This document shows, in pieces, positions 1-64,000 of a stretch of DNA of 64,000 nucleotides. Numbering within the stretch: position 1 is the first letter of the stretch; each line of letters begins with the position of its first letter. A program made the position numbers and the translations under genes. The stretch is from NCBI RefSeq assembly GCF_000295095.1, contig NZ_JH806633.1, forward strand, positions 471,424-535,423. Direction: 5' to 3'. The stretch is from Actinomyces timonensis DSM 23838. Its GTDB lineage: Bacteria > Actinomycetota > Actinomycetes > Actinomycetales > Actinomycetaceae. The notes beneath the pieces are model-generated. The model was not told where the DNA came from, searched no databases, and was given only the letters and a program-made list of their open reading frames with translations.

Positions 1-1062
1 TGGACCACGGTCCCCGAGCCGTACGCGGCCTCGGACGCCTCGTTCTTCGTGGACCACGTCGTCATCGACGGCTGGAGGGACGACACCGACCTGACCTGGG
101 GGATCCGCGAGGTCGCCGAGGACGGGACGAGCACGTACGTCGGCACGGTGGATCTCGTCCTGGCGCGTGCTCGGCGCGGTGAGCTCGGATTCATGCTTGC
201 GCCCGCCGCCCGTGGCCGCGGCACGCTCCACCGGGCCCTCAACGCCCTCCTCGACGTCGCCTTCGACCCGTCCGGGCCCCTGGCGCTCCCGGGCGTCGGG
301 TGGGCCTGCCTCATTGACGACGGCGTCCCGAACTGGGCCTCCTGGCGCGTTGCCTGGCGGCTCGGCTTTGTCAAGGAAGGGCTGCGTCGAGCTGCTTTCA
401 CGCAGAAGGGCCGGGTCTACGACGAGTGGACGGCCGCGCTCCTGCCCGGCGACCCTCGCGAGCCCCGCGCCCCCTGGGACGGTCCGACCCCCGCCTCCGC
501 CGCGCCGACCGGTCGCGGCAACGGCTCCGCCCACGCGACCGGCGCCAGCACCCCGCTGGTCGCGCACGACGGCGTCGGCGAGCGCGAGGGCGACGACCCC
601 GAGGCCCTCGTCCGCCGCTTCCACCACGTCTACGGCCTGCCGATCCAGACCGACGGCCCCAGCCTCGACCGCGCGAGCCTCGGCATGCGCATGAGCCTCA
701 TCGCCGAGGAGTTCGGCGAGCTCGTCGGCTCCGTCTACGGCGCCGACGCCCGCGCCGAGGTCGACGCCGCCTTCCAGCGCGCCGTGGCCGCTGACGACGG
801 CACCCGCGACACGGTCGAGACCGCGGACGCCCTCGCCGACCTCGTCTACGTCATCTACGGCATGGCGCTGGAGACGGGCATCGACCTGGCCGCGGTCCTC
901 ACCGAGGTGCAGCGCTCCAACATGTCCAAGCTGGGGGAGGACGGCAAGCCGATCTACCGCGAGGACGGGAAGGTCCTCAAGGGCGCCGGCTACTTCCCGC
1001 CCGATGTGGCGCGCGTGCTGCGCGAGCAGCGGGACGCGGCCGCGCGGGCCGATCAGGCCTGA
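1..1062 (+). CDS. GNAT acetyltransferase fused to MazG-like pyrophosphohydrolase (5' partial)
   Basis: The frame is open from base 1, so the N-terminus lies outside the window; a GTG at 49 is in frame but cuts into the first domain. Residues about 1-160 resemble the RimJ/RimL type of N-acetyltransferase (acetyl-CoA dependent), with a 'LGFMLAPAARGRG' CoA-loop-like segment and a 'WASWRVAWRLGF' motif. A Pro/Ala/Gly-rich linker follows. Residues about 205-345 match the all-alpha MazG/PRA-PH superfamily of NTP pyrophosphohydrolases (acidic 'EEFGEL' and 'ETADALADLVYV' helices, then 'RSNMSKL' and a 'GYFPPD' tail). The pairing suggests sanitation of modified nucleotides, but the substrate is unknown. 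The stop overlaps the convergent downstream gene by 10 bp. Confidence 0.8.
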   Translation, partial: WTTVPEPYAASDASFFVDHVVIDGWRDDTDLTWGIREVAEDGTSTYVGTVDLVLARARRGELGFMLAPAARGRGTLHRALNALLDVAFDPSGPLALPGVGWACLIDDGVPNWASWRVAWRLGFVKEGLRRAAFTQKGRVYDEWTAALLPGDPREPRAPWDGPTPASAAPTGRGNGSAHATGASTPLVAHDGVGEREGDDPEALVRRFHHVYGLPIQTDGPSLDRASLGMRMSLIAEEFGELVGSVYGADARAEVDAAFQRAVAADDGTRDTVETADALADLVYVIYGMALETGIDLAAVLTEVQRSNMSKLGEDGKPIYREDGKVLKGAGYFPPDVARVLREQRDAAARADQA

Positions 1063-2483
1063 GCCCAGGGCCCGGCGGCGGGCATCGCCTGCGCAGCCCG
1101 CGGCGCCTGTGAGGCGGCCATGAGCTCTTCGGCACGCGCGCGCCGGGAGGCGTCCTTGTGGCGCGTCACGGCCACGGCGATGATCGCGGTGAGGATGATC
1201 GCCCCGCCGATGACGGCGATGCCGATGAGGCTCGCGCGCGCCAGTTCCGCGGAGGTCGGCCCGTCATCGAGGCCGCGCACGCGGAAGATGGGGAGGCCGA
1301 GGATGGAGCCGAGTACCGAGTAGAGGACGGCGGCGCCGAAGCCCACGAGGAATGAGAACGTGGGAATGCCCCAGAGGTCCTCCCGACGCCGGGACTCGCA
1401 CCAGCCCCGAAGATTCTCCAGGTCCACCTCCTCGATGCGCAGCTCGTGCGGGTCGCGCTCGGTCGGCATGACGCGCGGGTAGGCAAGGATGACGCGGTCC
1501 GTGCCCTTGAGGAGCATGAGCAGGAAGCCGACGGCGAAGCAGGCCACGGCTATCTGAATCGGGAGCGCGGTAGAGCCCATGGCCCCGAGGATGAGACCGG
1601 CCATCAGTGAGATAACCACCGCGAAGAAGCAGACGGCCAGGCCTCCTCCGATGGCGCGGCCCATGGCGGAGCGGCGCATGCGGGTGATGTCCCCCGCATC
1701 CGGCCAGGCGGGGCCCATGCGGCCATCAGCCGTGGTGCCGCGCTCGAGGCGGGTACCGGCGGGGTACATGAGGAGGTCGCGGACCATACCGGCCTCGACG
1801 TCGACGGGCCGCGAGGAAGCCGGGTCGGCGCCGGTGGCGCTGGCCAGCGCCTGGCGCAGTGCGAGCCACTGGTCCTCGGCCACCCACGGCGGAGTGCGCA
1901 GGTGCCAGAAGCGGCGCGCCGACACGGCCGCGACGCCCAGTCCGATAAGCATGAACACGGCGAATATCGCGCCGATGAAGACGATCCCGGCCCTGAAAGG
2001 CGTCTGGGCCGACAGGGCCGGGCGGGCCGCCATGATGAGGGCGCCCAGCATCCCGGCGCCCATGCAGCAGAACACGAGCCCGAAGCAGGTCGCCACCACC
2101 GCGTTGGTGGCTCCGGGCGTCATCGCCTGGGTGATCCGGTACCCGCGCGGCTGGAAGGACGAGCGGGCCCGCTCGACGGCGTCGTGGATCACCTGGGCGT
2201 TGCCGCCCGGGGCGATCACGGTGAACCGCTCGGGCATGAGGGACAGGGCTCCTGTGCCGCCGAGCCCGGACTCGAAGCGCCGGGTCACCCTGGTGGTCTC
2301 ATGGCCGTACTTATCCCTTTCCGTATGGGTGTGGACCTCGGCGACTCGCGCGGGGACACGCTGGGTGACGGAGACGATGACGCCGTGGGGCGTGGTGTGG
2401 TCCTCCACGGTGATGGTCGGCAGGCGCCAGGTGGGGACGGGCTTTCCGACGACGCTGGGCAGTGGGTACTCGGGCGCGCTCAT
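1053..2483 (-). CDS. Multi-pass membrane protein, first of a tandem paralogous pair
   Basis: A 476-residue protein I do not recognise. It begins MSAPEYP, has a soluble N-terminal region of about 120 residues, then three pairs of predicted membrane segments (about 130-185, 270-310 and 375-435) separated by hydrophilic loops. The last loop carries 'LENLRGWCESRRREDLW'. The start is set by the paralogue at 2569-3954, which shares the MSAPE N-terminus and the AGGAG-containing leader; in-frame ATGs further upstream are not conserved. The two copies share the first approximately 60 residues almost exactly and the general fold afterwards. Function unknown; a membrane sensor or transporter accessory protein is possible but unsupported. 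Confidence 0.72.
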   Translation of the reverse strand: MSAPEYPLPSVVGKPVPTWRLPTITVEDHTTPHGVIVSVTQRVPARVAEVHTHTERDKYGHETTRVTRRFESGLGGTGALSLMPERFTVIAPGGNAQVIHDAVERARSSFQPRGYRITQAMTPGATNAVVATCFGLVFCCMGAGMLGALIMAARPALSAQTPFRAGIVFIGAIFAVFMLIGLGVAAVSARRFWHLRTPPWVAEDQWLALRQALASATGADPASSRPVDVEAGMVRDLLMYPAGTRLERGTTADGRMGPAWPDAGDITRMRRSAMGRAIGGGLAVCFFAVVISLMAGLILGAMGSTALPIQIAVACFAVGFLLMLLKGTDRVILAYPRVMPTERDPHELRIEEVDLENLRGWCESRRREDLWGIPTFSFLVGFGAAVLYSVLGSILGLPIFRVRGLDDGPTSAELARASLIGIAVIGGAIILTAIIAVAVTRHKDASRRARAEELMAASQAPRAAQAMPAAGPWAQA

Positions 2484-2526
2484 CATGCTCCTCATGTTTC
2501 TCCTGGCAGGGGACAGGACCTCCCCG

Positions 2527-2532
2527 AGCATA
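2527..2532 (-). promoter_or_regulatory. Candidate -10 element of first tandem membrane gene
   Basis: TATGCT on the minus strand about 45 bp before the ATG at 2483. The surrounding sequence, including the AGGAG Shine-Dalgarno, is repeated almost exactly in front of the second paralogue (3994-3999). Confidence 0.4.
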
Positions 2533-2568
2533 AGGGCGCGCGAGCACTCATGGGGCGAGCCGCCCGGG

Positions 2569-3954
2569 TCAGCCCTCCCCGTGGAGCGACAGGGCCCGGC
2601 CCCACAGCTCCTCGGCGTGCGCGCGCCGTGAGCGGTGCCGGGCGCGCGTGATGAGGAGACCGACGAGCATCGTCAGGGCGATCGCCGCGGCCATGACGGC
2701 AACGCTGATGTGATTGGCGCGCGCCACCTCCGCCGCGGTCGGCACCAGATCGCCACTGGACGGCGGGAGGGTGGCAAGACCAAGCGAGCGCCCGCACAGC
2801 GCGTAGATGAGGCCAGCGGCGAAGCCAACGAAGAACGCGCGCTCAGGCGCCCGCCAGAGGTCCTCCCGGTGCCGCGCCTCGCACCAGCCATGAAGATCCG
2901 CTAGGTCGAGCTCCTCCATCCGCACACGCCAGGCGCCGCTCGGCGACACGACTGTGCGGGGGAAAGCGGCGATGACAGGATCCGCTTTTCTGAGGAAGAG
3001 GAACACGATGCCGATGGCAAGACTGGCGAGGGGCGCGCTCCCAGATATCGCTGAGCCGTCCAGCCCCTCGAGGACAGGTGACAGGACGAGCGCGAGTGGC
3101 ACCGAGAGCACGGCGAGAAGCAACGCGAGGATCTTCATGCGATCGCGGATGCGGGGCGGGCCGACGATGCCGTCGGCACCAGGAGCCTCGGCGCTGACGA
3201 TTCCGTCGGAGGGCGTGCTGCTCCTGGGCGCGCCCGATGGCGGGTAGAGGAGAAGATCGCAGCGCATTCCGGCGTCGATCTCCCTGGGGCGCGACGTTCC
3301 CGGAGCCGCGCCCGTGGCTCTGGTGAGCGCCTGGCGAAGAAGGAGCCACTGGCCCTCTGCTGCCCAAGGGGGCGTTCGTAGCACCCAGGCCCTCCTCGAT
3401 GTGGCCACCGCCATGACAACGCATGCGAGCGCGAAGAAGCCCAACAGGATCACCGCCATCACGGGTGAGTCGCTCAGATCCGTCCCGGGAGCGCCGAAGG
3501 GGCCGCGGCCGCTCATGGTCGCGGGTACGATCGCGGCGCCGCTGATGAAGAACAACACGGACTCGCCAAGCGCCACCAGCGCCGGGCGCGGGATAGATCT
3601 GCTGCGCGCGTGGCCGCGCGGCTTGAAGGCGCTGCGGGCTCGCTCGACGGCATCGTGGATCGCCTGGGCATCGCCATCAGGCGCCAGCACGGTGAGGCGC
3701 TCGGGAACAAGAGGAATCCTGCTCGCCGCGCCGAGCCCGGACTCGTAGCTCTCGGTCACCCTGATCTTCTTGCGCCCCATAGTGGTGATCTCCTGGCGGG
3801 CTTCGACCTCGGCGACTCGCGCGGGGACACGTTGGGTGACGGAGACGATGACGCCGTGGGGCGTGGTGTGGTCCTCCACGGTGATGGTCGGCAGGCGCCA
3901 GGCCGGCAGTGGCTTTCCGACGGCGTTAGGAGGTGGGTGCTCGGGCGCGCTCAT
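2569..3954 (-). CDS. Multi-pass membrane protein, second of the tandem pair
   Basis: A 461-residue paralogue of the preceding gene, same strand, 85 bp apart. It has the same MSAPE start, the same 'PTITVEDHTTPHGVIVSVTQ' N-terminal segment, three membrane-helix pairs and the conserved 'LHGWCEARHREDLW' loop, and ends 'HAEELWGRALSLHGEG'. The leader, with a TATGCT -10-like element and AGGAG, is copied in front of both genes, so each probably has its own promoter. The cytoplasmic middle loop is the most divergent part. Function not recognised. Confidence 0.7.
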   Translation of the reverse strand: MSAPEHPPPNAVGKPLPAWRLPTITVEDHTTPHGVIVSVTQRVPARVAEVEARQEITTMGRKKIRVTESYESGLGAASRIPLVPERLTVLAPDGDAQAIHDAVERARSAFKPRGHARSRSIPRPALVALGESVLFFISGAAIVPATMSGRGPFGAPGTDLSDSPVMAVILLGFFALACVVMAVATSRRAWVLRTPPWAAEGQWLLLRQALTRATGAAPGTSRPREIDAGMRCDLLLYPPSGAPRSSTPSDGIVSAEAPGADGIVGPPRIRDRMKILALLLAVLSVPLALVLSPVLEGLDGSAISGSAPLASLAIGIVFLFLRKADPVIAAFPRTVVSPSGAWRVRMEELDLADLHGWCEARHREDLWRAPERAFFVGFAAGLIYALCGRSLGLATLPPSSGDLVPTAAEVARANHISVAVMAAAIALTMLVGLLITRARHRSRRAHAEELWGRALSLHGEG

Positions 3955-3993
3955 CGTCTCGTGCTTCTCCTGGCAGGGGACAGGACCGCCCCG

Positions 3994-3999
3994 AGCATA
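3994..3999 (-). promoter_or_regulatory. Candidate -10 element of second tandem membrane gene
   Basis: TATGCT on the minus strand, the duplicated counterpart of the element at 2527-2532, about 40 bp before the ATG at 3954. Confidence 0.4.
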
Positions 4000-4035
4000 A
4001 GGGCGCGCGAGCATTCGCGGTGGGAATCTCCCGGG

Positions 4036-4086
4036 TCAGCGCTCCCCGTCGAGTGACAGGGCCCGGCCCCACAACTCCTCGGCGTG
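4036..4086 (-). pseudogene. 3' remnant of a third copy of the tandem membrane gene
   Basis: Read on the minus strand this stretch encodes 'HAEELWGRALSLDGER' and a stop, nearly identical to the C-terminus of the gene ending at 2569 ('HAEELWGRALSLHGEG'). It sits exactly where the 3' end of an upstream copy would sit relative to the next gene's promoter. Similarity stops abruptly at about 4086, so the rest of the third copy is gone. Confidence 0.7.
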
Positions 4087-4186
4087 TGCGGGACTGACGG
4101 CCCAGGAGCAGGTGCGGGGGAGACAGGCGCCCGCGCCAGCGCTCATCGGCCGTGAGCCGAGACGCGCCGGGTCCAAGGGCCCGCTC

Positions 4187-4216
4187 TTGGGATGGGCACC
4201 GGGTACGGGATAGCCT
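4187..4216 (+). promoter_or_regulatory. Promoter of the FAD oxidoreductase gene
   Basis: TTGGGA (4187-4192) and TAGCCT (4211-4216) are separated by 18 bp and resemble -35 and -10 boxes. The predicted transcript would have a leader of about 70 nt ending in a GAGAGGA Shine-Dalgarno before the ATG at 4291. Confidence 0.5.
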
Positions 4217-4290
4217 GGTCCGGCCCACAGCAGAAACAGCCGGCCCGGTCCGAGGACGGACCCGCGCCCGGCCCCCGTGAGAGGACTCCC

Positions 4291-5385
4291 ATGGCACGTG
4301 TCACCATCGTCGGCGGAGGCTACGGCGGCATCACGCTGGCCAAGGCGCTCGACGACGTCGCCGAGGTCACCCTGGTCGAGCAGAAGGACGCCTTCGTCCA
4401 CCACGCCGCCTCCCTGCGCGCGGCGGTGGACCGGGAGTGGTCGGAGAGGATCTTCCTCCCCTACGACAAGCTCCTGACCAACGGCCGCGTCGTGCGCGGC
4501 ACCGCCATGGCGGTCAAGGGCACCACCGTCCAGGTCTCCGGCGAGGGCGACATCCAGGCCGACCACCTCGTGCTCGCCACCGGCACCAACTACCCGTTCC
4601 CCGCCAAGCACCTGGAGTCCACGGCGGCGATCGCCAAGGCACGCATCGAGCGCGTGCGCACCTCCTTGGAGTCCGCCAAGCGCGCCCTCATCCTGGGAGC
4701 GGGCGCCGTCGGCCTGGAGTTCGCCGGCGAGCTCACCTCCGCCTTCCCGGACCTGCGTGTGACGATCGTCGAGGCCGGCCCCACGATCCTCCCGCAGGGC
4801 GACTACAAGGCCGAGCTGCGCGACTCGATCGCCGCCCAGCTGGCCGAGCGCGGCGTCGAGATCATCACCGGGGACACCCTGGCCTACCTCCCGCCCATCG
4901 ACATCGGCGGCCTCGCCCCCTTCCGCGTGACCACCACCGGCGGGCGCACCATCGAGGCGGACATCTGGTTCCGCGCCTACGGGGCCTCGGCCGCCACGGG
5001 CTTCCTCGGTGAGGACTACGACGAGATCCGCCACTACAACGGCACGATCCGCGTGGATGACAAGATGCGGGTCATCGACCACCCCGGCGTGTGGGCCATC
5101 GGGGACATCGCCGACACCCGCGAGTCCGACCGCGCCCAGCACGCCCGCGCCCACGCCGTCGTCGTCGCCCAGAACATCCAGGACATCATGGCCGGCCGCG
5201 AGCCCTCCGCCTCCTACACGCCCCAGTCGGACCTCGTCGTCCTGCCGCTGGGCCCCGTCGGTGGCGCCTCGCAGGTCCTCAAGGACGGGATGCGCGTGGT
5301 CGAGGGCCCGGAGTTCACCAACCGCATCAAGGGCGAGGACCTCTTCACCGAGAACCTCCGCAAGCAGCTCGGCCTGGCCGACTGA
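4291..5385 (+). CDS. NAD(P)/FAD-dependent oxidoreductase (NDH-2/AIF-like)
   Basis: A 364-residue pyridine-nucleotide-disulfide-type oxidoreductase fold. The N-terminal FAD Rossmann motif 'VTIVGGGYGGITLA' is at residues 4-17, a second NAD(P)H-binding Rossmann motif 'LILGAGAVGLEFAGEL' near residue 133, and the FAD-closing 'VWAIGDIAD' near residue 268. No redox CxxC is present, so it is closer to NDH-2/AIF/FSP1-like enzymes that pass electrons from NAD(P)H to a quinone or other acceptor than to disulfide reductases. The ATG at 4291 is preceded by GAGAGGA; an upstream in-frame ATG at 4192 would add low-complexity residues before the FAD motif. A hairpin follows the stop. The acceptor cannot be read from the sequence. 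Confidence 0.85.
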   Translation: MARVTIVGGGYGGITLAKALDDVAEVTLVEQKDAFVHHAASLRAAVDREWSERIFLPYDKLLTNGRVVRGTAMAVKGTTVQVSGEGDIQADHLVLATGTNYPFPAKHLESTAAIAKARIERVRTSLESAKRALILGAGAVGLEFAGELTSAFPDLRVTIVEAGPTILPQGDYKAELRDSIAAQLAERGVEIITGDTLAYLPPIDIGGLAPFRVTTTGGRTIEADIWFRAYGASAATGFLGEDYDEIRHYNGTIRVDDKMRVIDHPGVWAIGDIADTRESDRAQHARAHAVVVAQNIQDIMAGREPSASYTPQSDLVVLPLGPVGGASQVLKDGMRVVEGPEFTNRIKGEDLFTENLRKQLGLAD

Positions 5386-5414
5386 CCCCTGGCCGAGCGC
5401 GAGCGCCCGGAGCG

Positions 5415-5455
5415 AGCGTCCTGGTCCCGCCACGTGCGGGGCAAGGACGCTGTTG
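5415..5455 (+). terminator. Hairpin after the FAD oxidoreductase gene
   Basis: AGCGTCCT (5415-5422) pairs with AGGACGCT (5444-5451), with an inner CCCGC/GCGGG stem, followed by GTTGT. It is probably a rho-independent type terminator with a weak U tract. Confidence 0.55.
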
Positions 5456-5481
5456 TGGTGCGCGCCGCCGGGGGATGCCGG

Positions 5482-5487
5482 TAGGCT
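5482..5487 (+). promoter_or_regulatory. -10 element for a leaderless transcript
   Basis: TAGGCT lies 6 nt before the ATG at 5494, the spacing expected if transcription starts at the first base of the start codon. Confidence 0.6.
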
Positions 5488-5493
5488 GGCGCC

Positions 5494-5826
5494 ATGACGA
5501 ACGACCCGCGGTCCGCGCTCAACCGACTCATCGCCGCCTTCGAGGCCCACCTCGACGCCGCCGCGACGGGCGACGAGAACTCGCCGGCCGTGGTCGCGGC
5601 GGAGAACGCCCTCCAGGACGCCTTCTTCACCTATGACGACGTCCTCTTCACCGCCTACGGCATCGAGCTCCCCTTCGACACCTACGACGGGGACGACGAT
5701 GACGACGACATCGTCGAGATCGATGACGACGACATCGACGACGTCGACTATGACGACGATGAGGATGATGACGACGACTACGACGACGATGAGGACGACC
5801 AGCCCTCGCCCGTCCGCAGGGCCTGA
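5494..5826 (+). CDS. Small protein with a strongly acidic C-terminal tail
   Basis: A 110-residue protein. Residues 1-60 form a plausible helical domain ('RLIAAFEAHLDAAATGDEN', 'ALQDAFFTYDDVLF'). Residues about 63-103 are almost entirely Asp and Glu in tandem runs, before a short basic end (VRRA). Such tails often act as DNA mimics, metal or basic-protein binders or degradation signals; none is proven here. It is alone between two terminators/promoters and appears to be transcribed as a leaderless mRNA. I do not recognise the family with certainty. Confidence 0.7.
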   Translation: MTNDPRSALNRLIAAFEAHLDAAATGDENSPAVVAAENALQDAFFTYDDVLFTAYGIELPFDTYDGDDDDDDIVEIDDDDIDDVDYDDDEDDDDDYDDDEDDQPSPVRRA

Positions 5827-5905
5827 GCGCCTGTAGCGGCGAGCGGTGCCGCCAGCCGCGTCGTCGTCGGATTCCCGCCGCGGCGGGGACTCCGGGGCTG
5901 GGGGC

Positions 5906-6886
5906 TCAGAACCTCTCGGGGTAGCCGACCTGCGGCGCGCTGACCTCCTCAAGGGCGTGGCGGATCTGCGGCGGGAGGTCGAGGTCCTGCGCCGAGAGCG
6001 CCCCCTGGAGCTGCGCCGGGGTGCGGGCGCCGACGATCGTGGAGGCGATGCCCTCGGCGTCGCGCGCCCAGGCGAGCGCCACCTCCACGGGCTTGCGGTC
6101 CAGGCCGGCGGCCGCCGTCGCCACCGACTCCACGATGCCCCGGTGCTGATCACCCAGGTACGCCGAGGCGTAGGAGCGCAGATGGGGGGAGGCGGCCCGC
6201 GAGTCCGCGGGGATCGTGGCCCGGTACTTGCCGCTGAGGACCCCCCGGCCCAGGGGCGCGTAGCCGATGACGCCGAACCCCATGGCCTCGGCGGCGGGGA
6301 TGACCTCGCGCTCGATGCCGCGGTTGAGCAGGGAGTGCTCGACCTCGACGGCGGCCATGCCCGGCGCGCCGGGCCCCTCGGCGAGCAGGCTGGCGACGCG
6401 CGCGCTCGCCCACGCGGGATGGTTGGACAGGCCCACGTAGCGGGCGCGCCCGGAGGCGACGGCGCGGCGCAGGGCGTCGGCCGTCTCCTCCAGGGGCGTG
6501 GCGGGGTCGGGCACCTGGACGAGCCACAGGTCGAGGTGGTCGGTGCCCAGGTTCTCCAGGGTCGAGTCGAGGCTGTCGAGGAGCGTGCCGCGCGAGGCGT
6601 CGGCGCTGGCCGGCTCGCCGCCGGTGCGCCAGGTGCGCACGCCCGCCTTGGAGACGAGCACGAGGTCCTGGCGGTTGACGTAGTCGCGCAGGAGCGTGCC
6701 GATGGTGCGCTCGGCCAGGCCCTCGGTGTAGGTGGCGGCGGTGTCCAGGAGGGTGCCGCCGGCGTCGAGGAAGATCCCGAGCTGGTCCTTGGCCTCGACC
6801 TCGTCCGTGTCCCGTCCCCAGGTCATCGTCCCGAGGCCGACGGCGGACACGCGCAGGCCGGTGCGGCCCAGTCTCCTGTACTCCAT
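5906..6886 (-). CDS. Aldo/keto reductase family oxidoreductase
   Basis: A 326-residue TIM-barrel NADPH-dependent aldo/keto reductase. The N-terminal 'YRRLGRTGLRVSAVGLGTM' is typical of the family. Catalytic Asp48 and Tyr53 ('LLDTAATYTEG') and Lys80 ('VLVSK') are visible. At the position of the usual catalytic His (commonly 'LIHxP') this protein has Gln124 in 'LVQVPDP', so catalysis may be altered. A TACCTT box 7 nt before the ATG predicts its own leaderless promoter, separate from the tusA gene upstream on the same strand. Substrate unknown. Confidence 0.88.
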   Translation of the reverse strand: MEYRRLGRTGLRVSAVGLGTMTWGRDTDEVEAKDQLGIFLDAGGTLLDTAATYTEGLAERTIGTLLRDYVNRQDLVLVSKAGVRTWRTGGEPASADASRGTLLDSLDSTLENLGTDHLDLWLVQVPDPATPLEETADALRRAVASGRARYVGLSNHPAWASARVASLLAEGPGAPGMAAVEVEHSLLNRGIEREVIPAAEAMGFGVIGYAPLGRGVLSGKYRATIPADSRAASPHLRSYASAYLGDQHRGIVESVATAAAGLDRKPVEVALAWARDAEGIASTIVGARTPAQLQGALSAQDLDLPPQIRHALEEVSAPQVGYPERF

Positions 6887-6893
6887 GCCGCCA

Positions 6894-6899
6894 AAGGTA
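6894..6899 (-). promoter_or_regulatory. -10 element for a leaderless transcript
   Basis: TACCTT on the minus strand, 7 nt before the ATG at 6886 of the aldo/keto reductase. Confidence 0.5.
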
Positions 6900-6921
6900 C
6901 CTGCCCCGGGGCCTGGCTCCG

Positions 6922-7143
6922 CTACTTGCGCACGGTCATGGTCCAGGAGGCGGGGCCGACGGTCTCGAACTCGGTGACGGTGTAGCCGTTCTTGGCGGCC
7001 CAGGCGGGGAGGGTCTCCGTGCCCTGGGTGCAGTCGAAGGCGATGACGAGCTCGTCGCCGGCGTCGAGGTCCTCCATGGCCTCCTCCGCCTCGATGACGG
7101 GGAAGGGGCAGACCTGGCCGTTGGTCTCGAGAATGGTGCGCAT
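6922..7143 (-). CDS. TusA-like sulfur carrier protein
   Basis: A 73-residue protein of the TusA/SirA/YeeD family. The family CPxP signature is present as Cys12-Pro-Phe-Pro ('QVCPFPVIEA'), the Cys carrying a persulfide in known members. It lies 61 bp downstream of a YeeE/TsuA-like transporter gene on the same strand, the standard pairing in thiosulfate uptake systems where the carrier accepts or processes the imported sulfur. An AAAGGA Shine-Dalgarno precedes the ATG at 7143. Confidence 0.88.
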   Translation of the reverse strand: MRTILETNGQVCPFPVIEAEEAMEDLDAGDELVIAFDCTQGTETLPAWAAKNGYTVTEFETVGPASWTMTVRK

Positions 7144-7204
7144 GATGGGTCCTTTCAGTGTGGTTGAGGGAGCGGCGCGGTCGTGGGCGCCGTCGTCGGG
7201 TGGA

Positions 7205-8326
7205 TCAGGCGGGGACGGGCGCGGGCGCGGCCTCGCGGGCGGGGGTGGGCTCGGCGTCGGCGGCCGCTGATGCGCGGGCGGCTCGGGCGGCGCGCCGCTT
7301 CTGGCGGGGGCGGATGAGGAGGACCCAGGCGGCGGCGCCGACTCCGAGGATCTGGAAGACGAGCGCGATCCAGCCCTGCCAGGACAGCAGGGAGGTCTGC
7401 ACGAGGGCGTTGCCGATGGAGCAGCCGCCGGCCCATGCGGCGCCGACGCCCATGAGGAGGCCGCCGAGGATGGAGCGGATGATGATGGTGGCGTCGGGGA
7501 CGCGCACGCGGAACTCGCCGGAGGCCTTGGCGGCGATGTAGGAGCCGAGGAGGATGCCCAGGACGAGGAGGACGCCCCAGTCGAAGCGGCTCGTGTCCCC
7601 GGTGACGATGACGCCGATGAGGTTGGCCGACGGCGTCGTGATGCCCAGGCCGTCCTCGCGGCCGGTGGCCCAGGACAGGGGCCAGGCGGCGGCCGCGACG
7701 ATCCCGACGACGGCGCCGGTGGCAAGGGGGTTCCAGCGCTTCTCGAGGAGCAGGTGGGCCACGCCAGTGCGGCGGGCGGTCAGGGCGAACTGTGGGCCGC
7801 GCGCGGCGGTCAGGCGCAGCTGCCTGCGGGCCAGGAGGGCGACGCCGGCGGCGAGGGCGGCGACTCCCACCCACTGGGGCAGGTGGAGCGTGGCGGGGAT
7901 AGTGGTGAGCTCGGTGGTCCACAGGCCCTTCACCCAGCGGGTGGGGCCGGCGAGGATGCCGGTCTTGGCCGCGGCGGCGGACAGGGCGTAGGCGATGAGG
8001 GCGAACCAGGAGCCGACGAGGCCTTCTCCGGCGCGGTAGTAGGTGCCGGTGGCGCAGCCTCCCGCGAGGACGATGCCGACCCCGAAGAGGAGGGAGCCGA
8101 CGGCGGTGGCGACGACGGACAGCTGGGGCGCTTCGGGGGCGATGGCGCCGGTGAGGGTGAGCGCGAGGACGCCGACGGCCTGGATGGCGATGGCGACGAG
8201 GAAGGCGGTGAGCCAGAAGGAGGATCGCGAGACCCAGAGGTCGCGGAACGCGCCGGTGATGCAGAAGCGCCCGCGCTGGAGGATGAAGCCGAGGGCGGCT
8301 CCGGTGAGGAGGCCGGTGATGATCAT
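7205..8326 (-). CDS. YeeE/YedE (TsuA-type) thiosulfate transporter
   Basis: A 373-residue integral membrane protein with about 10 hydrophobic segments arranged as two related halves. The three conserved cysteines of the family are visible in 'RGRFCITGAF' (Cys22), 'LAGGCATGTYY' (Cys91) and 'WAGGCSIGNAL' (Cys302); in characterised YeeE these relay thiosulfate through the membrane. The start at 8326 is chosen because 'MIITGLLTGAALGF' is the family N-terminus and an AGGAAGGA Shine-Dalgarno precedes it; a longer open frame upstream is low-complexity Pro/Arg/His sequence. It is followed by the tusA-like gene. Confidence 0.9.
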   Translation of the reverse strand: MIITGLLTGAALGFILQRGRFCITGAFRDLWVSRSSFWLTAFLVAIAIQAVGVLALTLTGAIAPEAPQLSVVATAVGSLLFGVGIVLAGGCATGTYYRAGEGLVGSWFALIAYALSAAAAKTGILAGPTRWVKGLWTTELTTIPATLHLPQWVGVAALAAGVALLARRQLRLTAARGPQFALTARRTGVAHLLLEKRWNPLATGAVVGIVAAAAWPLSWATGREDGLGITTPSANLIGVIVTGDTSRFDWGVLLVLGILLGSYIAAKASGEFRVRVPDATIIIRSILGGLLMGVGAAWAGGCSIGNALVQTSLLSWQGWIALVFQILGVGAAAWVLLIRPRQKRRAARAARASAAADAEPTPAREAAPAPVPA

Positions 8327-8640
8327 GGGGGTCCTTCCTGGGGCGGCCGCTGGTGCGGCGCCTGGCTTGGTGGGAGGGCCCGGGTGACGAGCGGTGCGGC
8401 GTCGGAGCGCGGGGGCGCTGGGATGCGGCGGTGGTGCCGCGGTGACGCAGTGATGACGCGCGGCGCGGTCAGGGCTCGCGGGGGCGCACGGTGCCGTCAC
8501 CCGGGGGTCGGGTGGGCGGTGTGCCTGGTCCGGGGAGGCCGCTGTTCGGGCGCGGGTGGCGCGCGGCGGCCGGTGAGGGGCGGTGCTTGGCGGGTGCCGG
8601 TGGGTGTGCCGGTCGGGGTTGCCGGTGGTGTGGCCGCGCC
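8327..8640. other. Intergenic leader region of the thiosulfate module
   Basis: About 310 bp of very GC-rich sequence between the small Cys-containing ORF and the transporter start. No convincing gene is seen. It would be the 5' untranslated region of the transporter mRNA if transcription starts at the promoter near 8776-8803. Confidence 0.45.
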
Positions 8641-8724
8641 TCAGATCGCCTGGACCAGGCAGCGCATACACATGGCAACCCCGCCGAGGGCGGTGCGGTT
8701 GCGGCGTGCGTGGTCCGTGCTCAT
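8641..8724 (-). CDS. Candidate 27-residue Cys-containing leader peptide
   Basis: A minus-strand ORF of 28 codons starting ATG at 8724 and ending TGA at 8641. The peptide is basic at its N-terminus and ends with Cys19-Met-Arg-Cys22 five residues before the stop. It is the first ORF after a good promoter and precedes the thiosulfate transporter by about 315 nt. Short Cys-codon-containing leader ORFs are known to control sulfur genes in other actinobacteria by ribosome-mediated attenuation; that role here is inference. A weak GGA-type ribosome site precedes the ATG. Confidence 0.45.
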   Translation of the reverse strand: MSTDHARRNRTALGGVAMCMRCLVQAI

Positions 8725-8775
8725 GCGATCGTCCGTTCAGTCGTGGCGCCGCGACCTGCGGCGCCGTGCCCGGAC

Positions 8776-8803
8776 GTTATCGGTGCGGCCGCCGCCGTGG
8801 CAA
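8776..8803 (-). promoter_or_regulatory. Promoter of the leader peptide/thiosulfate module
   Basis: On the minus strand TTGCCA (8803-8798) and GATAAC (8781-8776) are spaced by 16 bp, a good match to a housekeeping promoter, about 50 bp before the small ORF start. Confidence 0.55.
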
Positions 8804-8841
8804 GCCGCGTCCACGTGACCCCGCGCACTGGGCGGGCTGGA

Positions 8842-9084
8842 TCATGGGAGAAGGGCCCAGTACTGCTTACGAGCGGGCATGGCGTGAATGATCAGTTCAT
8901 CGCCGCTTTCGAAGACGAGCACAATGATCTCGAGGAGTCGAGTATGAGTATCGAACCCAAGGCGTAGTTCTCGACGCGGCCAATCATCATCGTCAAGTGG
9001 TTCGATCCACTGGGACCAGTATGCGGCGTGGGTTGCGTCGTCGGCTGAGATCCCGTGCTTCAGAGCACTGTCGTGTACTTTCAT
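8842..9084 (-). CDS. Toxin of a type II toxin-antitoxin pair
   Basis: An 80-residue protein ('MKVHDSALKHGIS' start, 'LGFDTHTRLLEIIVLVFESG' strands, 'HAMPAR' near the end) of a small BrnT-like/toxin family common in actinobacteria, thought to be a ribonuclease-type fold. Its start overlaps the last 4 bp of the upstream ribbon-helix-helix gene, as in translationally coupled toxin-antitoxin operons. Codon use is less GC-biased than in core neighbours, suggesting horizontal acquisition. The biochemical target is not shown. Confidence 0.72.
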   Translation of the reverse strand: MKVHDSALKHGISADDATHAAYWSQWIEPLDDDDWPRRELRLGFDTHTRLLEIIVLVFESGDELIIHAMPARKQYWALLP

Positions 9085-9314
9085 GCGGCATAGGCGCTGA
9101 GTGCTTGGCGGATCGCCTCGGAACGCGAGATCTGCTGCTGGCTCGCGATGGCATCGAGGGCGGCGATCTCATCTGAACTCAGCCTGACGGCGACGACTTG
9201 CATGGGTTGGGCGCCTCTGCCTGGCCGACCGCGACCGCGTCGCTGCATCTCGTCGACGTCGTACCCTGCCTCGGCCTCAGCGACCCACTGTGCGATCTGG
9301 TCTTCAGTAACCAC
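9081..9314 (-). CDS. Ribbon-helix-helix (CopG-type) antitoxin
   Basis: A 77-residue protein with a C-terminal ribbon-helix-helix DNA-binding motif: strand 'MQVVAVRLSSDEI', helix 'AALDAIASQQ' and helix 'SRSEAIRQALSAYA'. The N-terminal half ('VTEDQIAQWVAEAEAGYD') would wrap the toxin. GTG start at 9314. It precedes and overlaps the toxin gene and probably represses its own promoter, which contains the near-palindromic TCGTATAACGA. Confidence 0.82.
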   Translation of the reverse strand: MVTEDQIAQWVAEAEAGYDVDEMQRRGRGRPGRGAQPMQVVAVRLSSDEIAALDAIASQQQISRSEAIRQALSAYAA

Positions 9315-9320
9315 AGAAAT

Positions 9321-9326
9321 ATCGTA
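9321..9326 (-). promoter_or_regulatory. -10 element of the toxin-antitoxin operon
   Basis: TACGAT on the minus strand, 6 nt before the GTG at 9314; it overlaps a near-palindrome TCGTATAACGA that may be the antitoxin operator. Confidence 0.5.
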
Positions 9327-9407
9327 TAACGAAAATGGGATCGATGGAATACGGCATAGCCGGGAGGCACCGCCCTAAGCGTTCAATCGCCGAGCGGGCT
9401 GGCCGTG

Positions 9408-10379
9408 TCAGCGGGGGCCTGAGCCGGAGGTGCTGGCACGGGCGGTGAGGAGGCGGGCGACGCCGTCGTCCGGCAGTGGGGGAGTCTCGCCGCCGAAGAG
9501 GGGGCAGTGGGTCTGGAAGGCGCACCAGTTGCACAGGGGCCCGCGCTTGGGGGCGAAGTCGCCGGCGTTGGCGCAGTCCTCGATCTCGTCCCAGATGCGA
9601 GCCAGGCGCGTCTCGGTGGCTTGGAGCTCGGGCAGGCGGGGGTCATGGGTGAGGGTGCGGCCGTCCTTGAGGTAGAGGAGTTGGAGGCGGGCGGGGGCCT
9701 GGCCGCGCAGGCGCCATAGGACGAGCCCGTAGAAGCGCATCTGGAACAGCGCCTCCTCCTGGAACCTGGGGGAGGGGGACTTGCCGGTCTTGTAGTCGAC
9801 AACGCGCATGGCGCCGTCGGGGGCGATGTCGAGGCGGTCGACGAAGCCGCGGATGAGCAGGCCGTCGGCGACCTCGGTCTCCACGAAGAGCTCGCGCTCG
9901 GCGGGGGCGAGGCGCTGCGGGTTCTCCATGTGGAAGTAGGAGGAGATGAGGTCGCGAGACTCGCCGAGCCAGGTGTCGATCTGCGCGGGCTCCTCGAACA
10001 GGCCCATGACCTCGGGGCTCTTGGCGCGGTGCGCCTCCCACTGCTCGGGCAGCATGGCGATGGCGGCGTCCGGCGTGCGCTCGCGCGCTGGTAGGTCGTA
10101 GAGGCGCTCGAGGATCGCGTGGACGAGCGTGCCCTTGTGGGTGGCGAGCGAGCCGGGCTCGGTGAGGCCGTCCACGGTGCGCAGGCGGAAGAGCAGCGGG
10201 CACTGGAGGAAGTCCTTCGCGCGCGACGGCGAGAGCGCCGCCCGGCGCGGCCCCTTGCGCGCGGGCCGCCTGGAGCCCGGCCCCGTGGCCCGGGAGCGGG
10301 CGGTGGCCGGGGTGGCGGGCGCCGCAGGGGAGGGCGCGGGGGAAGGAGGCGCTGCGGAGGCTGTGCCGTCTGCTGTCAT
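9408..10379 (-). CDS. RecB-like PD-(D/E)XK nuclease with Fe-S cluster motif
   Basis: A 323-residue protein of the RecB/AddB/Cas4-like nuclease group. After a Pro/Ala-rich N-terminus, 'LSPSRAKDFLQCPLLFRLR' carries the first Cys. 'KGTLVHAILERL' provides the conserved His, and 'VDRLDIAPDG...VVDYKTGK' the metal-binding Asp and the DxK core. The C-terminal 'CNWCAFQTHCPLFGG' supplies three further Cys, the pattern for a 4Fe-4S cluster that staples the domain. The start at 10379 is chosen from a TACGGT -10 box 6 nt upstream; the frame is open further but not conserved-looking. It likely acts in DNA end processing or repair. Confidence 0.87.
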   Translation of the reverse strand: MTADGTASAAPPSPAPSPAAPATPATARSRATGPGSRRPARKGPRRAALSPSRAKDFLQCPLLFRLRTVDGLTEPGSLATHKGTLVHAILERLYDLPARERTPDAAIAMLPEQWEAHRAKSPEVMGLFEEPAQIDTWLGESRDLISSYFHMENPQRLAPAERELFVETEVADGLLIRGFVDRLDIAPDGAMRVVDYKTGKSPSPRFQEEALFQMRFYGLVLWRLRGQAPARLQLLYLKDGRTLTHDPRLPELQATETRLARIWDEIEDCANAGDFAPKRGPLCNWCAFQTHCPLFGGETPPLPDDGVARLLTARASTSGSGPR

Positions 10380-10385
10380 GGTGGC

Positions 10386-10391
10386 ACCGTA
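10386..10391 (-). promoter_or_regulatory. -10 element for a leaderless transcript
   Basis: TACGGT on the minus strand, 6 nt before the ATG at 10379 of the RecB-like nuclease gene. Confidence 0.5.
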
Positions 10392-10605
10392 CCCCGGGCC
10401 ACTGACACGAATCCGGGCGGGCTTGGCGGGGCTGCGGGTGCGTGGGTGACAGTGCGGGCTGGAAACTCGCGCCGCGATGGCCTCGATTCCATCACAAAGA
10501 CTGGGATCGCTGATATGAAATTGCCGCGTGCGGGCGGTCTCATGCAAGATTATGCTGCACATGGTTTTCGCTGAAGACCGAATGCTTAGATTGTTGAGGA
10601 GAATC

Positions 10606-10980
10606 ATGGAAACTGCTTCCATCACCGCCTGGACCTTCCAGGCTGAAGTTCCCATCCCCCCGGAGGTCGGTCAGCTCCTCGTCGAAGGAGAGCGACCCTG
10701 GGCTGCCTACAGGACATTTCGTGATACCGCGATCTTCACGTCGAAGCGCCTGATTGTCAAGGATTCGCAAGGGATAACGGGCAGGAAAATCGAGATGTAT
10801 TCCCTTCCTTACTCGGCGATCAATATGTGGTCCTCAGAGAACGCTGGTACGTTGGATTTCAATGCTGAGATCGAGATGTGGACCCGTGCTGGCCACATCA
10901 AGATCAAACTCGGCAAGGGAGTCGATGTCAGGAAGCTTGACCAGCTGATCGGACACGCCGTCCTCAACAGCGGTCACTGA
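10606..10980 (+). CDS. Bacterial PH-domain protein
   Basis: A 124-residue single-domain protein. 'ERPWAAYRTFRDTAIFTSKRLIVKD' followed by 'EMYSLPYSAINMWSSENAG' and a C-terminal helix ('VRKLDQLIGHAVL') is the pattern of bacterial pleckstrin-homology domains (bPH). The ATG at 10606 has a GAGGAGA Shine-Dalgarno about 5 nt upstream. Codons are noticeably more A/T-rich than in flanking genes, suggesting acquisition by transfer. Cytoplasmic; role unknown. Confidence 0.78.
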   Translation: METASITAWTFQAEVPIPPEVGQLLVEGERPWAAYRTFRDTAIFTSKRLIVKDSQGITGRKIEMYSLPYSAINMWSSENAGTLDFNAEIEMWTRAGHIKIKLGKGVDVRKLDQLIGHAVLNSGH

Positions 10981-11031
10981 CGAGTAGCGTGCCCCCGCCG
11001 GACGCCGTCGGCTGAGGGGAGCGGGCCCCGG

Positions 11032-11037
11032 TAGTCT
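11032..11037 (+). promoter_or_regulatory. -10 element for a leaderless transcript
   Basis: TAGTCT, 7 nt before the ATG at 11045 of the site-2 protease gene. Confidence 0.6.
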
Positions 11038-11044
11038 CGGGCGC

Positions 11045-12154
11045 ATGTCACCTGCAGCCACGCGCAACGGGGAGATGACCCTGGGACGGGTCGGCGGAGC
11101 GCCCGTCGTCGTCTCCTCCACCTCCCTGCTCCTCGGACTCATCATCGCCGCCTCCTGGTACCCGCTGGTCAACAGCTCTCTCGGGTACCTCGGCATCGTC
11201 GTTGTTCTGGGAACCGTGGCCGCCACCGTCATCGGCGTCGCCATCTCCATCCTCCTCCACGAGCTCGCCCACGGCCTCACCGGCGCCGCCCTCGGCCGCC
11301 CACCCATCCGCTACGAACTGCTCCTGTGGGGCGGGCGCACCAGCTTCGGCCCGGCCCGCCGCGCCTGGTCGCCCTGGCGCGACGCCGCCTGCTCCCTCGC
11401 CGGCCCCGCCACCAACGCCCTCCTCTGGATTGCCGGCCGCACCGCGCTCGACTCCGGCGCCATCACCACCCCCGCCATCTACGTCGCCACCTGGGCCATC
11501 ACCTGGCTCAACCTCGCCCTCGCCGTCTTCAACGCCCTGCCCGCCCTTCCCCTCGATGGCGGACAGGCCCTCGCCTCCCTCATCACCCAAGCCACAGGCA
11601 ACCGCGCCGCCGGACTCAAAACCGCCTCCTGGGGCGGGCTCGCCGTCGTCGCCGGAATCACCTGGCTCTACCTCCTCCAACCCCTCCTCATCGACCACCA
11701 CCGCCCCAGCTCCACCAGCCTCATCCTCGCCGCCATGGTCGGCTGGACCATCGGCTCCACCAGCTGGCGCGTCCTCGGCCTCGGAGGCGCCCAGCGCGCC
11801 GCCGCCCGCCTCGACCTGCGCACCCTCACCCGCCCCATCGCCACACTCCCCGCCGCCACCACGCTCGCCAGCGTCCGCGCCGCGCTCGACGACGGCGCCG
11901 CCCTCGCCCTCGTCGTCGACGGCCCCAACCTCCTCGGCACCATCGACGCCCCCGGCCTCGCCGAGCTGGGGGCAGTGGGGGACGACGTCACCGCCGACCA
12001 GGTCTGCACCGTCCTACCCGCCGCCGCCATCACCACGAGCCTCACCGGCCAGGACGCCGCCAACGCCCTCAAAGCCGCGCGCGCCGTCTCCCGCTGGCTC
12101 ATCGTTGTCGACAACGGGCGCATGGCAGGCGCCGTCCCCACCGGAGCCCGCTGA
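11045..12154 (+). CDS. Site-2 protease (M50) family metalloprotease
   Basis: A 369-residue membrane protein with about six hydrophobic segments. The zinc-binding HExxH is 'LLHELAHGL' (His72, Glu73, His76) and the third ligand is in 'ALPLDGGQAL' near residue 180, both inside membrane segments as in intramembrane M50 proteases. The C-terminal approximately 115 residues look like a degenerate CBS-type pair. In many actinobacteria a homologue stands just upstream of the tRNA methyltransferase and proteasomal ATPase genes, as it does here apart from the accessory insert at 12.2-13.7 kb. Confidence 0.85.
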   Translation: MSPAATRNGEMTLGRVGGAPVVVSSTSLLLGLIIAASWYPLVNSSLGYLGIVVVLGTVAATVIGVAISILLHELAHGLTGAALGRPPIRYELLLWGGRTSFGPARRAWSPWRDAACSLAGPATNALLWIAGRTALDSGAITTPAIYVATWAITWLNLALAVFNALPALPLDGGQALASLITQATGNRAAGLKTASWGGLAVVAGITWLYLLQPLLIDHHRPSSTSLILAAMVGWTIGSTSWRVLGLGGAQRAAARLDLRTLTRPIATLPAATTLASVRAALDDGAALALVVDGPNLLGTIDAPGLAELGAVGDDVTADQVCTVLPAAAITTSLTGQDAANALKAARAVSRWLIVVDNGRMAGAVPTGAR

Positions 12155-12163
12155 CCACGACCC

Positions 12164-13033
12164 ATGAGCACACCCCGCAGCCCCGAGGCCCGCATCACCG
12201 TCGGCCTCATCATCGCCCTCGCCATCCAGAACGCCGTGCCGCCCTTCGCCACGGACATGTACTCGCCCGCCTTCCCCCAAGTGGCCGCCGACCTCGGCGC
12301 CTCCGCCACCGCCGTCGGGCTCACCCTCACCGCCTTCTTCATCGGCATGGGCACCGGCCAGCTCGTGGGCGGCACCGCCTCCGACCGCTACGGGCGCCGC
12401 CACCCCATGATCACCGGCGGGCTCATCTGCACCCTCGGCGGCATCGTCTGCGCCCTCGCCCCCGGCATCGGCATCCTCCTGGCCGGGCGGCTCCTCCAAG
12501 GATTCGGCGGGGGAGTGGCCTCCGTCGTCGGGCGGGCCGTCCTCGTCGACGTCGCCCACGGCGACCGCCTCGCCCGCATCATGTCCATCCTCATGGCCGT
12601 CGGCGGCCTCGCGCCCATGCTCGCGCCCGTCACCGGCAGCGCCGTCCTCTCCCTGTCGACCTGGCGGATGATTTTCTGGTGCCTCGCCGGATTCGGGCTG
12701 CTCATGATGGCCATGGCCGCCCTCGTCATCCCCGAGACCCTGGCACCCGCGGATCGCCAGCGCGGGGGACTGCGCCGATTCGCCGCCGGATTCGCCGAGC
12801 TCGTGCGCCACAAGCGATTCATGGGCTACATGCTCACCTCCGCGTTCTCCGGCTTCGCGATGTTCGCCTACATCTCCGCCTCCTCCTTCGTGCTGCAGGA
12901 GATCAAGGGACTCACCCCCATGCAGTACTCCGTCTTCTTCGGATGCACCGCCGGGGCCAACATGCTCATGGCGCTGACCAACTCCCGGCTCGTGGGGCGC
13001 GCACCGTCAGAAAGGCGCCTGCCCGGGGCGTGA
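12164..13033 (+). pseudogene. Truncated Bcr/CflA-type MFS drug transporter
   Basis: 289 residues beginning 9 bp after the protease stop. The N-terminal half of a drug:H+ antiporter is intact: 'FATDMYSPAFPQVAADLG' and motif A 'GTASDRYGRRHPM' between helices 2 and 3. Helices 1 to about 8 or 9 can be followed. The protein then ends 'RLVGRAPSERRLPGA', where complete members have about 110 more residues and three or four more helices. No continuation is seen in the other frames downstream, where a convergent orphan gene begins, so the 3' end seems replaced by a rearrangement. It could still encode a short product, but transport is unlikely. Confidence 0.75.
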
Positions 13034-13072
13034 GGGCCGCGATTGACCTGTGGGCTGCGGGAGGAGGAGCCG

Positions 13073-13435
13073 TCATTCCTCATAGATGACATCGAGGACG
13101 TCCTGCCCTCGGGAGACGAGGACGGCGCCATCAGCGATCTCCGGAGGAAGATGACGACGCTGCTTTTCGCTGGTCAGGCAGGTCCTGCATCCCTGGGGGA
13201 CGATGATCCAATCGGCGTCCCGCGCGGCCTCGACGAGGTAATCGAAGACCAGACCGCTATGAATATGAGTCAGTGCGGCGCCATCGTCGTCCGGGTAGAA
13301 CTCGACCGATCCGTCGGGCATGGCGAGATTGCCTGATTCGTCCATGAACCATTGCAGGCGGGAGAGAAAAGCGTCGCCGCCTCCAGGCCTCCCGCCTTGA
13401 TTCTTGACTCCGAAGGTGAAGATGAAGAAGGACAC
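13073..13435 (-). CDS. Hypothetical protein in the MFS truncation scar
   Basis: A 120-residue acidic protein with GTG start at 13435, convergent with the truncated transporter. Its codons are less GC-biased than those of neighbours. It has a predicted alpha/beta character ('FLSRLQWFMDESG', 'SVEFYPDDDG', 'DADWIIVPQGCRTCLTS') with a CxxC at 'CRTC'. I do not recognise the family. A TGA lies a few codons upstream in frame, so it may itself be the 3' part of a longer gene. Confidence 0.5.
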   Translation of the reverse strand: MSFFIFTFGVKNQGGRPGGGDAFLSRLQWFMDESGNLAMPDGSVEFYPDDDGAALTHIHSGLVFDYLVEAARDADWIIVPQGCRTCLTSEKQRRHLPPEIADGAVLVSRGQDVLDVIYEE

Positions 13436-13533
13436 CTGGATACTTCACCACGCCGACCTGGGCTCTTGCTGGATGCCGTCTTGGGGGAGTGCTGGTGCAC
13501 GGCGTTGGCGTGCGGGCCGCGCCCCGGGAGAAA

Positions 13534-13655
13534 TGGCCAGGTTTGAGGATTGCTTTCCTGAATCGCTGTGGTTGATGGATCAAGGACCGCATGATTCTGC
13601 GGATCTGCTCACTGGCTGGTGGCCGCGGGAGAAAAGCAATCCTCAAACCTGGCCA
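13534..13655. repeat. 122-bp element with perfect 23-bp terminal inverted repeats
   Basis: The arms 13534-13556 (TGGCCAGGTTTGAGG...) and 13633-13655 (...CCTCAAACCTGGCCA) are exact reverse complements over 23 bp. The 76-bp interior has its own hairpin (CCGCA/TGCGG) and no sensible ORF. Size and symmetry resemble a MITE or a mobile palindromic unit; it lies in non-coding DNA beside the truncated transporter. No target duplication is obvious. Confidence 0.7.
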
Positions 13656-13815
13656 ACTCCGCTGGGGAGGGGCGCTCAGCGCTGTGACAGGAGTGGCGGA
13701 TGTGAATCAGGCCCGGTCTCGCCGTGCTGATCGCCCGGTTTCGCCGTGCTGTTCGCCCGGTCTCGGCAAGAGGGGCGGGCTGGGAGGAGGGAAGAGGTGA
13801 GGGGGAGGGGGCGCT

Positions 13816-13821
13816 TAGACT
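13816..13821 (+). promoter_or_regulatory. -10 element of the pupylation operon
   Basis: TAGACT, 7 nt before the ATG at 13829; it fixes that ATG, rather than an upstream GTG, as the trmI start and predicts a leaderless mRNA for the whole operon. Confidence 0.65.
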
Positions 13822-13828
13822 GGGGGCG

Positions 13829-14983
13829 ATGAGCGAGCAGGACACTCCCAAGCCTCAGGCCGGCCCGAAGCTCCCCCCGCGCCACGTCACCCAGGAGGTC
13901 CTGGGCCAGGCCGGGCGGCGCGGCCCCTTCCAGTACGGGGAGCGCATCCAGGTCACCGACGTCAAGGGCGCCAAGAACACCTTCCACCTCCACCCGCAGG
14001 GCTACTTCCAGTCCGTGCGCGGCTCCTTCCACCACCGCGACGTCGTCGGCAAGGAGGAGGGCGCCGTCCTCACCACCGAGTCCGGCCACGAGCTCCTCCT
14101 CCTGCGCCCCCTGCTCGCCGACTACGTCCTGTCCATGCCCCGAGGCGCCCAGGTCGTCTACGCCAAGGACTCCGGCCAGATCATCGCGATGGGCGACATC
14201 TTCCCCGGCGCCCGCGTCCTCGAGGCCGGCGTCGGCTCCGGGGCCCTGACCATGAACCTCCTGTCCGCCATCGGGGAGACCGGGCACCTCATGTCCATCG
14301 AGCGGCGCGAGGACTTCGCCGCCATCGCCGCCTCCAACGTCGACTCCTGGTTCGGCCGCCACCACCCCGCCTGGGAGCTGCGCACCGGCGATTTCAACGA
14401 CGTCGTCGCCGCCCGCGTCGAGGACGCCTCCATCGACCGCGTCGTCCTGGACATGCTCGCCCCCTGGGAGAACATCGAGGCCGCCGCCCGCGCGCTCGCC
14501 CCCGGTGGCCTCTTCCTCGCCTACGTCGCCACCACCACCCAGATGTCCCGGACCGTCGAGGCCCTGCGCCACTCCCTCCTCTTCACCGAGCCCGAGGCAT
14601 GGGAGTCCATGGTGCGCACCTGGAACGTCGACGGCCTGTCCGTGCGCCCCGACCACCGCATGGTCGCCCACACCGGCTTCCTCCTCACCGCCCGCCGCCT
14701 CGCCCCCGGCAGCGCGCCCCTGACCCGCAAGCGCCCGCCCGCGCGCGGCGCCTACGACGACGGCGGCTACTGGATCCCCGAGGACGTGCGCGAGCGCACC
14801 AGCACGGACAAGAAAGTGCGCCGCGTCCTGCGCGACTGCCGCGCCAAACAGCCCGACGACGCCACCCCCGTCCTGCCCGGCGTGCCCAGCTGCAGCGCCC
14901 CCAGCGTCGACAGTGCTGACGGTGCCGCCGGTGCTGGCAGTGCTGTGAACGCCGACGCCGCCCAGGAGCCCCACGATGACTGA
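13829..14983 (+). CDS. trmI: tRNA (adenine-58-N1)-methyltransferase TrmI
   Basis: A 384-residue class I SAM-dependent methyltransferase that makes m1A58 in the T-loop of tRNA. The SAM-binding motif 'VLEAGVGSGALTMNLL' starts near residue 130, followed by 'SIERREDFA' and the catalytic-motif region 'DRVVLDMLAPW'. An N-terminal small beta domain precedes it. Its 3' end overlaps the mpa start by 8 bp, so it heads the pupylation operon, a common actinobacterial arrangement. The Ala/Gly/Ser-rich C-terminal approximately 60 residues are an extension. Confidence 0.92.
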   Translation: MSEQDTPKPQAGPKLPPRHVTQEVLGQAGRRGPFQYGERIQVTDVKGAKNTFHLHPQGYFQSVRGSFHHRDVVGKEEGAVLTTESGHELLLLRPLLADYVLSMPRGAQVVYAKDSGQIIAMGDIFPGARVLEAGVGSGALTMNLLSAIGETGHLMSIERREDFAAIAASNVDSWFGRHHPAWELRTGDFNDVVAARVEDASIDRVVLDMLAPWENIEAAARALAPGGLFLAYVATTTQMSRTVEALRHSLLFTEPEAWESMVRTWNVDGLSVRPDHRMVAHTGFLLTARRLAPGSAPLTRKRPPARGAYDDGGYWIPEDVRERTSTDKKVRRVLRDCRAKQPDDATPVLPGVPSCSAPSVDSADGAAGAGSAVNADAAQEPHDD

Positions 14984-16748
14984 CGCCGCCAACCTGGGCA
15001 TGCCCGCCCCCTCCTTCACCAGCCACCAGCTGCGCGAGGCCCGCGCCGAGGCCATCTCCCTGGCAGAGAAGAACGAGCGCCTCACCCGCGCTCTCACCGC
15101 CGCCCGCGAGCGGATCGCCGAGCTCGGCACCCAGCTCGACGCCGTCACCCACCCGCCCGTCACCCTCGCCCTCCTCACCGGCCTCCACACCCGCCCCGGC
15201 CAGGACGACGACGAGGCCCCGCCCGCCAGCGCCCCCTCTGAGGGCGCCGCAGCAGCCCCCGCCCCCGAGGCCCTCGTGCTCCTCGGCGGGCGGACCATGA
15301 GCCTCGGCCTGCGCCCCGGCCTCGACCCCGTCGACCTGCGCGTCGGCCAGCTCGTCGCCGTCAACGACGCCATGCTCGTCGTCGACGCCCTGCCTGAGCC
15401 CGACACCGGCGAGGCCGTCATCCTCGACGAGGTCCTCGATGACACCCGCGCACTCGTCACCACCGGCTCCGGCGCCACCCGCGTCCTGCGCCTCGGCGGC
15501 GCCCTCGACGCCAGCACCCTCGCCCCCGGCGCCACGCTGGCCGCCGACCTGCGCGCCGACGTCGCCACCGCCGTCATCGAGCGCACGAGCGTCGAGCAGC
15601 TCGTCGTCGCCGAGACCCCGGATGTCACCTGGGAGGACATCGGTGGCCTCGGCCCCCAGATCCAGGCGATCCGCGATGCCCTCGAGCTGCCCTTCACCCA
15701 CCCCGACCTCTACCGCGCCTACGGCCTGCGCGCCCCCAAGGGGCTCCTCCTCTACGGCCCGCCCGGCTGCGGAAAGACCCTCATCGCCAAGGCCGTCGCC
15801 ACCTCGCTCGCCGCCGGCGGGGAGGGGCCCGACGGCGCCCGCGCCACCGGCCGCACCGCCGCCTTCCTCAACATCAAGGGCCCTGAGCTGCTCAGCAAGT
15901 TCGTCGGGGAGACCGAGCGTCAGATCCGCGCCATCTTCGAGCAGGCCCGCAAGGCCGCCGCCGAGGACCGGCCCGTCGTCATCTTCTTCGATGAGATGGA
16001 GGCCCTCTTCCGCACCCGCGGCACCGGGGTCTCCAGCGACGTCGAGACCATGATCGTCCCGCAGGTGCTCTCCGAGATCGACGGTGTGGAGTCCCTGCGC
16101 AACGTCGTCATCATCGGCGCCTCCAACCGGGAGGACATGATCGACCCCGCCATCTTGCGCCCCGGCCGCCTCGACGTGAAGATCCGCGTCTCGCGCCCCG
16201 ACGCCGCCCAGGCCCTCGACATCCTTGCCCGCCACCTCACCGCGGACCTGCCCCTGGACGCCGCCGAGCTCGCCGCCCACGACGGCGACCGCGAGGCCAC
16301 CGCCGCCGCCATGCGCGCCGCCGCCGTCGACGCCCTCTACGCCCGCACGCCCGCCACCGCCGTCCTCGAGGTCGTCTACGCCTCCGGCGCTACCCGCACC
16401 CTGCACCTCGGCGACCTCGTCAGTGGGGCGATGCTCGCCCAGATCGTCGCCCGTGCCAAGACCACCGCCATCAAGGATGAGCTCTCGGGCGGTACCGGTG
16501 GGCTCTCCACCGCACGCGTGCTGGACGCCGTCGCCGCGGAGGCCCGTCAGAACGAGGAGATCACCGGCGCCACCAGCCCCGAGGGCTGGGCCAGGCTCGT
16601 CGGCACCCACTCCGAGCCGATCCGCAGCGCGCGGCGCCTCCTCGCCAGCGCCACCGACGGCGGCGCCCCCGCTGGCAGTGCCGGCAGCGCCGCGCCCCGC
16701 AGCATCTCCAGTCCGGCGCCGTCGCCTGAGACGCGGGAGAACGCATGA
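14976..16748 (+). CDS. mpa: Proteasome-associated-type AAA ATPase (ARC/Mpa)
   Basis: 590 residues, close to the family length. A coiled coil (about 16-55) that binds Pup is followed by OB-type beta domains and the AAA module: Walker A 'GPPGCGKT' (261-268), pore loop 'KFVGE' (309-313), Walker B 'VVIFFDE' (334-340). The ring unfolds pupylated proteins using ATP. The C-terminus ends '...PSPETRENA' and lacks the GQYL-type tail that docks on the 20S core; no prcBA genes are present. It may therefore act as an unfoldase without the proteasome, as described for Corynebacterium ARC. It overlaps dop by 4 bp. Confidence 0.93.
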   Translation: MTDAANLGMPAPSFTSHQLREARAEAISLAEKNERLTRALTAARERIAELGTQLDAVTHPPVTLALLTGLHTRPGQDDDEAPPASAPSEGAAAAPAPEALVLLGGRTMSLGLRPGLDPVDLRVGQLVAVNDAMLVVDALPEPDTGEAVILDEVLDDTRALVTTGSGATRVLRLGGALDASTLAPGATLAADLRADVATAVIERTSVEQLVVAETPDVTWEDIGGLGPQIQAIRDALELPFTHPDLYRAYGLRAPKGLLLYGPPGCGKTLIAKAVATSLAAGGEGPDGARATGRTAAFLNIKGPELLSKFVGETERQIRAIFEQARKAAAEDRPVVIFFDEMEALFRTRGTGVSSDVETMIVPQVLSEIDGVESLRNVVIIGASNREDMIDPAILRPGRLDVKIRVSRPDAAQALDILARHLTADLPLDAAELAAHDGDREATAAAMRAAAVDALYARTPATAVLEVVYASGATRTLHLGDLVSGAMLAQIVARAKTTAIKDELSGGTGGLSTARVLDAVAAEARQNEEITGATSPEGWARLVGTHSEPIRSARRLLASATDGGAPAGSAGSAAPRSISSPAPSPETRENA

Positions 16749-18469
16749 CCCCCACCGCCCCCGCCTCGGCCCCCAGCGGGCCGGGCGCTTCCTGCCCCGC
16801 ACCGGGCGCCTTCGGCCCCACCACGCGGCCCGTCGGCGTCGAGACCGAGTACGGCGTCACCGAGCCCGGTAACTCCTACGCCAACCCCGTCGTCCTCTCC
16901 AGCCTCATCGTCGACGCCTACGCCGCGCGGTCCCGCCCGGGCCTGCCCGGCGCCGCCCCGGTGACCTGGGACTACGAGGGGGAGGACCCCCTGGCGGACC
17001 TGCGCGGCGGCCGCATCGACCGCGCCGCCGCCCACCCCAGCCAGCTCACCGACGACCCCACCGCCCCCGCCCCCTCCGGGGACGCCCCGCTCGCCCCGCC
17101 CTGGGGGACCCGCCCTCGGCCCAGCGCCGAGGAGGCAGCCCTGCCCAGGGCCACGACGGCCGTCCTCGCCAACGGGGCGCGCCTCTACGTGGACCATGCC
17201 CACCCCGAGTACTCGGCCCCCGAGGCCCTCACCCCCATGGACGCCCTGGCCTGGGACCGCGCCGGCGAGGTCATCGCCCGGCGCGCCATGGAGGCGCGGG
17301 CCCGCTCCGGCGGCCCCGAGATCGTCCTGTACAAGAACAACACCGACGGCAAGGGCGCCGCCTACGGCACCCACGAGAACTACCTCGTGCGCCGCGACCT
17401 GCCCTTCGACACCCTCGCCGCCGCCCTCACGCCCTTCCTCATGACCCGGCCGATCATCGTCGGCGCGGGGCGCGTGGGGCTGGGGGAGCGCAGCGAGCGG
17501 CCCGGCTTCCAGATGAGCCAGCGCGCCGACTTCATCGGCTGCGCCATCGGCCTGCAGACCACCTTCAACCGGCCCATCGTCAACACCCGCGACGAGCCCC
17601 ATGCCGACGCCGCCCTCTACCGGCGCCTCCACGTCATCAACGGCGACGCCAACCGCTTCGACGTCCCCGGCTACCTCAAGGCCGCCACCACCGACCTCCT
17701 CCTGTGGTTCCTGGAGCGCTGCCACGAGCGCGGCGAGGGCCTCGGCGCGCTGGCGCCCCTGCGGATCGAGGGAGACCCCGTCGAGCAGCAGTGGGCCCTC
17801 TCTCATGACACCTCCCTGGCCTACGAGCTCACCACCCAGGGCGGTCCCATGAGCGCCCTCGCCATCCAGCGCGCGCACCTGGAGACCATCACCGCCGCGC
17901 TCGACGCCGACTTCGGCGGCACCGGCCCCGGGAGCCTCGGCGAGGAGACTGCCCGGGCGCTGGCCCTGTGGGAGGAATCGCTGGGCCTCCTCGAGGCGAT
18001 CGCTGCGGCGCCGGGCGATCTTCAGGCGCTGGCGGCCGCCGCCCCTATGATCGAGTGGGCCGCCAAGATGCAGCTCTGCGAGGGCCTGCGCGCCCGCTCC
18101 GGCACCGGCTGGGAGGACCCGCGCCTGGCCGCCCTCGACATCACCTGGGGCGATCTGCGCGCGGGATCGATCGTCGATCGCCTCGACGCCGCGGGCCGCA
18201 TTCGCCGCCTCGTCGATCCCGCCAGCGTCGAAGCCGCCGCCGACATTCCGCCGGCCGGCACGCGTGCCGCCGTGCGGGGGCGCGCGATCGCCACGATCCC
18301 AGAGGTGGCCGCCGCCTCGTGGACCAGCCTCGTCATCGACGCCCCCCAGCGCTCCCGGCTCGTCCGAGTCGCCCTGCCGGGCGCCGTCGCCGTCACCGAG
18401 GCCGAGACTGAGGCACTTCTCACGGCGATTGGGAACGCGGCCCGTGGTGGGGGAGACTGGGCCCCGTGA
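16745..18469 (+). CDS. dop: Pup deamidase/depupylase Dop
   Basis: 574 residues of the PafA/Dop carboxylate-amine ligase-like family. The nucleotide/Mg-binding 'VGVETEYGV' is near residue 30, with 'KNNTDGKGAAYGTHENYL', 'SQRADFIG' and 'NTRDEPHAD' downstream. A long insert after the first strand (about 55-135) corresponds to the Dop-specific loop and separates it from PafA. It deamidates the C-terminal Gln of Pup to Glu and removes Pup from substrates. ATGA overlap with mpa. Somewhat longer than the usual approximately 500 residues, partly from an N-terminal extension. Confidence 0.93.
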   Translation: MTPTAPASAPSGPGASCPAPGAFGPTTRPVGVETEYGVTEPGNSYANPVVLSSLIVDAYAARSRPGLPGAAPVTWDYEGEDPLADLRGGRIDRAAAHPSQLTDDPTAPAPSGDAPLAPPWGTRPRPSAEEAALPRATTAVLANGARLYVDHAHPEYSAPEALTPMDALAWDRAGEVIARRAMEARARSGGPEIVLYKNNTDGKGAAYGTHENYLVRRDLPFDTLAAALTPFLMTRPIIVGAGRVGLGERSERPGFQMSQRADFIGCAIGLQTTFNRPIVNTRDEPHADAALYRRLHVINGDANRFDVPGYLKAATTDLLLWFLERCHERGEGLGALAPLRIEGDPVEQQWALSHDTSLAYELTTQGGPMSALAIQRAHLETITAALDADFGGTGPGSLGEETARALALWEESLGLLEAIAAAPGDLQALAAAAPMIEWAAKMQLCEGLRARSGTGWEDPRLAALDITWGDLRAGSIVDRLDAAGRIRRLVDPASVEAAADIPPAGTRAAVRGRAIATIPEVAAASWTSLVIDAPQRSRLVRVALPGAVAVTEAETEALLTAIGNAARGGGDWAP

Positions 18470-18527
18470 CCGCCCGTCACTCCCGACCCACCCGCCCCAT
18501 CCGTTGGGCCAACGCGAAGGAACGCTC

Positions 18528-18716
18528 ATGACCAGCCAGGACGCGCAGCAGATCCGGCCCTCCGGCGGCGAGGGCGACGCCGGCGCCGCGGCCACCGGCG
18601 CGGGCGGCCAGGTCCAGACCAGCGGGGTCGACGCGATCCTCGACGAGATCGACTCCGTCCTGGAGACCAACGCCGCGGCCTTCGTCCAGGGATTCGTCCA
18701 GAAGGGCGGTCAGTGA
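18528..18716 (+). CDS. pup: Prokaryotic ubiquitin-like protein Pup
   Basis: 62 residues, disordered and Gly/Ala-rich at the N-terminus, with the helical Mpa/PafA-binding region 'GVDAILDEIDSVLETNAAAF' and the terminal Gly-Gly-Gln. The Gln form requires Dop to convert it to Glu before ligation by PafA. The ATG is preceded by GAAGGAA. It sits 58 bp after dop and ends directly against the pafA GTG. Confidence 0.96.
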   Translation: MTSQDAQQIRPSGGEGDAGAAATGAGGQVQTSGVDAILDEIDSVLETNAAAFVQGFVQKGGQ

Positions 18717-20201
18717 GTGGACCCGGCGGCTGACAGCGAGCGCCGCCCGCCATCCCGGCGGATCATCGGCATCGAGACCGAGTACGGCATCACCTGCGCC
18801 TCCACCACCGGCGGCGCGGCGCCGCTCGACGCCGATCACGCCGCGCGCGAGCTCTTCGCCCCCGTCATCGCCTCCCACCGCTCCTCCAACGTCTTCACCC
18901 GGGGAGGCGCGCGCCTCTACCTCGACGTCGGCTCCCACCCCGAGTTCGCCACCGCCGAGTGCGACCGCCTCGCCGACCTCCTCGCCCAGGACCGCGCCGG
19001 CGAGCTCACCATGGCGGACCTGGCCTCCCAGGCCAACGCCCGCCTCGAAGCCGCTGGCGTCCCCGGGCGCATCCACCTGCTGAAGAACAACCTCGACGCC
19101 GAGGGGAGCGGCTTCGGCTGCCACGAGAACTACCTCGTCCACCGCCGCGGCGACTTCTGGAACGACGCCCGCACCCTCGTCCCGCACCTGGTCACCCGCC
19201 AGATCCTCGTCGGCGCCGGGCATATCCTCCCCGCCGATCCGGCTACCGGCGCTCCCGCCCGCTACGTCTTCTCCCAGCGCGCCGACCAGATGCACGACGC
19301 CGTCTCCTCGGCCACCACCCGCACCCGCCCCCTCATCAACACCCGCGACGAGCCCCACGCCGACGCCGAGCTCTACCGGCGCATGCACGTGATCGTCGGG
19401 GACTCCAACATCGCCCAGGGCTCCACCCTCCTCAAGACCGGGGCCATGGACCTCCTCCTGGACTACCTCGAGTCCGGGGGAGACCTGGCGGACCTCGAGC
19501 TCGCCGAGCCCATGCGCGCCATCCGGGACACCTGCCACGACCTCACCGGGACCGCGCTGCTGGAGCGCAAGGACGGCCGCACCATCACCGCCCTCGACCT
19601 GCAGGGCGAGCACCTGGCGCGGGTTCGCGCCCACGCCGACGCCGAGCTCGACCTCAGCCCCCTCCAGGCCGCCGTCCTCGACCTGTGGGAGCGCGGCCTG
19701 GAGGCCCTGCGCGCCCAGGACCCGGGCGCCGTGGCCACCGAGCTTGACTGGGCCGCCAAGCACCAGCTCCTCACCCGCTACGCCGAGCGCGCGGGCACCG
19801 GGCTCGACGACCCGCGCGTCACCCGCCTCGTCCTGGCCTACCACGATGTCAGCCCCGAGGAGGGACTGCGCCCGCGCCTCGAGGCCGCCGGGATGCTGCG
19901 CCGCTACGTCGACGACGACGCCTGCCGCGCCGCGATCACCACGCCGCCAGCCACCACGCGGGCCGCCCTGCGGGGCGCGGCGATCGGCCTGGCCGAGGAC
20001 CTGCGCGCCGACCTCGCCGCCGACTGGGTCAACCTCCGCCTCGACGCTGGCTCCGGCGGGCAGCCCGTGCCGGCGATCGCGCTTCGCGATCCCTTCGCCA
20101 CCCACGACGAGAGAGTCGATACCCTCATCTCCTCCTTGAACGCGATGAGGCGCCGTCCCGTGGCGGATTCCCTCCCGGGCGCCCGAGAGGTCCCCCTATG
20201 A
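18717..20201 (+). CDS. pafA: Pup-protein ligase PafA
   Basis: 494 residues. 'RIIGIETEYGI' (residues 15-25) is the conserved nucleotide-binding strand with the catalytic acidic residues; 'KNNLDAEGSGFGCHENYL', 'SQRADQMHD' and 'NTRDEPHAD' follow as in all PafA. It lacks the long Dop loop. It ligates the gamma-carboxylate of Pup Glu to substrate lysines using ATP. The GTG start abuts the pup stop, and the 3' end overlaps the next gene by ATGA. Confidence 0.95.
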   Translation: MDPAADSERRPPSRRIIGIETEYGITCASTTGGAAPLDADHAARELFAPVIASHRSSNVFTRGGARLYLDVGSHPEFATAECDRLADLLAQDRAGELTMADLASQANARLEAAGVPGRIHLLKNNLDAEGSGFGCHENYLVHRRGDFWNDARTLVPHLVTRQILVGAGHILPADPATGAPARYVFSQRADQMHDAVSSATTRTRPLINTRDEPHADAELYRRMHVIVGDSNIAQGSTLLKTGAMDLLLDYLESGGDLADLELAEPMRAIRDTCHDLTGTALLERKDGRTITALDLQGEHLARVRAHADAELDLSPLQAAVLDLWERGLEALRAQDPGAVATELDWAAKHQLLTRYAERAGTGLDDPRVTRLVLAYHDVSPEEGLRPRLEAAGMLRRYVDDDACRAAITTPPATTRAALRGAAIGLAEDLRADLAADWVNLRLDAGSGGQPVPAIALRDPFATHDERVDTLISSLNAMRRRPVADSLPGAREVPL

Positions 20202-22129
20202 CGAACCACGATGACAACGACGGGCTCGAGAGCACCCGCCCGCTGACCCGCCGTGAGCGCCGGGGACTGGAGCGGCTGGGCGAGGCGCAGGCCGAGCGCC
20301 GTGCGGCGGAGTTCCGCGCTGAGCAGCAGAGGAAGACCGCGGAGCGGCGAGCCGCCGAGGAGGCCCGCCTGAGGGCCCAGCGCGCTGAGGCCGCCCGCAT
20401 CGAGGAGGCCCGCGCCGAGGCCGCGCGCCAGGAGGCACAGCGCCAGGAGGCCGAGAGGCTGGCCGCGCAGCGCCTCGCTGCCCAGCGGCGTGCCGCTGAA
20501 GAGGCCCGTCGTCTGGAGGCCGCGCGGGCGGAGGCGGCCCGCGCCGAGGCCGCGCGCCTGGAGGCGCAGCGCCGAGAAGCCGAGCGCCGGGAGGCTCAAC
20601 GACTCGAGGCCCAGCGCCGGGAGGCCGAGAGGCTGCAGGCCGAGCGCCTCGCGACGCAGCGCCGGGTCGCGCAGGAGGCCCAACGCCGTGAGGCTGAGCG
20701 GGCGGAGGCGGCCCGCGCCGAGGCCGCGCGCCTGGAGGCGCAGCGACTCGAGGCCCAGCGCCGGGAGGAGTCCCGCGCGCAGGCCGCCAGGATCGAGGCC
20801 GCGCGCCTGGCCGCCGAGGCCCAAGCCCCTGAGCCCCCGTCATCCGCCCCCCACTACTCCATGCCTCCGGCTTCCGAGGGCCAGCACCCCCGGAGCCTGG
20901 CTGGCCGCTGGCGCAGCGCCTCCGACGGCGCCCCGGCGGACGCGGGGGCGGAGGACTACTCCTCGGCGCCCTTGCGGCCCATGGAGCCCATTGAGTCCAC
21001 GGACTCCGCAGGGGCCTCGGAGCCGCCCCCCACCACAGGAGGGCAGCGGGCGCTCGGCGCAGCGCTCAACCGGTCCCGGCCCAGGGGCCGCGCGGCCCTC
21101 ATCCTCATCAGCCTCGCGGTGGCCGCGATCATCATCATCCCGCTCGCCCTGTCCACCATGAACGGCAAGTCGCCAGCCAGCAGGGGAGCGGCGAGCTCCG
21201 TCGCCTCCACTATGCTCCCGGCGGACACCCCGCTGGACCAGGCGATGAGCGTGTCCGGGCGCGTCGGCGCCACACCGGTGGTCAAGCTGACGGCGCCGCT
21301 CAGCGCGCCGTCCTCCCTCATCACGGACACACTCATCACCGGCGAGGGCCGCACCCTCCAAGCCGGGGACGCCGCGCTGCTCTCCATCGCGACCTTCTCC
21401 GGCACGGACGGGACGAACACGACCTCGCCCGGCGCCGATTCCTCGGGCGATGAGCACACCGGCCGCCGCCTGGTGAGCGTGAGCGTCGACCAGGCCTCCC
21501 TCAACGACCTCACCGACATCATCACCGGCACCACCGAGGGCACCCGGCTCGTCCTGCGCGGCCCGCTCGTCGTCGATGGCACGCCGTCGACGGAGATCAC
21601 CGTCATCGACGTCCTGCCGACCACCGCCTCGGGCACCGAGGTCGCGCCCGCGGCGGGCATGCCCACCGTCACCCCGGGCGACGCCGGAGCGCTCACGCTC
21701 TCCACCTCCGGGCTCCCCGCCCCCACGCGCTCCACCGCCGCCATGCTCATCCAGGGCACAGGGGAGCAGGTCCACTCCGACAGCCGCATCATCGCCCGCG
21801 TCCAGGCCGTCTCCTGGGCCGACGGGAGCGTCATCACCGACGACTACGGCGCCACGGCCCTGCCGATCGCCGTCGACATGAGCAACGCCAAGACCTACGC
21901 AGGACTGAGGAACCACCTCGTGGATGTACCGGTGGGCAGCCGGATGGTCCTCGCCCTGCCCGCCGACCAGGCCCGGGGTGACAGGCCCGTCGCCGTCGTC
22001 GTCGATATCCTCGCCATCGAGGATCCCAAGGCCAGTGCCTCAGGCGCGAGCCCGGGCGCCACGCCGACCGTCGGCACCGATCCCGAGATATCGAGCGCCG
22101 CGCCCACGACCGCCGCGGCCGGGAACTGA
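20198..22129 (+). CDS. Coiled-coil membrane-anchored FKBP-like protein
   Basis: 643 residues in four parts. Residues about 17-215 are a long Ala/Arg/Glu/Gln repeat ('[19 protein letters not shown]'-like units) predicted to be one long charged helix or coiled coil. A Pro/Ser-rich linker follows. One transmembrane segment ('[19 protein letters not shown]') is near 298-320. The outside part contains two degenerate FKBP-like modules: '[14 protein letters not shown]...ITVIDVLP' (about 430-485) and '[18 protein letters not shown]...AVVVDILAI' (about 565-608). FKBP-type isomerases often follow pafA in actinobacteria. The aromatic active-site residues of FKBP are not evident, so isomerase activity is doubtful. 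It overlaps pafA by 4 bp. Confidence 0.75.
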
Positions 22130-22169
22130 CACGGCCATCCACCCACCCGAACCCAGGAGCAGTCATCCC

Positions 22170-22940
22170 ATGAGCGTCGCCGTCCGCGTCATCCCGTGCC
22201 TCGACGTCAAGGACGGGCGCGTCGTCAAGGGCGTCAACTTCCAGGGCCTGCGCGACGCCGGCGACCCCGTCGAGCTCGCCCGCCGCTACGACGCCCAGGG
22301 CGCCGACGAGATCACCTTCCTCGACGTCTCCGCCTCCTCCGAGGGCAGGGCCACCATGATGGAGGTCGTCTCGGCCACCGCCGAGCAGGTCTTCGTGCCG
22401 CTGACCGTCGGCGGGGGCGTGCGCAGCGCCGACGACGTCGCCCGCCTCCTTCGCGCCGGCGCGGACAAGGTCGGCATCAACACCGCCGCCATCGCCCGCC
22501 CCGAGCTCCTCTCCGAGGTCGCCGAGCGCTTCGGCAACCAGGTGATCGTCCTGTCCGTGGACGCCCGCCGCTGCCCCGACGGCGTGAGCACGCCCTCCGG
22601 CTACGAGGTCACCACCCACGGCGGAACCCGCTCCACCGGCATTGACGCCATCGAGTGGGCGGTGCGCGCCGCCGAGCTCGGCGCTGGCGAGATCCTGCTC
22701 AACTCCATGGACGCCGACGGCGTCACCGGAGGCTTCGACCTGGAGATGCTCGACGACGTCCGCCGAGCGGTGCGCGTGCCCCTCATCGCCTCGGGCGGCG
22801 CCGGCAAGCCCGAGGACTTCGCCGCCGCCGCCGACCACGGCGCCGACGCCGTGCTGGCCGCCAGCGTCTTCCACTACGGCACGATGACCATCGGCCAGGC
22901 CAAGGACGCCCTGCGCGCCGCGGGACACCCCGTTCGCTGA
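22170..22940 (+). CDS. hisF: Imidazole glycerol phosphate synthase cyclase subunit HisF
   Basis: 256 residues, the full family length. The (beta/alpha)8 barrel begins '[20 protein letters not shown]', with the catalytic Asp of 'CLDVKDG' and the second Asp in 'VLSVDARR'. 'LTVGGGVRS' and 'IASGGAG' are the phosphate loops. With HisH it converts PRFAR and ammonia to IGP and AICAR in histidine synthesis; hisH is not in the window. An AGGAG site precedes the ATG; 40 bp separate it from the pupylation operon, so read-through is possible. Confidence 0.96.
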
Positions 22941-23141
22941 GACCGGTGCGCGGGGCGCACCCGCCCCAGGATCCGATCAATCCGCGCTGCCCCACGCCCA
23001 GCCCGTCGTGCCCGTGATCGTCTACCCGCCGGGCTACAGGCGGCCCGATGAGATGAACTAGGCGGGATCGTCCCCTTCGCACTGGCGCTCACCTTCGATC
23101 GAGCGCGGCCGACCGCCCGCCGCCCGTGGCAGGATGCGCCC
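22941..23141. other. hisF-hisI intergenic region
   Basis: 200 bp with no convincing gene. A short open stretch ending at 23058 reads '...[15 protein letters not shown]' and may be a decayed 3' end, but nothing upstream supports it. Confidence 0.3.
23130..23135 (+). promoter_or_regulatory. -10 element for a leaderless hisI transcript
   Basis: CAGGAT, 6 nt before the ATG at 23142; a weaker match than the TANNNT boxes elsewhere. Confidence 0.4.
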
Positions 23142-23537
23142 ATGAGCCACGACGCGTCCCCGGCCCTCCCGTCCGTCCTCGATGAGGGCATCGCCGCTCG
23201 CCTCAAGCGGGACGAGCGGGGCCTCGTGTGCGCCGTCGTCCAGCAGTGGGACTCCCGCGAGGTGCTCATGGTCGGCTGGATGGACGACGAGGCGCTGCGG
23301 CGCACCCTCGCCGAGGGGCGCGTCACCTTCTGGTCCCGTTCCCGTCAGGAGTACTGGCGCAAGGGGGACACCTCCGGGCACGCCCAGTACGTCAAGGCCG
23401 TCAGCCTGGACTGCGACGGCGACGCCCTCCTCGTCGAGGTGGACCAGGTGGGTGCCGCCTGTCACACCGGCGAGCGGACATGCTTCGCCACCGGCGGCGA
23501 CCTGCGCGCCGTCGTCGGAAGCCGCCCGGTCCACTGA
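23142..23537 (+). CDS. hisI: Phosphoribosyl-AMP cyclohydrolase HisI
   Basis: 131 residues, single-function size. '[16 protein letters not shown]' and '[19 protein letters not shown]' are family signatures; '[22 protein letters not shown]' gives the Mg-binding Asp cluster and the zinc Cys residues, with a final 'RTCF'. It opens the purine ring of PR-AMP in histidine synthesis. It is monocistronic or the start of a short transcript; the OPT gene begins 125 bp later. Confidence 0.95.
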
Positions 23538-23662
23538 GGCCCCACTGAGCCGGAGGCGCGCGTTTCCAGGCGCCAGTGCTACGGTGCGACGGCATCTCCA
23601 TCTTCCGCGCGCTCGCGCGGCACGGGAATGCTCCACTGTCTACCGAGCAACGAGAGAATCGC

Positions 23663-25648
23663 ATGTCCCCCTCGTCCACTACGGGCGCGGCGGCGGGCGC
23701 CCAGCCCTCCGCATCCCATCCCATCAAGGAGCTCACGCTCCGCGGCATCGTCATCGGCGGGATCATCACGATCGTCTTCACCGCCGCGAACGTCTACCTC
23801 GGCCTCAAGGTCGGCCTGACATTCGCCACATCGATCCCCGCGGCCGTCATCTCGATGGCCATCCTGCGCTACTTCAAGGACCACACGGTCCAGGAGAACA
23901 ACATCGTCCAGACCATCGCGTCCGCGGCGGGAACGCTGTCCGCGATCATCTTCGTCCTGCCGGGCCTGGTCATGATCGGCTGGTGGCAGGGCTTCCCCTA
24001 CTGGCAGTCGGTCTTCGTCATCGCGCTGGGCGGCCTGCTGGGCGTCATGTACTCCATCCCCCTGCGCCGCGCGCTGGTCACCCACTCCGACCTGCCCTAC
24101 CCCGAGGGCGTGGCCGCGGCCGAGGTCCTCAAGGTCGGTGACACCCACGAGGGCGCCGAGGAGTCCCGCCGCGGGCTCATGGCCATCATCTGGGGCGGTC
24201 TTTCCTCCGCGGGCTTCGCCATCCTGGGCTCGCTCAAGGCCGTGTCCACCGAGCTGTCCGGGGTCTTCCGGATCGGCTCGGGCGGCACGACGGCGGCCGG
24301 CTCCCTCTCCCTCGCCCTCATCGGCGTGGGCCACCTGGTCGGCATCGGCGTCGGCATCGCCATGGTCGTCGGACTCGTCATCTCCTACGGCGTGCTCCTG
24401 CCGATGCGCACCTGGGGCAACATCGACGGCGACCTCGCCGACGTCGTCGGCACCATCTTCAAGCAGGATGTGCGCCTCATCGGGGCGGGCACCATCGCCA
24501 TCGCCGCCGTGTGGACCCTCATCAAGCTCATCGGCCCGATCGTCGCCGGTATCCGCGACTCCATCCGCTCCACCTCCCAGCGCCAGGCCGGCGAGGAGGT
24601 CGACCTCACCGAGCGCGACCTGTCCGCCAAGGTCGTCATCGGCGTAACGCTCGCCTCCATGCTGCCCATCGGCGTGCTCCTGTGGCTCTTCGTCCAGGGC
24701 ACGAGCATCGCCCACTCCGTCATCGGCCTGGTCCTCGTCTCGATCGTCTTCGTGCTGCTGACCGGCCTGGCCGTCGCCTCGGTCTGCGGCTACATGGCCG
24801 GTCTCATCGGCGCCTCCAACTCGCCGATCTCCGGCGTCGGCATCATCGTGGCGATCACCGCGGCGCTCGTCGTCAAGGTCGTCCACGGCAGCGTCCAGGG
24901 CGACCAGATCGACGCGCTCATCGCCTACACGCTGCTCACCGCGGCCGTCGTCTTCGGCATCGCCACGATCTCGAACGACAACCTCCAGGACCTCAAGACG
25001 GGCCAACTGGTCAAGGCGACGCCGTGGAAGCAGCAGGTCGCCCTCATCATCGGCGTCGTCTTCGGCGCGATCGTCATCCCGCCGGTCCTCAACCTCATGC
25101 AGAAGGCCTTCGGATTCGCCGGAACCCCCGGCGCGGGGGAGAACGCCCTCGCCGCCCCGCAGGCCTCGCTCATCTCCCAGCTCATCAAGGGCGTCTTCGG
25201 AGGAGGCCTCAACTGGGGCCTCCTGGGCCTGGGCGCGGGGATCGGCGTCGTCGTCGTCATCATCGACGAGGTCCTCAAGCGCACCACCAAGCGCATGTCC
25301 CTGCCCGGCCTGGCCGTCGGCATGGGCATGTACCTGCCCATGGCCGTCACCATCATGATCCCGATCGGCGCGCTCCTGGGCGTCGTCCACGACCGCTGGG
25401 CCGCCAAGCAGGCGGACCCGGAGGGCGCCAAGCGCATGGGCACCCTGGCGGCCACGGGCCTCATCGTCGGCGAGTCCCTGTGGGGCGTCGTCTACGCCGG
25501 GATCGTTGGCTTCTCGGGCGAGGAGTCGCCGCTGGCCTTCGTGCCCGACAGCTTCGAGAGCATCGCCTACTGGCTCGGCCCGGTGGTGTTCGCCGCCGTG
25601 ACCGCCGCCATGTACTGGTACTCCCGCAAGGCGGCCCGCCGGGCCTGA
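23663..25648 (+). CDS. OPT-family oligopeptide transporter
   Basis: 661 residues with about 14-16 hydrophobic segments. 'TLRGIVIGGIITIVFTAANV' and 'YLGLKVGLTFATSIPAAVIS' at the N-terminus, and 'DLPYPEGVAAAEVLK' further on, are hallmarks of the bacterial OPT family of proton-coupled peptide or metal-chelate importers. The ATG at 23663 follows GAGAGA and begins just before the conserved region. No partner gene is adjacent; a strong hairpin follows at 25682. Substrate (peptide or siderophore-like compound) unknown. Confidence 0.92.
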   Translation: MSPSSTTGAAAGAQPSASHPIKELTLRGIVIGGIITIVFTAANVYLGLKVGLTFATSIPAAVISMAILRYFKDHTVQENNIVQTIASAAGTLSAIIFVLPGLVMIGWWQGFPYWQSVFVIALGGLLGVMYSIPLRRALVTHSDLPYPEGVAAAEVLKVGDTHEGAEESRRGLMAIIWGGLSSAGFAILGSLKAVSTELSGVFRIGSGGTTAAGSLSLALIGVGHLVGIGVGIAMVVGLVISYGVLLPMRTWGNIDGDLADVVGTIFKQDVRLIGAGTIAIAAVWTLIKLIGPIVAGIRDSIRSTSQRQAGEEVDLTERDLSAKVVIGVTLASMLPIGVLLWLFVQGTSIAHSVIGLVLVSIVFVLLTGLAVASVCGYMAGLIGASNSPISGVGIIVAITAALVVKVVHGSVQGDQIDALIAYTLLTAAVVFGIATISNDNLQDLKTGQLVKATPWKQQVALIIGVVFGAIVIPPVLNLMQKAFGFAGTPGAGENALAAPQASLISQLIKGVFGGGLNWGLLGLGAGIGVVVVIIDEVLKRTTKRMSLPGLAVGMGMYLPMAVTIMIPIGALLGVVHDRWAAKQADPEGAKRMGTLAATGLIVGESLWGVVYAGIVGFSGEESPLAFVPDSFESIAYWLGPVVFAAVTAAMYWYSRKAARRA

Positions 25649-25681
25649 TCGGCCCGTCGCCCGACTCACGCGCACACGCCC

Positions 25682-25728
25682 GCCCGGCGCGCGAATCCCA
25701 GCATGCGCTGAGGATTTGCGCGCCGGGC
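25682..25728 (+). terminator. Hairpin terminator after the OPT transporter
   Basis: Arms 25682-25698 and 25712-25728 pair over 17 bp with a single mismatch and a 13-nt loop. There is no U tract, as for many terminators in GC-rich genomes. Confidence 0.6.
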
Positions 25729-25808
25729 GCCGCCTTAGGGACCATGGGAGCAGGTAACGAAATGGGAACCGGCGCAGCGGGCCCCACTCAGGCGCGAGGA
25801 GGTGCGCG

Positions 25809-26633
25809 GTGACATCCTTCGAGGAGATGGTGGCATCGGCCCGCGCCGTCGTCGCGGAGCGCGAGTCGCAGGTGCCCCTGGAGGAGATGCGCGACCGGGT
25901 CCGTGAGGCGGACAGCCCCACCAACGCCCTCGACGCCCTGCGCCCCCGCAGCGGCTCGATCTCCGTCATCGCGGAGGTCAAGCGCGTCACCGCCACCTTC
26001 GCCGACCTCAGCGGGGTGGGGGACGTGGCCGTGCTGGCCCGCTTCTACGCCGCCGGCGGCGCCGCCTGCGTCTCCGTGGTCACCGAGCCCGTGCGCTCCC
26101 ACGGCTGCCTGGCGGATCTCGACGCCGCGCGCGCCGCCGTCGATATCCCCATCCTCGTCAACGATCTCGTCGTCACCCCCTACCAGGTCCACGAGGCGAG
26201 GGTCCACGGGGGCGACCTCCTCCTCCTCGACGCCCGCCTCGAGCCCCTCGTCCTGGAGGCCCTCATCGAGCGCACGCACTCGCTGGGGATGCTCGCCGTC
26301 GTCGAGGCCCACTCCCGCAGGGAGGCGATCACCGCCGTGGAGACCGGCGCGCTGTGCGTGGCCGCCGACGCCCGCGACCCCCTCACCGGCCAGGTGGACC
26401 ACTGCCGCTTCGAGCAGGTCGCCGAGGTCCTTCCCTCCTCCGTGCTGCGCGTGGCCACGGGCGGCGTCGCCGGCCCGAGGGACGTCATGTCCTACGCGCG
26501 CCGGGGCGCGGACGTGGTGCTCGTGGGGGAGGCCATCATCCGCTCGCAGGACCCCCAGCAGTTCGTTGCCGAGCTCGTCGCCGCGGGCAACCACCCCGCG
26601 CTCCAGAACGCCACCAACCGAGAGGTCAGCTGA
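25809..26633 (+). CDS. TrpC-like protein with altered catalytic site
   Basis: 274 residues with the full indole-3-glycerol-phosphate synthase barrel ('ISVIAEVKR' strand, 'VVTE', 'YQVHEARVHGGD', 'GADVVLVGEAII'). However, catalytic positions differ from the family: the Lys of 'LxKDF' is Asn118 ('ILVNDLV'); 'INNRD' is 'AADARD' (Asp187, Ala188); 'SESGI' is 'ATGGV' (Thr217, Gly218); and the 'SPS' loop is 'TAT'. Glu56, Lys58 and Glu166 are kept. In other actinobacteria trpC-trpB-trpA-lgt are contiguous; here trpBA are absent and trpC abuts lgt. It may therefore be a repurposed or inactive relic kept for another role. GTG start with a GAGGAGG site. Confidence 0.85.
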   Translation: MTSFEEMVASARAVVAERESQVPLEEMRDRVREADSPTNALDALRPRSGSISVIAEVKRVTATFADLSGVGDVAVLARFYAAGGAACVSVVTEPVRSHGCLADLDAARAAVDIPILVNDLVVTPYQVHEARVHGGDLLLLDARLEPLVLEALIERTHSLGMLAVVEAHSRREAITAVETGALCVAADARDPLTGQVDHCRFEQVAEVLPSSVLRVATGGVAGPRDVMSYARRGADVVLVGEAIIRSQDPQQFVAELVAAGNHPALQNATNREVS

Positions 26634-27608
26634 GTGCCGCCCACCATCGCCGCCGCCGTCGGCGCAGCGCTCGCCCCCGCGTCGATCCCCAGCCCCTCGC
26701 AGTCCGTCTGGCACCTGGGCCCGCTCCCGATCCGCGCCTACGCGTTCTGCATCCTCGCCGGGGTCGCCCTGGCCGTGTGGTGGACGGATCGGCGCTACCG
26801 GGCCCGCGGCGGCCAGGCCGAGTTCGCCCTCGACACCGCGATGCTCACCGTGCCCATCGGCATCATCTGCGCTCGCCTCTACCACGTCATCACCTCCCCG
26901 GACGCCTACTTCGGGCCGAACGGCGACCTGGCGCGCATCCCGCGCATCTGGGAGGGCGGCATCGGCATCTGGGGCGGCGTGGCCGGGGGCCTCATCAGCG
27001 GCGCCCTCTTCCTGCACCACCGGGGCGTGCGCCTGGCCCCCTTCGCCGACGCCGTCGCCCCCGCGATCCTCGCGGCGCAGGCCATCGGCAGGCTGGGCAA
27101 CTGGTTCAACCAGGAGCTCTTCGGCGGCCCCACCACCCTGCCCTGGGGACTCGAGATCGACCGCGCCCACCTGCCCGCCGGCTACGCGCCCGGGACCCTC
27201 TTCCACCCGACCTTCCTCTACGAGGCGCTGTGGTCCGCCGCGGGCGTGTGCGCCCTGCTCTGGCTCGAGCGGCGCCTGCGCCGCGGGGGAGCGAGCGGTG
27301 GGCGGCTCCTGTGGGCCTACCTCATGGTCTACACCTTGGGGCGCGCCTGGATCGAGCACCTGAGGATCGATGACGCCCAGCGGATCCTCGGCCTGCGCCT
27401 CAACGAGTGGACCTCGCTCGTGGTCTTCGCCGTCGGGCTCATCGGCTTCATCATCGTCACCCGCCGCGGCCCCAGTGACGCGATCCGCGCCGACGGCGGG
27501 CAGGCCGGGGGAGAGGCCGGTGGAGCCGAGAAGCCCGCCGGTGGACCTGACGCGCCGTCCCGTGAGAAGGCTGACGATCCGCGTGATCCTCACCGTGGCG
27601 GGAACTGA
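26634..27608 (+). CDS. lgt: Phosphatidylglycerol-prolipoprotein diacylglyceryl transferase Lgt
   Basis: 324 residues, seven predicted membrane segments. 'AYAFCILAGVALAVWWTDRRY' opens the fold, and 'AIGRLGNWFNQELFGGPT' is the Lgt signature. It transfers diacylglycerol to the lipobox Cys of prolipoproteins at the membrane. The GTG abuts the stop of the trpC-like gene, so the two are cotranscribed. The C-terminal approximately 50 residues are a Gly/Ala-rich charged tail. Confidence 0.94.
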   Translation: MPPTIAAAVGAALAPASIPSPSQSVWHLGPLPIRAYAFCILAGVALAVWWTDRRYRARGGQAEFALDTAMLTVPIGIICARLYHVITSPDAYFGPNGDLARIPRIWEGGIGIWGGVAGGLISGALFLHHRGVRLAPFADAVAPAILAAQAIGRLGNWFNQELFGGPTTLPWGLEIDRAHLPAGYAPGTLFHPTFLYEALWSAAGVCALLWLERRLRRGGASGGRLLWAYLMVYTLGRAWIEHLRIDDAQRILGLRLNEWTSLVVFAVGLIGFIIVTRRGPSDAIRADGGQAGGEAGGAEKPAGGPDAPSREKADDPRDPHRGGN

Positions 27609-27615
27609 ACTCGGC

Positions 27616-27621
27616 TAGAAT
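27616..27621 (+). promoter_or_regulatory. -10 element for a leaderless pyk transcript
   Basis: TAGAAT, 7 nt before the ATG at 27629. Confidence 0.65.
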
Positions 27622-27628
27622 ATGGGCC

Positions 27629-29059
27629 ATGCGTAGAGCCAAGATTGTCTGCACCCTCGGTCCCGCCACAGATTCCCCCGAGCAGGTACAGGCGCTCGTG
27701 GACGCGGGCATGAACGTCGCCCGCATCAACCGCTCCCACGGCAGCGCCGAGGACCACGAGAAGGTCATCGCGCGCGTGCGCGAGGCGGCGGAGGCCTCGG
27801 GCCGCTCCATCGCCATCCTCGTGGACCTCCAGGGCCCCAAGATCCGCCTCGGCCGCTTCGTGGGCGACCAGAAGGTCATGCTCAACAAGGGCGATGAGTT
27901 CACCATCACCACCGATGACGTCCTGGGCACTGTCAAGCGCTCCTCGACGACGTTCAAGGGCCTGCCGGGTGACTGCCGCCCCGGCGACCGCCTCCTCATC
28001 GACGACGGCAACGTGGCCGTGCGCGTCACCGCCGTCACGGACACGGATGTGGTCACGAAGGTCGAGGTCCCCGGGTACGTCTCCAACAACAAGGGCATCA
28101 ACCTGCCGGGCGTGGCCGTCTCTGTGCCGGCGCTGAGCGAGAAGGACCGCGAGGACCTGCGGTGGGCCCTCAAGGTTGGCGCCGACGTCATCGCGCTGTC
28201 CTTCGTGCGCGACGCGAATGACGTCAAGGACGTCCACGAGATCATGGACGAGGTCGGCACGCGCATCCCCGTCATCGCGAAGATCGAGAAGCCGCAGGCG
28301 GTCGAGCACCTCCTGGAGATCGTGGACGCTTTCGACGGCATCATGGTGGCCCGCGGCGACCTCGGCGTGGAGATGCCCCTGGAGGCGGTGCCGCTGGTGC
28401 AGAAGCGCGCGATCGAGTTGGCCCGCCGCAACGCCAAGCCCGTCATCGTGGCAACCCAGGTGCTGGAGTCGATGATCCAGAACCCGCGTCCGACGCGCGC
28501 GGAGGCCTCGGACTGCGCCAACGCGATTCTCGACGGCGCCGACGCGGTCATGCTGTCGGGGGAGACCTCGGTGGGCGCGTACCCGATCGAGGCCGTGCGC
28601 ACGATGGCCAACATCATTGAGAACGTCGAGGAGAACGGCGGGGAGCGCATCGCGCCCCTGGGCTCCTTCCCGCAGACGCGCGGTGGGGCGCTCACCCGCG
28701 CCGCCGCGGAGATGGGCGAGCAGCTCGCCGCCGACTACCTCGTCACCTTCACCCAGTCCGGTGACACGGCCCGCCGCCTGTCCCGCCTGCGCTCGCCCAT
28801 CCCGCTGCTGGCCTTCACGCCGCTGTCGACGACGCGCAACCAGCTCTCGGTGTCCTGGGGCGTGCAGACCTTCGAGGTTCCCGAGGTCCAGCACACCGAT
28901 GAGATGGTGACCCAGGTGGACAAGACCCTCCAGGAGAAGCACCTCGCGCAGGTCGGCGACGTCGTCGTCATCGTCGCGGGCATGCCCCCGGGAACCCCGG
29001 GCTCCACGAACTCCATCCGCGTCCACACCGTGGGCGAGACGGCCGACTACCTCGGCTGA
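27629..29059 (+). CDS. pyk: Pyruvate kinase
   Basis: 476 residues, the standard bacterial length. 'MRRAKIVCTLGPAT' starts the barrel, 'DLQGPKIRLG' covers the substrate loop, the active-site signature is 'VIAKIEKPQAVEHL' with Lys as acid/base, and 'MVARGDLGVEMPLE' binds the metal. It transfers phosphate from PEP to ADP, the last step of glycolysis. It appears leaderless from its own promoter and is followed by a strong terminator. Confidence 0.97.
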   Translation: MRRAKIVCTLGPATDSPEQVQALVDAGMNVARINRSHGSAEDHEKVIARVREAAEASGRSIAILVDLQGPKIRLGRFVGDQKVMLNKGDEFTITTDDVLGTVKRSSTTFKGLPGDCRPGDRLLIDDGNVAVRVTAVTDTDVVTKVEVPGYVSNNKGINLPGVAVSVPALSEKDREDLRWALKVGADVIALSFVRDANDVKDVHEIMDEVGTRIPVIAKIEKPQAVEHLLEIVDAFDGIMVARGDLGVEMPLEAVPLVQKRAIELARRNAKPVIVATQVLESMIQNPRPTRAEASDCANAILDGADAVMLSGETSVGAYPIEAVRTMANIIENVEENGGERIAPLGSFPQTRGGALTRAAAEMGEQLAADYLVTFTQSGDTARRLSRLRSPIPLLAFTPLSTTRNQLSVSWGVQTFEVPEVQHTDEMVTQVDKTLQEKHLAQVGDVVVIVAGMPPGTPGSTNSIRVHTVGETADYLG

Positions 29060-29092
29060 GGGAGAACCCGCGCCTCGGCAAGGAGACGGACG

Positions 29093-29135
29093 ACGGCGCG
29101 ACCCCAGGATTCGCTGGGGCCGCGCCGTTCTCGTA
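29093..29135 (+). terminator. Terminator after pyk
   Basis: A 15-bp stem (29093-29107 with 29114-29128, one mismatch) with a 6-nt GATTCG loop is followed by TTCTCGT. Confidence 0.65.
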
Positions 29136-29495
29136 TGCGCCACGGCCTGGAGCTCGCGTCCAAAGCACCTGCAAGTTGTCCAGAGCAACCCTGGGAGGTC
29201 CTGGGCAGCGCTGGGCCGTCCTGAGCATCGCGGGGAGCGCTGCTTTCAACGCACCAGAGGCGCCCGAACCCAACCTCCGCTTCGTGGTGCGGGGCGGTGA
29301 CGCCTGCGGACTCGTCGTCGAGAGCATCCCCAGACCGTTGAAAGCATCCCCAAGCCGTCTTGAGCACCCTGCTATGGGATGCGACGGTCTGGGGATGCTC
29401 CAATCGGTCTCCAGGTGCTTTCGACGCAGTCTCCACGAGCGTCACCGCGCAACTGCGCAGGACTGGACCCGTTGCGGACGTACCTGGGGTTTGCG
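29136..29495. other. Non-coding region between pyk and the insertion sequence
   Basis: About 360 bp with no credible gene. It is full of short degenerate repeats such as 'GGGGATGCT' and 'GGTGCTTTCGACG', and has a perfect 17-bp inverted repeat (29322-29338 and 29384-29400, GAGCATCCCCAGACCGT). It may be decayed remains of the DNA deleted next to the insertion sequence. Confidence 0.5.
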
Positions 29496-30986
29496 GGCTC
29501 TTCCGGTTTGGGGGTGTGGTCAGGTGCTCAGTCGGTGCCTGAGGCCTCCGGTGTGGATGAGGGATCGGGTGATGTAGTGGGTGGGGTTGCGCAATCCTTG
29601 GGCGATGCCTCGTAGGTGCTCGAGCCTGCCGCCCGTGGCTTCGGTGGGGGCGTTGGATGAGCCGGGGTGGTCGAAGCAGGCCAGGGGTGTCCTCGCTCCT
29701 GCGCTTCAGGGTCCTCCCCAGGCGGGCGATCTCCTGGATCCCGGCTGGCACCCCAGAGGAGATGGATCTGATCAGGGCGCTCATGAGGCCTCGGCCGTGG
29801 GCCTTGTCGGGGTGCTGGTAGGCGTCGATCATCTTCTGGTAGACCGCCCAGGTCACCTCCACAGCAGTGTTCCTCTCGTCGGCGAACAGCGCCTCCAGGC
29901 GCCCGGCCTGCTTCTCGGTGAGCAGGCCCTCCCTGGTCAGCAGGGCTCGGCGCGCCGCGTACAGGGCGTCGCTGGCTCTCCCGCGCCGCCCTGTGGTGGC
30001 CTGCTGGACTCTGCGGCGGGTCTCATCGAGGGCGTCGGCGGCCAGGCGCACCACGTGGAAGGGGTCCATGACTGCCCTGGCGTCTGGTAGTTGCTCGGTT
30101 GTGGTGGTCTTGTTAGCCGGTGAAGCCGTTCATCGCCACGATCTCGATCTGCTGGCGCCAGGCGGGGGGCCGGTCGGCCAGCCAGCAGGCCAGGGCCTTC
30201 TTGGATCGGCCGGGAATCATGTCGACCAGGCGTGCCGGCCCGGCGCCGTCGCGCGCGGGGGTCAGGTCGATGATGACCGTCACGCACCGCTGGCGACCCC
30301 GGTGGCGCCACACATGCTCGTCTATCCCGATCACGCGAGCCCCCGTCGGGCGGTCCTCCAGGGGCCTCAGGGCCTTTATGCCGGCTTTCAGGACGGCGTC
30401 GTTGGCGGCGTCCCACCCCACGCCCAGGCGCGCCGCGACCCGCGAGACGGCCATATTGTCGACCGCGACCGCCTCCAGCGCCCAGGCGGCGGCCGAGCGC
30501 GTCAGGATGCTCCGGGGCTCGGCCGCGGCGCTGATGTCGACCCTCCAGGTCCGGCGGCCGAGCTGGCAGGCGATCCTGGGGACCCTCACCAGCAGGCGCG
30601 TGACCCTGCCCGCGGTGGGGGCGTGGGCCAGTAAGCGCGCCACCGTGCCGGCCCGCCGCCCCATCGCCGCGCACGAGGCGCAGAACAGCCGCTCGTCAAC
30701 AGGGGCGATGACGGGGCGGGCCTCGACGACCAGCTCGCCGCCATCGGCGAGGCGCTGGCCCGTGGCGCGCAGGCCCAGGGGCCCCAGGCCCAGCACGGCG
30801 TCGGGATCGATCGGCTCGAAGCGCTCCCCGGCCAGGGCGCGCGGTAGGCTTCAACATGGCGTCGGGGTCCTCCGGCAGGCGATGGATAGTTCAGCGACAC
30901 CCATCATGCCCACCAAGGGCCCCGACGCCCCGCCGTCTACCCCCGCGCGCCCACCACCCCGCCTACACCCACAAACCGGAAGAGCC
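29496..30986 (-). mobile_element. ISL3-type insertion sequence
   Basis: A 1491-bp element bounded by terminal inverted repeats that match at 22 of 24 positions. Both ends start GGCTCTTCCGGTTTG when read inwards, typical of the ISL3 family. It contains one degraded transposase gene on the minus strand. The flanks (GGTTTGCG on the left, ATCAATCC on the right) do not match, so no 8-bp target duplication remains. The right end lies inside a NACHT-type gene. Confidence 0.9.
29520..30857 (-). pseudogene. ISL3-family transposase, frameshifted
   Basis: Pieced together, the frames give a complete ISL3 transposase of about 440 residues. An N-terminal zinc-ribbon-like region (partly degraded, 'CASCAAMG') and helix-turn-helix ('AVSRVAARLGVGWDAANDAV') lead to the DDE core ('VIGIDEHVWRHRG', 'AMNGFTG', 'VMDPFHVVRLA'). 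The C-terminal part ends '...TGGLRHRLST'. A one-base insertion at about 30113 turns GGC TAC into GGC TAA C, and an extra C near 29690 shifts the frame again. A further shift appears likely near 30830 at the N-terminus. The element is not autonomously active unless helped in trans. Confidence 0.88.
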
Positions 30987-32045
30987 ATCAATCCTCTCCG
31001 CGCCACCAAGATCGCTGAGACCAAGGCGGGAATCGAAGGACGCCTCCACCAAAGACGTTCGGGGGTCGCCTGAGGTGTCGGGCGCCCAGAAGCTCCACGT
31101 CGTCAGGATCGGGATCTCGACCTCTGTAGGATCGGCGCCGTTCCGAAGCGACTCCAGTGCGGCCTGGGCCGCCTCACGGGCGTACCTCCTGGCCAGCCAT
31201 GACTTCCCCGATCCTGGGCCGCCAAGGATGACAAGCGAGGAGGCGCCCGCCAGAGCCTCCTCAGAGGAGACGATCGTCGGTGTGGCCGAGGCCTGACGGT
31301 GGCTGTCCGATCCGCCATCGCCCTGCTCTAAGGAGAGCCGCTGCTCCAGAACAGTCTGCCTGTCCCCAACGAATGACGAGCGGTCCCAGTCGTCTACTCG
31401 GGCCTCCAAGTAGACGATGAGGTCCTTCCGGGTCGCCTGGGCAACGAGACGCGCATGCAAGCCATGGGCATAGCGCTCGATTGCAGCGTTGCCAGCCTCA
31501 AGGCAATTGAGCGACGGCGTGACCTCTTCTCTCAATGCCGCCTCAGACGCCCCGACAAATACCTGATGAGAGGTGTAGTACCGTTGGATCAGATATTCAT
31601 ATGTGGCGCGCAAAGCCTCGCGGGCGATGGCGTGCTCGCTGTCGCCCCAGTCCGCGTCCGCCCACGAGGAACCGGCATCGGCCGCGCGCTGCTTGGCCTT
31701 GCCAACGATCCGATCAGCCACCGTGGTCGCATTCAGTCGCGACTGCCCGAGTTCACGGTCGCTCGGCCCATGCTGTTCCACTACATCGCGCGCGATGGCG
31801 AGCCCCGTAATCAGCTCGTCGTCGGAGAAACCCTCGCCATGGCCCCATGCGGAGATGGTGCTCTCCACCTCAGACTGCAGGCGCTTACGCTCTGCCTGGC
31901 TGTCGATCATGGCTTTGAGCCGCTTGACGCCTGCCGCTGTCGCCGCAGTGGCAGCGGGACCTGCTCCTCCAACGAGCGCCGCCACCGCGATGGTCGTGAG
32001 GTCGCCGATCGCCTCGCTCAGTTTCGTGTTTCCAGTAGGCGCCAT
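30963..32045 (-). pseudogene. NACHT-type STAND NTPase, cut by the insertion sequence
   Basis: The ORF starts at ATG 32045 (GGAAGG site upstream) and codes 353 native residues, then runs into the IS end, which supplies 'GSSGLWV' and a stop. The native part has an N-terminal helical domain of about 260 residues, then the NACHT start: Walker A 'ILGGPGSGKSWLARRYA' near residue 305 and 'TEVEIPILTTWSFWA', typical of actinobacterial NACHT proteins. Walker B, winged-helix and sensor/repeat regions are missing and not found on the far side of the IS. Relatives serve in anti-phage defence or signalling. It lies 70 bp from a tRNA gene, a common island integration site. Confidence 0.82.
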
Positions 32046-32115
32046 CGCTCGACCTTCCCCGCCGGGCAGGGCCGCAAACAGCCGCCGGGCGCGCATCGTT
32101 GGGCTGATGAGGGAG

Positions 32116-32189
32116 TACCTCCGGTGGGACTCGAACCCACAACACTCCGATTTTGAGTCGGATGCCTCTGCCAGTTGGGCTACGGAGGC
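32116..32189 (-). tRNA. tRNA with CAA anticodon but a short variable arm
   Basis: 74 nt folding as a complete cloverleaf on the minus strand: a 7-bp acceptor with a first G-U pair, anticodon stem TCCGA/TCGGA around loop CTCAAAA (anticodon CAA, Leu codon UUG), and T-arm GTGGG-TTCGAGT-CCCAC. The variable region is only 5 nt (GTGTT), as in class I tRNAs, whereas bacterial tRNA-Leu is class II with a long variable arm. No CCA is encoded. Its amino acid identity is therefore uncertain. Confidence 0.82.
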
Positions 32190-32274
32190 GCGGGCGGCGC
32201 GCGGCCGCCACACGGTGATGCGACGCAGTGTTCGTGTCTGGCCGCGTTTGGCCCACTACGTACGGCGATCATAC

Positions 32275-32280
32275 TAGACT
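32275..32280 (+). promoter_or_regulatory. -10 element for a leaderless transcript
   Basis: TAGACT, 7 nt before the GTG at 32288; it selects that GTG as the start of the response regulator. Confidence 0.65.
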
Positions 32281-32287
32281 CGCCCCC

Positions 32288-32956
32288 GTGAGTACCGAGT
32301 CCAGCACTAGCGCCCGTCGGGTTCTCGTCGCCGAGGACGAGACCCTCATCCGACTCGACATCGTCGAGACCCTCACCGAGGCCGGCTACGAGGTCGTCGC
32401 CGAGGCCGCTGACGGCGAGGAAGCCGTCCGCCTCGCAGGCGAGCATGAGCCCGACCTCTGCGTCATGGACGTCAAGATGCCCGTCATGGACGGCATCACC
32501 GCCGCCGAGCAGATCATCGAGAAGCACGGCTGCGCCGTCGTCATGCTCACCGCCTTCTCCCAGGCCGAGCTCGTCGAGCGCGCCAGCGCCGCCGGCGCCA
32601 TGGCCTACGTCGTCAAGCCCTTCACCCCGGCCGACCTCCTCCCCGCCCTCGAGATCGCCTTCTCCCGCCACGAGGAGATCGCCTCCCTCGAGTCCGAGAT
32701 CGCCGACCTCAACGAGCGCTTCGAGACCCGCAAGCGGGTCGACCGCGCCAAGGGCCTCCTCATGGAGCGCATGGGCCTGTCCGAGCCCGAGGCCTTCCGC
32801 TGGATGCAGAAGACCTCCATGAACCGCCGCCTGACCATGCGCGAGGTCGCCGACGCCGTCATCGAGCAGGTCGGCTCAACGGCCAAGAGCGGCGGGAAGA
32901 CGGCCAAGGCCCCCAAGGCGGGCAAGAGCGCCAAGAGCGAGGACGCCGACGCCTGA
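32288..32956 (+). CDS. pdtaR: ANTAR-domain response regulator (PdtaR-like)
   Basis: 222 residues. The N-terminal receiver domain ('RVLVAEDETLIRLDIVETL') has the acidic pair and the phosphorylated Asp in 'LCVMDVKMPVMDG', the Thr of 'MLTAFSQ' and the Lys of 'VVKPF'. The C-terminal ANTAR domain ('ETRKRVDRAKGLLMERMGLS', 'EAFRWMQKTSMN') binds paired RNA hairpins to cause antitermination. Its partner kinase is not in the window. The gene order tRNA-pdtaR-polA is conserved in actinobacteria. A Lys-rich tail extends the end. Leaderless promoter. Confidence 0.92.
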   Translation: MSTESSTSARRVLVAEDETLIRLDIVETLTEAGYEVVAEAADGEEAVRLAGEHEPDLCVMDVKMPVMDGITAAEQIIEKHGCAVVMLTAFSQAELVERASAAGAMAYVVKPFTPADLLPALEIAFSRHEEIASLESEIADLNERFETRKRVDRAKGLLMERMGLSEPEAFRWMQKTSMNRRLTMREVADAVIEQVGSTAKSGGKTAKAPKAGKSAKSEDADA

Positions 32957-33028
32957 GCGGACGCCCGCCCCAGACGCCTGAGCGGCGGGGGCGCCAGCCT
33001 GCCCCAGGCGCCCAACCGCCCCGGGCGC

Positions 33029-33649
33029 TCAGACGAACATGCTCCGCAGCGTCCCCCGGGCGGTCGTCCTGCCCTCGTCGTCACTGACGACGACCTCGTA
33101 GACGCAGGTCTTCCTGCCCACGTGGACCGGCTGCGCCACCGCCGTCACCCAGCCCTGGCGCACCGGGCGGAGGTGGCTGACCTGCAGCTCGGCGCCCATC
33201 GGGAGCATCCCCTCCGGAGCCGCCCGCCGTGCCGCGAACGACGCCGCCGTCTCGATGAGCGAGGCGCTCGCGCCACCGTGCAGCACCCCCGAGACCTGGC
33301 GGGCCCCCTCGACGGGCATCCGCATGACCGTGCGCTGGGCGCCCAGCATGACCACCTGCATCCCCAGCGTCGCCATGAGAGTGCCCGCCTCGCGGTCCTC
33401 CATCGCCGTGCCCACGGCCGAGGCCGCCGACACCGCCGAGCCAGCCGGCATGGGCACGGGGAACTGCCTCACCCGGCGAGGAGGGAAGGCCGCCGTCACC
33501 TCGGGCGACTCCGCCGACTCCCCACTGGCGCCCGCACCACCGGTCTCACCCGGCCATGCGGGCGCGTCGGGGCTGACCGGGCTGGGAGCCGTCTCCGCGT
33601 CGGAGGAGGGGCGGTCGGTCGGGAGGGCGCTGGGGCTCATGTCGCTCAT
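33029..33649 (-). CDS. Hotdog-fold thioesterase (PaaI family)
   Basis: 206 residues. The first approximately 75 are Pro/Ser/Ala-rich and probably disordered. The rest is a hotdog domain with the PaaI-type motif 'SGVLHGGASASLIETAASFAA' and closing strands ending 'TARGTLRSMFV'. Such enzymes hydrolyse acyl-CoA thioesters; a homologue sits at this place in many actinobacteria. It is divergent from polA, whose start lies 18 bp away. The start could instead be the Met at 33640. Confidence 0.85.
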   Translation of the reverse strand: MSDMSPSALPTDRPSSDAETAPSPVSPDAPAWPGETGGAGASGESAESPEVTAAFPPRRVRQFPVPMPAGSAVSAASAVGTAMEDREAGTLMATLGMQVVMLGAQRTVMRMPVEGARQVSGVLHGGASASLIETAASFAARRAAPEGMLPMGAELQVSHLRPVRQGWVTAVAQPVHVGRKTCVYEVVVSDDEGRTTARGTLRSMFV

Positions 33650-33655
33650 ACCCCG

Positions 33656-33661
33656 TAGGCT
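33656..33661 (+). promoter_or_regulatory. -10 element for a leaderless polA transcript
   Basis: TAGGCT, 6 nt before the GTG at 33668. Confidence 0.6.
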
Positions 33662-33667
33662 GGCACG

Positions 33668-36454
33668 GTGAGCACCTCCACGACCAGACCCGCGCCGTCA
33701 TCCACGGACGGAGCCCCTCGCCGCCTGCTCCTCATCGACGGCCACTCCATGGCCTTCAGGGCCTACTACGCCCTGCCCGTGGAGAACTTCACGACCTCCA
33801 CCGGCCAGGCCACCAACGCCGTCCACGGCTTCGCCTCCATGCTGCTCTCCCTCATCGAGCAGGAGGCCCCCACGCATGTGGCCGTGGCCTTCGACCTCGC
33901 GGGCGGCACCTTCCGCACCGAGGAGTACTCCGAGTACAAGGGCACCCGCGACGCCACGCCCGAGCCCTTCATCGGCCAGGTCGAGCTCATCCAAGAGGTC
34001 CTCGACGCGATGGGCATCCGCTGGCTCACCAAGGACCGCTACGAGGCCGACGACATCCTCGCCACACTGGCCGCCACCGGCCAGGGGGCGGGCATGGAGG
34101 TCCTCCTGTGCTCCGGCGACCGCGACTCCTTCCAGACCGTCACCGAGCGCTGCACCGTGCTCTACCCCATCAAGGGCGTGTCCACCCTGCGCCGGATGAC
34201 GCCGGCCGAGGTCGAGGAGCGCTACGGCGTCACCCCCGAGCGCTACCCGCACCTGGCCGCCCTCGTCGGCGAGACGAGCGACAACCTGCCCGGCGTGCCC
34301 GGGGTCGGCCCCAAGACCGCCGCCAAGTGGATCGCCCAGTACGACGGCCTCGACGGCATCGTCGCCAGCGCCGACCAGATCAAGGGAAAGGCCGGCCAGT
34401 CCCTGCGTGACCACCTCGACGACGTCCTGCGCAACCGCCGTCTCAACCGGCTCCTCACCGACCTCGACCTCGGCATCGACCCCGCCCGGGACCTGGAGTA
34501 CCTGGGCGCCCACCGCGCCGCCCTCACCCGCGTCATGGAGGCCCTGGAGTTCCGCACGATCCTCCAGCGCGCCCAGCGCGTCCTGCCCTTCGCCGACACC
34601 TCCGACCACGGCCCACAGGGCTCGGCCGCCCCCGAGGGCCCCGCCGCCGCCCTGGAGGCCCTCGCGCCCGCGGTCCTCGGCCACTGCATCGAGCCCGGCC
34701 GCCTCGCCGAGGCGATCCAGGAGCTCGCCGACGGCGCCCTCGGCCTCCACATCATCGGGGACCTGCGCCCGGGCCTCGGCGACCCGCGACTCGTCGCCCT
34801 GTCCGACGGCGAGCGGGCCGTCGTCGCCGACCCCTCCCTCCTGCTGCCGGGCGACGAGCGGGCCCTCGGCGCCCTCCTGGCCGATCCCGCGCGCCGCCTC
34901 GTCGTCGCCGACGCCAAGGGCTCCTCCCACGCCCTGGCCGCCCGGGGCTTCGAGCTGCGGGGCGTCGCCGCCGACCCCTCCCTGGCCGGCTACCTGTGCC
35001 GCCCCGAGCAGCGCAGCTACGACGTCGACAGCCTCGTCCAGCGCTGGCTCGGCATCGACCTGGCCGGCATGGAGGACGATGCCAGCGCCGACGGCGGCCA
35101 GCAGGGCTTCGACCTCGACGCCCTCGCCGCGGATGCGGTTCCCACCGAGGCCCTGCGCGCCGCGCGCCGCGCCGCCGCGCTCCTGCCCCTCCAGGACGCC
35201 CTCGACGCCCAGATGGAGCAGCGCGGGGCCTCCGCCCTCTTCACCGGCCTCGAGATGCCCGTCTCGGAGTGCCTGGGCAGGATGGAGGCCCTGGGCATCG
35301 CCGTCGACGACGACGTCCTGGCCGCCCGCGAGGCCGAGCTCGACGGGCGGGTCAACCACGCCCAGGCCGCCGCCTTCGAGGCCGCCGGCCACGAGCTCAA
35401 CCTCTCCAGCCCCAAGCAGCTCCAGACCGTCCTCTTCGACGAGCTCGGCATGCCCAAGACCCGCAAGACCAAGACCGGGTACACCACGGACGCGGGCGCT
35501 CTGGCCGAGCTCTACGCCAAGACCGGGCACCCCTTCCTCGCCCAGCTCCTGGAGCACCGCGACGCCATCAAACTGCGCCAGACCGTCGAGGGACTGCGCA
35601 AGGCCATCCAGCCCGACGGCCGCATCCGCACCACCTTCCAGCAGACCATCGCCGCCACCGGCCGCCTGTCCTCCATCGACCCCAACCTGCAGAACATCCC
35701 CGCCCGTACCGAGGAGGGGCGCCGCATCCGCGAGGCCTTCACCGTCGGCGAGGGCTACGAGTGCCTCATGACGGCCGACTACTCCCAGATCGAGATGCGC
35801 ATCATGGCGCACCTGTCCGGGGACGAGGCCCTCATCGAGGCCTTCCGCTCCGGGGAGGACCTGCACCGCTACGTGGCCGCCCTCGTCCACCGCATCGACG
35901 TCGACGACGTCACCCCCGAGCAGCGCGGCCACGTCAAGGCCATGAGCTACGGCCTGGCCTACGGGCTGTCCACCTACGGCCTGGCCAAGCAGCTCGGCAT
36001 CGAGAACGCCGAGGCCATGGCCCTGCGCGACGCCTACTTCGCCCGCTTCGGTCGCGTCCACGACTACCTCGAGGCCGTCGTCGACCAGGCGCGCCGCGAC
36101 GGCTACACCCAGACGATGCTCGGGCGCCGCCGCTACCTGCCGGACCTGGGCAGCGACAACCGCCAGCGCCGCGAGATGGCCGAGCGCGCCGCCCTCAACG
36201 CCCCCATCCAGGGCTCGGCCGCCGACATTGTCAAGCGCGCCATGGTGGACGTCGCCGAGGCGCTCACCGCCCAGGGCCTGGCCAGCCGCATCCTCCTGCA
36301 GATCCACGACGAGCTCCTCCTGGAGATCGCGCCGGGGGAGGGCGACGCCGTCGAGGCCCTCGTCAGGGAGCGCATGGGCCGGGCCGTCTCACTGTCCGTG
36401 CCCCTTGACGTCTCCGTGGGGCGCGGCAGCACCTGGCGCGACGCCGCTCACTGA
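33668..36454 (+). CDS. polA: DNA polymerase I
   Basis: 928 residues, GTG start. Residues 1 to about 310 are the 5'-3' exonuclease ('LLLIDGHSMAFRAYYAL', 'YEADDILATLA', helix-hairpin-helix 'GVPGVGPKTAAKWI'). The middle domain lacks the DxE/ExxxD residues of the 3'-5' exonuclease, as usual in actinobacteria. The polymerase domain has motif A 'DYSQIEMRIMAH' near 703, 'RRYLPDLGSDNRQRRE' in the fingers, and motif C 'QIHDELLLE' near 878. It fills gaps and removes primers. Leaderless promoter. Confidence 0.97.
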   Translation: MSTSTTRPAPSSTDGAPRRLLLIDGHSMAFRAYYALPVENFTTSTGQATNAVHGFASMLLSLIEQEAPTHVAVAFDLAGGTFRTEEYSEYKGTRDATPEPFIGQVELIQEVLDAMGIRWLTKDRYEADDILATLAATGQGAGMEVLLCSGDRDSFQTVTERCTVLYPIKGVSTLRRMTPAEVEERYGVTPERYPHLAALVGETSDNLPGVPGVGPKTAAKWIAQYDGLDGIVASADQIKGKAGQSLRDHLDDVLRNRRLNRLLTDLDLGIDPARDLEYLGAHRAALTRVMEALEFRTILQRAQRVLPFADTSDHGPQGSAAPEGPAAALEALAPAVLGHCIEPGRLAEAIQELADGALGLHIIGDLRPGLGDPRLVALSDGERAVVADPSLLLPGDERALGALLADPARRLVVADAKGSSHALAARGFELRGVAADPSLAGYLCRPEQRSYDVDSLVQRWLGIDLAGMEDDASADGGQQGFDLDALAADAVPTEALRAARRAAALLPLQDALDAQMEQRGASALFTGLEMPVSECLGRMEALGIAVDDDVLAAREAELDGRVNHAQAAAFEAAGHELNLSSPKQLQTVLFDELGMPKTRKTKTGYTTDAGALAELYAKTGHPFLAQLLEHRDAIKLRQTVEGLRKAIQPDGRIRTTFQQTIAATGRLSSIDPNLQNIPARTEEGRRIREAFTVGEGYECLMTADYSQIEMRIMAHLSGDEALIEAFRSGEDLHRYVAALVHRIDVDDVTPEQRGHVKAMSYGLAYGLSTYGLAKQLGIENAEAMALRDAYFARFGRVHDYLEAVVDQARRDGYTQTMLGRRRYLPDLGSDNRQRREMAERAALNAPIQGSAADIVKRAMVDVAEALTAQGLASRILLQIHDELLLEIAPGEGDAVEALVRERMGRAVSLSVPLDVSVGRGSTWRDAAH

Positions 36455-36513
36455 GCCCCGTCTGTGAGGGATTCCATGACGAGGCGCGCGCCAGGGCTGT
36501 GGGAACCTCAGGG

Positions 36514-36541
36514 TTCCGAAACGGCCACTGGCTGGTAGAGT
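36514..36541 (+). promoter_or_regulatory. Promoter of rpsA
   Basis: TTCCGA (36514-36519) and TAGAGT (36536-36541), 16 bp apart, lie about 165 bp before the rpsA ATG. They leave a structured leader of roughly 155 nt that could carry S1 autoregulation; no known motif is recognised in it. Confidence 0.45.
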
Positions 36542-36703
36542 TCGATGCGTGCGCCCCGCGGGCGGATCACGATTGTGAAACATTCGGTGACATTCGATGA
36601 TCTGACCAACCGCACGCCGTGCCAGTCCGGGCTGGCCCGTCTTGCGGGGGACGCATGGCATCTATCGTCCCGACCCCCAAGTCCGTTTCGGAGCAACCCC
36701 TAC

Positions 36704-38155
36704 ATGACCAACAACACGCCCAGCCCTGCCCCGGTCGCCGTCAACGACATCGGCTCGACCGAGGAGATTCTCGCCGCCGTCGACGAGACCATCAAGTACT
36801 TCGATGACGGCGACATCGTCGAGGGCACTGTCGTCAAGGTCGACCACGACGAGGTCCTCCTCGACATCGGCTACAAGACCGAGGGCGTCATCCTCGCTCG
36901 TGAGCTGTCCATCAAGCACGACGTCGACCCCGACGAGATCGTCTCCGTCGGCGACGAGATCGAGGCCCTTGTGCTCCAGAAGGAGGACAAGGAGGGTCGT
37001 CTGCTCCTGAGCAAGAAGCGCGCCCAGTACGAGCGCGCCTGGGGCACCATCGAGCGCGTCAAGGAGGAGGACGGCGTCGTCACCGGCTCCGTCATCGAGG
37101 TCGTCAAGGGCGGGCTCATCCTCGACATCGGCCTGCGCGGCTTCCTGCCCGCCTCCCTGGTCGAGATGCGCCGCGTGCGCGACCTCCAGCCCTACGTGGG
37201 CCGCGAGCTCGAGGCCAAGATCATCGAGCTGGACAAGAACCGCAACAACGTGGTCCTCTCCCGCCGCGCCTTCCTCGAGCAGACCCAGTCCGAGGTCCGC
37301 ACCAACTTCCTGCAGACCCTCGGCAAGAGCCAGGTCCGCACCGGTGTGGTCTCCTCCATCGTCAACTTCGGCGCCTTCGTGGACCTGGGCGGCGTCGACG
37401 GCCTCGTCCACGTCTCCGAGCTGTCCTGGAAGCACATCGACCACCCGTCCGAGGTCGTCGAGGTCGGCCAGGAGGTCACCGTCGAGGTCCTCGACGTCGA
37501 CTTCGACCGCGAGCGCGTCTCCCTGTCGCTGAAGTCCACGCAGGAGGACCCGTGGCAGGCCTTCGCCCGCACCCACGCCATCGGCCAGGTCGTCCCCGGC
37601 AAGGTCACCAAGCTCGTACCCTTCGGCGCCTTCGTCCGCGTCGAGGACGGCATCGAGGGCCTCGTCCACATCTCCGAGCTCGCCCAGCGCCACGTCGAGG
37701 TGCCCGAGCAGGTCGTCAAGGTCGGTGAGGACGTCTTCGTCAAGGTCATCGACATCGACCTCGAGCGCCGCCGCATCTCCCTGTCCCTCAAGCAGGCCAA
37801 CGAGGGCGTCGACCCCGCCAGCGAGGACTTCGACCCCTCGCTCTACGGCATGGCCGCCGAGTACGACGAGAACGGCAACTACAAGTACCCCGAGGGCTTC
37901 GACCCGGAGACCAACGAGTGGCTCGAGGGCTTCGAGGCGCAGCGCGAGGCCTGGGAGGCCGAGTACGCGGCCGCCCACGCCCGTTGGGAGGCCCACAAGG
38001 CCCAGGTCGCCAAGGCCCAGGAGGAGGACCAGGACTCCGGCGAGACCGTCCCCGCTGGCTCCACCTCCTACTCCTCGACCTCCACGGAGGCCACCGGCAC
38101 CCTCGCCTCCGACGAGGCCCTTGCCGCCCTGCGCGAGAAGCTGACCGGCAACTGA
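36704..38155 (+). CDS. rpsA: 30S ribosomal protein S1
   Basis: 483 residues with four S1 (OB-fold) RNA-binding repeats at about 35-105, 120-185, 205-275 and 290-362 (for example 'VVSSIVNFGAFVDLGGVDGLVHVSELSW'-type units), as in actinobacterial S1, which has four rather than six. A C-terminal acidic and Ser/Thr-rich tail follows. The ATG at 36704 has a GGAG site 10 nt upstream; an earlier in-frame ATG (36545) lies in the leader. S1 binds mRNA on the 30S subunit. A GC hairpin follows the stop. Confidence 0.96.
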   Translation: MTNNTPSPAPVAVNDIGSTEEILAAVDETIKYFDDGDIVEGTVVKVDHDEVLLDIGYKTEGVILARELSIKHDVDPDEIVSVGDEIEALVLQKEDKEGRLLLSKKRAQYERAWGTIERVKEEDGVVTGSVIEVVKGGLILDIGLRGFLPASLVEMRRVRDLQPYVGRELEAKIIELDKNRNNVVLSRRAFLEQTQSEVRTNFLQTLGKSQVRTGVVSSIVNFGAFVDLGGVDGLVHVSELSWKHIDHPSEVVEVGQEVTVEVLDVDFDRERVSLSLKSTQEDPWQAFARTHAIGQVVPGKVTKLVPFGAFVRVEDGIEGLVHISELAQRHVEVPEQVVKVGEDVFVKVIDIDLERRRISLSLKQANEGVDPASEDFDPSLYGMAAEYDENGNYKYPEGFDPETNEWLEGFEAQREAWEAEYAAAHARWEAHKAQVAKAQEEDQDSGETVPAGSTSYSSTSTEATGTLASDEALAALREKLTGN

Positions 38156-38181
38156 TCGGCCACCGCGTGTAGCACTCCGAC

Positions 38182-38213
38182 GGCGCCCCCGGCCCACACC
38201 GGCCGGGGGCGCC
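38182..38213 (+). terminator. Terminator after rpsA
   Basis: A perfect 13-bp stem (38182-38194 and 38201-38213, GGCGCCCCCGGCC) with a 6-nt loop and no U tract. Confidence 0.6.
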
Positions 38214-38331
38214 CCACGTCAGGAGCGTGTCATGTCTGGCAGTGCTCCCCATCGCGAATGCTCTAGTCTCTATGCGAGGCTGAACCAGGGCGGTGCCCTG
38301 CCGCCGCAGTCGACCCCTGAGAGGCAGGATG

Positions 38332-40074
38332 ATGAGCTGGTCCGACGACTCCGAGGCCCTGCGCGGCATCGAGGAGCCGAGATCCCCCGCGGGGGCCGCC
38401 GCGTTCCTCGCCGCGGTCACCTCGGCCTTCGACGGCTCCGACCCCGCGGATCCCGGCAGCCACGAGGAGCTGCGCCGCTCCGGTCTGGGCGAGGCCCTGG
38501 CCGAGGTCGACCGGGACGCGCTCGTGGCCCTCGCCGAGGACCCCCGCCTGAGCCGCGACGAGATCGAGGCCGCCATCAGCCACTGCATCGGTATCCGCCG
38601 CGCGGCGGGCGTCTCCGAGGTCCCCACCCGCTACGCCCGCATCGAGATGTGCGCGGCGCTCGGCCAGCGCGCCGAGGCCCTCAGCGAGCTGCGCGAGGCC
38701 AGGCTCTTCTCCATGGGGGACATCGACCCGCGAGTGACCCTCGCGGCGGCCACCTTCAATGACGACTTCTCCGGTGTCATCCGCACGGCCTCCTCGGCCA
38801 CGCTGCGCAAGATCGCCGACCCCTCCGCGGTCTCGGAGGGACTGTCCTCCAGCCTCCTGCCCTACCTCGCCCAGGAGCGGCGGGTCGAGGGGGAGGACGC
38901 CCTCGCCACGCTCGACACCATCGAGCCCCCCGCCTGGCAGCGCCTGCGCGTGCTCGGCCGGCGCCTGGAGTACATGGCGCTCGCCGGGCAGTGGGAGCGG
39001 GCCATGGCCGTCATGCGGCACACCGATCTCAAGGACGGCAGCCAGTCCACCGCCTGGACGCTCATGAACACGGCGGCCTGCATGGCGCTCGTCCTGCGGG
39101 AGGCCGTGCGCGCCGGCTATGGCCAGAACGCCCTCGGCGCCGCCGTGCAGCTGCGCTCGGAGCTCGGCCCCGAGCTCGCTCTGACGGGCTGGGACACGGT
39201 CGCCCACGCCTATGACATGGCCACCACCTTCGCGCGGGTCCTCGCCCGGATCTTCGACGAGCGCAACGGCGGCAACGGCGTCTCGGAGCGGATCGAGACG
39301 CGGATGGCCGCCGAGGCCTCCAGCCTGCGCAACCGCTCCTACGGCACCATGACCGGCGGCTTCGGCATGCAGGCGGAGACCGCTGCCAACCGCGCCGCCC
39401 TCGTCCAGGAGACCCAGGAACTGCTCGTCCTGGCGCGCGGCTACGGCCTCGGCGCGGTGCGCGAGCGGGCCATGCGCACCGCGGAGATGGTGAGCGACTC
39501 CCTGTCGGCGGGCATTGATGAGACCCAGCTCGAGGTCATCATCGAGCTCCGCGTCGTCTTCGCCCGTCTCCTCCTCGCCCTGGGCGCCTCCGAGCGCGCT
39601 GAGGGCGAGGCGCTGCGCACGGCGGAGTTGTGCCTGTCCCAGGGCTGGCAGGAGATCGCCTGCGCCTCCTTCGTGACGGCCGGACGGGCGGCCTCCGAGC
39701 GCCACGAGATCTTTGCCGCCCGTGAGCACACGGGCCAGGTGACCGCCATCCTGGCCGACTGGGGCACCAGCCGTATGAGCGAGCGGCTCACGATCCTCGT
39801 CGAGGCCATCGGCGACCACGCCAGCTCGGTCCTCCTCCTCACCGACCTCGCCGAGCGGACCTCCCAGAACGTCGAGGAGGACAACACCCTCGCCGCGCCC
39901 ACGCGCGAGGTCTGCCGGAAAGCCCGCTCCGAGCTCGGCAAGGTCGGCCGCGTCCCCGACGGCGTCGAGGCCCGCCTGACGGCCGTCGAGGAGAGGATCG
40001 CCCCGTATGGCCGCGGCCGGGGAGGCCGCCACCGCGCCGCCGGATCAGCGGCCACCGATGACTCACCGGCCTGA
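38332..40074 (+). CDS. Helical-repeat protein of unknown function
   Basis: 580 residues, almost entirely alpha-helical, with TPR/SEL-like pairs such as 'RLRVLGRRLEYMALAGQWERAM' broken over the chain. It has no signal peptide, membrane segment or catalytic motif, so it is probably a cytoplasmic scaffold or regulator. A double ATG (38329, 38332) follows GAGAGGCAGG; the second gives the better spacing. A TAGTCT -10-like box lies near 38262. It overlaps the proposed coaE start. I do not recognise the family. Confidence 0.75.
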   Translation: MSWSDDSEALRGIEEPRSPAGAAAFLAAVTSAFDGSDPADPGSHEELRRSGLGEALAEVDRDALVALAEDPRLSRDEIEAAISHCIGIRRAAGVSEVPTRYARIEMCAALGQRAEALSELREARLFSMGDIDPRVTLAAATFNDDFSGVIRTASSATLRKIADPSAVSEGLSSSLLPYLAQERRVEGEDALATLDTIEPPAWQRLRVLGRRLEYMALAGQWERAMAVMRHTDLKDGSQSTAWTLMNTAACMALVLREAVRAGYGQNALGAAVQLRSELGPELALTGWDTVAHAYDMATTFARVLARIFDERNGGNGVSERIETRMAAEASSLRNRSYGTMTGGFGMQAETAANRAALVQETQELLVLARGYGLGAVRERAMRTAEMVSDSLSAGIDETQLEVIIELRVVFARLLLALGASERAEGEALRTAELCLSQGWQEIACASFVTAGRAASERHEIFAAREHTGQVTAILADWGTSRMSERLTILVEAIGDHASSVLLLTDLAERTSQNVEEDNTLAAPTREVCRKARSELGKVGRVPDGVEARLTAVEERIAPYGRGRGGRHRAAGSAATDDSPA

Positions 40075-40975
40075 GGGGGCGATCAGGCTGGGGGAGGGCC
40101 AGATCGCGGCCTCCCTCGTGGGCCGGCTGAGAGCCCACGGACACCCCTTCGCCCTCGCTGATCCCGCGGCGCGCCCGGCATCCGCTGCGCCTCCCGTGCC
40201 CGCTGCCCCTGGCCTCGCCCTCAGTCTCCCCGCACCCGGCTCCCTTCCGCCCGGCGCTCCCGAGCGCGCCCTGCTCACCCTCATCGGTGAGATGACCGGG
40301 ATCATCGCCCGCCGCCGTTCCTTCGCCGACGGCGCGGGCCGGCTCGCCGTCCCACGGGGCCGGCGCGCCCTGCGCGTGGGGCTCACTGGGGGCATCGGCA
40401 CCGGCAAGTCGACAGCCGCCCGCCGCCTCGCCGAGCGCGGCGCGAGCGTCGTCGATGCCGACGCCGTCGCCAGGGAGGTCCTCGCACCCGGAAGCGAGGG
40501 CCTGGCGGCCGTGGCCGCGGCCTTCGGACGCGATGTCCTGGGCGCCGACGACTCCCTCAACAGGGCGGCGCTGGCATCCCGTGTCTTCGGGGACCCCGCC
40601 GCCCGGGCCCGGCTCGACGCCATCACCCTGCCTCGGATCGCCGAGCTCGCCGCCCGCCGCCTCGAGGCGGTCCCGGCGGGAGGGATCGCCGTCTACGACG
40701 TCCCCCTCCTCGCCGAGAGCGGCATCGCCGACCTCTTCGACTGCGTCATCGTCGTCGAGGCGCCCCTGGCGACCCGGCTCGCCCGCCTCGCCCGGCGCGG
40801 CGTGGACGAGGCCGACGCGCGGCGCCGGATCGCCGTCCAGGCCGGCGACGACGACCGCCGCCGCCTGGCGGACTTCATCCTGCCCAACAGTGGGAGCGAG
40901 CGGGACCTCGCTGACGCCGTCGGGCGCCTGTGGGACGATCGCCTGCGCCCCGCCTCCCAAGGAGAGAAGCCATGA
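40007..40975 (+). CDS. coaE: Dephospho-CoA kinase with N-terminal extension
   Basis: 322 residues; the CoaE domain occupies about 123-320: P-loop 'VGLTGGIGTGKSTAARRLAERG', 'VVDADAVAREVL', 'YDVPLLAESG' and 'ANSG'-type closing segment 'LPNSGSERDL'. It phosphorylates dephospho-CoA, the last CoA step. The approximately 122-residue extension is unusual. Start choices are ATG 40007 (GAGGAGAGG 10 nt upstream, overlapping the previous gene by 68 bp), ATG 40058, or GTG 40376, which would give a standard-length enzyme. The extension reads as plausible helical protein. ATGA overlap with the next gene. Confidence 0.85.
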   Translation: MAAAGEAATAPPDQRPPMTHRPEGAIRLGEGQIAASLVGRLRAHGHPFALADPAARPASAAPPVPAAPGLALSLPAPGSLPPGAPERALLTLIGEMTGIIARRRSFADGAGRLAVPRGRRALRVGLTGGIGTGKSTAARRLAERGASVVDADAVAREVLAPGSEGLAAVAAAFGRDVLGADDSLNRAALASRVFGDPAARARLDAITLPRIAELAARRLEAVPAGGIAVYDVPLLAESGIADLFDCVIVVEAPLATRLARLARRGVDEADARRRIAVQAGDDDRRRLADFILPNSGSERDLADAVGRLWDDRLRPASQGEKP

Positions 40976-41622
40976 GCGCCACTGAGCCACAGGACGACCA
41001 GGAGAGGGAGGCCGACGAGGAGCTGACCGCCTCCAGCCTCGGCTCCCGCGCGAGGCGCGTCGTCGCCTGGGTGGCGCTCATCAACCTGGCCGGCATGGTC
41101 ATCGAGATCGCCGTGGGGGCCCGCATCGGCTCGGCCTCCCTCCTCGCCGACGCCGCCGACTTCCTCGAGGACTTTCTCATCAACGCGCTCGTCGTCCTCG
41201 CCCTCGGCTGGCCGGTGGCCTCCCGGCGCCGGGCCGCCAGATGGCTCGCCGCCCTCATCCTCATCCCCGCCCTGGCTGCCCTGGCCACCGCCGTCTGGCG
41301 GCTCGCCACCGGTCAGCCCCCCGAGCCCATCAGCCTCTCGCTCACGGCGGGGCTCGCCCTCATCCTCAACGCCCTGTGCGCGCTCCTCCTCATGGGGCTG
41401 CGCAGGACGGGAGGCTCCCTCGTGCGCGGGGCGTGGCTCGCCGCCCGCAACGACGTCCTGGGCAACGCCCTCATCATCGGCGCTGGCCTGCTCACGCTGG
41501 CGCGCCCCAGCGTCTGGCCCGACGTCGTCGTGGGCGCCGTCATGGCCGTGGTCAACCTGCGGGCGGCGGGCGAGGTCCTGGAGCAGGCGCGGGCCGAGGA
41601 CCCGGAGATCGAGGCGGCGTAG
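40972..41622 (+). CDS. Cation-efflux (CDF)-like membrane protein
   Basis: 216 residues with about six membrane segments. The layout resembles a cation diffusion facilitator transmembrane domain: '[20 protein letters not shown]' in helix 2 and '[19 protein letters not shown]' in helix 5. The usual HxxxD metal sites read DxxxD-like and NxxxN, so Zn/Mn transport is not certain. The cytoplasmic domain is missing, as in a small actinobacterial subgroup. It overlaps coaE by 4 bp and precedes uvrB by 10 bp. Confidence 0.78.
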
Positions 41623-41625
41623 CCT
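41620..41625 (+). promoter_or_regulatory. -10 element for a leaderless uvrB transcript
   Basis: TAGCCT, 7 nt before the ATG at 41633; its first three bases are the stop codon of the upstream CDF-like gene. Confidence 0.6.
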
Positions 41626-41632
41626 AGCGCCC

Positions 41633-43729
41633 ATGCGCCCCGTCACCGACCTGCGTCGAACCGACAAGCCCTTCGAGGTCGTCAGCCAGTACACGCCCAG
41701 CGGCGACCAGCCCACCGCCATCAACGAGCTCGCCGAGCGCCTGAACGCGGGGGAGAAGGACATCGTCCTCCTCGGCGCCACCGGAACCGGGAAGTCCGCC
41801 ACCACCGCCTGGCTCGTGGAGAAGGCACAGCGCCCCACCCTCATCCTGGAGCCCAACAAGACGCTGGCCGCGCAGATGGCCGCCGAGTTCCGCGAGCTCC
41901 TGCCGAACAACGCGGTGGAGTACTTCGTCTCCTACTACGACTACTACCAGCCCGAGGCCTATGTCCCCCAGACGGACACCTTCATCGAGAAGGACTCCTC
42001 CATCAACGACGAGGTCGAGCGGCTGCGCCACAGCGCCACGAACTCCCTGCTCACACGCCGGGACGTCGTCGTCGTCTCCTCGGTGTCCTGCATCTACGGC
42101 CTGGGCACGCCCCAGGAGTACGTCGACCGCATGACGCCCCTGGCCGTGGGGGACCAGATCGACCGCGACGAGCTCCTGCGCCGCTTCGTCGGCATGCAGT
42201 ACACCCGCAACGACATCGACTTCACCCGCGGCACCTTCCGCGTGCGCGGGGACACCGTCGAGATCATCCCCATGTACGAGGAGCTCGCCATCCGCATCGA
42301 GTTCTTCGGCGACGAGATCGAGTCCCTGGCAACCCTCCACCCCGTCACCGGGGACGTCATCGCCCCCGCCGAGCAGGTCTTCGTCTTCCCGGCCTCCCAC
42401 TACGTGGCCGGGCCCGAGCGCATGAACCGCGCCATCGAGGGCATCGAGGCCGAGCTCGCCGAGCGCCTGGCCGTCTTCGAGCGCGACGGCAAGCTCCTGG
42501 AGGCCCAGCGCCTGCGCATGCGCACCACCTACGACCTGGAGATGATGCGCCAGATCGGCATGTGCTCGGGCATCGAGAACTACTCGATGCACATCGACGG
42601 GCGCAGCCCCGGCACCCCGCCCAACACGCTGCTCGACTACTTCCCCGAGGACTTCCTCCTCGTCATCGACGAGTCCCACGTGACCGTCCCCCAGATCGGC
42701 GCCATGCACGAGGGGGACGCCTCCCGCAAGCGCACCCTCGTCGACCACGGCTTCCGACTGCCCAGTGCCCTGGACAACCGGCCGCTGACCTTCACGGAGT
42801 TCGAGAGCCGCATCGGCCAGACCGTCTACCTGTCCGCCACTCCCGGCGACTACGAGATGGAGCGCTCCGACGGCGTCGTCGAGCAGATCATCCGCCCCAC
42901 CGGGCTCGTGGACCCCAAGATCGTCGTCAAGCCCACCCAGGGGCAGATCGACGACCTCCTGGAGGAGGTGCGCCTGCGGGTGGACAAGGACGAGCGCGTC
43001 CTCGTCACCACGCTCACCAAGCGCATGGCCGAGGATCTCACCACCTACCTCGCCGAGCGGGGCGTGCGCGTGGAGTACCTGCACTCCGACGTCGACACGC
43101 TGCGGCGGGTCGAGCTGCTGCGCGAGCTGCGGCAGGGGCGCTTCGACGTCCTCGTCGGCATCAACCTCCTGCGCGAGGGCCTGGACCTTCCCGAGGTCTC
43201 CCTCGTGTCCATCCTCGACGCGGACAAGGAGGGGTTCCTGCGCTCGACGAGGTCCCTCATCCAGACCATCGGCCGCGCCGCGCGCAACGTCTCCGGCGAG
43301 GTCCACATGTACGCCGACACGACCACCCCCGCCATGGCCCAGGCCATCGGTGAGACCGAGCGCCGCCGCGCCCTCCAGCTCGCCTACAACGAGGCCAACG
43401 GCATCGACCCCCAGCCCCTGCGCAAGAGGATCGCGGACGTCACCGACATGCTCGCGCGCGAGGACATCGACACCGAGGAACTGCTCGCCGGCGGGTACCG
43501 CGGCCATGAGGAGACTTCCGTGCGCAAGGGCCGGAAGAAGGCCGCCGAGGCGACCGTCCGGGAGCGCCTGGCCGGCGCCGCGCAGGGCGATCTCGCCGAG
43601 CTCATCACCGAGCTCACTGAGCAGATGCACGCCGCCGCCGTTGATCTCCAGTTCGAGCTCGCCGCCCGATTGCGCGATGAGATCCAGGATTTGAAGAAGG
43701 AACTGCGCGCCATGCGGGAAACGAGCTGA
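41633..43729 (+). CDS. uvrB: Excinuclease ABC subunit B
   Basis: 698 residues. Helicase motif I is '[20 protein letters not shown]' near 47, the beta-hairpin that opens DNA is in '[20 protein letters not shown]', the DEAD-like motif is 'LLVIDESH', motif VI is 'QTIGRAARN', and the C-terminal UVR motif that binds UvrC is '[20 protein letters not shown]'. It verifies lesions passed on by UvrA (52077-54923 in this window). Leaderless promoter; no LexA box was seen here. Confidence 0.97.
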
Positions 43730-43939
43730 GGCGCCGCCGATGATGAGACCGCCGCGGCCCGGGGACCGTGTCTGGGAGACGGATTTCCACGGGGAAGGCG
43801 GAGGAATCAAAAGACGATAACAGAATGCTCGCCATATGCGGGTTCGTCGGGTACTCTCCATCTGGGCGTGGGCCCTGACCGCCCCTCACCTGCTGCTCCC
43901 TGACGGCTTCCCCCACCTACGGAAGAGCAAACCCCTCCT
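43730..43939. other. Intergenic region before the glycosyltransferase operon
   Basis: 210 bp without a gene. It is less GC-rich around 43806-43830, and a TACTCT -10-like box at about 43851-43856 could start the operon transcript. A GGAAGAG site lies 12 nt before the ATG at 43940. Confidence 0.35.
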
Positions 43940-44551
43940 ATGAGCAGTCCCGCGCTGGCGGCAGTGCGCCCGCCCTCACGCGCTTTCAGGATCCCGCGGC
44001 TCGTGCCGCATCTCCTCATCCTCGCCGCGATCGCCCTGACAGCGATTCTTCTCATTCCCGGGCCGGTCGTCACCGCGGGGGCGCGAATGTGGCGGATCGG
44101 CGCCGCCGTCCTCGCGCTGGCCCTCGTGATCACGCGCCGCAAGCAGCCCCGCATTGATGACCGGGACCTGGACCATATTCTCGCCGTCGGCGGCCTCGTG
44201 ACCGCCTTATGGATCATCAGGCAATGGGACACCTCGGCGCACCCCGCCGCCGCGGTATTCGCCGCCGTCTCACTCAGCCTGGGCCTGGCGCTGTGGATCG
44301 TGGGAACCAGGGAGATCTCCTGGCTCGCCCCCGCGATCCTCCCCCTGTGCCTCAGCCTCGTCCCCTCACTGTGCTCGGTGATGCTCGGGATGATCGCCCT
44401 GGCGCTGTGCTCCTTGGCCGCCCTGGCGCTGCTCGTGGCCAACGGCCTCGCCCCACGGGGGCAGTTCCAGCGGATCGTGCCCGCGCGGCTCATCATCCCC
44501 GCGCTCGCCGCCGTTGCCCTCGCCGCCGTCGCCAGGGGGTGGATCGCGTGA
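43940..44551 (+). CDS. Membrane protein, first gene of glycan operon
   Basis: 203 residues with about six hydrophobic segments and almost no soluble domain; a short basic N-terminus ('PPSRAFRIPR') favours cytoplasmic orientation. No family is recognised. It overlaps the following glycosyltransferase by GTGA, so it likely works with it, perhaps as a membrane subunit for polymer export or lipid carrier handling (inference). Confidence 0.7.
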   Translation: MSSPALAAVRPPSRAFRIPRLVPHLLILAAIALTAILLIPGPVVTAGARMWRIGAAVLALALVITRRKQPRIDDRDLDHILAVGGLVTALWIIRQWDTSAHPAAAVFAAVSLSLGLALWIVGTREISWLAPAILPLCLSLVPSLCSVMLGMIALALCSLAALALLVANGLAPRGQFQRIVPARLIIPALAAVALAAVARGWIA

Positions 44552-46071
44552 GCAACGTGAGCCTCCTGCCGAGGAGGGACAGGCGCATCCTCGACCTGCC
44601 CGAGCCACTCGAGCTCGCCGGGCAGCAGGAGCGGCAGCTCGAGCTGGCCTGCTACGGCCTGTCCGAGGCGGCGCCCGCGTACTCCGCCAGGGGAGTGCTC
44701 GTGGTCTGGCAGCGGGTGGCGCTCATCGCCGCCGCCGTCCTCCTCATCCTCGGCCTCGCCCTCATCCCGCGGGCCACGGGGATCGCCGTCGTCGCCATCG
44801 TCACCGCCGTCTACGCCATCGCGCTCGTCTACCGGCTCGCCCTGTTCCAGCTGGGCGCCAAGGGCGGCAACGTGGTCACGGTGAGTGACGAGGAGGCGCG
44901 GTCCATGCCCGACGGCGAGCTGCCCCGCTACACCGTCCTCGTCCCCGTCTTCCACGAGCCGCTGCTCGGCGAGCTCGTGGCGAGGCTGGAGCGCCTGGAG
45001 TACCCGCGCCACCTCCTCGACATCCGCCTGCTCCTGGAGGCCGACGACGAGGAGACCAACGCCGCTGCCGCCGGGCTCGTCCTCGGGCGGCATGTGACGA
45101 TCGTGCGGGTGCCCGCCCACGAGCCGCGCACGAAGCCGAAGGCCTGCAACTACGGCTTCCTCACTTCCGAGGGCGGCATGTGCACGATCTACGACGCCGA
45201 GGACTCGCCCGACCCCCTCCAACTGCTCCGCGCCGTCGTCGCGATGAGGAGGCTCGGGCCCCGCTACGCCTGCGTGCAGGCGCGGCTCGGCTTCTACAAC
45301 GCCGATCAGAACCTCCTCACCCGCTGGTTCGCCCTGGACTACGGCTCATGGTTCGGCAACCTCCTGCCCGGGCTCGTGGCGCTCGGCGCGCCGATCCCGC
45401 TGGGCGGCACCTCCAACCACTTCCGCTCCGACGTGCTGCGGCAGGTCGGGGCCTGGGACCCCTGGAACGTCACCGAGGACGCGGACCTGGGCCTGCGCCT
45501 GGCGCGTGCCGGGTACCAGGTGGGCGTCCTCGACTCGGACACGGGGGAGGAGGCCAACCCCGACGCGATCAACTGGGTGCGCCAGCGCAGCCGCTGGTAC
45601 AAGGGCTACCTTCAGACCTTCCTCGTCCATATGCGCGCACCCGGGCTCGTGCGCCGCCAGCTCGGTGTGAGGGGCATGACCGGCCTCATCATCTTCATCG
45701 CGGGCACGCCCCTGCTCTCCGCGCTCAACGGGTTCTTCTGGGCGCTGACGATCGTCTGGTTCACCTCCCACAACCCGGCGGTGGCCGCCCTGTTCCCACC
45801 GGCCGTCTACTACGTGGGCATGGTCAGCCTCATCGTCGGCAATCTCGCCGTGCTCTACATGGGGCTGTTCACCGCCCGCCAGATGGAGCGCCCGGGGCTC
45901 CTCATCCCCTCGCTGCTCATGCCGCTGTACTGGATCCTCATGTGGCTAGCAGCGGTCAAGGCGGTGCTCCAGCTCATCACAGCGCCGTCCTACTGGGAGA
46001 AAACCGCGCACGGCCTCCACAAACCGCAAGAATCCCAGGCAGGGGAGCAGCCGTCAGGAGTGGCGGCATGA
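44548..46071 (+). CDS. Processive family 2 glycosyltransferase (cellulose-synthase-like)
   Basis: 507 residues, GTG start inside the previous stop. Two N-terminal membrane helices (about 52-95) precede the cytoplasmic GT-A domain: 'YTVLVPVFHEPLLGELVARL' opens it, the nucleotide-sugar/metal motif is 'IYDAEDSPDP' near 216, 'PLGGTSNHFR' and 'TEDADLGLRLA' provide the acceptor and catalytic Asp, and 'RQRSRWYKGYLQT' is the QxxRW of processive synthases. Three to four C-terminal helices follow. It probably polymerises a beta-linked sugar at the membrane. No PilZ domain or BcsB-like partner is present. Confidence 0.88.
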   Translation: MSNVSLLPRRDRRILDLPEPLELAGQQERQLELACYGLSEAAPAYSARGVLVVWQRVALIAAAVLLILGLALIPRATGIAVVAIVTAVYAIALVYRLALFQLGAKGGNVVTVSDEEARSMPDGELPRYTVLVPVFHEPLLGELVARLERLEYPRHLLDIRLLLEADDEETNAAAAGLVLGRHVTIVRVPAHEPRTKPKACNYGFLTSEGGMCTIYDAEDSPDPLQLLRAVVAMRRLGPRYACVQARLGFYNADQNLLTRWFALDYGSWFGNLLPGLVALGAPIPLGGTSNHFRSDVLRQVGAWDPWNVTEDADLGLRLARAGYQVGVLDSDTGEEANPDAINWVRQRSRWYKGYLQTFLVHMRAPGLVRRQLGVRGMTGLIIFIAGTPLLSALNGFFWALTIVWFTSHNPAVAALFPPAVYYVGMVSLIVGNLAVLYMGLFTARQMERPGLLIPSLLMPLYWILMWLAAVKAVLQLITAPSYWEKTAHGLHKPQESQAGEQPSGVAA

Positions 46072-47666
46072 GCCGGCGGCGCCGTGATCCTGACAGGACG
46101 AGGCAGCGGAGGATCGAACTGGGCGTCGTCGCCGCGGCGCTCGTCGTCTACCTCGGGGCGGGATGGTGGTTGAGCGCCCACGACCTCATCTTCCCCGACG
46201 CCATGAGCCGCGTCGCCAACGGGTACTACACGATGCACAGCCGCGATCCCCACCTTGCGGCGATCGGCTTCGTCTGGAACCCGCTGCCCTCGCTGGCCGT
46301 TATCCCCCTGCTCCTGCTGACGCCCATCTGGCCCGCGCTCGCCTCCAAGGCCGTGGCGGGATGCCTCGTGTCCGCGCTCTGCGGCGCGATCGCGGTGGGG
46401 CTCACGCACCGCCTCCTGGGGATCCTGGGGACCCGTGGCACGGCTCGCCTGCTGCTCACGGCGGCTTTCGCCCTCCACCCCCTCGTGCTGCTCGGCGCGA
46501 CGACGGGAGCCAGCGAGGCCATGCTCCTCCTTGCCTGCGTCTTCATCGCCGTGCGGCTGGCGCAGTGGCTGAACGACCCCAAGCCCTGGCCGCTGGTCCA
46601 GGTGGGGGTGGGCGCCGGGCTCGCCTACCTCGTGCGCTATGAGGCGCTGGCGGCGGGCGCCGCGATCGCCGTGCTCGTGGCGGGGGCCTCATGGTGGAGG
46701 TCGCGCGGGCGCGATGGCGCGATCGGCATCGTTTCGCTCGATGTGGCCCTCGTGACCGCGCCCATCGTGGCCGCCTTCGGGCTGTGGGCGCTCGCGAGCA
46801 AGATCGTCGTCGGGTCCTGGCTGGAGACCTTCAGCTCCCAGTACGGCAACTCGGCCCAGGTCGGGAACTTCCTGGCGACCATCGACGGGATCGTGGGCAC
46901 GGGGCCGCACGCGCAGGCCGTCTACCTCGCCGAGCAGCTCGCCCGCACCGCGCCGCTGGCGATCCCGCTGGCGGTCCTGGCGCTGCTGGTCGCCTGGTGG
47001 CGCCGGGAGCCGGCCTTCCTCGCGCCGATGTTCGTCCTCGGATCGGTCCTGCTCTTCCAGAACCTCACCTTCCTGCGGAGCATGTCCTTCGGCTGGCTCC
47101 GCTTCCAGATCGCCGCAGTGCCGCTGAGCGTCATCGCCGTCGGCTATCTCGTGGCCTCCGCGTCGAGGGCGCAGTGGGCTCCCCATATCCGCCAGTCGGC
47201 CGTCGCGCTTCTCGTGGCGCTCGGGGTGCTGACGATCCCGCTCGCATGGGCGACGGAGGGCGACCCGAGGCTCGCGCGCGAGGAGGCGCTCGCCCGCGCC
47301 TCGGCCGCCGGCGGCCAGTACGCGATGGAGGATGACGTCGCGCGGGAGATCAGCGATATGGATCTGGGGAAGGGCGCCGTCGTCACAGACGTCGCCTACT
47401 CCTTCCCGATCGTCCTCATGGCCGACAACCCCGACGTCTACACGATCACGACGGATCGGGACTTCAAGGACCGACTCGCGGCCCCGCGCGCGGGACGGGT
47501 CACGCACGCCCTCATCACCTCGCCGGATATCTCGCCCGCGGATGCGATCGAGCTGCGCTACCCGGGTATCTGGGACGACGGCGGTGGGGTCGCCACGCTG
47601 GTCAAGGAGTGGAAGGACGGCCGGGGCCTCACCTGGCGCCTCTACCGCTTCGACGACGCCGCCTGA
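46068..47666 (+). CDS. Polytopic GT-C-like glycosyltransferase
   Basis: 532 residues: a basic N-terminus, about ten membrane segments to residue 390, then a soluble outside domain of about 130 residues. 'SAHDLIFPDAMSRVANGYY' after the first helix has the acidic residues expected in the first loop of GT-C enzymes (PMT/ArnT type), followed by 'GFVWNPLPS'. It would use a lipid-linked sugar on the outer face. ATGA overlap with the GT2 gene with AGGAG upstream. Substrate unknown. Confidence 0.75.
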   Translation: MSRRRRDPDRTRQRRIELGVVAAALVVYLGAGWWLSAHDLIFPDAMSRVANGYYTMHSRDPHLAAIGFVWNPLPSLAVIPLLLLTPIWPALASKAVAGCLVSALCGAIAVGLTHRLLGILGTRGTARLLLTAAFALHPLVLLGATTGASEAMLLLACVFIAVRLAQWLNDPKPWPLVQVGVGAGLAYLVRYEALAAGAAIAVLVAGASWWRSRGRDGAIGIVSLDVALVTAPIVAAFGLWALASKIVVGSWLETFSSQYGNSAQVGNFLATIDGIVGTGPHAQAVYLAEQLARTAPLAIPLAVLALLVAWWRREPAFLAPMFVLGSVLLFQNLTFLRSMSFGWLRFQIAAVPLSVIAVGYLVASASRAQWAPHIRQSAVALLVALGVLTIPLAWATEGDPRLAREEALARASAAGGQYAMEDDVAREISDMDLGKGAVVTDVAYSFPIVLMADNPDVYTITTDRDFKDRLAAPRAGRVTHALITSPDISPADAIELRYPGIWDDGGGVATLVKEWKDGRGLTWRLYRFDDAA

Positions 47667-47873
47667 GGCGGGCGCGTAGCGGGCAGCGTGACGGCTGCGC
47701 CCCACCCGAAGGAGCGTGACGGCTGCCTCCACCACCGACGGCTGCCGCTAGCACCGAGAAGTGCGTTCTCGCCGCACCGGTCGGTGCTGGAGGCACCTGT
47801 CGGGGGAGAACGCACCCGGCGCGGATCACAGTGCCGATAGGCGGGCGGAGCGCGATCAGCGGCGGGGCGGCGG
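47667..47873. other. Intergenic region with repeats before the Mn riboswitch
   Basis: About 200 bp with no gene. It has direct repeats of GCGTGACGGCTGC, and a 10-bp inverted repeat GTGCGTTCTC (47761-47770) / GAGAACGCAC (47806-47815) enclosing an inner GCACC/GGTGC hairpin, possibly the operon terminator. Confidence 0.45.
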
Positions 47874-47874
47874 T

Positions 47875-47880
47875 TAGACT
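47875..47880 (+). promoter_or_regulatory. -10 element of the riboswitch-terC transcript
   Basis: TAGACT, placed so that the transcript would begin about 15 nt before the riboswitch aptamer. Confidence 0.5.
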
Positions 47881-47901
47881 GCGACGCGCAACCGCGCTTG
47901 T

Positions 47902-48031
47902 CGGAGGGGAGTACTCCCACGAACAGCGGCGTCGTCATCACGGAGGACCCGCGGCACCTCGCCGCTGGCCCCCGGCGCCGCGGGCCAGCCGCCTGAACCC
48001 CGGGCGGGAACCTGGCGGGAGGAGACCTTCG
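47902..48031 (+). ncRNA. yybP-ykoY (manganese) riboswitch
   Basis: The 5' conserved loop GGGGAGTA (47906-47913) and the 3' conserved GAGACCTTC (48022-48030) are both present. The P1 stem CGGAGG/CCTTCG (47902-47907 with 48026-48031) closes with one wobble pair, enclosing GC-rich hairpins. Just after it, CGGTAC/GTACCG forms a hairpin next to the GGAGGAG ribosome site, a possible translational expression platform. It precedes a TerC-family gene, the classic target of this Mn2+-sensing class. I could not run a covariance search. Confidence 0.75.
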
Positions 48032-48059
48032 GTACCCGTTCCGTACCGGAGGAGTCCCC

Positions 48060-49076
48060 ATGGAAGTCCACGCCCTCGCCTGGGCCGGCCTTATCGTCGT
48101 CGTCATCGGCCTGATCACCGTCGACTTCGTCGGCCACGCCCGCAACCCCCACCCGCCCAGCATCCGCGAGGCCGCCACCTGGACGGTCGGCTACATGGCC
48201 CTCGCCGCGCTCTTCGGCCTCGGCCTGCTCGTCTTCGGCGGGGGAGAGGCCGCGCTGAGCTTCTACTCGGGCTGGGCGCTCGAATGGTCGCTGAGCCTGG
48301 ACAACCTCTTCGTCTTCATCATCATCCTCACTACGTTCCGCGTCCCGCGCGACTTCCAGCAGAAAGCGCTGCTGCTCGGCATCGTCATCGCCCTCGTCAT
48401 GCGATTCCTCTTCATCCTCGCGGGAATCGCCATCATCAACCGCTTCAGCGCCGTGTTCTACCTTTTCGGCGCCTTCCTCATCTACACCGCCATCAAGCAG
48501 GTCATCGAGGCCCGCGGCGATGAGGACGACGCCGCCGAGGAGGCCGAGGAGTTCGTCGACAACCGGATGACGCGCCTCGTGCGCCGGCTCATGCCCACCA
48601 CCGACGGCTTCGTGGGCAACAAGCTCATCCACCGCCACGCCGGCCGCACCTTCATCACCCCGCTCCTCATCGTCGTCGTCGCCCTGGGCAGCGCCGACGT
48701 CATGTTCGCCCTCGACTCCATCCCCGCGATCTTCGGCATCACCCAAGACCCCTTCCTCGTCTTCAGCGCCACCGCGTTCTCCCTGCTCGGCCTGCGCCAG
48801 CTCTTCTTCCTCATCGACGGGCTGCTCGACCGCATGGCCTACCTCTCCTACGGCCTGGCCGTCATCCTCGGCTTCATCGGCTTCAAGCTCATCAACCACG
48901 CCCTGCACGAGAACGAGCTCGGCTTCATCAACGGGGGCCGCCCGGTGGAGGCCATCCCCGAGCCCTCCACGGTGGTCTCCCTCGCCGTCATCGTCGTCAG
49001 CCTCCTGACCGTCGCCCTCGTTTCCGTCGTCCAGGCGCGCAGGCAGAGCCGCGTGGAATCAAGGCCCGCGGAATGA
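48060..49076 (+). CDS. TerC/Alx-family membrane protein (probable Mn2+ exporter)
   Basis: 338 residues, about eight to nine membrane segments. 'FSGWALEWSLSLDNLFVFIIIL'-like sequence around residue 75 and 'SADVMFALDSIPAIFGIT' around 217 carry the paired Asp residues that are the TerC hallmark. The name terC comes from tellurite resistance, but members with an upstream Mn riboswitch export manganese. GGAGGAG lies 6 nt before the ATG. It precedes a P-type ATPase gene by 13 bp, though that gene has its own promoter. Confidence 0.9.
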   Translation: MEVHALAWAGLIVVVIGLITVDFVGHARNPHPPSIREAATWTVGYMALAALFGLGLLVFGGGEAALSFYSGWALEWSLSLDNLFVFIIILTTFRVPRDFQQKALLLGIVIALVMRFLFILAGIAIINRFSAVFYLFGAFLIYTAIKQVIEARGDEDDAAEEAEEFVDNRMTRLVRRLMPTTDGFVGNKLIHRHAGRTFITPLLIVVVALGSADVMFALDSIPAIFGITQDPFLVFSATAFSLLGLRQLFFLIDGLLDRMAYLSYGLAVILGFIGFKLINHALHENELGFINGGRPVEAIPEPSTVVSLAVIVVSLLTVALVSVVQARRQSRVESRPAE

Positions 49077-49077
49077 T

Positions 49078-49083
49078 TAGCCT
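49078..49083 (+). promoter_or_regulatory. -10 element for a leaderless transcript
   Basis: TAGCCT, 6 nt before the ATG at 49090; it overlaps the end of the terC stop region. Confidence 0.6.
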
Positions 49084-49089
49084 TCGGGC

Positions 49090-51585
49090 ATGAGCGAGAC
49101 GACGACGCCGACCCAGGCGCCCACCGCCAGCGCCCCCCAGGGCCTCACCTCCCAGGAGGTCGCCGCCCGTGTCCGCGACGGCCTCACCAACGCCTACGAG
49201 GAGACCACCTCGCGCTCGGCGCTGGACATCCTGCGCGCCAACGTGCTCACGATCTTCAACGCGATCCTCGGCGCCGCGCTCGTCCTCATCCTCCTCATCG
49301 GGCACTGGGCCGACGCCCTGTTCGGCTTCGTCCTCATCCTCAACACCTCCACCGGCACCATCGCCGAGATCCGCGCCAAGCGCGCCCTCGACCGCCTCGC
49401 CGTCCTGGAGGCGCCCCGGGCCCATGCCCTGCGCGACGGCGCCGAGGGCGAGATCGACGTCGCCGATGTCGTCCTCGACGACGTCCTCCGCCTGCGCTCG
49501 GGCGAGCAGATCCCCGCCGACGGCACCATCCTGGACACCGACGGGCTCGAGGTCGACGAATCGATCCTCACTGGGGAATCCGACCCGGTCAGGCCGAAGG
49601 AGGGCGGCCGGGTCCTGTCCGGCACCACCGTCACCGCGGGCACAGCGCTCATGCGCACCACCGCGGTGGGGGCGGAGGCCTACGCCCACCGGCTCGCCCG
49701 CGAGGCCCGCCAGTTCTCCACCGTCCGCTCCGAGCTCCAGGACGGCACCAACCGGGTCCTCACCTGGATCTCCTGGGTCATCGTTCCTGTGGCGCTCGTG
49801 CTCATCTGGTCCCAGATGCGCCAGGCCGGCGGCATCTCCACCGCCATCGACTCCGGCGCCTGGCGCACCGCCATGGTCGCGGGCATCGCCGGCGTCGTCG
49901 GCATGGTCCCCCAGGGGCTCGTCCTCCTCACCAGCGTCAACTTCGCCACCGCTTCCCTCAAGCTGGCCCGCCAGAAGGTCCTCGTCCAGGAGCTCCCCGC
50001 CGTGGAGGTCCTCGCCCGCGTCGACACCCTCTGCTTGGACAAGACCGGCACGATCACCACTGGCCGCATCGTCCTGCGCGAGGTCACGGCCCCCGATGGC
50101 GCCAGCCCCGACGCCGACGCCCTGGCCGCGCTCGACGCCCTCGCCGCCGGCGGTGACGCCAATGCCACCGCCCTCGCCCTCCAGGAGGGCCTGCCCACCA
50201 TTGAGCCCGCCCGCCCCGGAGCCCCCGCGGTCGAGGCGCGCGTGCCCTTCTCCTCGCGCCGCAAGTGGTCGGCCGTCACGGTGGGTGGGACCACGTGGGT
50301 CATGGGCGCCCCCGAGATCGTCCTCGGCGCCTGCCACGAGCACGCGCCCGAGCGCGATCGCGCCCTCGGCCAGGTCCGCGAGGAGGCCTCGACGGGCGCC
50401 CGCGTCGTCGCCCTGGCGCGCTCCGAGCAGCCCTGCGGCGGGGGCGGCGCTGAAGGCACCGACCACCCCCTCCCCGCGGGGCTGCGCCCAGCCGCGCTCG
50501 TCATGCTCGCCGAGCAGGTCCGCCCCGACGCCCCCGAGACCCTCTCCTACTTCCGGGCCCAGGGCGTCGACGTCAAGGTCATCAGCGGGGACAACCCCGT
50601 CACCGTCGCGGCCGTCGCCCGGGCGGCCGGCATCACCCGCCCCGACGGCGCCGAGCTGACCGTCCGCGACGCCCGCGAGCTGCCCACCACCGCCGACGAC
50701 CCCGCCGACCTGGAGCGCCTCGCCGACGCCGTCGCCGACGCCCAGGTGCTCGGCCGCGTCGTCCCCGAGCAGAAAAAGGCCCTCGTCGCCGCCCTCCAGT
50801 CGCGCGGGCGGACCGTCGCGATGACCGGCGACGGCGTCAACGACGCCCTGGCCCTCAAGCACGCCGACCTCGGTATCGCCATGGGCAACGGCGCGCCCGC
50901 CACCAAGGCCGTCGCGCGCCTCGTCCTGCTCACCGGTATGTTCTCCGCGCTTCCCGGGGTGGTGGCCGAGGGGCGGCGCGTCATGGCGAACACGGAGCGC
51001 ATCGCCTCCCTGTTCCTGTCCAAGACCGTGTACGCCTCGCTTATCGCCGTCGTCGTGGCGATCACGGCGATCCCGTACCCCTTCCTGCCCCGTCAGCTCA
51101 CCATCGTCTCCTCGCTGACGATCGGCGTGCCCGCGCTCATCCTCGCCCTGGCGCCGTCTGCCCGCCGCTACCGCGAGGGCTTCCTCGGGCGCGTGCTCAC
51201 CCTCGCCGTCCCCGCTGGCCTCGTCGCCGGCGTGGGGACGCTCGCCGCCCGCGCCTGGCTGTGGGGGGCAGGGCTCGCGGACGAGCAGATCACAACCGGC
51301 GCGACCCTCGTGCTCGTCGCCGCGGGACTCGCCCTGCTCACCCTCACGGCCAGGCCGCTGCTCGGCTGGAGGCTCGGCCTCGTCATCCTCATGGGCGTGC
51401 TCGCCGTGCTCGGAGTCGTCGTGCCGCCGGTGAGGCGCTTCTTCCTCCTCGCCTGGCCCACGAGCACGACGTGGCTCATCGTGGCGGCGATGGCCGCGAT
51501 CGTCATCGCGGGCATGGAGGCCGTGCACCTCGCGCGGCCCCGGCTCGCGCGCACCCGGCTCGGGCAGGCGCGCGCGGGGGAGTGA
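49090..51585 (+). CDS. P-type cation ATPase, CtpE-like
   Basis: 831 residues. The N-terminal 'GLTSQEVAARVRDGLTNAY' and the domain order match mycobacterial CtpE, implicated in calcium uptake. The actuator TGES is near 160, the phosphorylated Asp in 'DKTGTITTG' near 316, and the hinge 'TGDGVNDALALKHADLGIAMG' near 578. About ten membrane helices; no N-terminal heavy-metal domains or CPC motif, so it is not a Cu/Zn pump. Ion specificity (Ca2+ or Mn2+) is inferred, the latter from its neighbour terC. Leaderless promoter. Confidence 0.9.
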   Translation: MSETTTPTQAPTASAPQGLTSQEVAARVRDGLTNAYEETTSRSALDILRANVLTIFNAILGAALVLILLIGHWADALFGFVLILNTSTGTIAEIRAKRALDRLAVLEAPRAHALRDGAEGEIDVADVVLDDVLRLRSGEQIPADGTILDTDGLEVDESILTGESDPVRPKEGGRVLSGTTVTAGTALMRTTAVGAEAYAHRLAREARQFSTVRSELQDGTNRVLTWISWVIVPVALVLIWSQMRQAGGISTAIDSGAWRTAMVAGIAGVVGMVPQGLVLLTSVNFATASLKLARQKVLVQELPAVEVLARVDTLCLDKTGTITTGRIVLREVTAPDGASPDADALAALDALAAGGDANATALALQEGLPTIEPARPGAPAVEARVPFSSRRKWSAVTVGGTTWVMGAPEIVLGACHEHAPERDRALGQVREEASTGARVVALARSEQPCGGGGAEGTDHPLPAGLRPAALVMLAEQVRPDAPETLSYFRAQGVDVKVISGDNPVTVAAVARAAGITRPDGAELTVRDARELPTTADDPADLERLADAVADAQVLGRVVPEQKKALVAALQSRGRTVAMTGDGVNDALALKHADLGIAMGNGAPATKAVARLVLLTGMFSALPGVVAEGRRVMANTERIASLFLSKTVYASLIAVVVAITAIPYPFLPRQLTIVSSLTIGVPALILALAPSARRYREGFLGRVLTLAVPAGLVAGVGTLAARAWLWGAGLADEQITTGATLVLVAAGLALLTLTARPLLGWRLGLVILMGVLAVLGVVVPPVRRFFLLAWPTSTTWLIVAAMAAIVIAGMEAVHLARPRLARTRLGQARAGE

Positions 51586-51595
51586 GACTCCCGGG

Positions 51596-51617
51596 TGATC
51601 GAGGCGCGCCTCGATCA
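51596..51617. repeat. Perfect 22-bp palindrome after the P-type ATPase gene
   Basis: TGATCGAGGCG followed immediately by its reverse complement, with no loop, 11 bp after the ATPase stop and between convergent genes. It is too symmetric to be a normal terminator hairpin; a protein-binding site is possible. Confidence 0.5.
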
Positions 51618-51681
51618 TGACCGGTTCCGGGCGCGCTCGGCACCGCCCGCCCGGGACCGATCGAGAGGGTGTCTCAGGAGG

Positions 51682-51966
51682 TCAGGAGATCTGGCCGATG
51701 ACGGGGTTCCACTCCCGGGGCGTCCGCTCGGCGATGAGCCCGGCCACGTGGAAGGGATCGTCGTCGAGCAGGGCCAGCGCGCCGTCGGCGTCCTCAGCGC
51801 GCACGACGATGAGGGCGTCATTCGTCCCCGGGTAGGGGCCCGCGGCGATGAGGCGCCCCTGGTCCGCCAGGGCCCCGTTGAAGGCGCGGTGGCTCGGGCG
51901 GATCGCGGACAGCTCCTCATCCCGACCGGTGACGTAGGTGTACTCGACGGTGAAGATCTTGCTCAT
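51682..51966 (-). CDS. YciI-like protein
   Basis: 94 residues of the YciI/dimeric ferredoxin-like fold: '[20 protein letters not shown]' with conserved His in '[13 protein letters not shown]', then '[20 protein letters not shown]' and '[10 protein letters not shown]'. Family members are small dimeric enzymes or stress proteins of mostly unknown reaction. TAGGCT lies 6 nt before the ATG. Confidence 0.87.
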
Positions 51967-51972
51967 GACGGC

Positions 51973-51978
51973 AGCCTA
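51973..51978 (-). promoter_or_regulatory. -10 element for a leaderless transcript
   Basis: TAGGCT on the minus strand, 6 nt before the ATG at 51966 of the YciI-like gene. Confidence 0.6.
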
Positions 51979-52033
51979 GCCCTCCGGCGCCGTGCGCGTG
52001 AGCCGTGGCACAGACCATCTCTGACGTGGCGAG

Positions 52034-52049
52034 TCGAACATCTGTACGA
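52034..52049 (+). promoter_or_regulatory. LexA (SOS) box of uvrA
   Basis: TCGAAC-ATCT-GTACGA matches the actinobacterial SOS operator TCGAAC-N4-GTTCGA with one mismatch. It lies 14 bp upstream of the uvrA -10 box, where bound LexA would block polymerase. Confidence 0.7.
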
Positions 52050-52063
52050 CGCCGCGCTGCGCC

Positions 52064-52069
52064 TAGACT
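52064..52069 (+). promoter_or_regulatory. -10 element for a leaderless uvrA transcript
   Basis: TAGACT, 7 nt before the GTG at 52077; it selects this GTG rather than the earlier in-frame ATG at 52005. Confidence 0.65.
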
Positions 52070-52076
52070 CGCGCCC

Positions 52077-54923
<2,847 letters not shown>

Positions 54924-54976
54924 CGCGCCGATAGCCGGCCCCGCGGGCTCAGGCTGCGGGTTCGGGCTCCGACGAC

Positions 54977-55022
54977 GACGGCGCCCCGCCTCCGCCGATC
55001 CGGCGTTGCGCGGGGCGCCGTC
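54977..55022. terminator. Bidirectional terminator between uvrA and the DUF2339 gene
   Basis: A perfect 13-bp stem GACGGCGCCCCGC (54977-54989) / GCGGGGCGCCGTC (55010-55022) with an inner CGCCG/CGGCG hairpin, placed between convergent genes. Confidence 0.65.
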
Positions 55023-55033
55023 AGTCGTGCTGA

Positions 55034-58000
55034 TCACCGCTTCGGAAGATAGGGGTCGATGCCCAGGGAGGACGCCCGGCCCTCGGCCGAGCCCGCTGCT
55101 GGCCCGGACGCGCCCGCAGGCGCGCCGCCCTGGGACGGTGCGGTGTCCTCCGCGAGCCTGTTGTACGCCAGCGACAGCAGGAAGCAGACGATGCCCGCGC
55201 CCGCCAGCGAGACCACGCGCATGGCGGAACTGCGCGTGGACAGGTCGACCAGCGCGAGCTTGAAGACCGCCAGGAGCACGAGCACCAGGCCGTAGTGCCG
55301 CAGCTCGGTGGCGCGCATCCTGAAGCCCACGAGGATGCAGAGGCCGCCGATCGCAAGGATCGCCACCGTCATGAGCAAGGACGACGCCGTCGAACCGGTG
55401 AGGATCGCCAGCGCCCCCAGGCCGATGAGCGTGTCCGGGATGGCGATCAGCAGGGAGTGGGCGCCGACTCCGACCCAGGGCGTGAGCAGCCAGCCCGCGA
55501 CGGCCCCCGCGGACACGGCAGCCACGGAGACAAGGGCGTCCTCGAGGAACGTGTCGCTGCGCGCGCTGACGGCGAGATCTGTGAGGGCGAGCAGCCACAT
55601 CGCGAGCACTGCTATCCAGGACGCCGGTGGGGGAGACGGCATGGTCGGGCCGCCGTCCTCATCGACGCCGCCCCGGGCGCCGAACCGCCGGAAGCCCAGC
55701 AGGGCCAAAGGCGTGAGGGCCGGCGAGGTCAGACCCGCGAGGATGAGCAGGCAGCTGAGGAGCGTCGCGCAGACCTGGAGCATGGTGACGCCCAACTCGA
55801 CGTCCGAGATGAGCACCGCCACGCGGGCGCTGAGAGTGACGATCACGCAGAACACCGTCGCCGCAAGCGCGGGGCGCAGGAACGACAGGCTGCGGGGGGA
55901 CCCATCGGAGCGCATGAGGCGCTCCGCGATGAGGGTCCCGGCGAGGAACAGGCCCAGCGCCAGCAGCACGCAGAGCGATGTCGGCACGTTCTCGCGCGGC
56001 AGGACGAGCAGCGCGGAGCCAGCCAGGGCGGGAAGGCCGACGGCGGGCGTCCACCCGTGGCGCGCGGCGGCGATGGAAACCGCTCCGATGAGGATCGCCG
56101 CGGGCGCGGTGAGGTAGAGCGAGACCGCCGGGGTCCCCAGGGCGATGACGATCGCCCCGGGGATGATCCCGACGGCGCAGCGGCCCCGCCAACTGGCATC
56201 GCCCCTGCCCGAGAGGAGGCCGAGCGCGATGGCGGTTCTCGCCGCGATCATGATGAGGAGGAGCGCTTGCGTGGGGCCGTCCTGCCAGATCTGTGCCTTC
56301 AGGACGGGCACGGCAGTGATGGCCGCATCGAGGACCCACTCCCAGCCGGTGAGCGCGCGGCACTTCGAGCGCGACAGGAGCAGGCCGAGGTGCAGGCACT
56401 GGGCCTGAGCCGCCAGCCAGGCGAGCGCGTTGAGAAGGATCCATAGGAAGGGCTGCTCATCGCGGATGAGGGAGGGCACGTCGAAGAGCAGGACGAAGGC
56501 GAGGACGACGAGGGACGTCGCCGGGTACCACGCCGCCACGGGGAGGCGCGGCGCCGAGCCTCCCGTGACTTCTCCGACTCCCGTGCCGGGCCCCGACCCG
56601 CCCGCGTTGGGCACTGGGACCCGCTTGGTGCCCTGGGCGCCGAGCCAGGAGGCGGTGCCAGCCAGGAGCAGGGCGTAGACGACGAGGATAGTCCCGTGCA
56701 TCCCGGCGCTGGCCGGCTCGTCATGGGCCCTCGCCACGACGAAGCCCATCGTGGTGAGCGCGCCGAGCGTCGAGATGATCGCGGTGAAGAACTGGCGGCT
56801 GTAGGAGGACAGCGCCAGGAGGAACAGTGCCCATCCCATCATGAGCAGCATGAGGACGAGCAGGGGAATCCCCAGGTGGAGCACCTCGGCGCCGATAAGC
56901 GCGACGAAGCCTAGAACGCCACCAGTGCCCGTCAGCGTGGCAGCGGTGACCCGCAGCCGGGGCTTGGTCGAGCCGAGGCGGGTTCCCGCTGCCACGAGGG
57001 CGAGGGCGACGGCGCCGAGCGCGCCGATCTTGACGACGTTGGGGATCGAGTCCCACACCATGATGAGCAGGCTCACCGCGGCGAGGGTGACGAGGATGGC
57101 CGCGGCTCCGGAGAGCAGGTGCCGGCCGATATTGCCCTCGCGCGCCCACGCCTTGAGCCTGGACTCGCGGGCCTCCTCCTCGGTGGGAGGGTTCCAGAAT
57201 GCTTTGAACTCCGCCTCGGAAGCGATGTCCTCGCGCGCGGCAGAGGGCTGGCCCGGCGCGGCGGCAGGAGAAGCGGCCTGCCTATCCGGCATTCCGGCGG
57301 GCGGCATCGGGTATGAGGGGGGAGCCTGCCGCGTGTTCCGGACCATGGGCTGGCCCCCGGGCATGAGACCGGGCCGGGGCATCGCCCCGGCGCGCGCCGC
57401 GGGTCCGACAACGCCGGGCGCGCCGGGCGGGACAGGGCCGCGCATCGGCCCTGCCAAAGGGCCGTGCACTGGGGCCTGCGCAGGACTCCCGGTCGGTGCT
57501 GCGGCGGCGGCAGCGGCCGCGGCGGGGCTGCTGGCACCGGTGGTGCCGGGGGCGCCGCCCAGGGCGGGGCGCCGCTGGGAGGCGGGCTCTGGGGAGGAGG
57601 CTGATGCGCTCTCGGGCGACGGTGCGGACGTGGGCTCCGGCGCGGAGGCCGGCTCTGGCTTCGCGCTCGCTTCCGCACCGGCGGCGAGCGCGGGAGCCGC
57701 CGCCGGGCGGGCCTTCCGCTCGGGCTCGTGCTCAGAACCCTCCCCGGGAGCGCGCTCGGGCTCGGGCGTCACGGCCTGGGCGTCGTCGGCGCTCGTGGGT
57801 ACCGGTCCTTTGCCGGCCATGGTCGGGAAGGCCCGCGTCGTGGCGGGCACGGGGATGGCCGCGTGCTCTTCGGCGGGCTCAGGCCCGCTCCTTGCGGTCG
57901 CTTGCGGGGCGGCGGGTGGATGGGCGCACTCGGAGGCGAGCTCCGCTGCTTGGGCGAGCAGCCCTGCGATTGCCTCAATCGTGGTCTCAAGCGCGTGGAG

Positions 58001-58078
58001 TCGTCTCTCGACATCCGTGTCGTGGGAGTGGCTCGATGTGGAATCGGGATCTCGCCCGTCAATGGGGTCGGTCATCAT
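55034..58078 (-). CDS. Large DUF2339 family membrane protein
   Basis: 1014 residues. A short coiled coil ('DVERRLHALETTIEAIAGLLAQ') and a disordered Pro/Ala/Glu-rich region extend to about 300. 'EGNIGRHLLSGAAAILVTLAAVSLLI' begins a domain of some 20 membrane segments to the C-terminus, the DUF2339 architecture of unknown function. AGGAG lies 2-5 nt before a double ATG (58078, 58075). Convergent with uvrA; no partner genes. Confidence 0.85.
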   Translation of the reverse strand: MMTDPIDGRDPDSTSSHSHDTDVERRLHALETTIEAIAGLLAQAAELASECAHPPAAPQATARSGPEPAEEHAAIPVPATTRAFPTMAGKGPVPTSADDAQAVTPEPERAPGEGSEHEPERKARPAAAPALAAGAEASAKPEPASAPEPTSAPSPESASASSPEPASQRRPALGGAPGTTGASSPAAAAAAAAAPTGSPAQAPVHGPLAGPMRGPVPPGAPGVVGPAARAGAMPRPGLMPGGQPMVRNTRQAPPSYPMPPAGMPDRQAASPAAAPGQPSAAREDIASEAEFKAFWNPPTEEEARESRLKAWAREGNIGRHLLSGAAAILVTLAAVSLLIMVWDSIPNVVKIGALGAVALALVAAGTRLGSTKPRLRVTAATLTGTGGVLGFVALIGAEVLHLGIPLLVLMLLMMGWALFLLALSSYSRQFFTAIISTLGALTTMGFVVARAHDEPASAGMHGTILVVYALLLAGTASWLGAQGTKRVPVPNAGGSGPGTGVGEVTGGSAPRLPVAAWYPATSLVVLAFVLLFDVPSLIRDEQPFLWILLNALAWLAAQAQCLHLGLLLSRSKCRALTGWEWVLDAAITAVPVLKAQIWQDGPTQALLLIMIAARTAIALGLLSGRGDASWRGRCAVGIIPGAIVIALGTPAVSLYLTAPAAILIGAVSIAAARHGWTPAVGLPALAGSALLVLPRENVPTSLCVLLALGLFLAGTLIAERLMRSDGSPRSLSFLRPALAATVFCVIVTLSARVAVLISDVELGVTMLQVCATLLSCLLILAGLTSPALTPLALLGFRRFGARGGVDEDGGPTMPSPPPASWIAVLAMWLLALTDLAVSARSDTFLEDALVSVAAVSAGAVAGWLLTPWVGVGAHSLLIAIPDTLIGLGALAILTGSTASSLLMTVAILAIGGLCILVGFRMRATELRHYGLVLVLLAVFKLALVDLSTRSSAMRVVSLAGAGIVCFLLSLAYNRLAEDTAPSQGGAPAGASGPAAGSAEGRASSLGIDPYLPKR

Positions 58079-58226
58079 GTCTCCTGGTGCTGGTCCGGTG
58101 GGTCCGGCTGGTCAGCAGGGAAATGGGACAGGTCACACTTTACGAGCCCGGTCGAGCGCGCGTGGGAATCCGATGGTGAGAGGTCCCCGCAATGCCCAGG
58201 CCATTTCAGCACAGGCCCCAGGTTGC

Positions 58227-59645
58227 TCAGCCAGCGACAGTTCGAGGCCCCAGCGCCACCCGGAGCTGATCGAGCAGCTCGCGCAGGCGCTCGGGCGAGC
58301 GGCTGCCGAGCCCCAGGACGATCCCCGGCCACCCGCCCCGCCCCCTGACCGACCAGTACGAGCCCAGGCCCTCGACGCCGAGACCCGCGGCGCGGGCCCT
58401 GGCCACCGCGGCCCCCTCGTCAGCGCCCGGCGCCAGCGGCACGACGGCGTGGAGCCCGCCCTCCATGGGCGTGCCGGAGGGGAAGGCCTCGAGGAACACC
58501 TCGCGCCGCCGCCGGTCGAGGCGGCGCGCCCTCGCCGCGTGGCGGCGCAGCCCGTCCTGGCGGAGGTAGCGGGTCATCGCGTCCTGGACGATCCCGGACA
58601 CCGGCACACATCGCTGGGCGACCTCATCGACGAGGCCCTCGGGGACGACCACCCAGCCGAGCCCGAGCGCCGGGGTGAGGCTGGCCGAGAAGGAGCCCAG
58701 CAGGGCGATAGGACCGCCGCTCCCCGAGGCGAGGAGGGGCGCCGGCGCCTCGTGGAGCTCGGCGTCGAAGTCGTCCTCGATGAGCAGCGTCCCGCTCGCC
58801 GCGGCGGCGTCCAGGAGCGCGTGGCGCCGCACTGCGGGCATCCGCCCACCGGTGGGGAACTGGTGGTTGGGGGTGAGGAGCGCGGCCTCGACGCCCTCCA
58901 GTGATTCCGGGAGAGCGCCGTCGGCATCCCTGGCCAGGGGCGTCGTGCGCCAGCCCAGCAGGCGGGGGACGGCGCGCAGCGAGGGGTAGCCGGGGTCCTC
59001 CACGCCGAGCCGGCCCGTGGCGGGCAGCGCGGACAGGACGAGCCGCAGGCCATCGCGGGCGCCGGCGGTGACGAGGATCCGGTGCGGGTCGATCGTGACG
59101 CGCCTGGTGAGGCGGACGTGCTCGGCCAGGAGCGCGCGCAGCTCCTCGGAGCCCTGCGGCGGATGGGGCCTGGGGTCCGCCGCGGCGGCGCGCCAGGACG
59201 CCCGCCACAGCGCAGATGTCACCTCAGAGACGTCCGGCGCGCCGGGCCGCAGGGCCGCCGGGGCAGGGGCGCTCGCGGTGGCACGGGCCTTGGGGGCGGC
59301 GGGCGGCGCCGAGTGGGGGAGCGCGGGGTCGACGCGTGTGCCCCCATGCGTGGCCACGAGGTAGCCCTCGCCGATGAGCTGCTCGTAGGCGGCGACGACG
59401 CTCCCGCGGGAGACCCCCAGCTCGGCCGCCAGATGACGGGTGGCCGGGAGGCGGTCACCGGGCGCGAGGAGGCCGGAGGTTATGCGCCCGTGGATGTCGG
59501 CGACGATCCGCTGCGGCAGCGACTGCCCGCCGCCCGCCCGCTCGCGCGGCGCCTCGCCGTCGGAGCCGGTGGGGGAAGCGGCGGGGGACCCGGCGGGTCG
59601 CTCCCGCCGCGGCGCGCGCGGGGGCGTCTGGCGATGCGGGGTCAT
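58227..59645 (-). CDS. pdxR: PdxR-like MocR/GntR regulator
   Basis: 472 residues. An N-terminal GntR winged helix ('[28 protein letters not shown]', '[14 protein letters not shown]') is joined to a fold type I aminotransferase-like domain ('[17 protein letters not shown]', '[10 protein letters not shown]'). It is divergent from pdxST, the usual position of PdxR, which activates pyridoxal phosphate synthesis when PLP is scarce. The PLP-binding Lys expected in 'GSFSKxLxP' is Ala321 ('[14 protein letters not shown]'). ATG 59645 is chosen from a TACCCT -10 box 6 nt upstream. Confidence 0.87.
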
Positions 59646-59651
59646 GGGCCC

Positions 59652-59657
59652 AGGGTA
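59652..59657 (-). promoter_or_regulatory. -10 element for a leaderless pdxR transcript
   Basis: TACCCT on the minus strand, 6 nt before the ATG at 59645. Confidence 0.55.
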
Positions 59658-59660
59658 GCG

Positions 59661-59705
59661 GTGGTCCACAAGAATCGATCAGATGTGGACTCACCTATGG
59701 ACCAC
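59661..59705. promoter_or_regulatory. Candidate PdxR operator repeats
   Basis: Three related motifs lie between the divergent genes: GTGGTCCAC (59661-59669), GTGGAC (59685-59690) and TGGACCAC (59698-59705). GTGG(A/T)C units resemble reported actinobacterial PdxR sites. Which promoter each controls cannot be told. Confidence 0.5.
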
Positions 59706-59726
59706 GTGAGCCGAAAGGATCGCGTC

Positions 59727-60704
59727 ATGACCGACACCCCGCTTCCCACAGCACCCACTGCGCCCGCAGCACCCTCCACCCCTTCCAGCACCGCCGACGC
59801 GCCCGGCGCCGCGACCGCCGCTCCGATGACCGGCTCCCCACTCGTCAAGCGCGGCCTGGCCGACATGCTCAAGGGCGGCGTCATCATGGACGTCGTCACC
59901 CCCGAGCAGGCCGTCATCGCCGAGCAGGCCGGCGCCGTCGCCGTCATGGCCCTCGAGCGCGTGCCCGCGGACATCCGCGCCCAGGGCGGTGTCGCCCGCA
60001 TGTCCGACCCGGACCTCATCGCCGGCATCATCGACGCCGTCTCCATCCCCGTCATGGCCAAGGCCCGCATCGGGCACTTCGTCGAGGCCCAGGTCCTCCA
60101 GCACCTCGGCGTCGACTACATCGACGAGTCCGAGGTCCTCTCCCCGGCCGACTACGCCCACCACATCGACAAGCAGCCCTTCACCGTCCCCTTCGTCTGC
60201 GGGGCCACCAACCTCGGCGAGGCCCTGCGCCGCATCGCCGAGGGCGCCGCCATGATCCGCTCCAAGGGCGAGGCCGGCACCGGCGACGTCTCCGAGGCCA
60301 CCCGCCACATCCGCACGATCAACGCGGAGATCGCGCGTCTGCGGGGCCTGCCCGCCGACGAGCTGTACGTGGCCGCCAAGGAGCTCCAGGCGCCCTACGA
60401 CCTCGTGGCCGAGGTGGCCCGCGCCGGGCGCCTCCCCGTGGTCCTCTTCACCGCCGGGGGAATCGCCACCCCCGCGGACGCCGCCATGATGATGCAGCTC
60501 GGCGCCGACGGCGTCTTCGTCGGCTCCGGGATCTTCAAGTCCGGGGACCCCGCCGCCCGCGCCGCCGCCATCGTGCGCGCCACCGCCGCCTACGACGACC
60601 CCGCCGTCATCGCCGAGGTCTCCCGGGGCCTGGGCGAGGCGATGGTCGGCATCAACGTGGCCGACGTCCCCGCGCCGCACCGCCTGGCGGAGCGCGGCTG
60701 GTGA
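59727..60704 (+). CDS. pdxS: Pyridoxal 5'-phosphate synthase subunit PdxS
   Basis: 325 residues; the first approximately 30 are a Pro/Ala/Thr-rich extension. The barrel starts '[21 protein letters not shown]'. The catalytic Lys residues are in '[14 protein letters not shown]' and the '[13 protein letters not shown]' region; '[18 protein letters not shown]' binds phosphate. It makes PLP from ribose 5-phosphate, glyceraldehyde 3-phosphate and PdxT-derived ammonia. The ATG at 59727 follows GAAAGGA. It overlaps pdxT by GTGA. Confidence 0.96.
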
Positions 60705-61285
60705 GTGCCCGGCGCGTCGGCGTCCTCGCCCTCCAGGGAGGGGTGGCCGAGCACGCCCGCATGGTGGAGGCCCTGGGGAGCCAGGCGGTTCCCGTGCGCC
60801 GCCCCGGCGACCTGACGCGCCTGGACGCCCTCATCCTGCCCGGCGGGGAATCCACCACCCTCCTGCGCCTGCTCGACGCCTTCGGCCTCACCCAGGCGCT
60901 CGCCGACGCCGCGCGGGGCCTGCCGACCCTCGGCACCTGCGCCGGCCTCATCCTGCTCGCCCGCCTGGGCGTCCTGGACGTCGACGTCGAGCGCAACGCC
61001 TTCGGCCCCCAGGTGGACTCCGCCGAGGCAGTCCTGCCCTGGCGCGGCGGGCGCGTGCGGGCCGCCTTCATCCGGGCGCCGCGGGTGGCCCGTGTGGGCG
61101 ACGGCGTCGAGGTCCTCTCCACATGGACGGACCCGAGGCGGCCCGATGAGCCGGCCAGCGTCGTTGGCGTGGAGCAGATGAGCGGGACGGGCGGTGCTGG
61201 TGGCGCGGGCGGGCGGATCATCGGCGTCGCCTTCCACCCCGAGCTCACCGGGGACACGACGATCCACCGCGAGCTCCTCGCCTGA
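60701..61285 (+). CDS. pdxT: Pyridoxal 5'-phosphate synthase glutaminase subunit PdxT
   Basis: 194 residues, class I glutaminase. '[19 protein letters not shown]' opens it, 'LPGGESTT' forms the oxyanion region, the nucleophile Cys is in '[11 protein letters not shown]' near 81, and the His/Glu pair in '[10 protein letters not shown]'. A Gly-rich insert (about 160-170) precedes the last strand. It delivers ammonia to PdxS. GTG start overlapping the pdxS stop. Confidence 0.95.
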
Positions 61286-61373
61286 ACGGGCGCGCCTTCG
61301 AGCCTGATCGGAGGGCAATGGGAGAGCATCGGAAAGCCCGTTGGTATCGTTCACATCCCGGCGGCCACGCGGG

Positions 61374-61379
61374 TAGGCT
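61374..61379 (+). promoter_or_regulatory. -10 element for a leaderless transcript
   Basis: TAGGCT, 7 nt before the ATG at 61387. Confidence 0.6.
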
Positions 61380-61386
61380 CTGAGCC

Positions 61387-62763
61387 ATGAGCGAGAGCGG
61401 ATTGCGAGCGGCACAGGCGAAGATGCGGCAGGGCGAGGTGGCCCAGGAGGCCATCGACGTCTTCACCCACTACTACAAGGAACTGGAGGCCGGAGCCACC
61501 GGCCTCATCCCCGAGGACACGATCGAGCCGCTCACCGCTATCGACTCGATCGACGCCGTCGAGATCAGTGAGGAGGACGCGCGCGAGGCCCTGTCCCGCA
61601 CGGTCCTCATCAAGCTCAACGGCGGGCTCGGCACCTCGATGGGCATGAGCCGCGCGAAGAGCCTCCTGCCGGTGCGCGACGGCAAGTCCTTCCTCGACCT
61701 CCTCGTCGGGCAGGTGGAGGCCGCCCGCGTCAAGTACGGCGTCAGCCTGCCGCTCATCTTCATGGACTCCTTCCGCACTCGCGAGGACACGCTCGCCGCC
61801 CTCGAGCGGCACCCGGGGATCGCCGTCGATGGGCTGCCGCTGGACTTCCTCCAGAACCGCATCCCGAAGATCCGGCAGGACGACCTCGAGCCGGTCGAGT
61901 GGGAGGCCGATCCGTCCCTGGAGTGGTGCCCGCCGGGGCACGGCGACATCTACACCGCGCTCGTGGCCTCCGGTGTGCTCGACGCCCTCATCGAGCGCGG
62001 CTACAAGTACGCGATGACGTCGAACGCGGACAACCTGGGCGCGGCGCCGTCGGCCCGGATCTCGGGCTGGTTCGCCGCCTCCGGCGCCCCCTACGCCCCG
62101 GAGATGTGCCGGCGCACCCCGGCGGACGTCAAGGGCGGGCACCTGGCGGTGCGCAAGGCGGATGGGCGCATCATCCTGCGCGACACCGCGCAGACTCCCG
62201 CCGACGAGATGCACTACTTCACCGACCAGTTCCGCCACCCCTTCTTCCACACGAACAACCTCTGGTTCGACCTGGAGGTCCTGCGCGCCACGCTCACCGA
62301 GCGCAATGGGATCCTCGGCCTTCCGCTCATCCGCAACGAGAAGACCGTGGACCCGTCGGACAGCTCCTCGACGCCGGTTTACCAGCTGGAGACGGCCATG
62401 GGCGCGGCGGTCGAGGCCTTCGAGGGTGCCACCGCCGTGGAGGTGCCGCGCAGCCGCTTCCTGCCGGTCAAGACGACGAACGACCTCCTCCTCGTGCGCT
62501 CCGACGTGTACGAGGTGGATGAGGACGGCCTGCTGCAGATGGTCTCCGAGACCTCCTGCACCGTGGACCTCGACCCGCGCTACTACAAGAAGATCCAGGA
62601 CTTCGAGGCGCGATTCCCGGCGGGGGTGCCCTCGATCCGGGGCGCCCGCACGCTGACGGTGCGCGGCGACTGGACCTTCGGCGACGGCGTCGTGGTCAGT
62701 GGCGACGCCGTCGTGGAGGAGGCCGGCTCGCCCGGCACCGTCGCCGACGGCGCCCGCCTCTGA
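61387..62763 (+). CDS. UTP-glucose-1-phosphate uridylyltransferase, eukaryotic (UGP2) type
   Basis: 458 residues of the UDPGP family, unlike the short bacterial GalU. The nucleotide loop is 'IKLNGGLGTSMGMSRAKSLL' near 74; 'WCPPGHGDIYTAL' and 'NADNLGAAPSARI' line the uridine and sugar site; 'FHTNNLWFDLEVL' and the 'FLPVKTTNDLLLVRSDVYEV' segment follow, with a short C-terminal beta-helix. It makes UDP-glucose from UTP and glucose 1-phosphate for glycans, possibly including the product of the 43.9-47.7 kb operon. Such enzymes occur in Actinomyces and Bifidobacterium. Confidence 0.93.
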   Translation: MSESGLRAAQAKMRQGEVAQEAIDVFTHYYKELEAGATGLIPEDTIEPLTAIDSIDAVEISEEDAREALSRTVLIKLNGGLGTSMGMSRAKSLLPVRDGKSFLDLLVGQVEAARVKYGVSLPLIFMDSFRTREDTLAALERHPGIAVDGLPLDFLQNRIPKIRQDDLEPVEWEADPSLEWCPPGHGDIYTALVASGVLDALIERGYKYAMTSNADNLGAAPSARISGWFAASGAPYAPEMCRRTPADVKGGHLAVRKADGRIILRDTAQTPADEMHYFTDQFRHPFFHTNNLWFDLEVLRATLTERNGILGLPLIRNEKTVDPSDSSSTPVYQLETAMGAAVEAFEGATAVEVPRSRFLPVKTTNDLLLVRSDVYEVDEDGLLQMVSETSCTVDLDPRYYKKIQDFEARFPAGVPSIRGARTLTVRGDWTFGDGVVVSGDAVVEEAGSPGTVADGARL

Positions 62764-63381
62764 GAGCGGAGCGGGGGAGAGGCAGGGGCCTGGCTTCTAG
62801 GGTGGGCCTTCTGGTGAGGATGCGTGTCAATTCTGCTGCCGTCGGCGAGGGACGCTTGAGGTGCTCCGTTGAGGATCGTTGGAATACCAACGATCGCTTT
62901 GGCGGCTCTCACTTCATCACGTGCCCACGGCCGCAGAATTGACAGTCCGGGCCGAGTTGCCGGAGAAGAATGCATAGCCGGAGCTCGATGGCGGCGGGCC
63001 CCACTCGTACCTCCCGATCCCGCCCGTGCCGCCTGTGGTGCCTGATCCTGGATGACCGCTGGGGTGCGGGACTCCGATACGAACCCAGGTGGGCCGTCTC
63101 CTGATAGGTCGCCGTCGTGGCCCTCTGGACGGGGGTTCAGCCATCTGGCCGGGGTTTTCCCCTTCAGGACGGGGTCGCGACCCCCGGCCTGTGCCTTGAA
63201 ACCGCGTCTTGCTGCCCGAACCCCCGTACAGACAGAAGGGCGGAGCGCGACGCGGGAGTCGCCGACGACGTCGCGCCGCCGGCACAGCACCTGGAGACCG
63301 CCGGGGCTCGCGTGGGGACGTCTTGGGAAGCGCTGGGCGGTCGCGAGCGGCCCCGCCAGCGCCCGGCACCCAGGAACAGCA
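62764..63381. other. Non-coding region between the UGPase gene and the tRNA cluster
   Basis: About 620 bp without a convincing gene; long open frames here run through tRNA sequence and are artefacts. It includes the palindromic element 62825-62944 and a 15-bp word AGCACCTGGAGACCG (63286-63300) that also occurs inverted at 29405-29419 in the other non-coding patch. Confidence 0.5.
62825..62944. repeat. 120-bp palindromic element with 18-bp inverted ends
   Basis: The ends 62825-62842 (TGTCAATTCTGCTGCCGT) and 62927-62944 (ACGGCCGCAGAATTGACA) pair with one mismatch. Inside is a perfect 9-bp hairpin GATCGTTGG-AATA-CCAACGATC (62874-62895). The layout and size resemble the element at 13534-13655, but the sequences differ. 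Confidence 0.6.
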
Positions 63382-63413
63382 TTGGGGCCCGGACTTCTCA
63401 GTCCGGGCCCCAA
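63382..63413 (-). terminator. Terminator after tRNA-Val(CAC)
   Basis: A perfect 14-bp stem TTGGGGCCCGGACT / AGTCCGGGCCCCAA with a 4-nt loop, immediately downstream (minus strand) of the tRNA. Confidence 0.65.
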
Positions 63414-63421
63414 CGCGGTAG

Positions 63422-63494
63422 TGGGCGATACTGGAATCGAACCAGTGACCTCCTCGGTGTGAACGAGGCGCTCTAACCCCTGAGCCAATCGCCC
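63422..63494 (-). tRNA. tRNA-Val (CAC)
   Basis: 73 nt on the minus strand. Anticodon stem CCTCG/CGAGG around loop TTCACAC (anticodon CAC); T-arm CTGG-TTCGATT-CCAG region and 7-bp acceptor GGGCGAT/ATCGCCC. CCA not encoded. Confidence 0.93.
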
Positions 63495-63505
63495 GATGCC
63501 CGCAC

Positions 63506-63535
63506 AGAGTAGCCAGAACCGGCCTCGCCCGGCAA
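63506..63535 (-). promoter_or_regulatory. Promoter of tRNA-Val(CAC)
   Basis: On the minus strand TTGCCG (63535-63530) and TACTCT (63511-63506), 18 bp apart, 11 bp before the mature tRNA 5' end. Confidence 0.5.
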
Positions 63536-63571
63536 ACGGGGGTCCGGTGAGGTGAGTCACCGCCATGTCAT

Positions 63572-63600
63572 TTGCGCGCTCGCCGAGGAGGGGTGATATG
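63572..63600 (+). promoter_or_regulatory. Promoter of the tRNA-Gly-Cys-Val operon
   Basis: TTGCGC (63572-63577) and GATATG (63595-63600) are 17 bp apart, about 50 bp before tRNA-Gly. Confidence 0.5.
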
Positions 63601-63652
63601 GTTGCGCAGCACCGAGCGATCCGGCGATGAGCCGGGGAGATCGGGACAACAT

Positions 63653-63725
63653 GCGGATGTGGCTCAGTTGGTAGAGCATCACCTTGCCAAGGTGAGGGTC
63701 GCGGGTTCGAGTCCCGTCATCCGCT
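63653..63725 (+). tRNA. tRNA-Gly (GCC)
   Basis: 73 nt. Anticodon stem TCACC/GGTGA around loop TTGCCAA (anticodon GCC); T-arm GCGGG-TTCGAGT-CCCGT; acceptor GCGGATG/CATCCGC. CCA not encoded. Confidence 0.95.
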
Positions 63726-63765
63726 CCGAGGAGCCGGGCGGCCACCCAGCCCCCAGCATCTCACT

Positions 63766-63836
63766 GGTGGGTTGGCCGAGAGGCTAGGCACCGGCCTGCA
63801 AAGCCGTTTACACCGGTTCGAATCCGGTACCCACCT
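63766..63836 (+). tRNA. tRNA-Cys (GCA)
   Basis: 71 nt. Loop CTGCAAA gives anticodon GCA; the outermost anticodon-stem pair is a C-U mismatch. T-arm ACCGG-TTCGAAT-CCGGT; acceptor GGTGGGT/ACCCACC. Only 1 bp separates it from the next tRNA. Confidence 0.93.
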
Positions 63837-63837
63837 C

Positions 63838-63909
63838 GGGCGATTGGCGCAGCGGTAGCGCGCTTCCCTGACACGGAAGAGGTCACTGGTTCGAACCCAG
63901 TATCGCCCA
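63838..63909 (+). tRNA. tRNA-Val (GAC)
   Basis: 72 nt. Anticodon stem CTTCC/GGAAG around loop CTGACAC (anticodon GAC); acceptor GGGCGAT/ATCGCCC, the same as in the divergent tRNA-Val(CAC). CCA not encoded. Confidence 0.95.
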
Positions 63910-63921
63910 CTCACAGCCCCC

Positions 63922-63948
63922 ACCCGGACCCCGCGGTCCGGGTTTTTC
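63922..63948 (+). terminator. Intrinsic terminator of the tRNA operon
   Basis: A 9-bp stem ACCCGGACC/GGTCCGGGT with a CCGC loop, followed by a TTTTT tract; the most canonical rho-independent terminator in the window. Confidence 0.85.
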
Positions 63949-63984
63949 TGTCCGTCCCCGGGCTATGGGAGTAAGGCACCAGCC

Positions 63985-64000
63985 ATGGCAGACCCCTCGA
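63985..64000 (+). CDS. Possible start of a further gene (3' partial)
   Basis: ATG followed by codons for A-D-P-S before the window ends. A TAAGGC box 7 nt upstream fits, weakly, the leaderless pattern seen elsewhere. Product cannot be told. Confidence 0.3.

Follow-up and report, generated by a model that had tools for sequence, protein, structure and literature searches.

Can a tRNA that carries a leucine anticodon on a class I body be a working tRNA-Leu? The question is raised by a short gene in the 64,000-nucleotide stretch of the Actinomyces timonensis DSM 23838 genome that was analysed here (the window). According to the excerpts of a 2023 review available to us, tRNA-Leu has a long variable arm in all organisms and organelles except animal mitochondria (PMC9976931). 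The initial annotation of this locus held that the leucyl-tRNA synthetase (LeuRS) needs that arm, and proposed that another synthetase charges the tRNA or that it has a role outside decoding. The evidence below indicates that the gene very probably encodes an ordinary UUG-reading tRNA-Leu without the class II arm.

A class I tRNA-Leu(CAA) gene and its neighbourhood

The gene and its neighbours in the window are as follows.

32116..32189, minus strand: class I tRNA-Leu(CAA) gene, 74 nt, without encoded CCA (ARAGORN and Rfam)
32288..32956, plus strand: pdtaR-like response regulator gene with ANTAR domain, divergent from the tRNA (open reading frame; Pfam Response_reg and ANTAR)
33668..36454, plus strand: polA, DNA polymerase I (open reading frame and Pfam)
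27629..29059, plus strand: pyruvate kinase gene, on the opposite side of the tRNA from pdtaR (open reading frame and Pfam)

ARAGORN called a tRNA-Leu(CAA) at 32115-32189 on the minus strand, and the Rfam tRNA model RF00005 matched 32116-32189 of the same strand with 59.2 bits (cut-off 29, E 4.1e-11). Both confirm the class I tRNA of the initial annotation, with its CAA anticodon, 5-nt variable region and G-U first pair, and place it on the minus strand. The variable region is GUGUU, the anticodon loop is CUCAAAA, and all seven acceptor pairs form, beginning with G1-U72. This pair was dropped as a clue, being common: it is also found in the genome's own tRNA-Leu(UAG), tRNA-Ile(UAU), two tRNA-Lys, two tRNA-Glu and one tRNA-Met, and in 103 of 312 distinct class I tRNA-Leu. 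Energy folding gave -29.5 kcal/mol (z -2.68), with the acceptor, anticodon and T arms as expected and the D arm paired otherwise (10-12 with 18-20); it is the covariance model and the covariation, not the energy fold, that support the cloverleaf D stem 10-12/23-25. With 5 nt, the variable region is not the long arm of class II, and the location on a bacterial chromosome contig (G000:C2) separates the gene from the class I tRNA-Leu of animal mitochondria. Neither the helix decay nor the loss in relatives expected of a pseudogene was found. A plus-strand match to the Rfam Plastid-ycf2 5'UTR model scored 40.9 bits, below its gathering score of 65.7, and was taken as antisense resemblance to a tRNA.

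The start of pdtaR at GTG 32288 is our choice inside the open reading frame 32228-32956. Locus comparison places pdtaR next to the CAA gene in other genomes too. A TAGTATG-like stretch lies upstream of most copies of the CAA gene in the genus and may belong to the divergent pdtaR. Open reading frames and Pfam matches reveal an ISL3-type transposase in two pieces (29047-30796, minus strand) in the interval that separates the tRNA from the pyruvate kinase gene.

The leucine identity core

The genome (2.93 Mb, 4 contigs) has 52 RF00005 matches, all inside stretches run through ARAGORN. Its leucine tRNAs are class II CAG, GAG, UAA and UAG, together with the class I CAA. The initial annotation had advised looking for a normal class II tRNA-Leu(CAA) elsewhere in the genome; neither this nor any second CAA tRNA is among the 52 matches. 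By established decoding rules, UUG could also be read through wobble by the class II tRNA-Leu(UAA), so that UUG reading here may not depend on the CAA gene alone. One gene of the genome passed the LeuRS cut-off. Among solved structures its best match is 1h3n, followed by the 9tjv/3zgz group, which we take to be the Thermus and E. coli LeuRS enzymes, respectively; with editing and anticodon-binding domains (Pfam), its product looks, from its sequence, like a normal bacterial LeuRS.

The E. coli tRNA-Leu determinants named in the review excerpts are A73, A15-U48, G18G19 and A20a; A14 with U8 is a further determinant given there (PMC9976931). The class I tRNA-Leu(CAA) has A73, A14 with U8, and A15-U48, and its D loop contains G18G19 and A20a, the numbering of position 20a being our own. 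Its D arm is GCCCAACTGGCAGAGGC, compared with GCGGAATTGGTAGACGC in class II tRNA-Leu. Bacterial class II tRNA-Leu (the own UAA, CAG, GAG and UAG tRNAs and those of E. coli) are alike in A73, A14, A15-U48, G18G19 and A20a, as well as in the 17-nt D arm with a 3-bp stem and an open 13x22, whereas the variable region of the own class II tRNA-Leu measures 13-19 nt against 5 in the class I CAA. Among the 312 distinct class I tRNA-Leu, A15-U48 is present in 307, A73 in 305 and U8-A14 in 301.

A core test, drawn up with the sequence already in view, asked for A14, A15, U48 and A73 together with an open 13x22 and a D arm no shorter than 16 nt. It selected 5 of the 46 distinct own tRNAs, namely the four class II tRNA-Leu and the class I CAA; the core is common only to the tRNA-Leu of this genome. 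When the open 13x22 and the D-arm length were left out, tRNA-Ala(UGC), two tRNA-Arg and one tRNA-Lys also passed. A stricter pattern was run on 1180 distinct tRNAs of fetched loci, one of which was not parsed. It matched 344 of 393 leucine tRNAs (267 of 296 class I, with 29 missed, and 77 of 97 class II) and none of 786 others; since many of the leucine tRNAs had been fetched by this D arm, only the 0/786 speaks for specificity.

A reverse case lies outside the window. The own tRNA-Ile(UAU), 91 nt (G000:C2:840874-840964, minus strand; L065:219-309), combines a class I core (G15, C48, paired 13:22) with a variable region of 23 nt, a mirror image of the short tRNA-Leu. No more than two distinct tRNAs with a CAU anticodon were called in this genome.

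Conservation, covariation and one locus in two structural classes

Of 36 further genomes in the genus, 35 have the CAA gene at 91-100% identity; the exception, G002, reaches 84% at best. All 35 copies were read, and each has the CAA anticodon and the class I form, which contradicts a sequencing error removing the arm, an outcome the first description had named as refuting. In a class I covariance model built from 24 relatives and searched over 39 sources, the window's tRNA-Leu(CAA) scored 99.6 bits; the next own tRNAs were the class II tRNA-Leu(UAA) (68.6), tRNA-Asn (64.1) and tRNA-Lys (63.8). The 20 helix pairs are standard, pair by pair, in 288 to 312 of the 312 distinct class I tRNA-Leu, and two-sided changes occur at 19 of them (for instance 10-25: G-C 264, U-A 17, C-G 17). 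These counts ignore kinship, and placing the arms by best pairing tilts them towards paired states. Positions 13x22 are unpaired in 311 of 312.

To score linkage to pdtaR, the PdtaR protein of the window was run by tBLASTn against the fetched loci, and any match with E up to 1e-15 was taken as pdtaR on the strength of the match. Loci shorter than 1400 bases were dropped and some genes were counted twice (the gene of L004 is that of L096). On this basis, 56 of 62 class I CAA genes and all 7 class II CAA genes have pdtaR within the fetched locus, and the other 6 class I genes do not. The conserved actinobacterial position beside pdtaR claimed at the outset, and the view that the gene is not junk, are borne out. 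The same tBLASTn search of fetched loci found pdtaR near none of 153 class I and none of 3 class II UAA genes. The 0/153 for class I UAA genes overturned our supposition that a single locus hosts the UAA form in some genomes and the CAA form in others. Since pdtaR stands beside both class I and class II CAA genes, these are by position the same gene in two structural forms, and class I and class II have been exchanged at one locus. In G037, a class II tRNA-Leu(CAA) beside pdtaR (L144:1501-1584) has a D arm near the class I kind (GCCGAATTGGCATAGGC) and is possibly an intermediate between the forms.

Class I tRNAs as readers of UUR codons

To compare decoding sets, we combined a class II model, the class I model and ARAGORN and gathered the leucine tRNAs of 19 actinobacterial genomes (18 plus the own). 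These sets rest on model thresholds except in the own genome, G157, G338 and G043, and leave out seven class I-sized matches of the class II model. The UAA and CAA tRNAs are both class I in 9 of the 19 (G338, G043, G219, G157, G214, G114, G191, G239, G165). UAA is class I and CAA class II in five (G037, G055, G046, G183, G264), the converse holds in three (own, G085, G075), and both are class II in one (G069). G231 has a class II CAA, and no UAA was found there by the model searches or ARAGORN. Overall, 14 of the 19 genomes yielded a UAA tRNA of class I and none of class II.

For three genomes the tRNAs themselves were read: all 39 matches in G157 and all 8 class II-sized matches each in G338 and G043. 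The class II tRNAs of these genomes are Leu with CUN anticodons only, Ser and Tyr, and the only UUR readers found are class I tRNAs. In G157, rpoB was aligned with four other genomes, with reading frames chosen by shared words. Opposite its 11 UUA codons stand 41 leucines among 44 aligned residues, and opposite its 22 UUG codons 75 among 88; for its CUN codons, Leu makes up 62-93% of aligned residues. Judged from this alignment, UUR still means leucine in G157.

Two further observations concern G165. A dense tRNA array at about G165:C1 4297881-4299227 (L324, L380) contains a class I tRNA-Leu(CAG) and a class I tRNA-Leu(GAG), alongside the class II CUN set of that genome. A class I tRNA of the same genome called Leu(UAA) (L377) has the loop CCUAAAA, in which position 33 is C, not U.

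Spread in bacteria and viral contigs

At a threshold of E 1e-13, the class I model matched 220 of the 296 genomes sampled from the class. Near-threshold matches were read in part, and the count lacks class I tRNAs scoring below threshold, such as the class I CAA of G075 (E 7.2e-12). All 29 class loci fetched besides the own are class I (25 UAA, 4 CAA). A phylum sample gave matches in 46 of 198 genomes, 36 of them outside the class; of 26 loci read, 25 were called Leu and one Phe(AAA) though its loop is CUUAAAA.

The D arm combined with a UUR anticodon occurs in at least 119 stretches of named contigs, within which 116 tRNAs of 74-77 nt were called. Genera among the matches listed are Mycobacterium, Nocardia, Rhodococcus, Gordonia, Corynebacterium and Arthrobacter; labels of metagenome-assembled genomes there are Planctomycetota, Rokuibacteriota, Deltaproteobacteria, Myxococcales, Acidobacteria and Alphaproteobacteria, and these labels may hide binning errors or phages.

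Viral contigs were searched with the D-arm pattern alone, blind to the anticodon, and the results refer to the matches listed (at least 120 stretches). The pattern occurs at least 124 times. ARAGORN called a tRNA at 109 of the occurrences listed, and all 109 are Leu (UAA 67, CAA 19, UAG 14, GAG 6, CAG 2, AAG 1) and short, the longest being 79 nt; of the other tRNAs in the same listed stretches, 73 of 715 are Leu. Among the matches listed, this D arm goes with leucine regardless of the anticodon, as would be expected if LeuRS reads the core. The 15 listed occurrences without an ARAGORN call at the pattern were judged by eye: four resemble tRNA-Leu interrupted in the anticodon loop (L408, L443, L460, L481), three resemble Leu tRNAs cut off or miscalled (L464, L469, L501), six are unrecognisable as tRNA (L401, L403, L422, L440, L444, L454) and two are ambiguous (L402, L503).

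Directly behind the break in the anticodon loop, the Rfam group I intron model matches in L408 and L460; L443 gave no match above the cut-off. The viral contig L402 has about 30 tRNA matches and a tmRNA match, with three of the tRNA matches, of 113-118 nt, at 10274-10768.

Proposed recognition and alternative explanations

We propose that the gene encodes a UUG-reading tRNA-Leu in class I form, charged by the genome's one LeuRS via A73 and the core, a reading to which we give a probability of about 0.9. LeuRS would read A73 and an elbow core made up of U8:A14, A15-U48, G18G19, A20a, the 3-bp D stem and the open 13x22; because it reads these, the long arm would be dispensable for charging. Once charged with leucine, the tRNA would read UUG through its CAA anticodon. 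As far as sequence can tell, charging by the one LeuRS should take place, and we infer that the tRNA is expressed and used by the ribosome.

Charging by another synthetase, for example LysRS, PheRS or MetRS, with UUG read wholly or partly as another residue, would fit the G1-U72, the A73 and much of the variable region, which the tRNA has in common with the own tRNA-Lys, and the rank of tRNA-Asn and tRNA-Lys as next best non-leucine tRNAs in the class I model. We consider it very unlikely, since the best other own score in that model belongs to the class II tRNA-Leu(UAA), the core is in no own non-leucine tRNA, the viral D arm goes only with Leu anticodons (109/109 called, among the matches listed) and UUR aligns with Leu in rpoB of G157. 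Slightly less probable still is a tRNA-like RNA acting outside decoding, as a regulator or aminoacyl donor. Coverage of UUG by the class II tRNA-Leu(UAA) would leave room for such a role in this genome, and the gene is oriented divergently to pdtaR, which encodes an RNA-binding regulator; yet in G157, G338 and G043 no UUR readers other than class I tRNAs were found, and these must therefore decode there at least, and in other genomes a class II tRNA-Leu(CAA) occupies the same locus. For a pseudogene, or an arm removed by sequencing error, we found no supporting point, and the class I form of 35/35 congeneric copies, together with the preserved helices and two-sided changes at 19 of 20 pairs in 312 distinct class I tRNA-Leu, makes it scarcely credible.

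The presence in this tRNA of the elements in the review excerpts (PMC9976931), with the class I-only UUR readers of three genomes, speaks against the initial premise that LeuRS needs a long arm. Given the leucine core, the locus exchange, the class I UUR sets and the leucine-specific D arm, neither an unusual synthetase nor a non-decoding role, as invoked by the initial annotation, is needed. The ordinary LeuRS-charged tRNA-Leu remains our reading.

A more far-reaching version, which we regard as speculative and rather improbable, would make the short form a second, selectively favoured tRNA-Leu class that passes between phages and bacteria and takes over the loci of class II UUR tRNAs, with the bacterial LeuRS serving both classes. 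The advantage might be evasion of enzymes, such as tRNA-cutting toxins and phage defence, for which class II tRNA-Leu is a target or a signal, or alternatively the short form might make a separately regulated UUR pool.

Relation to known tRNA-Leu and implications

In the open-licence PMC literature, which was the scope of the search (subscription papers, supplements and tRNA databases lie outside it), the excerpts seen mentioned a short bacterial tRNA-Leu once, in passing: a mycobacterial tRNA cluster includes a tRNA-Leu(TAG) whose variable loop is short (PMC6582537); excerpts of PMC8450103, PMC5370408, PMC9569102, PMC6297222 and PMC7373986 contained none. Given that scope, an earlier notice is possible. 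In the excerpts of PMC6582537, the mycobacterial tRNA is likewise an actinobacterial tRNA with a short variable region and a Leu anticodon, but it is one gene of an extra cluster, whereas the tRNAs described here are chromosomal UUR tRNAs of many genomes. Animal mitochondrial tRNA-Leu also lacks the long arm and, according to the review excerpts, is specified by A73 and A14 (PMC9976931); in contrast, the present tRNAs occur in bacteria and phages, form a complete cloverleaf and stand beside class II tRNA-Leu under the same LeuRS. The closest likeness by position is the class II CAA gene, which has the same place at the pdtaR locus. Another known gene that joins a CAA anticodon to a short arm scores as tRNA-Met and is possibly silent, unlike the window's gene with its leucine core and conservation.

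Short tRNA-Leu is common in actinobacteria and phages; some genomes yielded no other UUR reader. Among viral contigs, the combination of this short D arm and a Leu anticodon turns up frequently (at least 109 called). A rule equating a short arm with a non-working tRNA-Leu would misjudge such genes. A single locus at which the gene occurs in both classes provides a natural experiment on LeuRS recognition without the arm.
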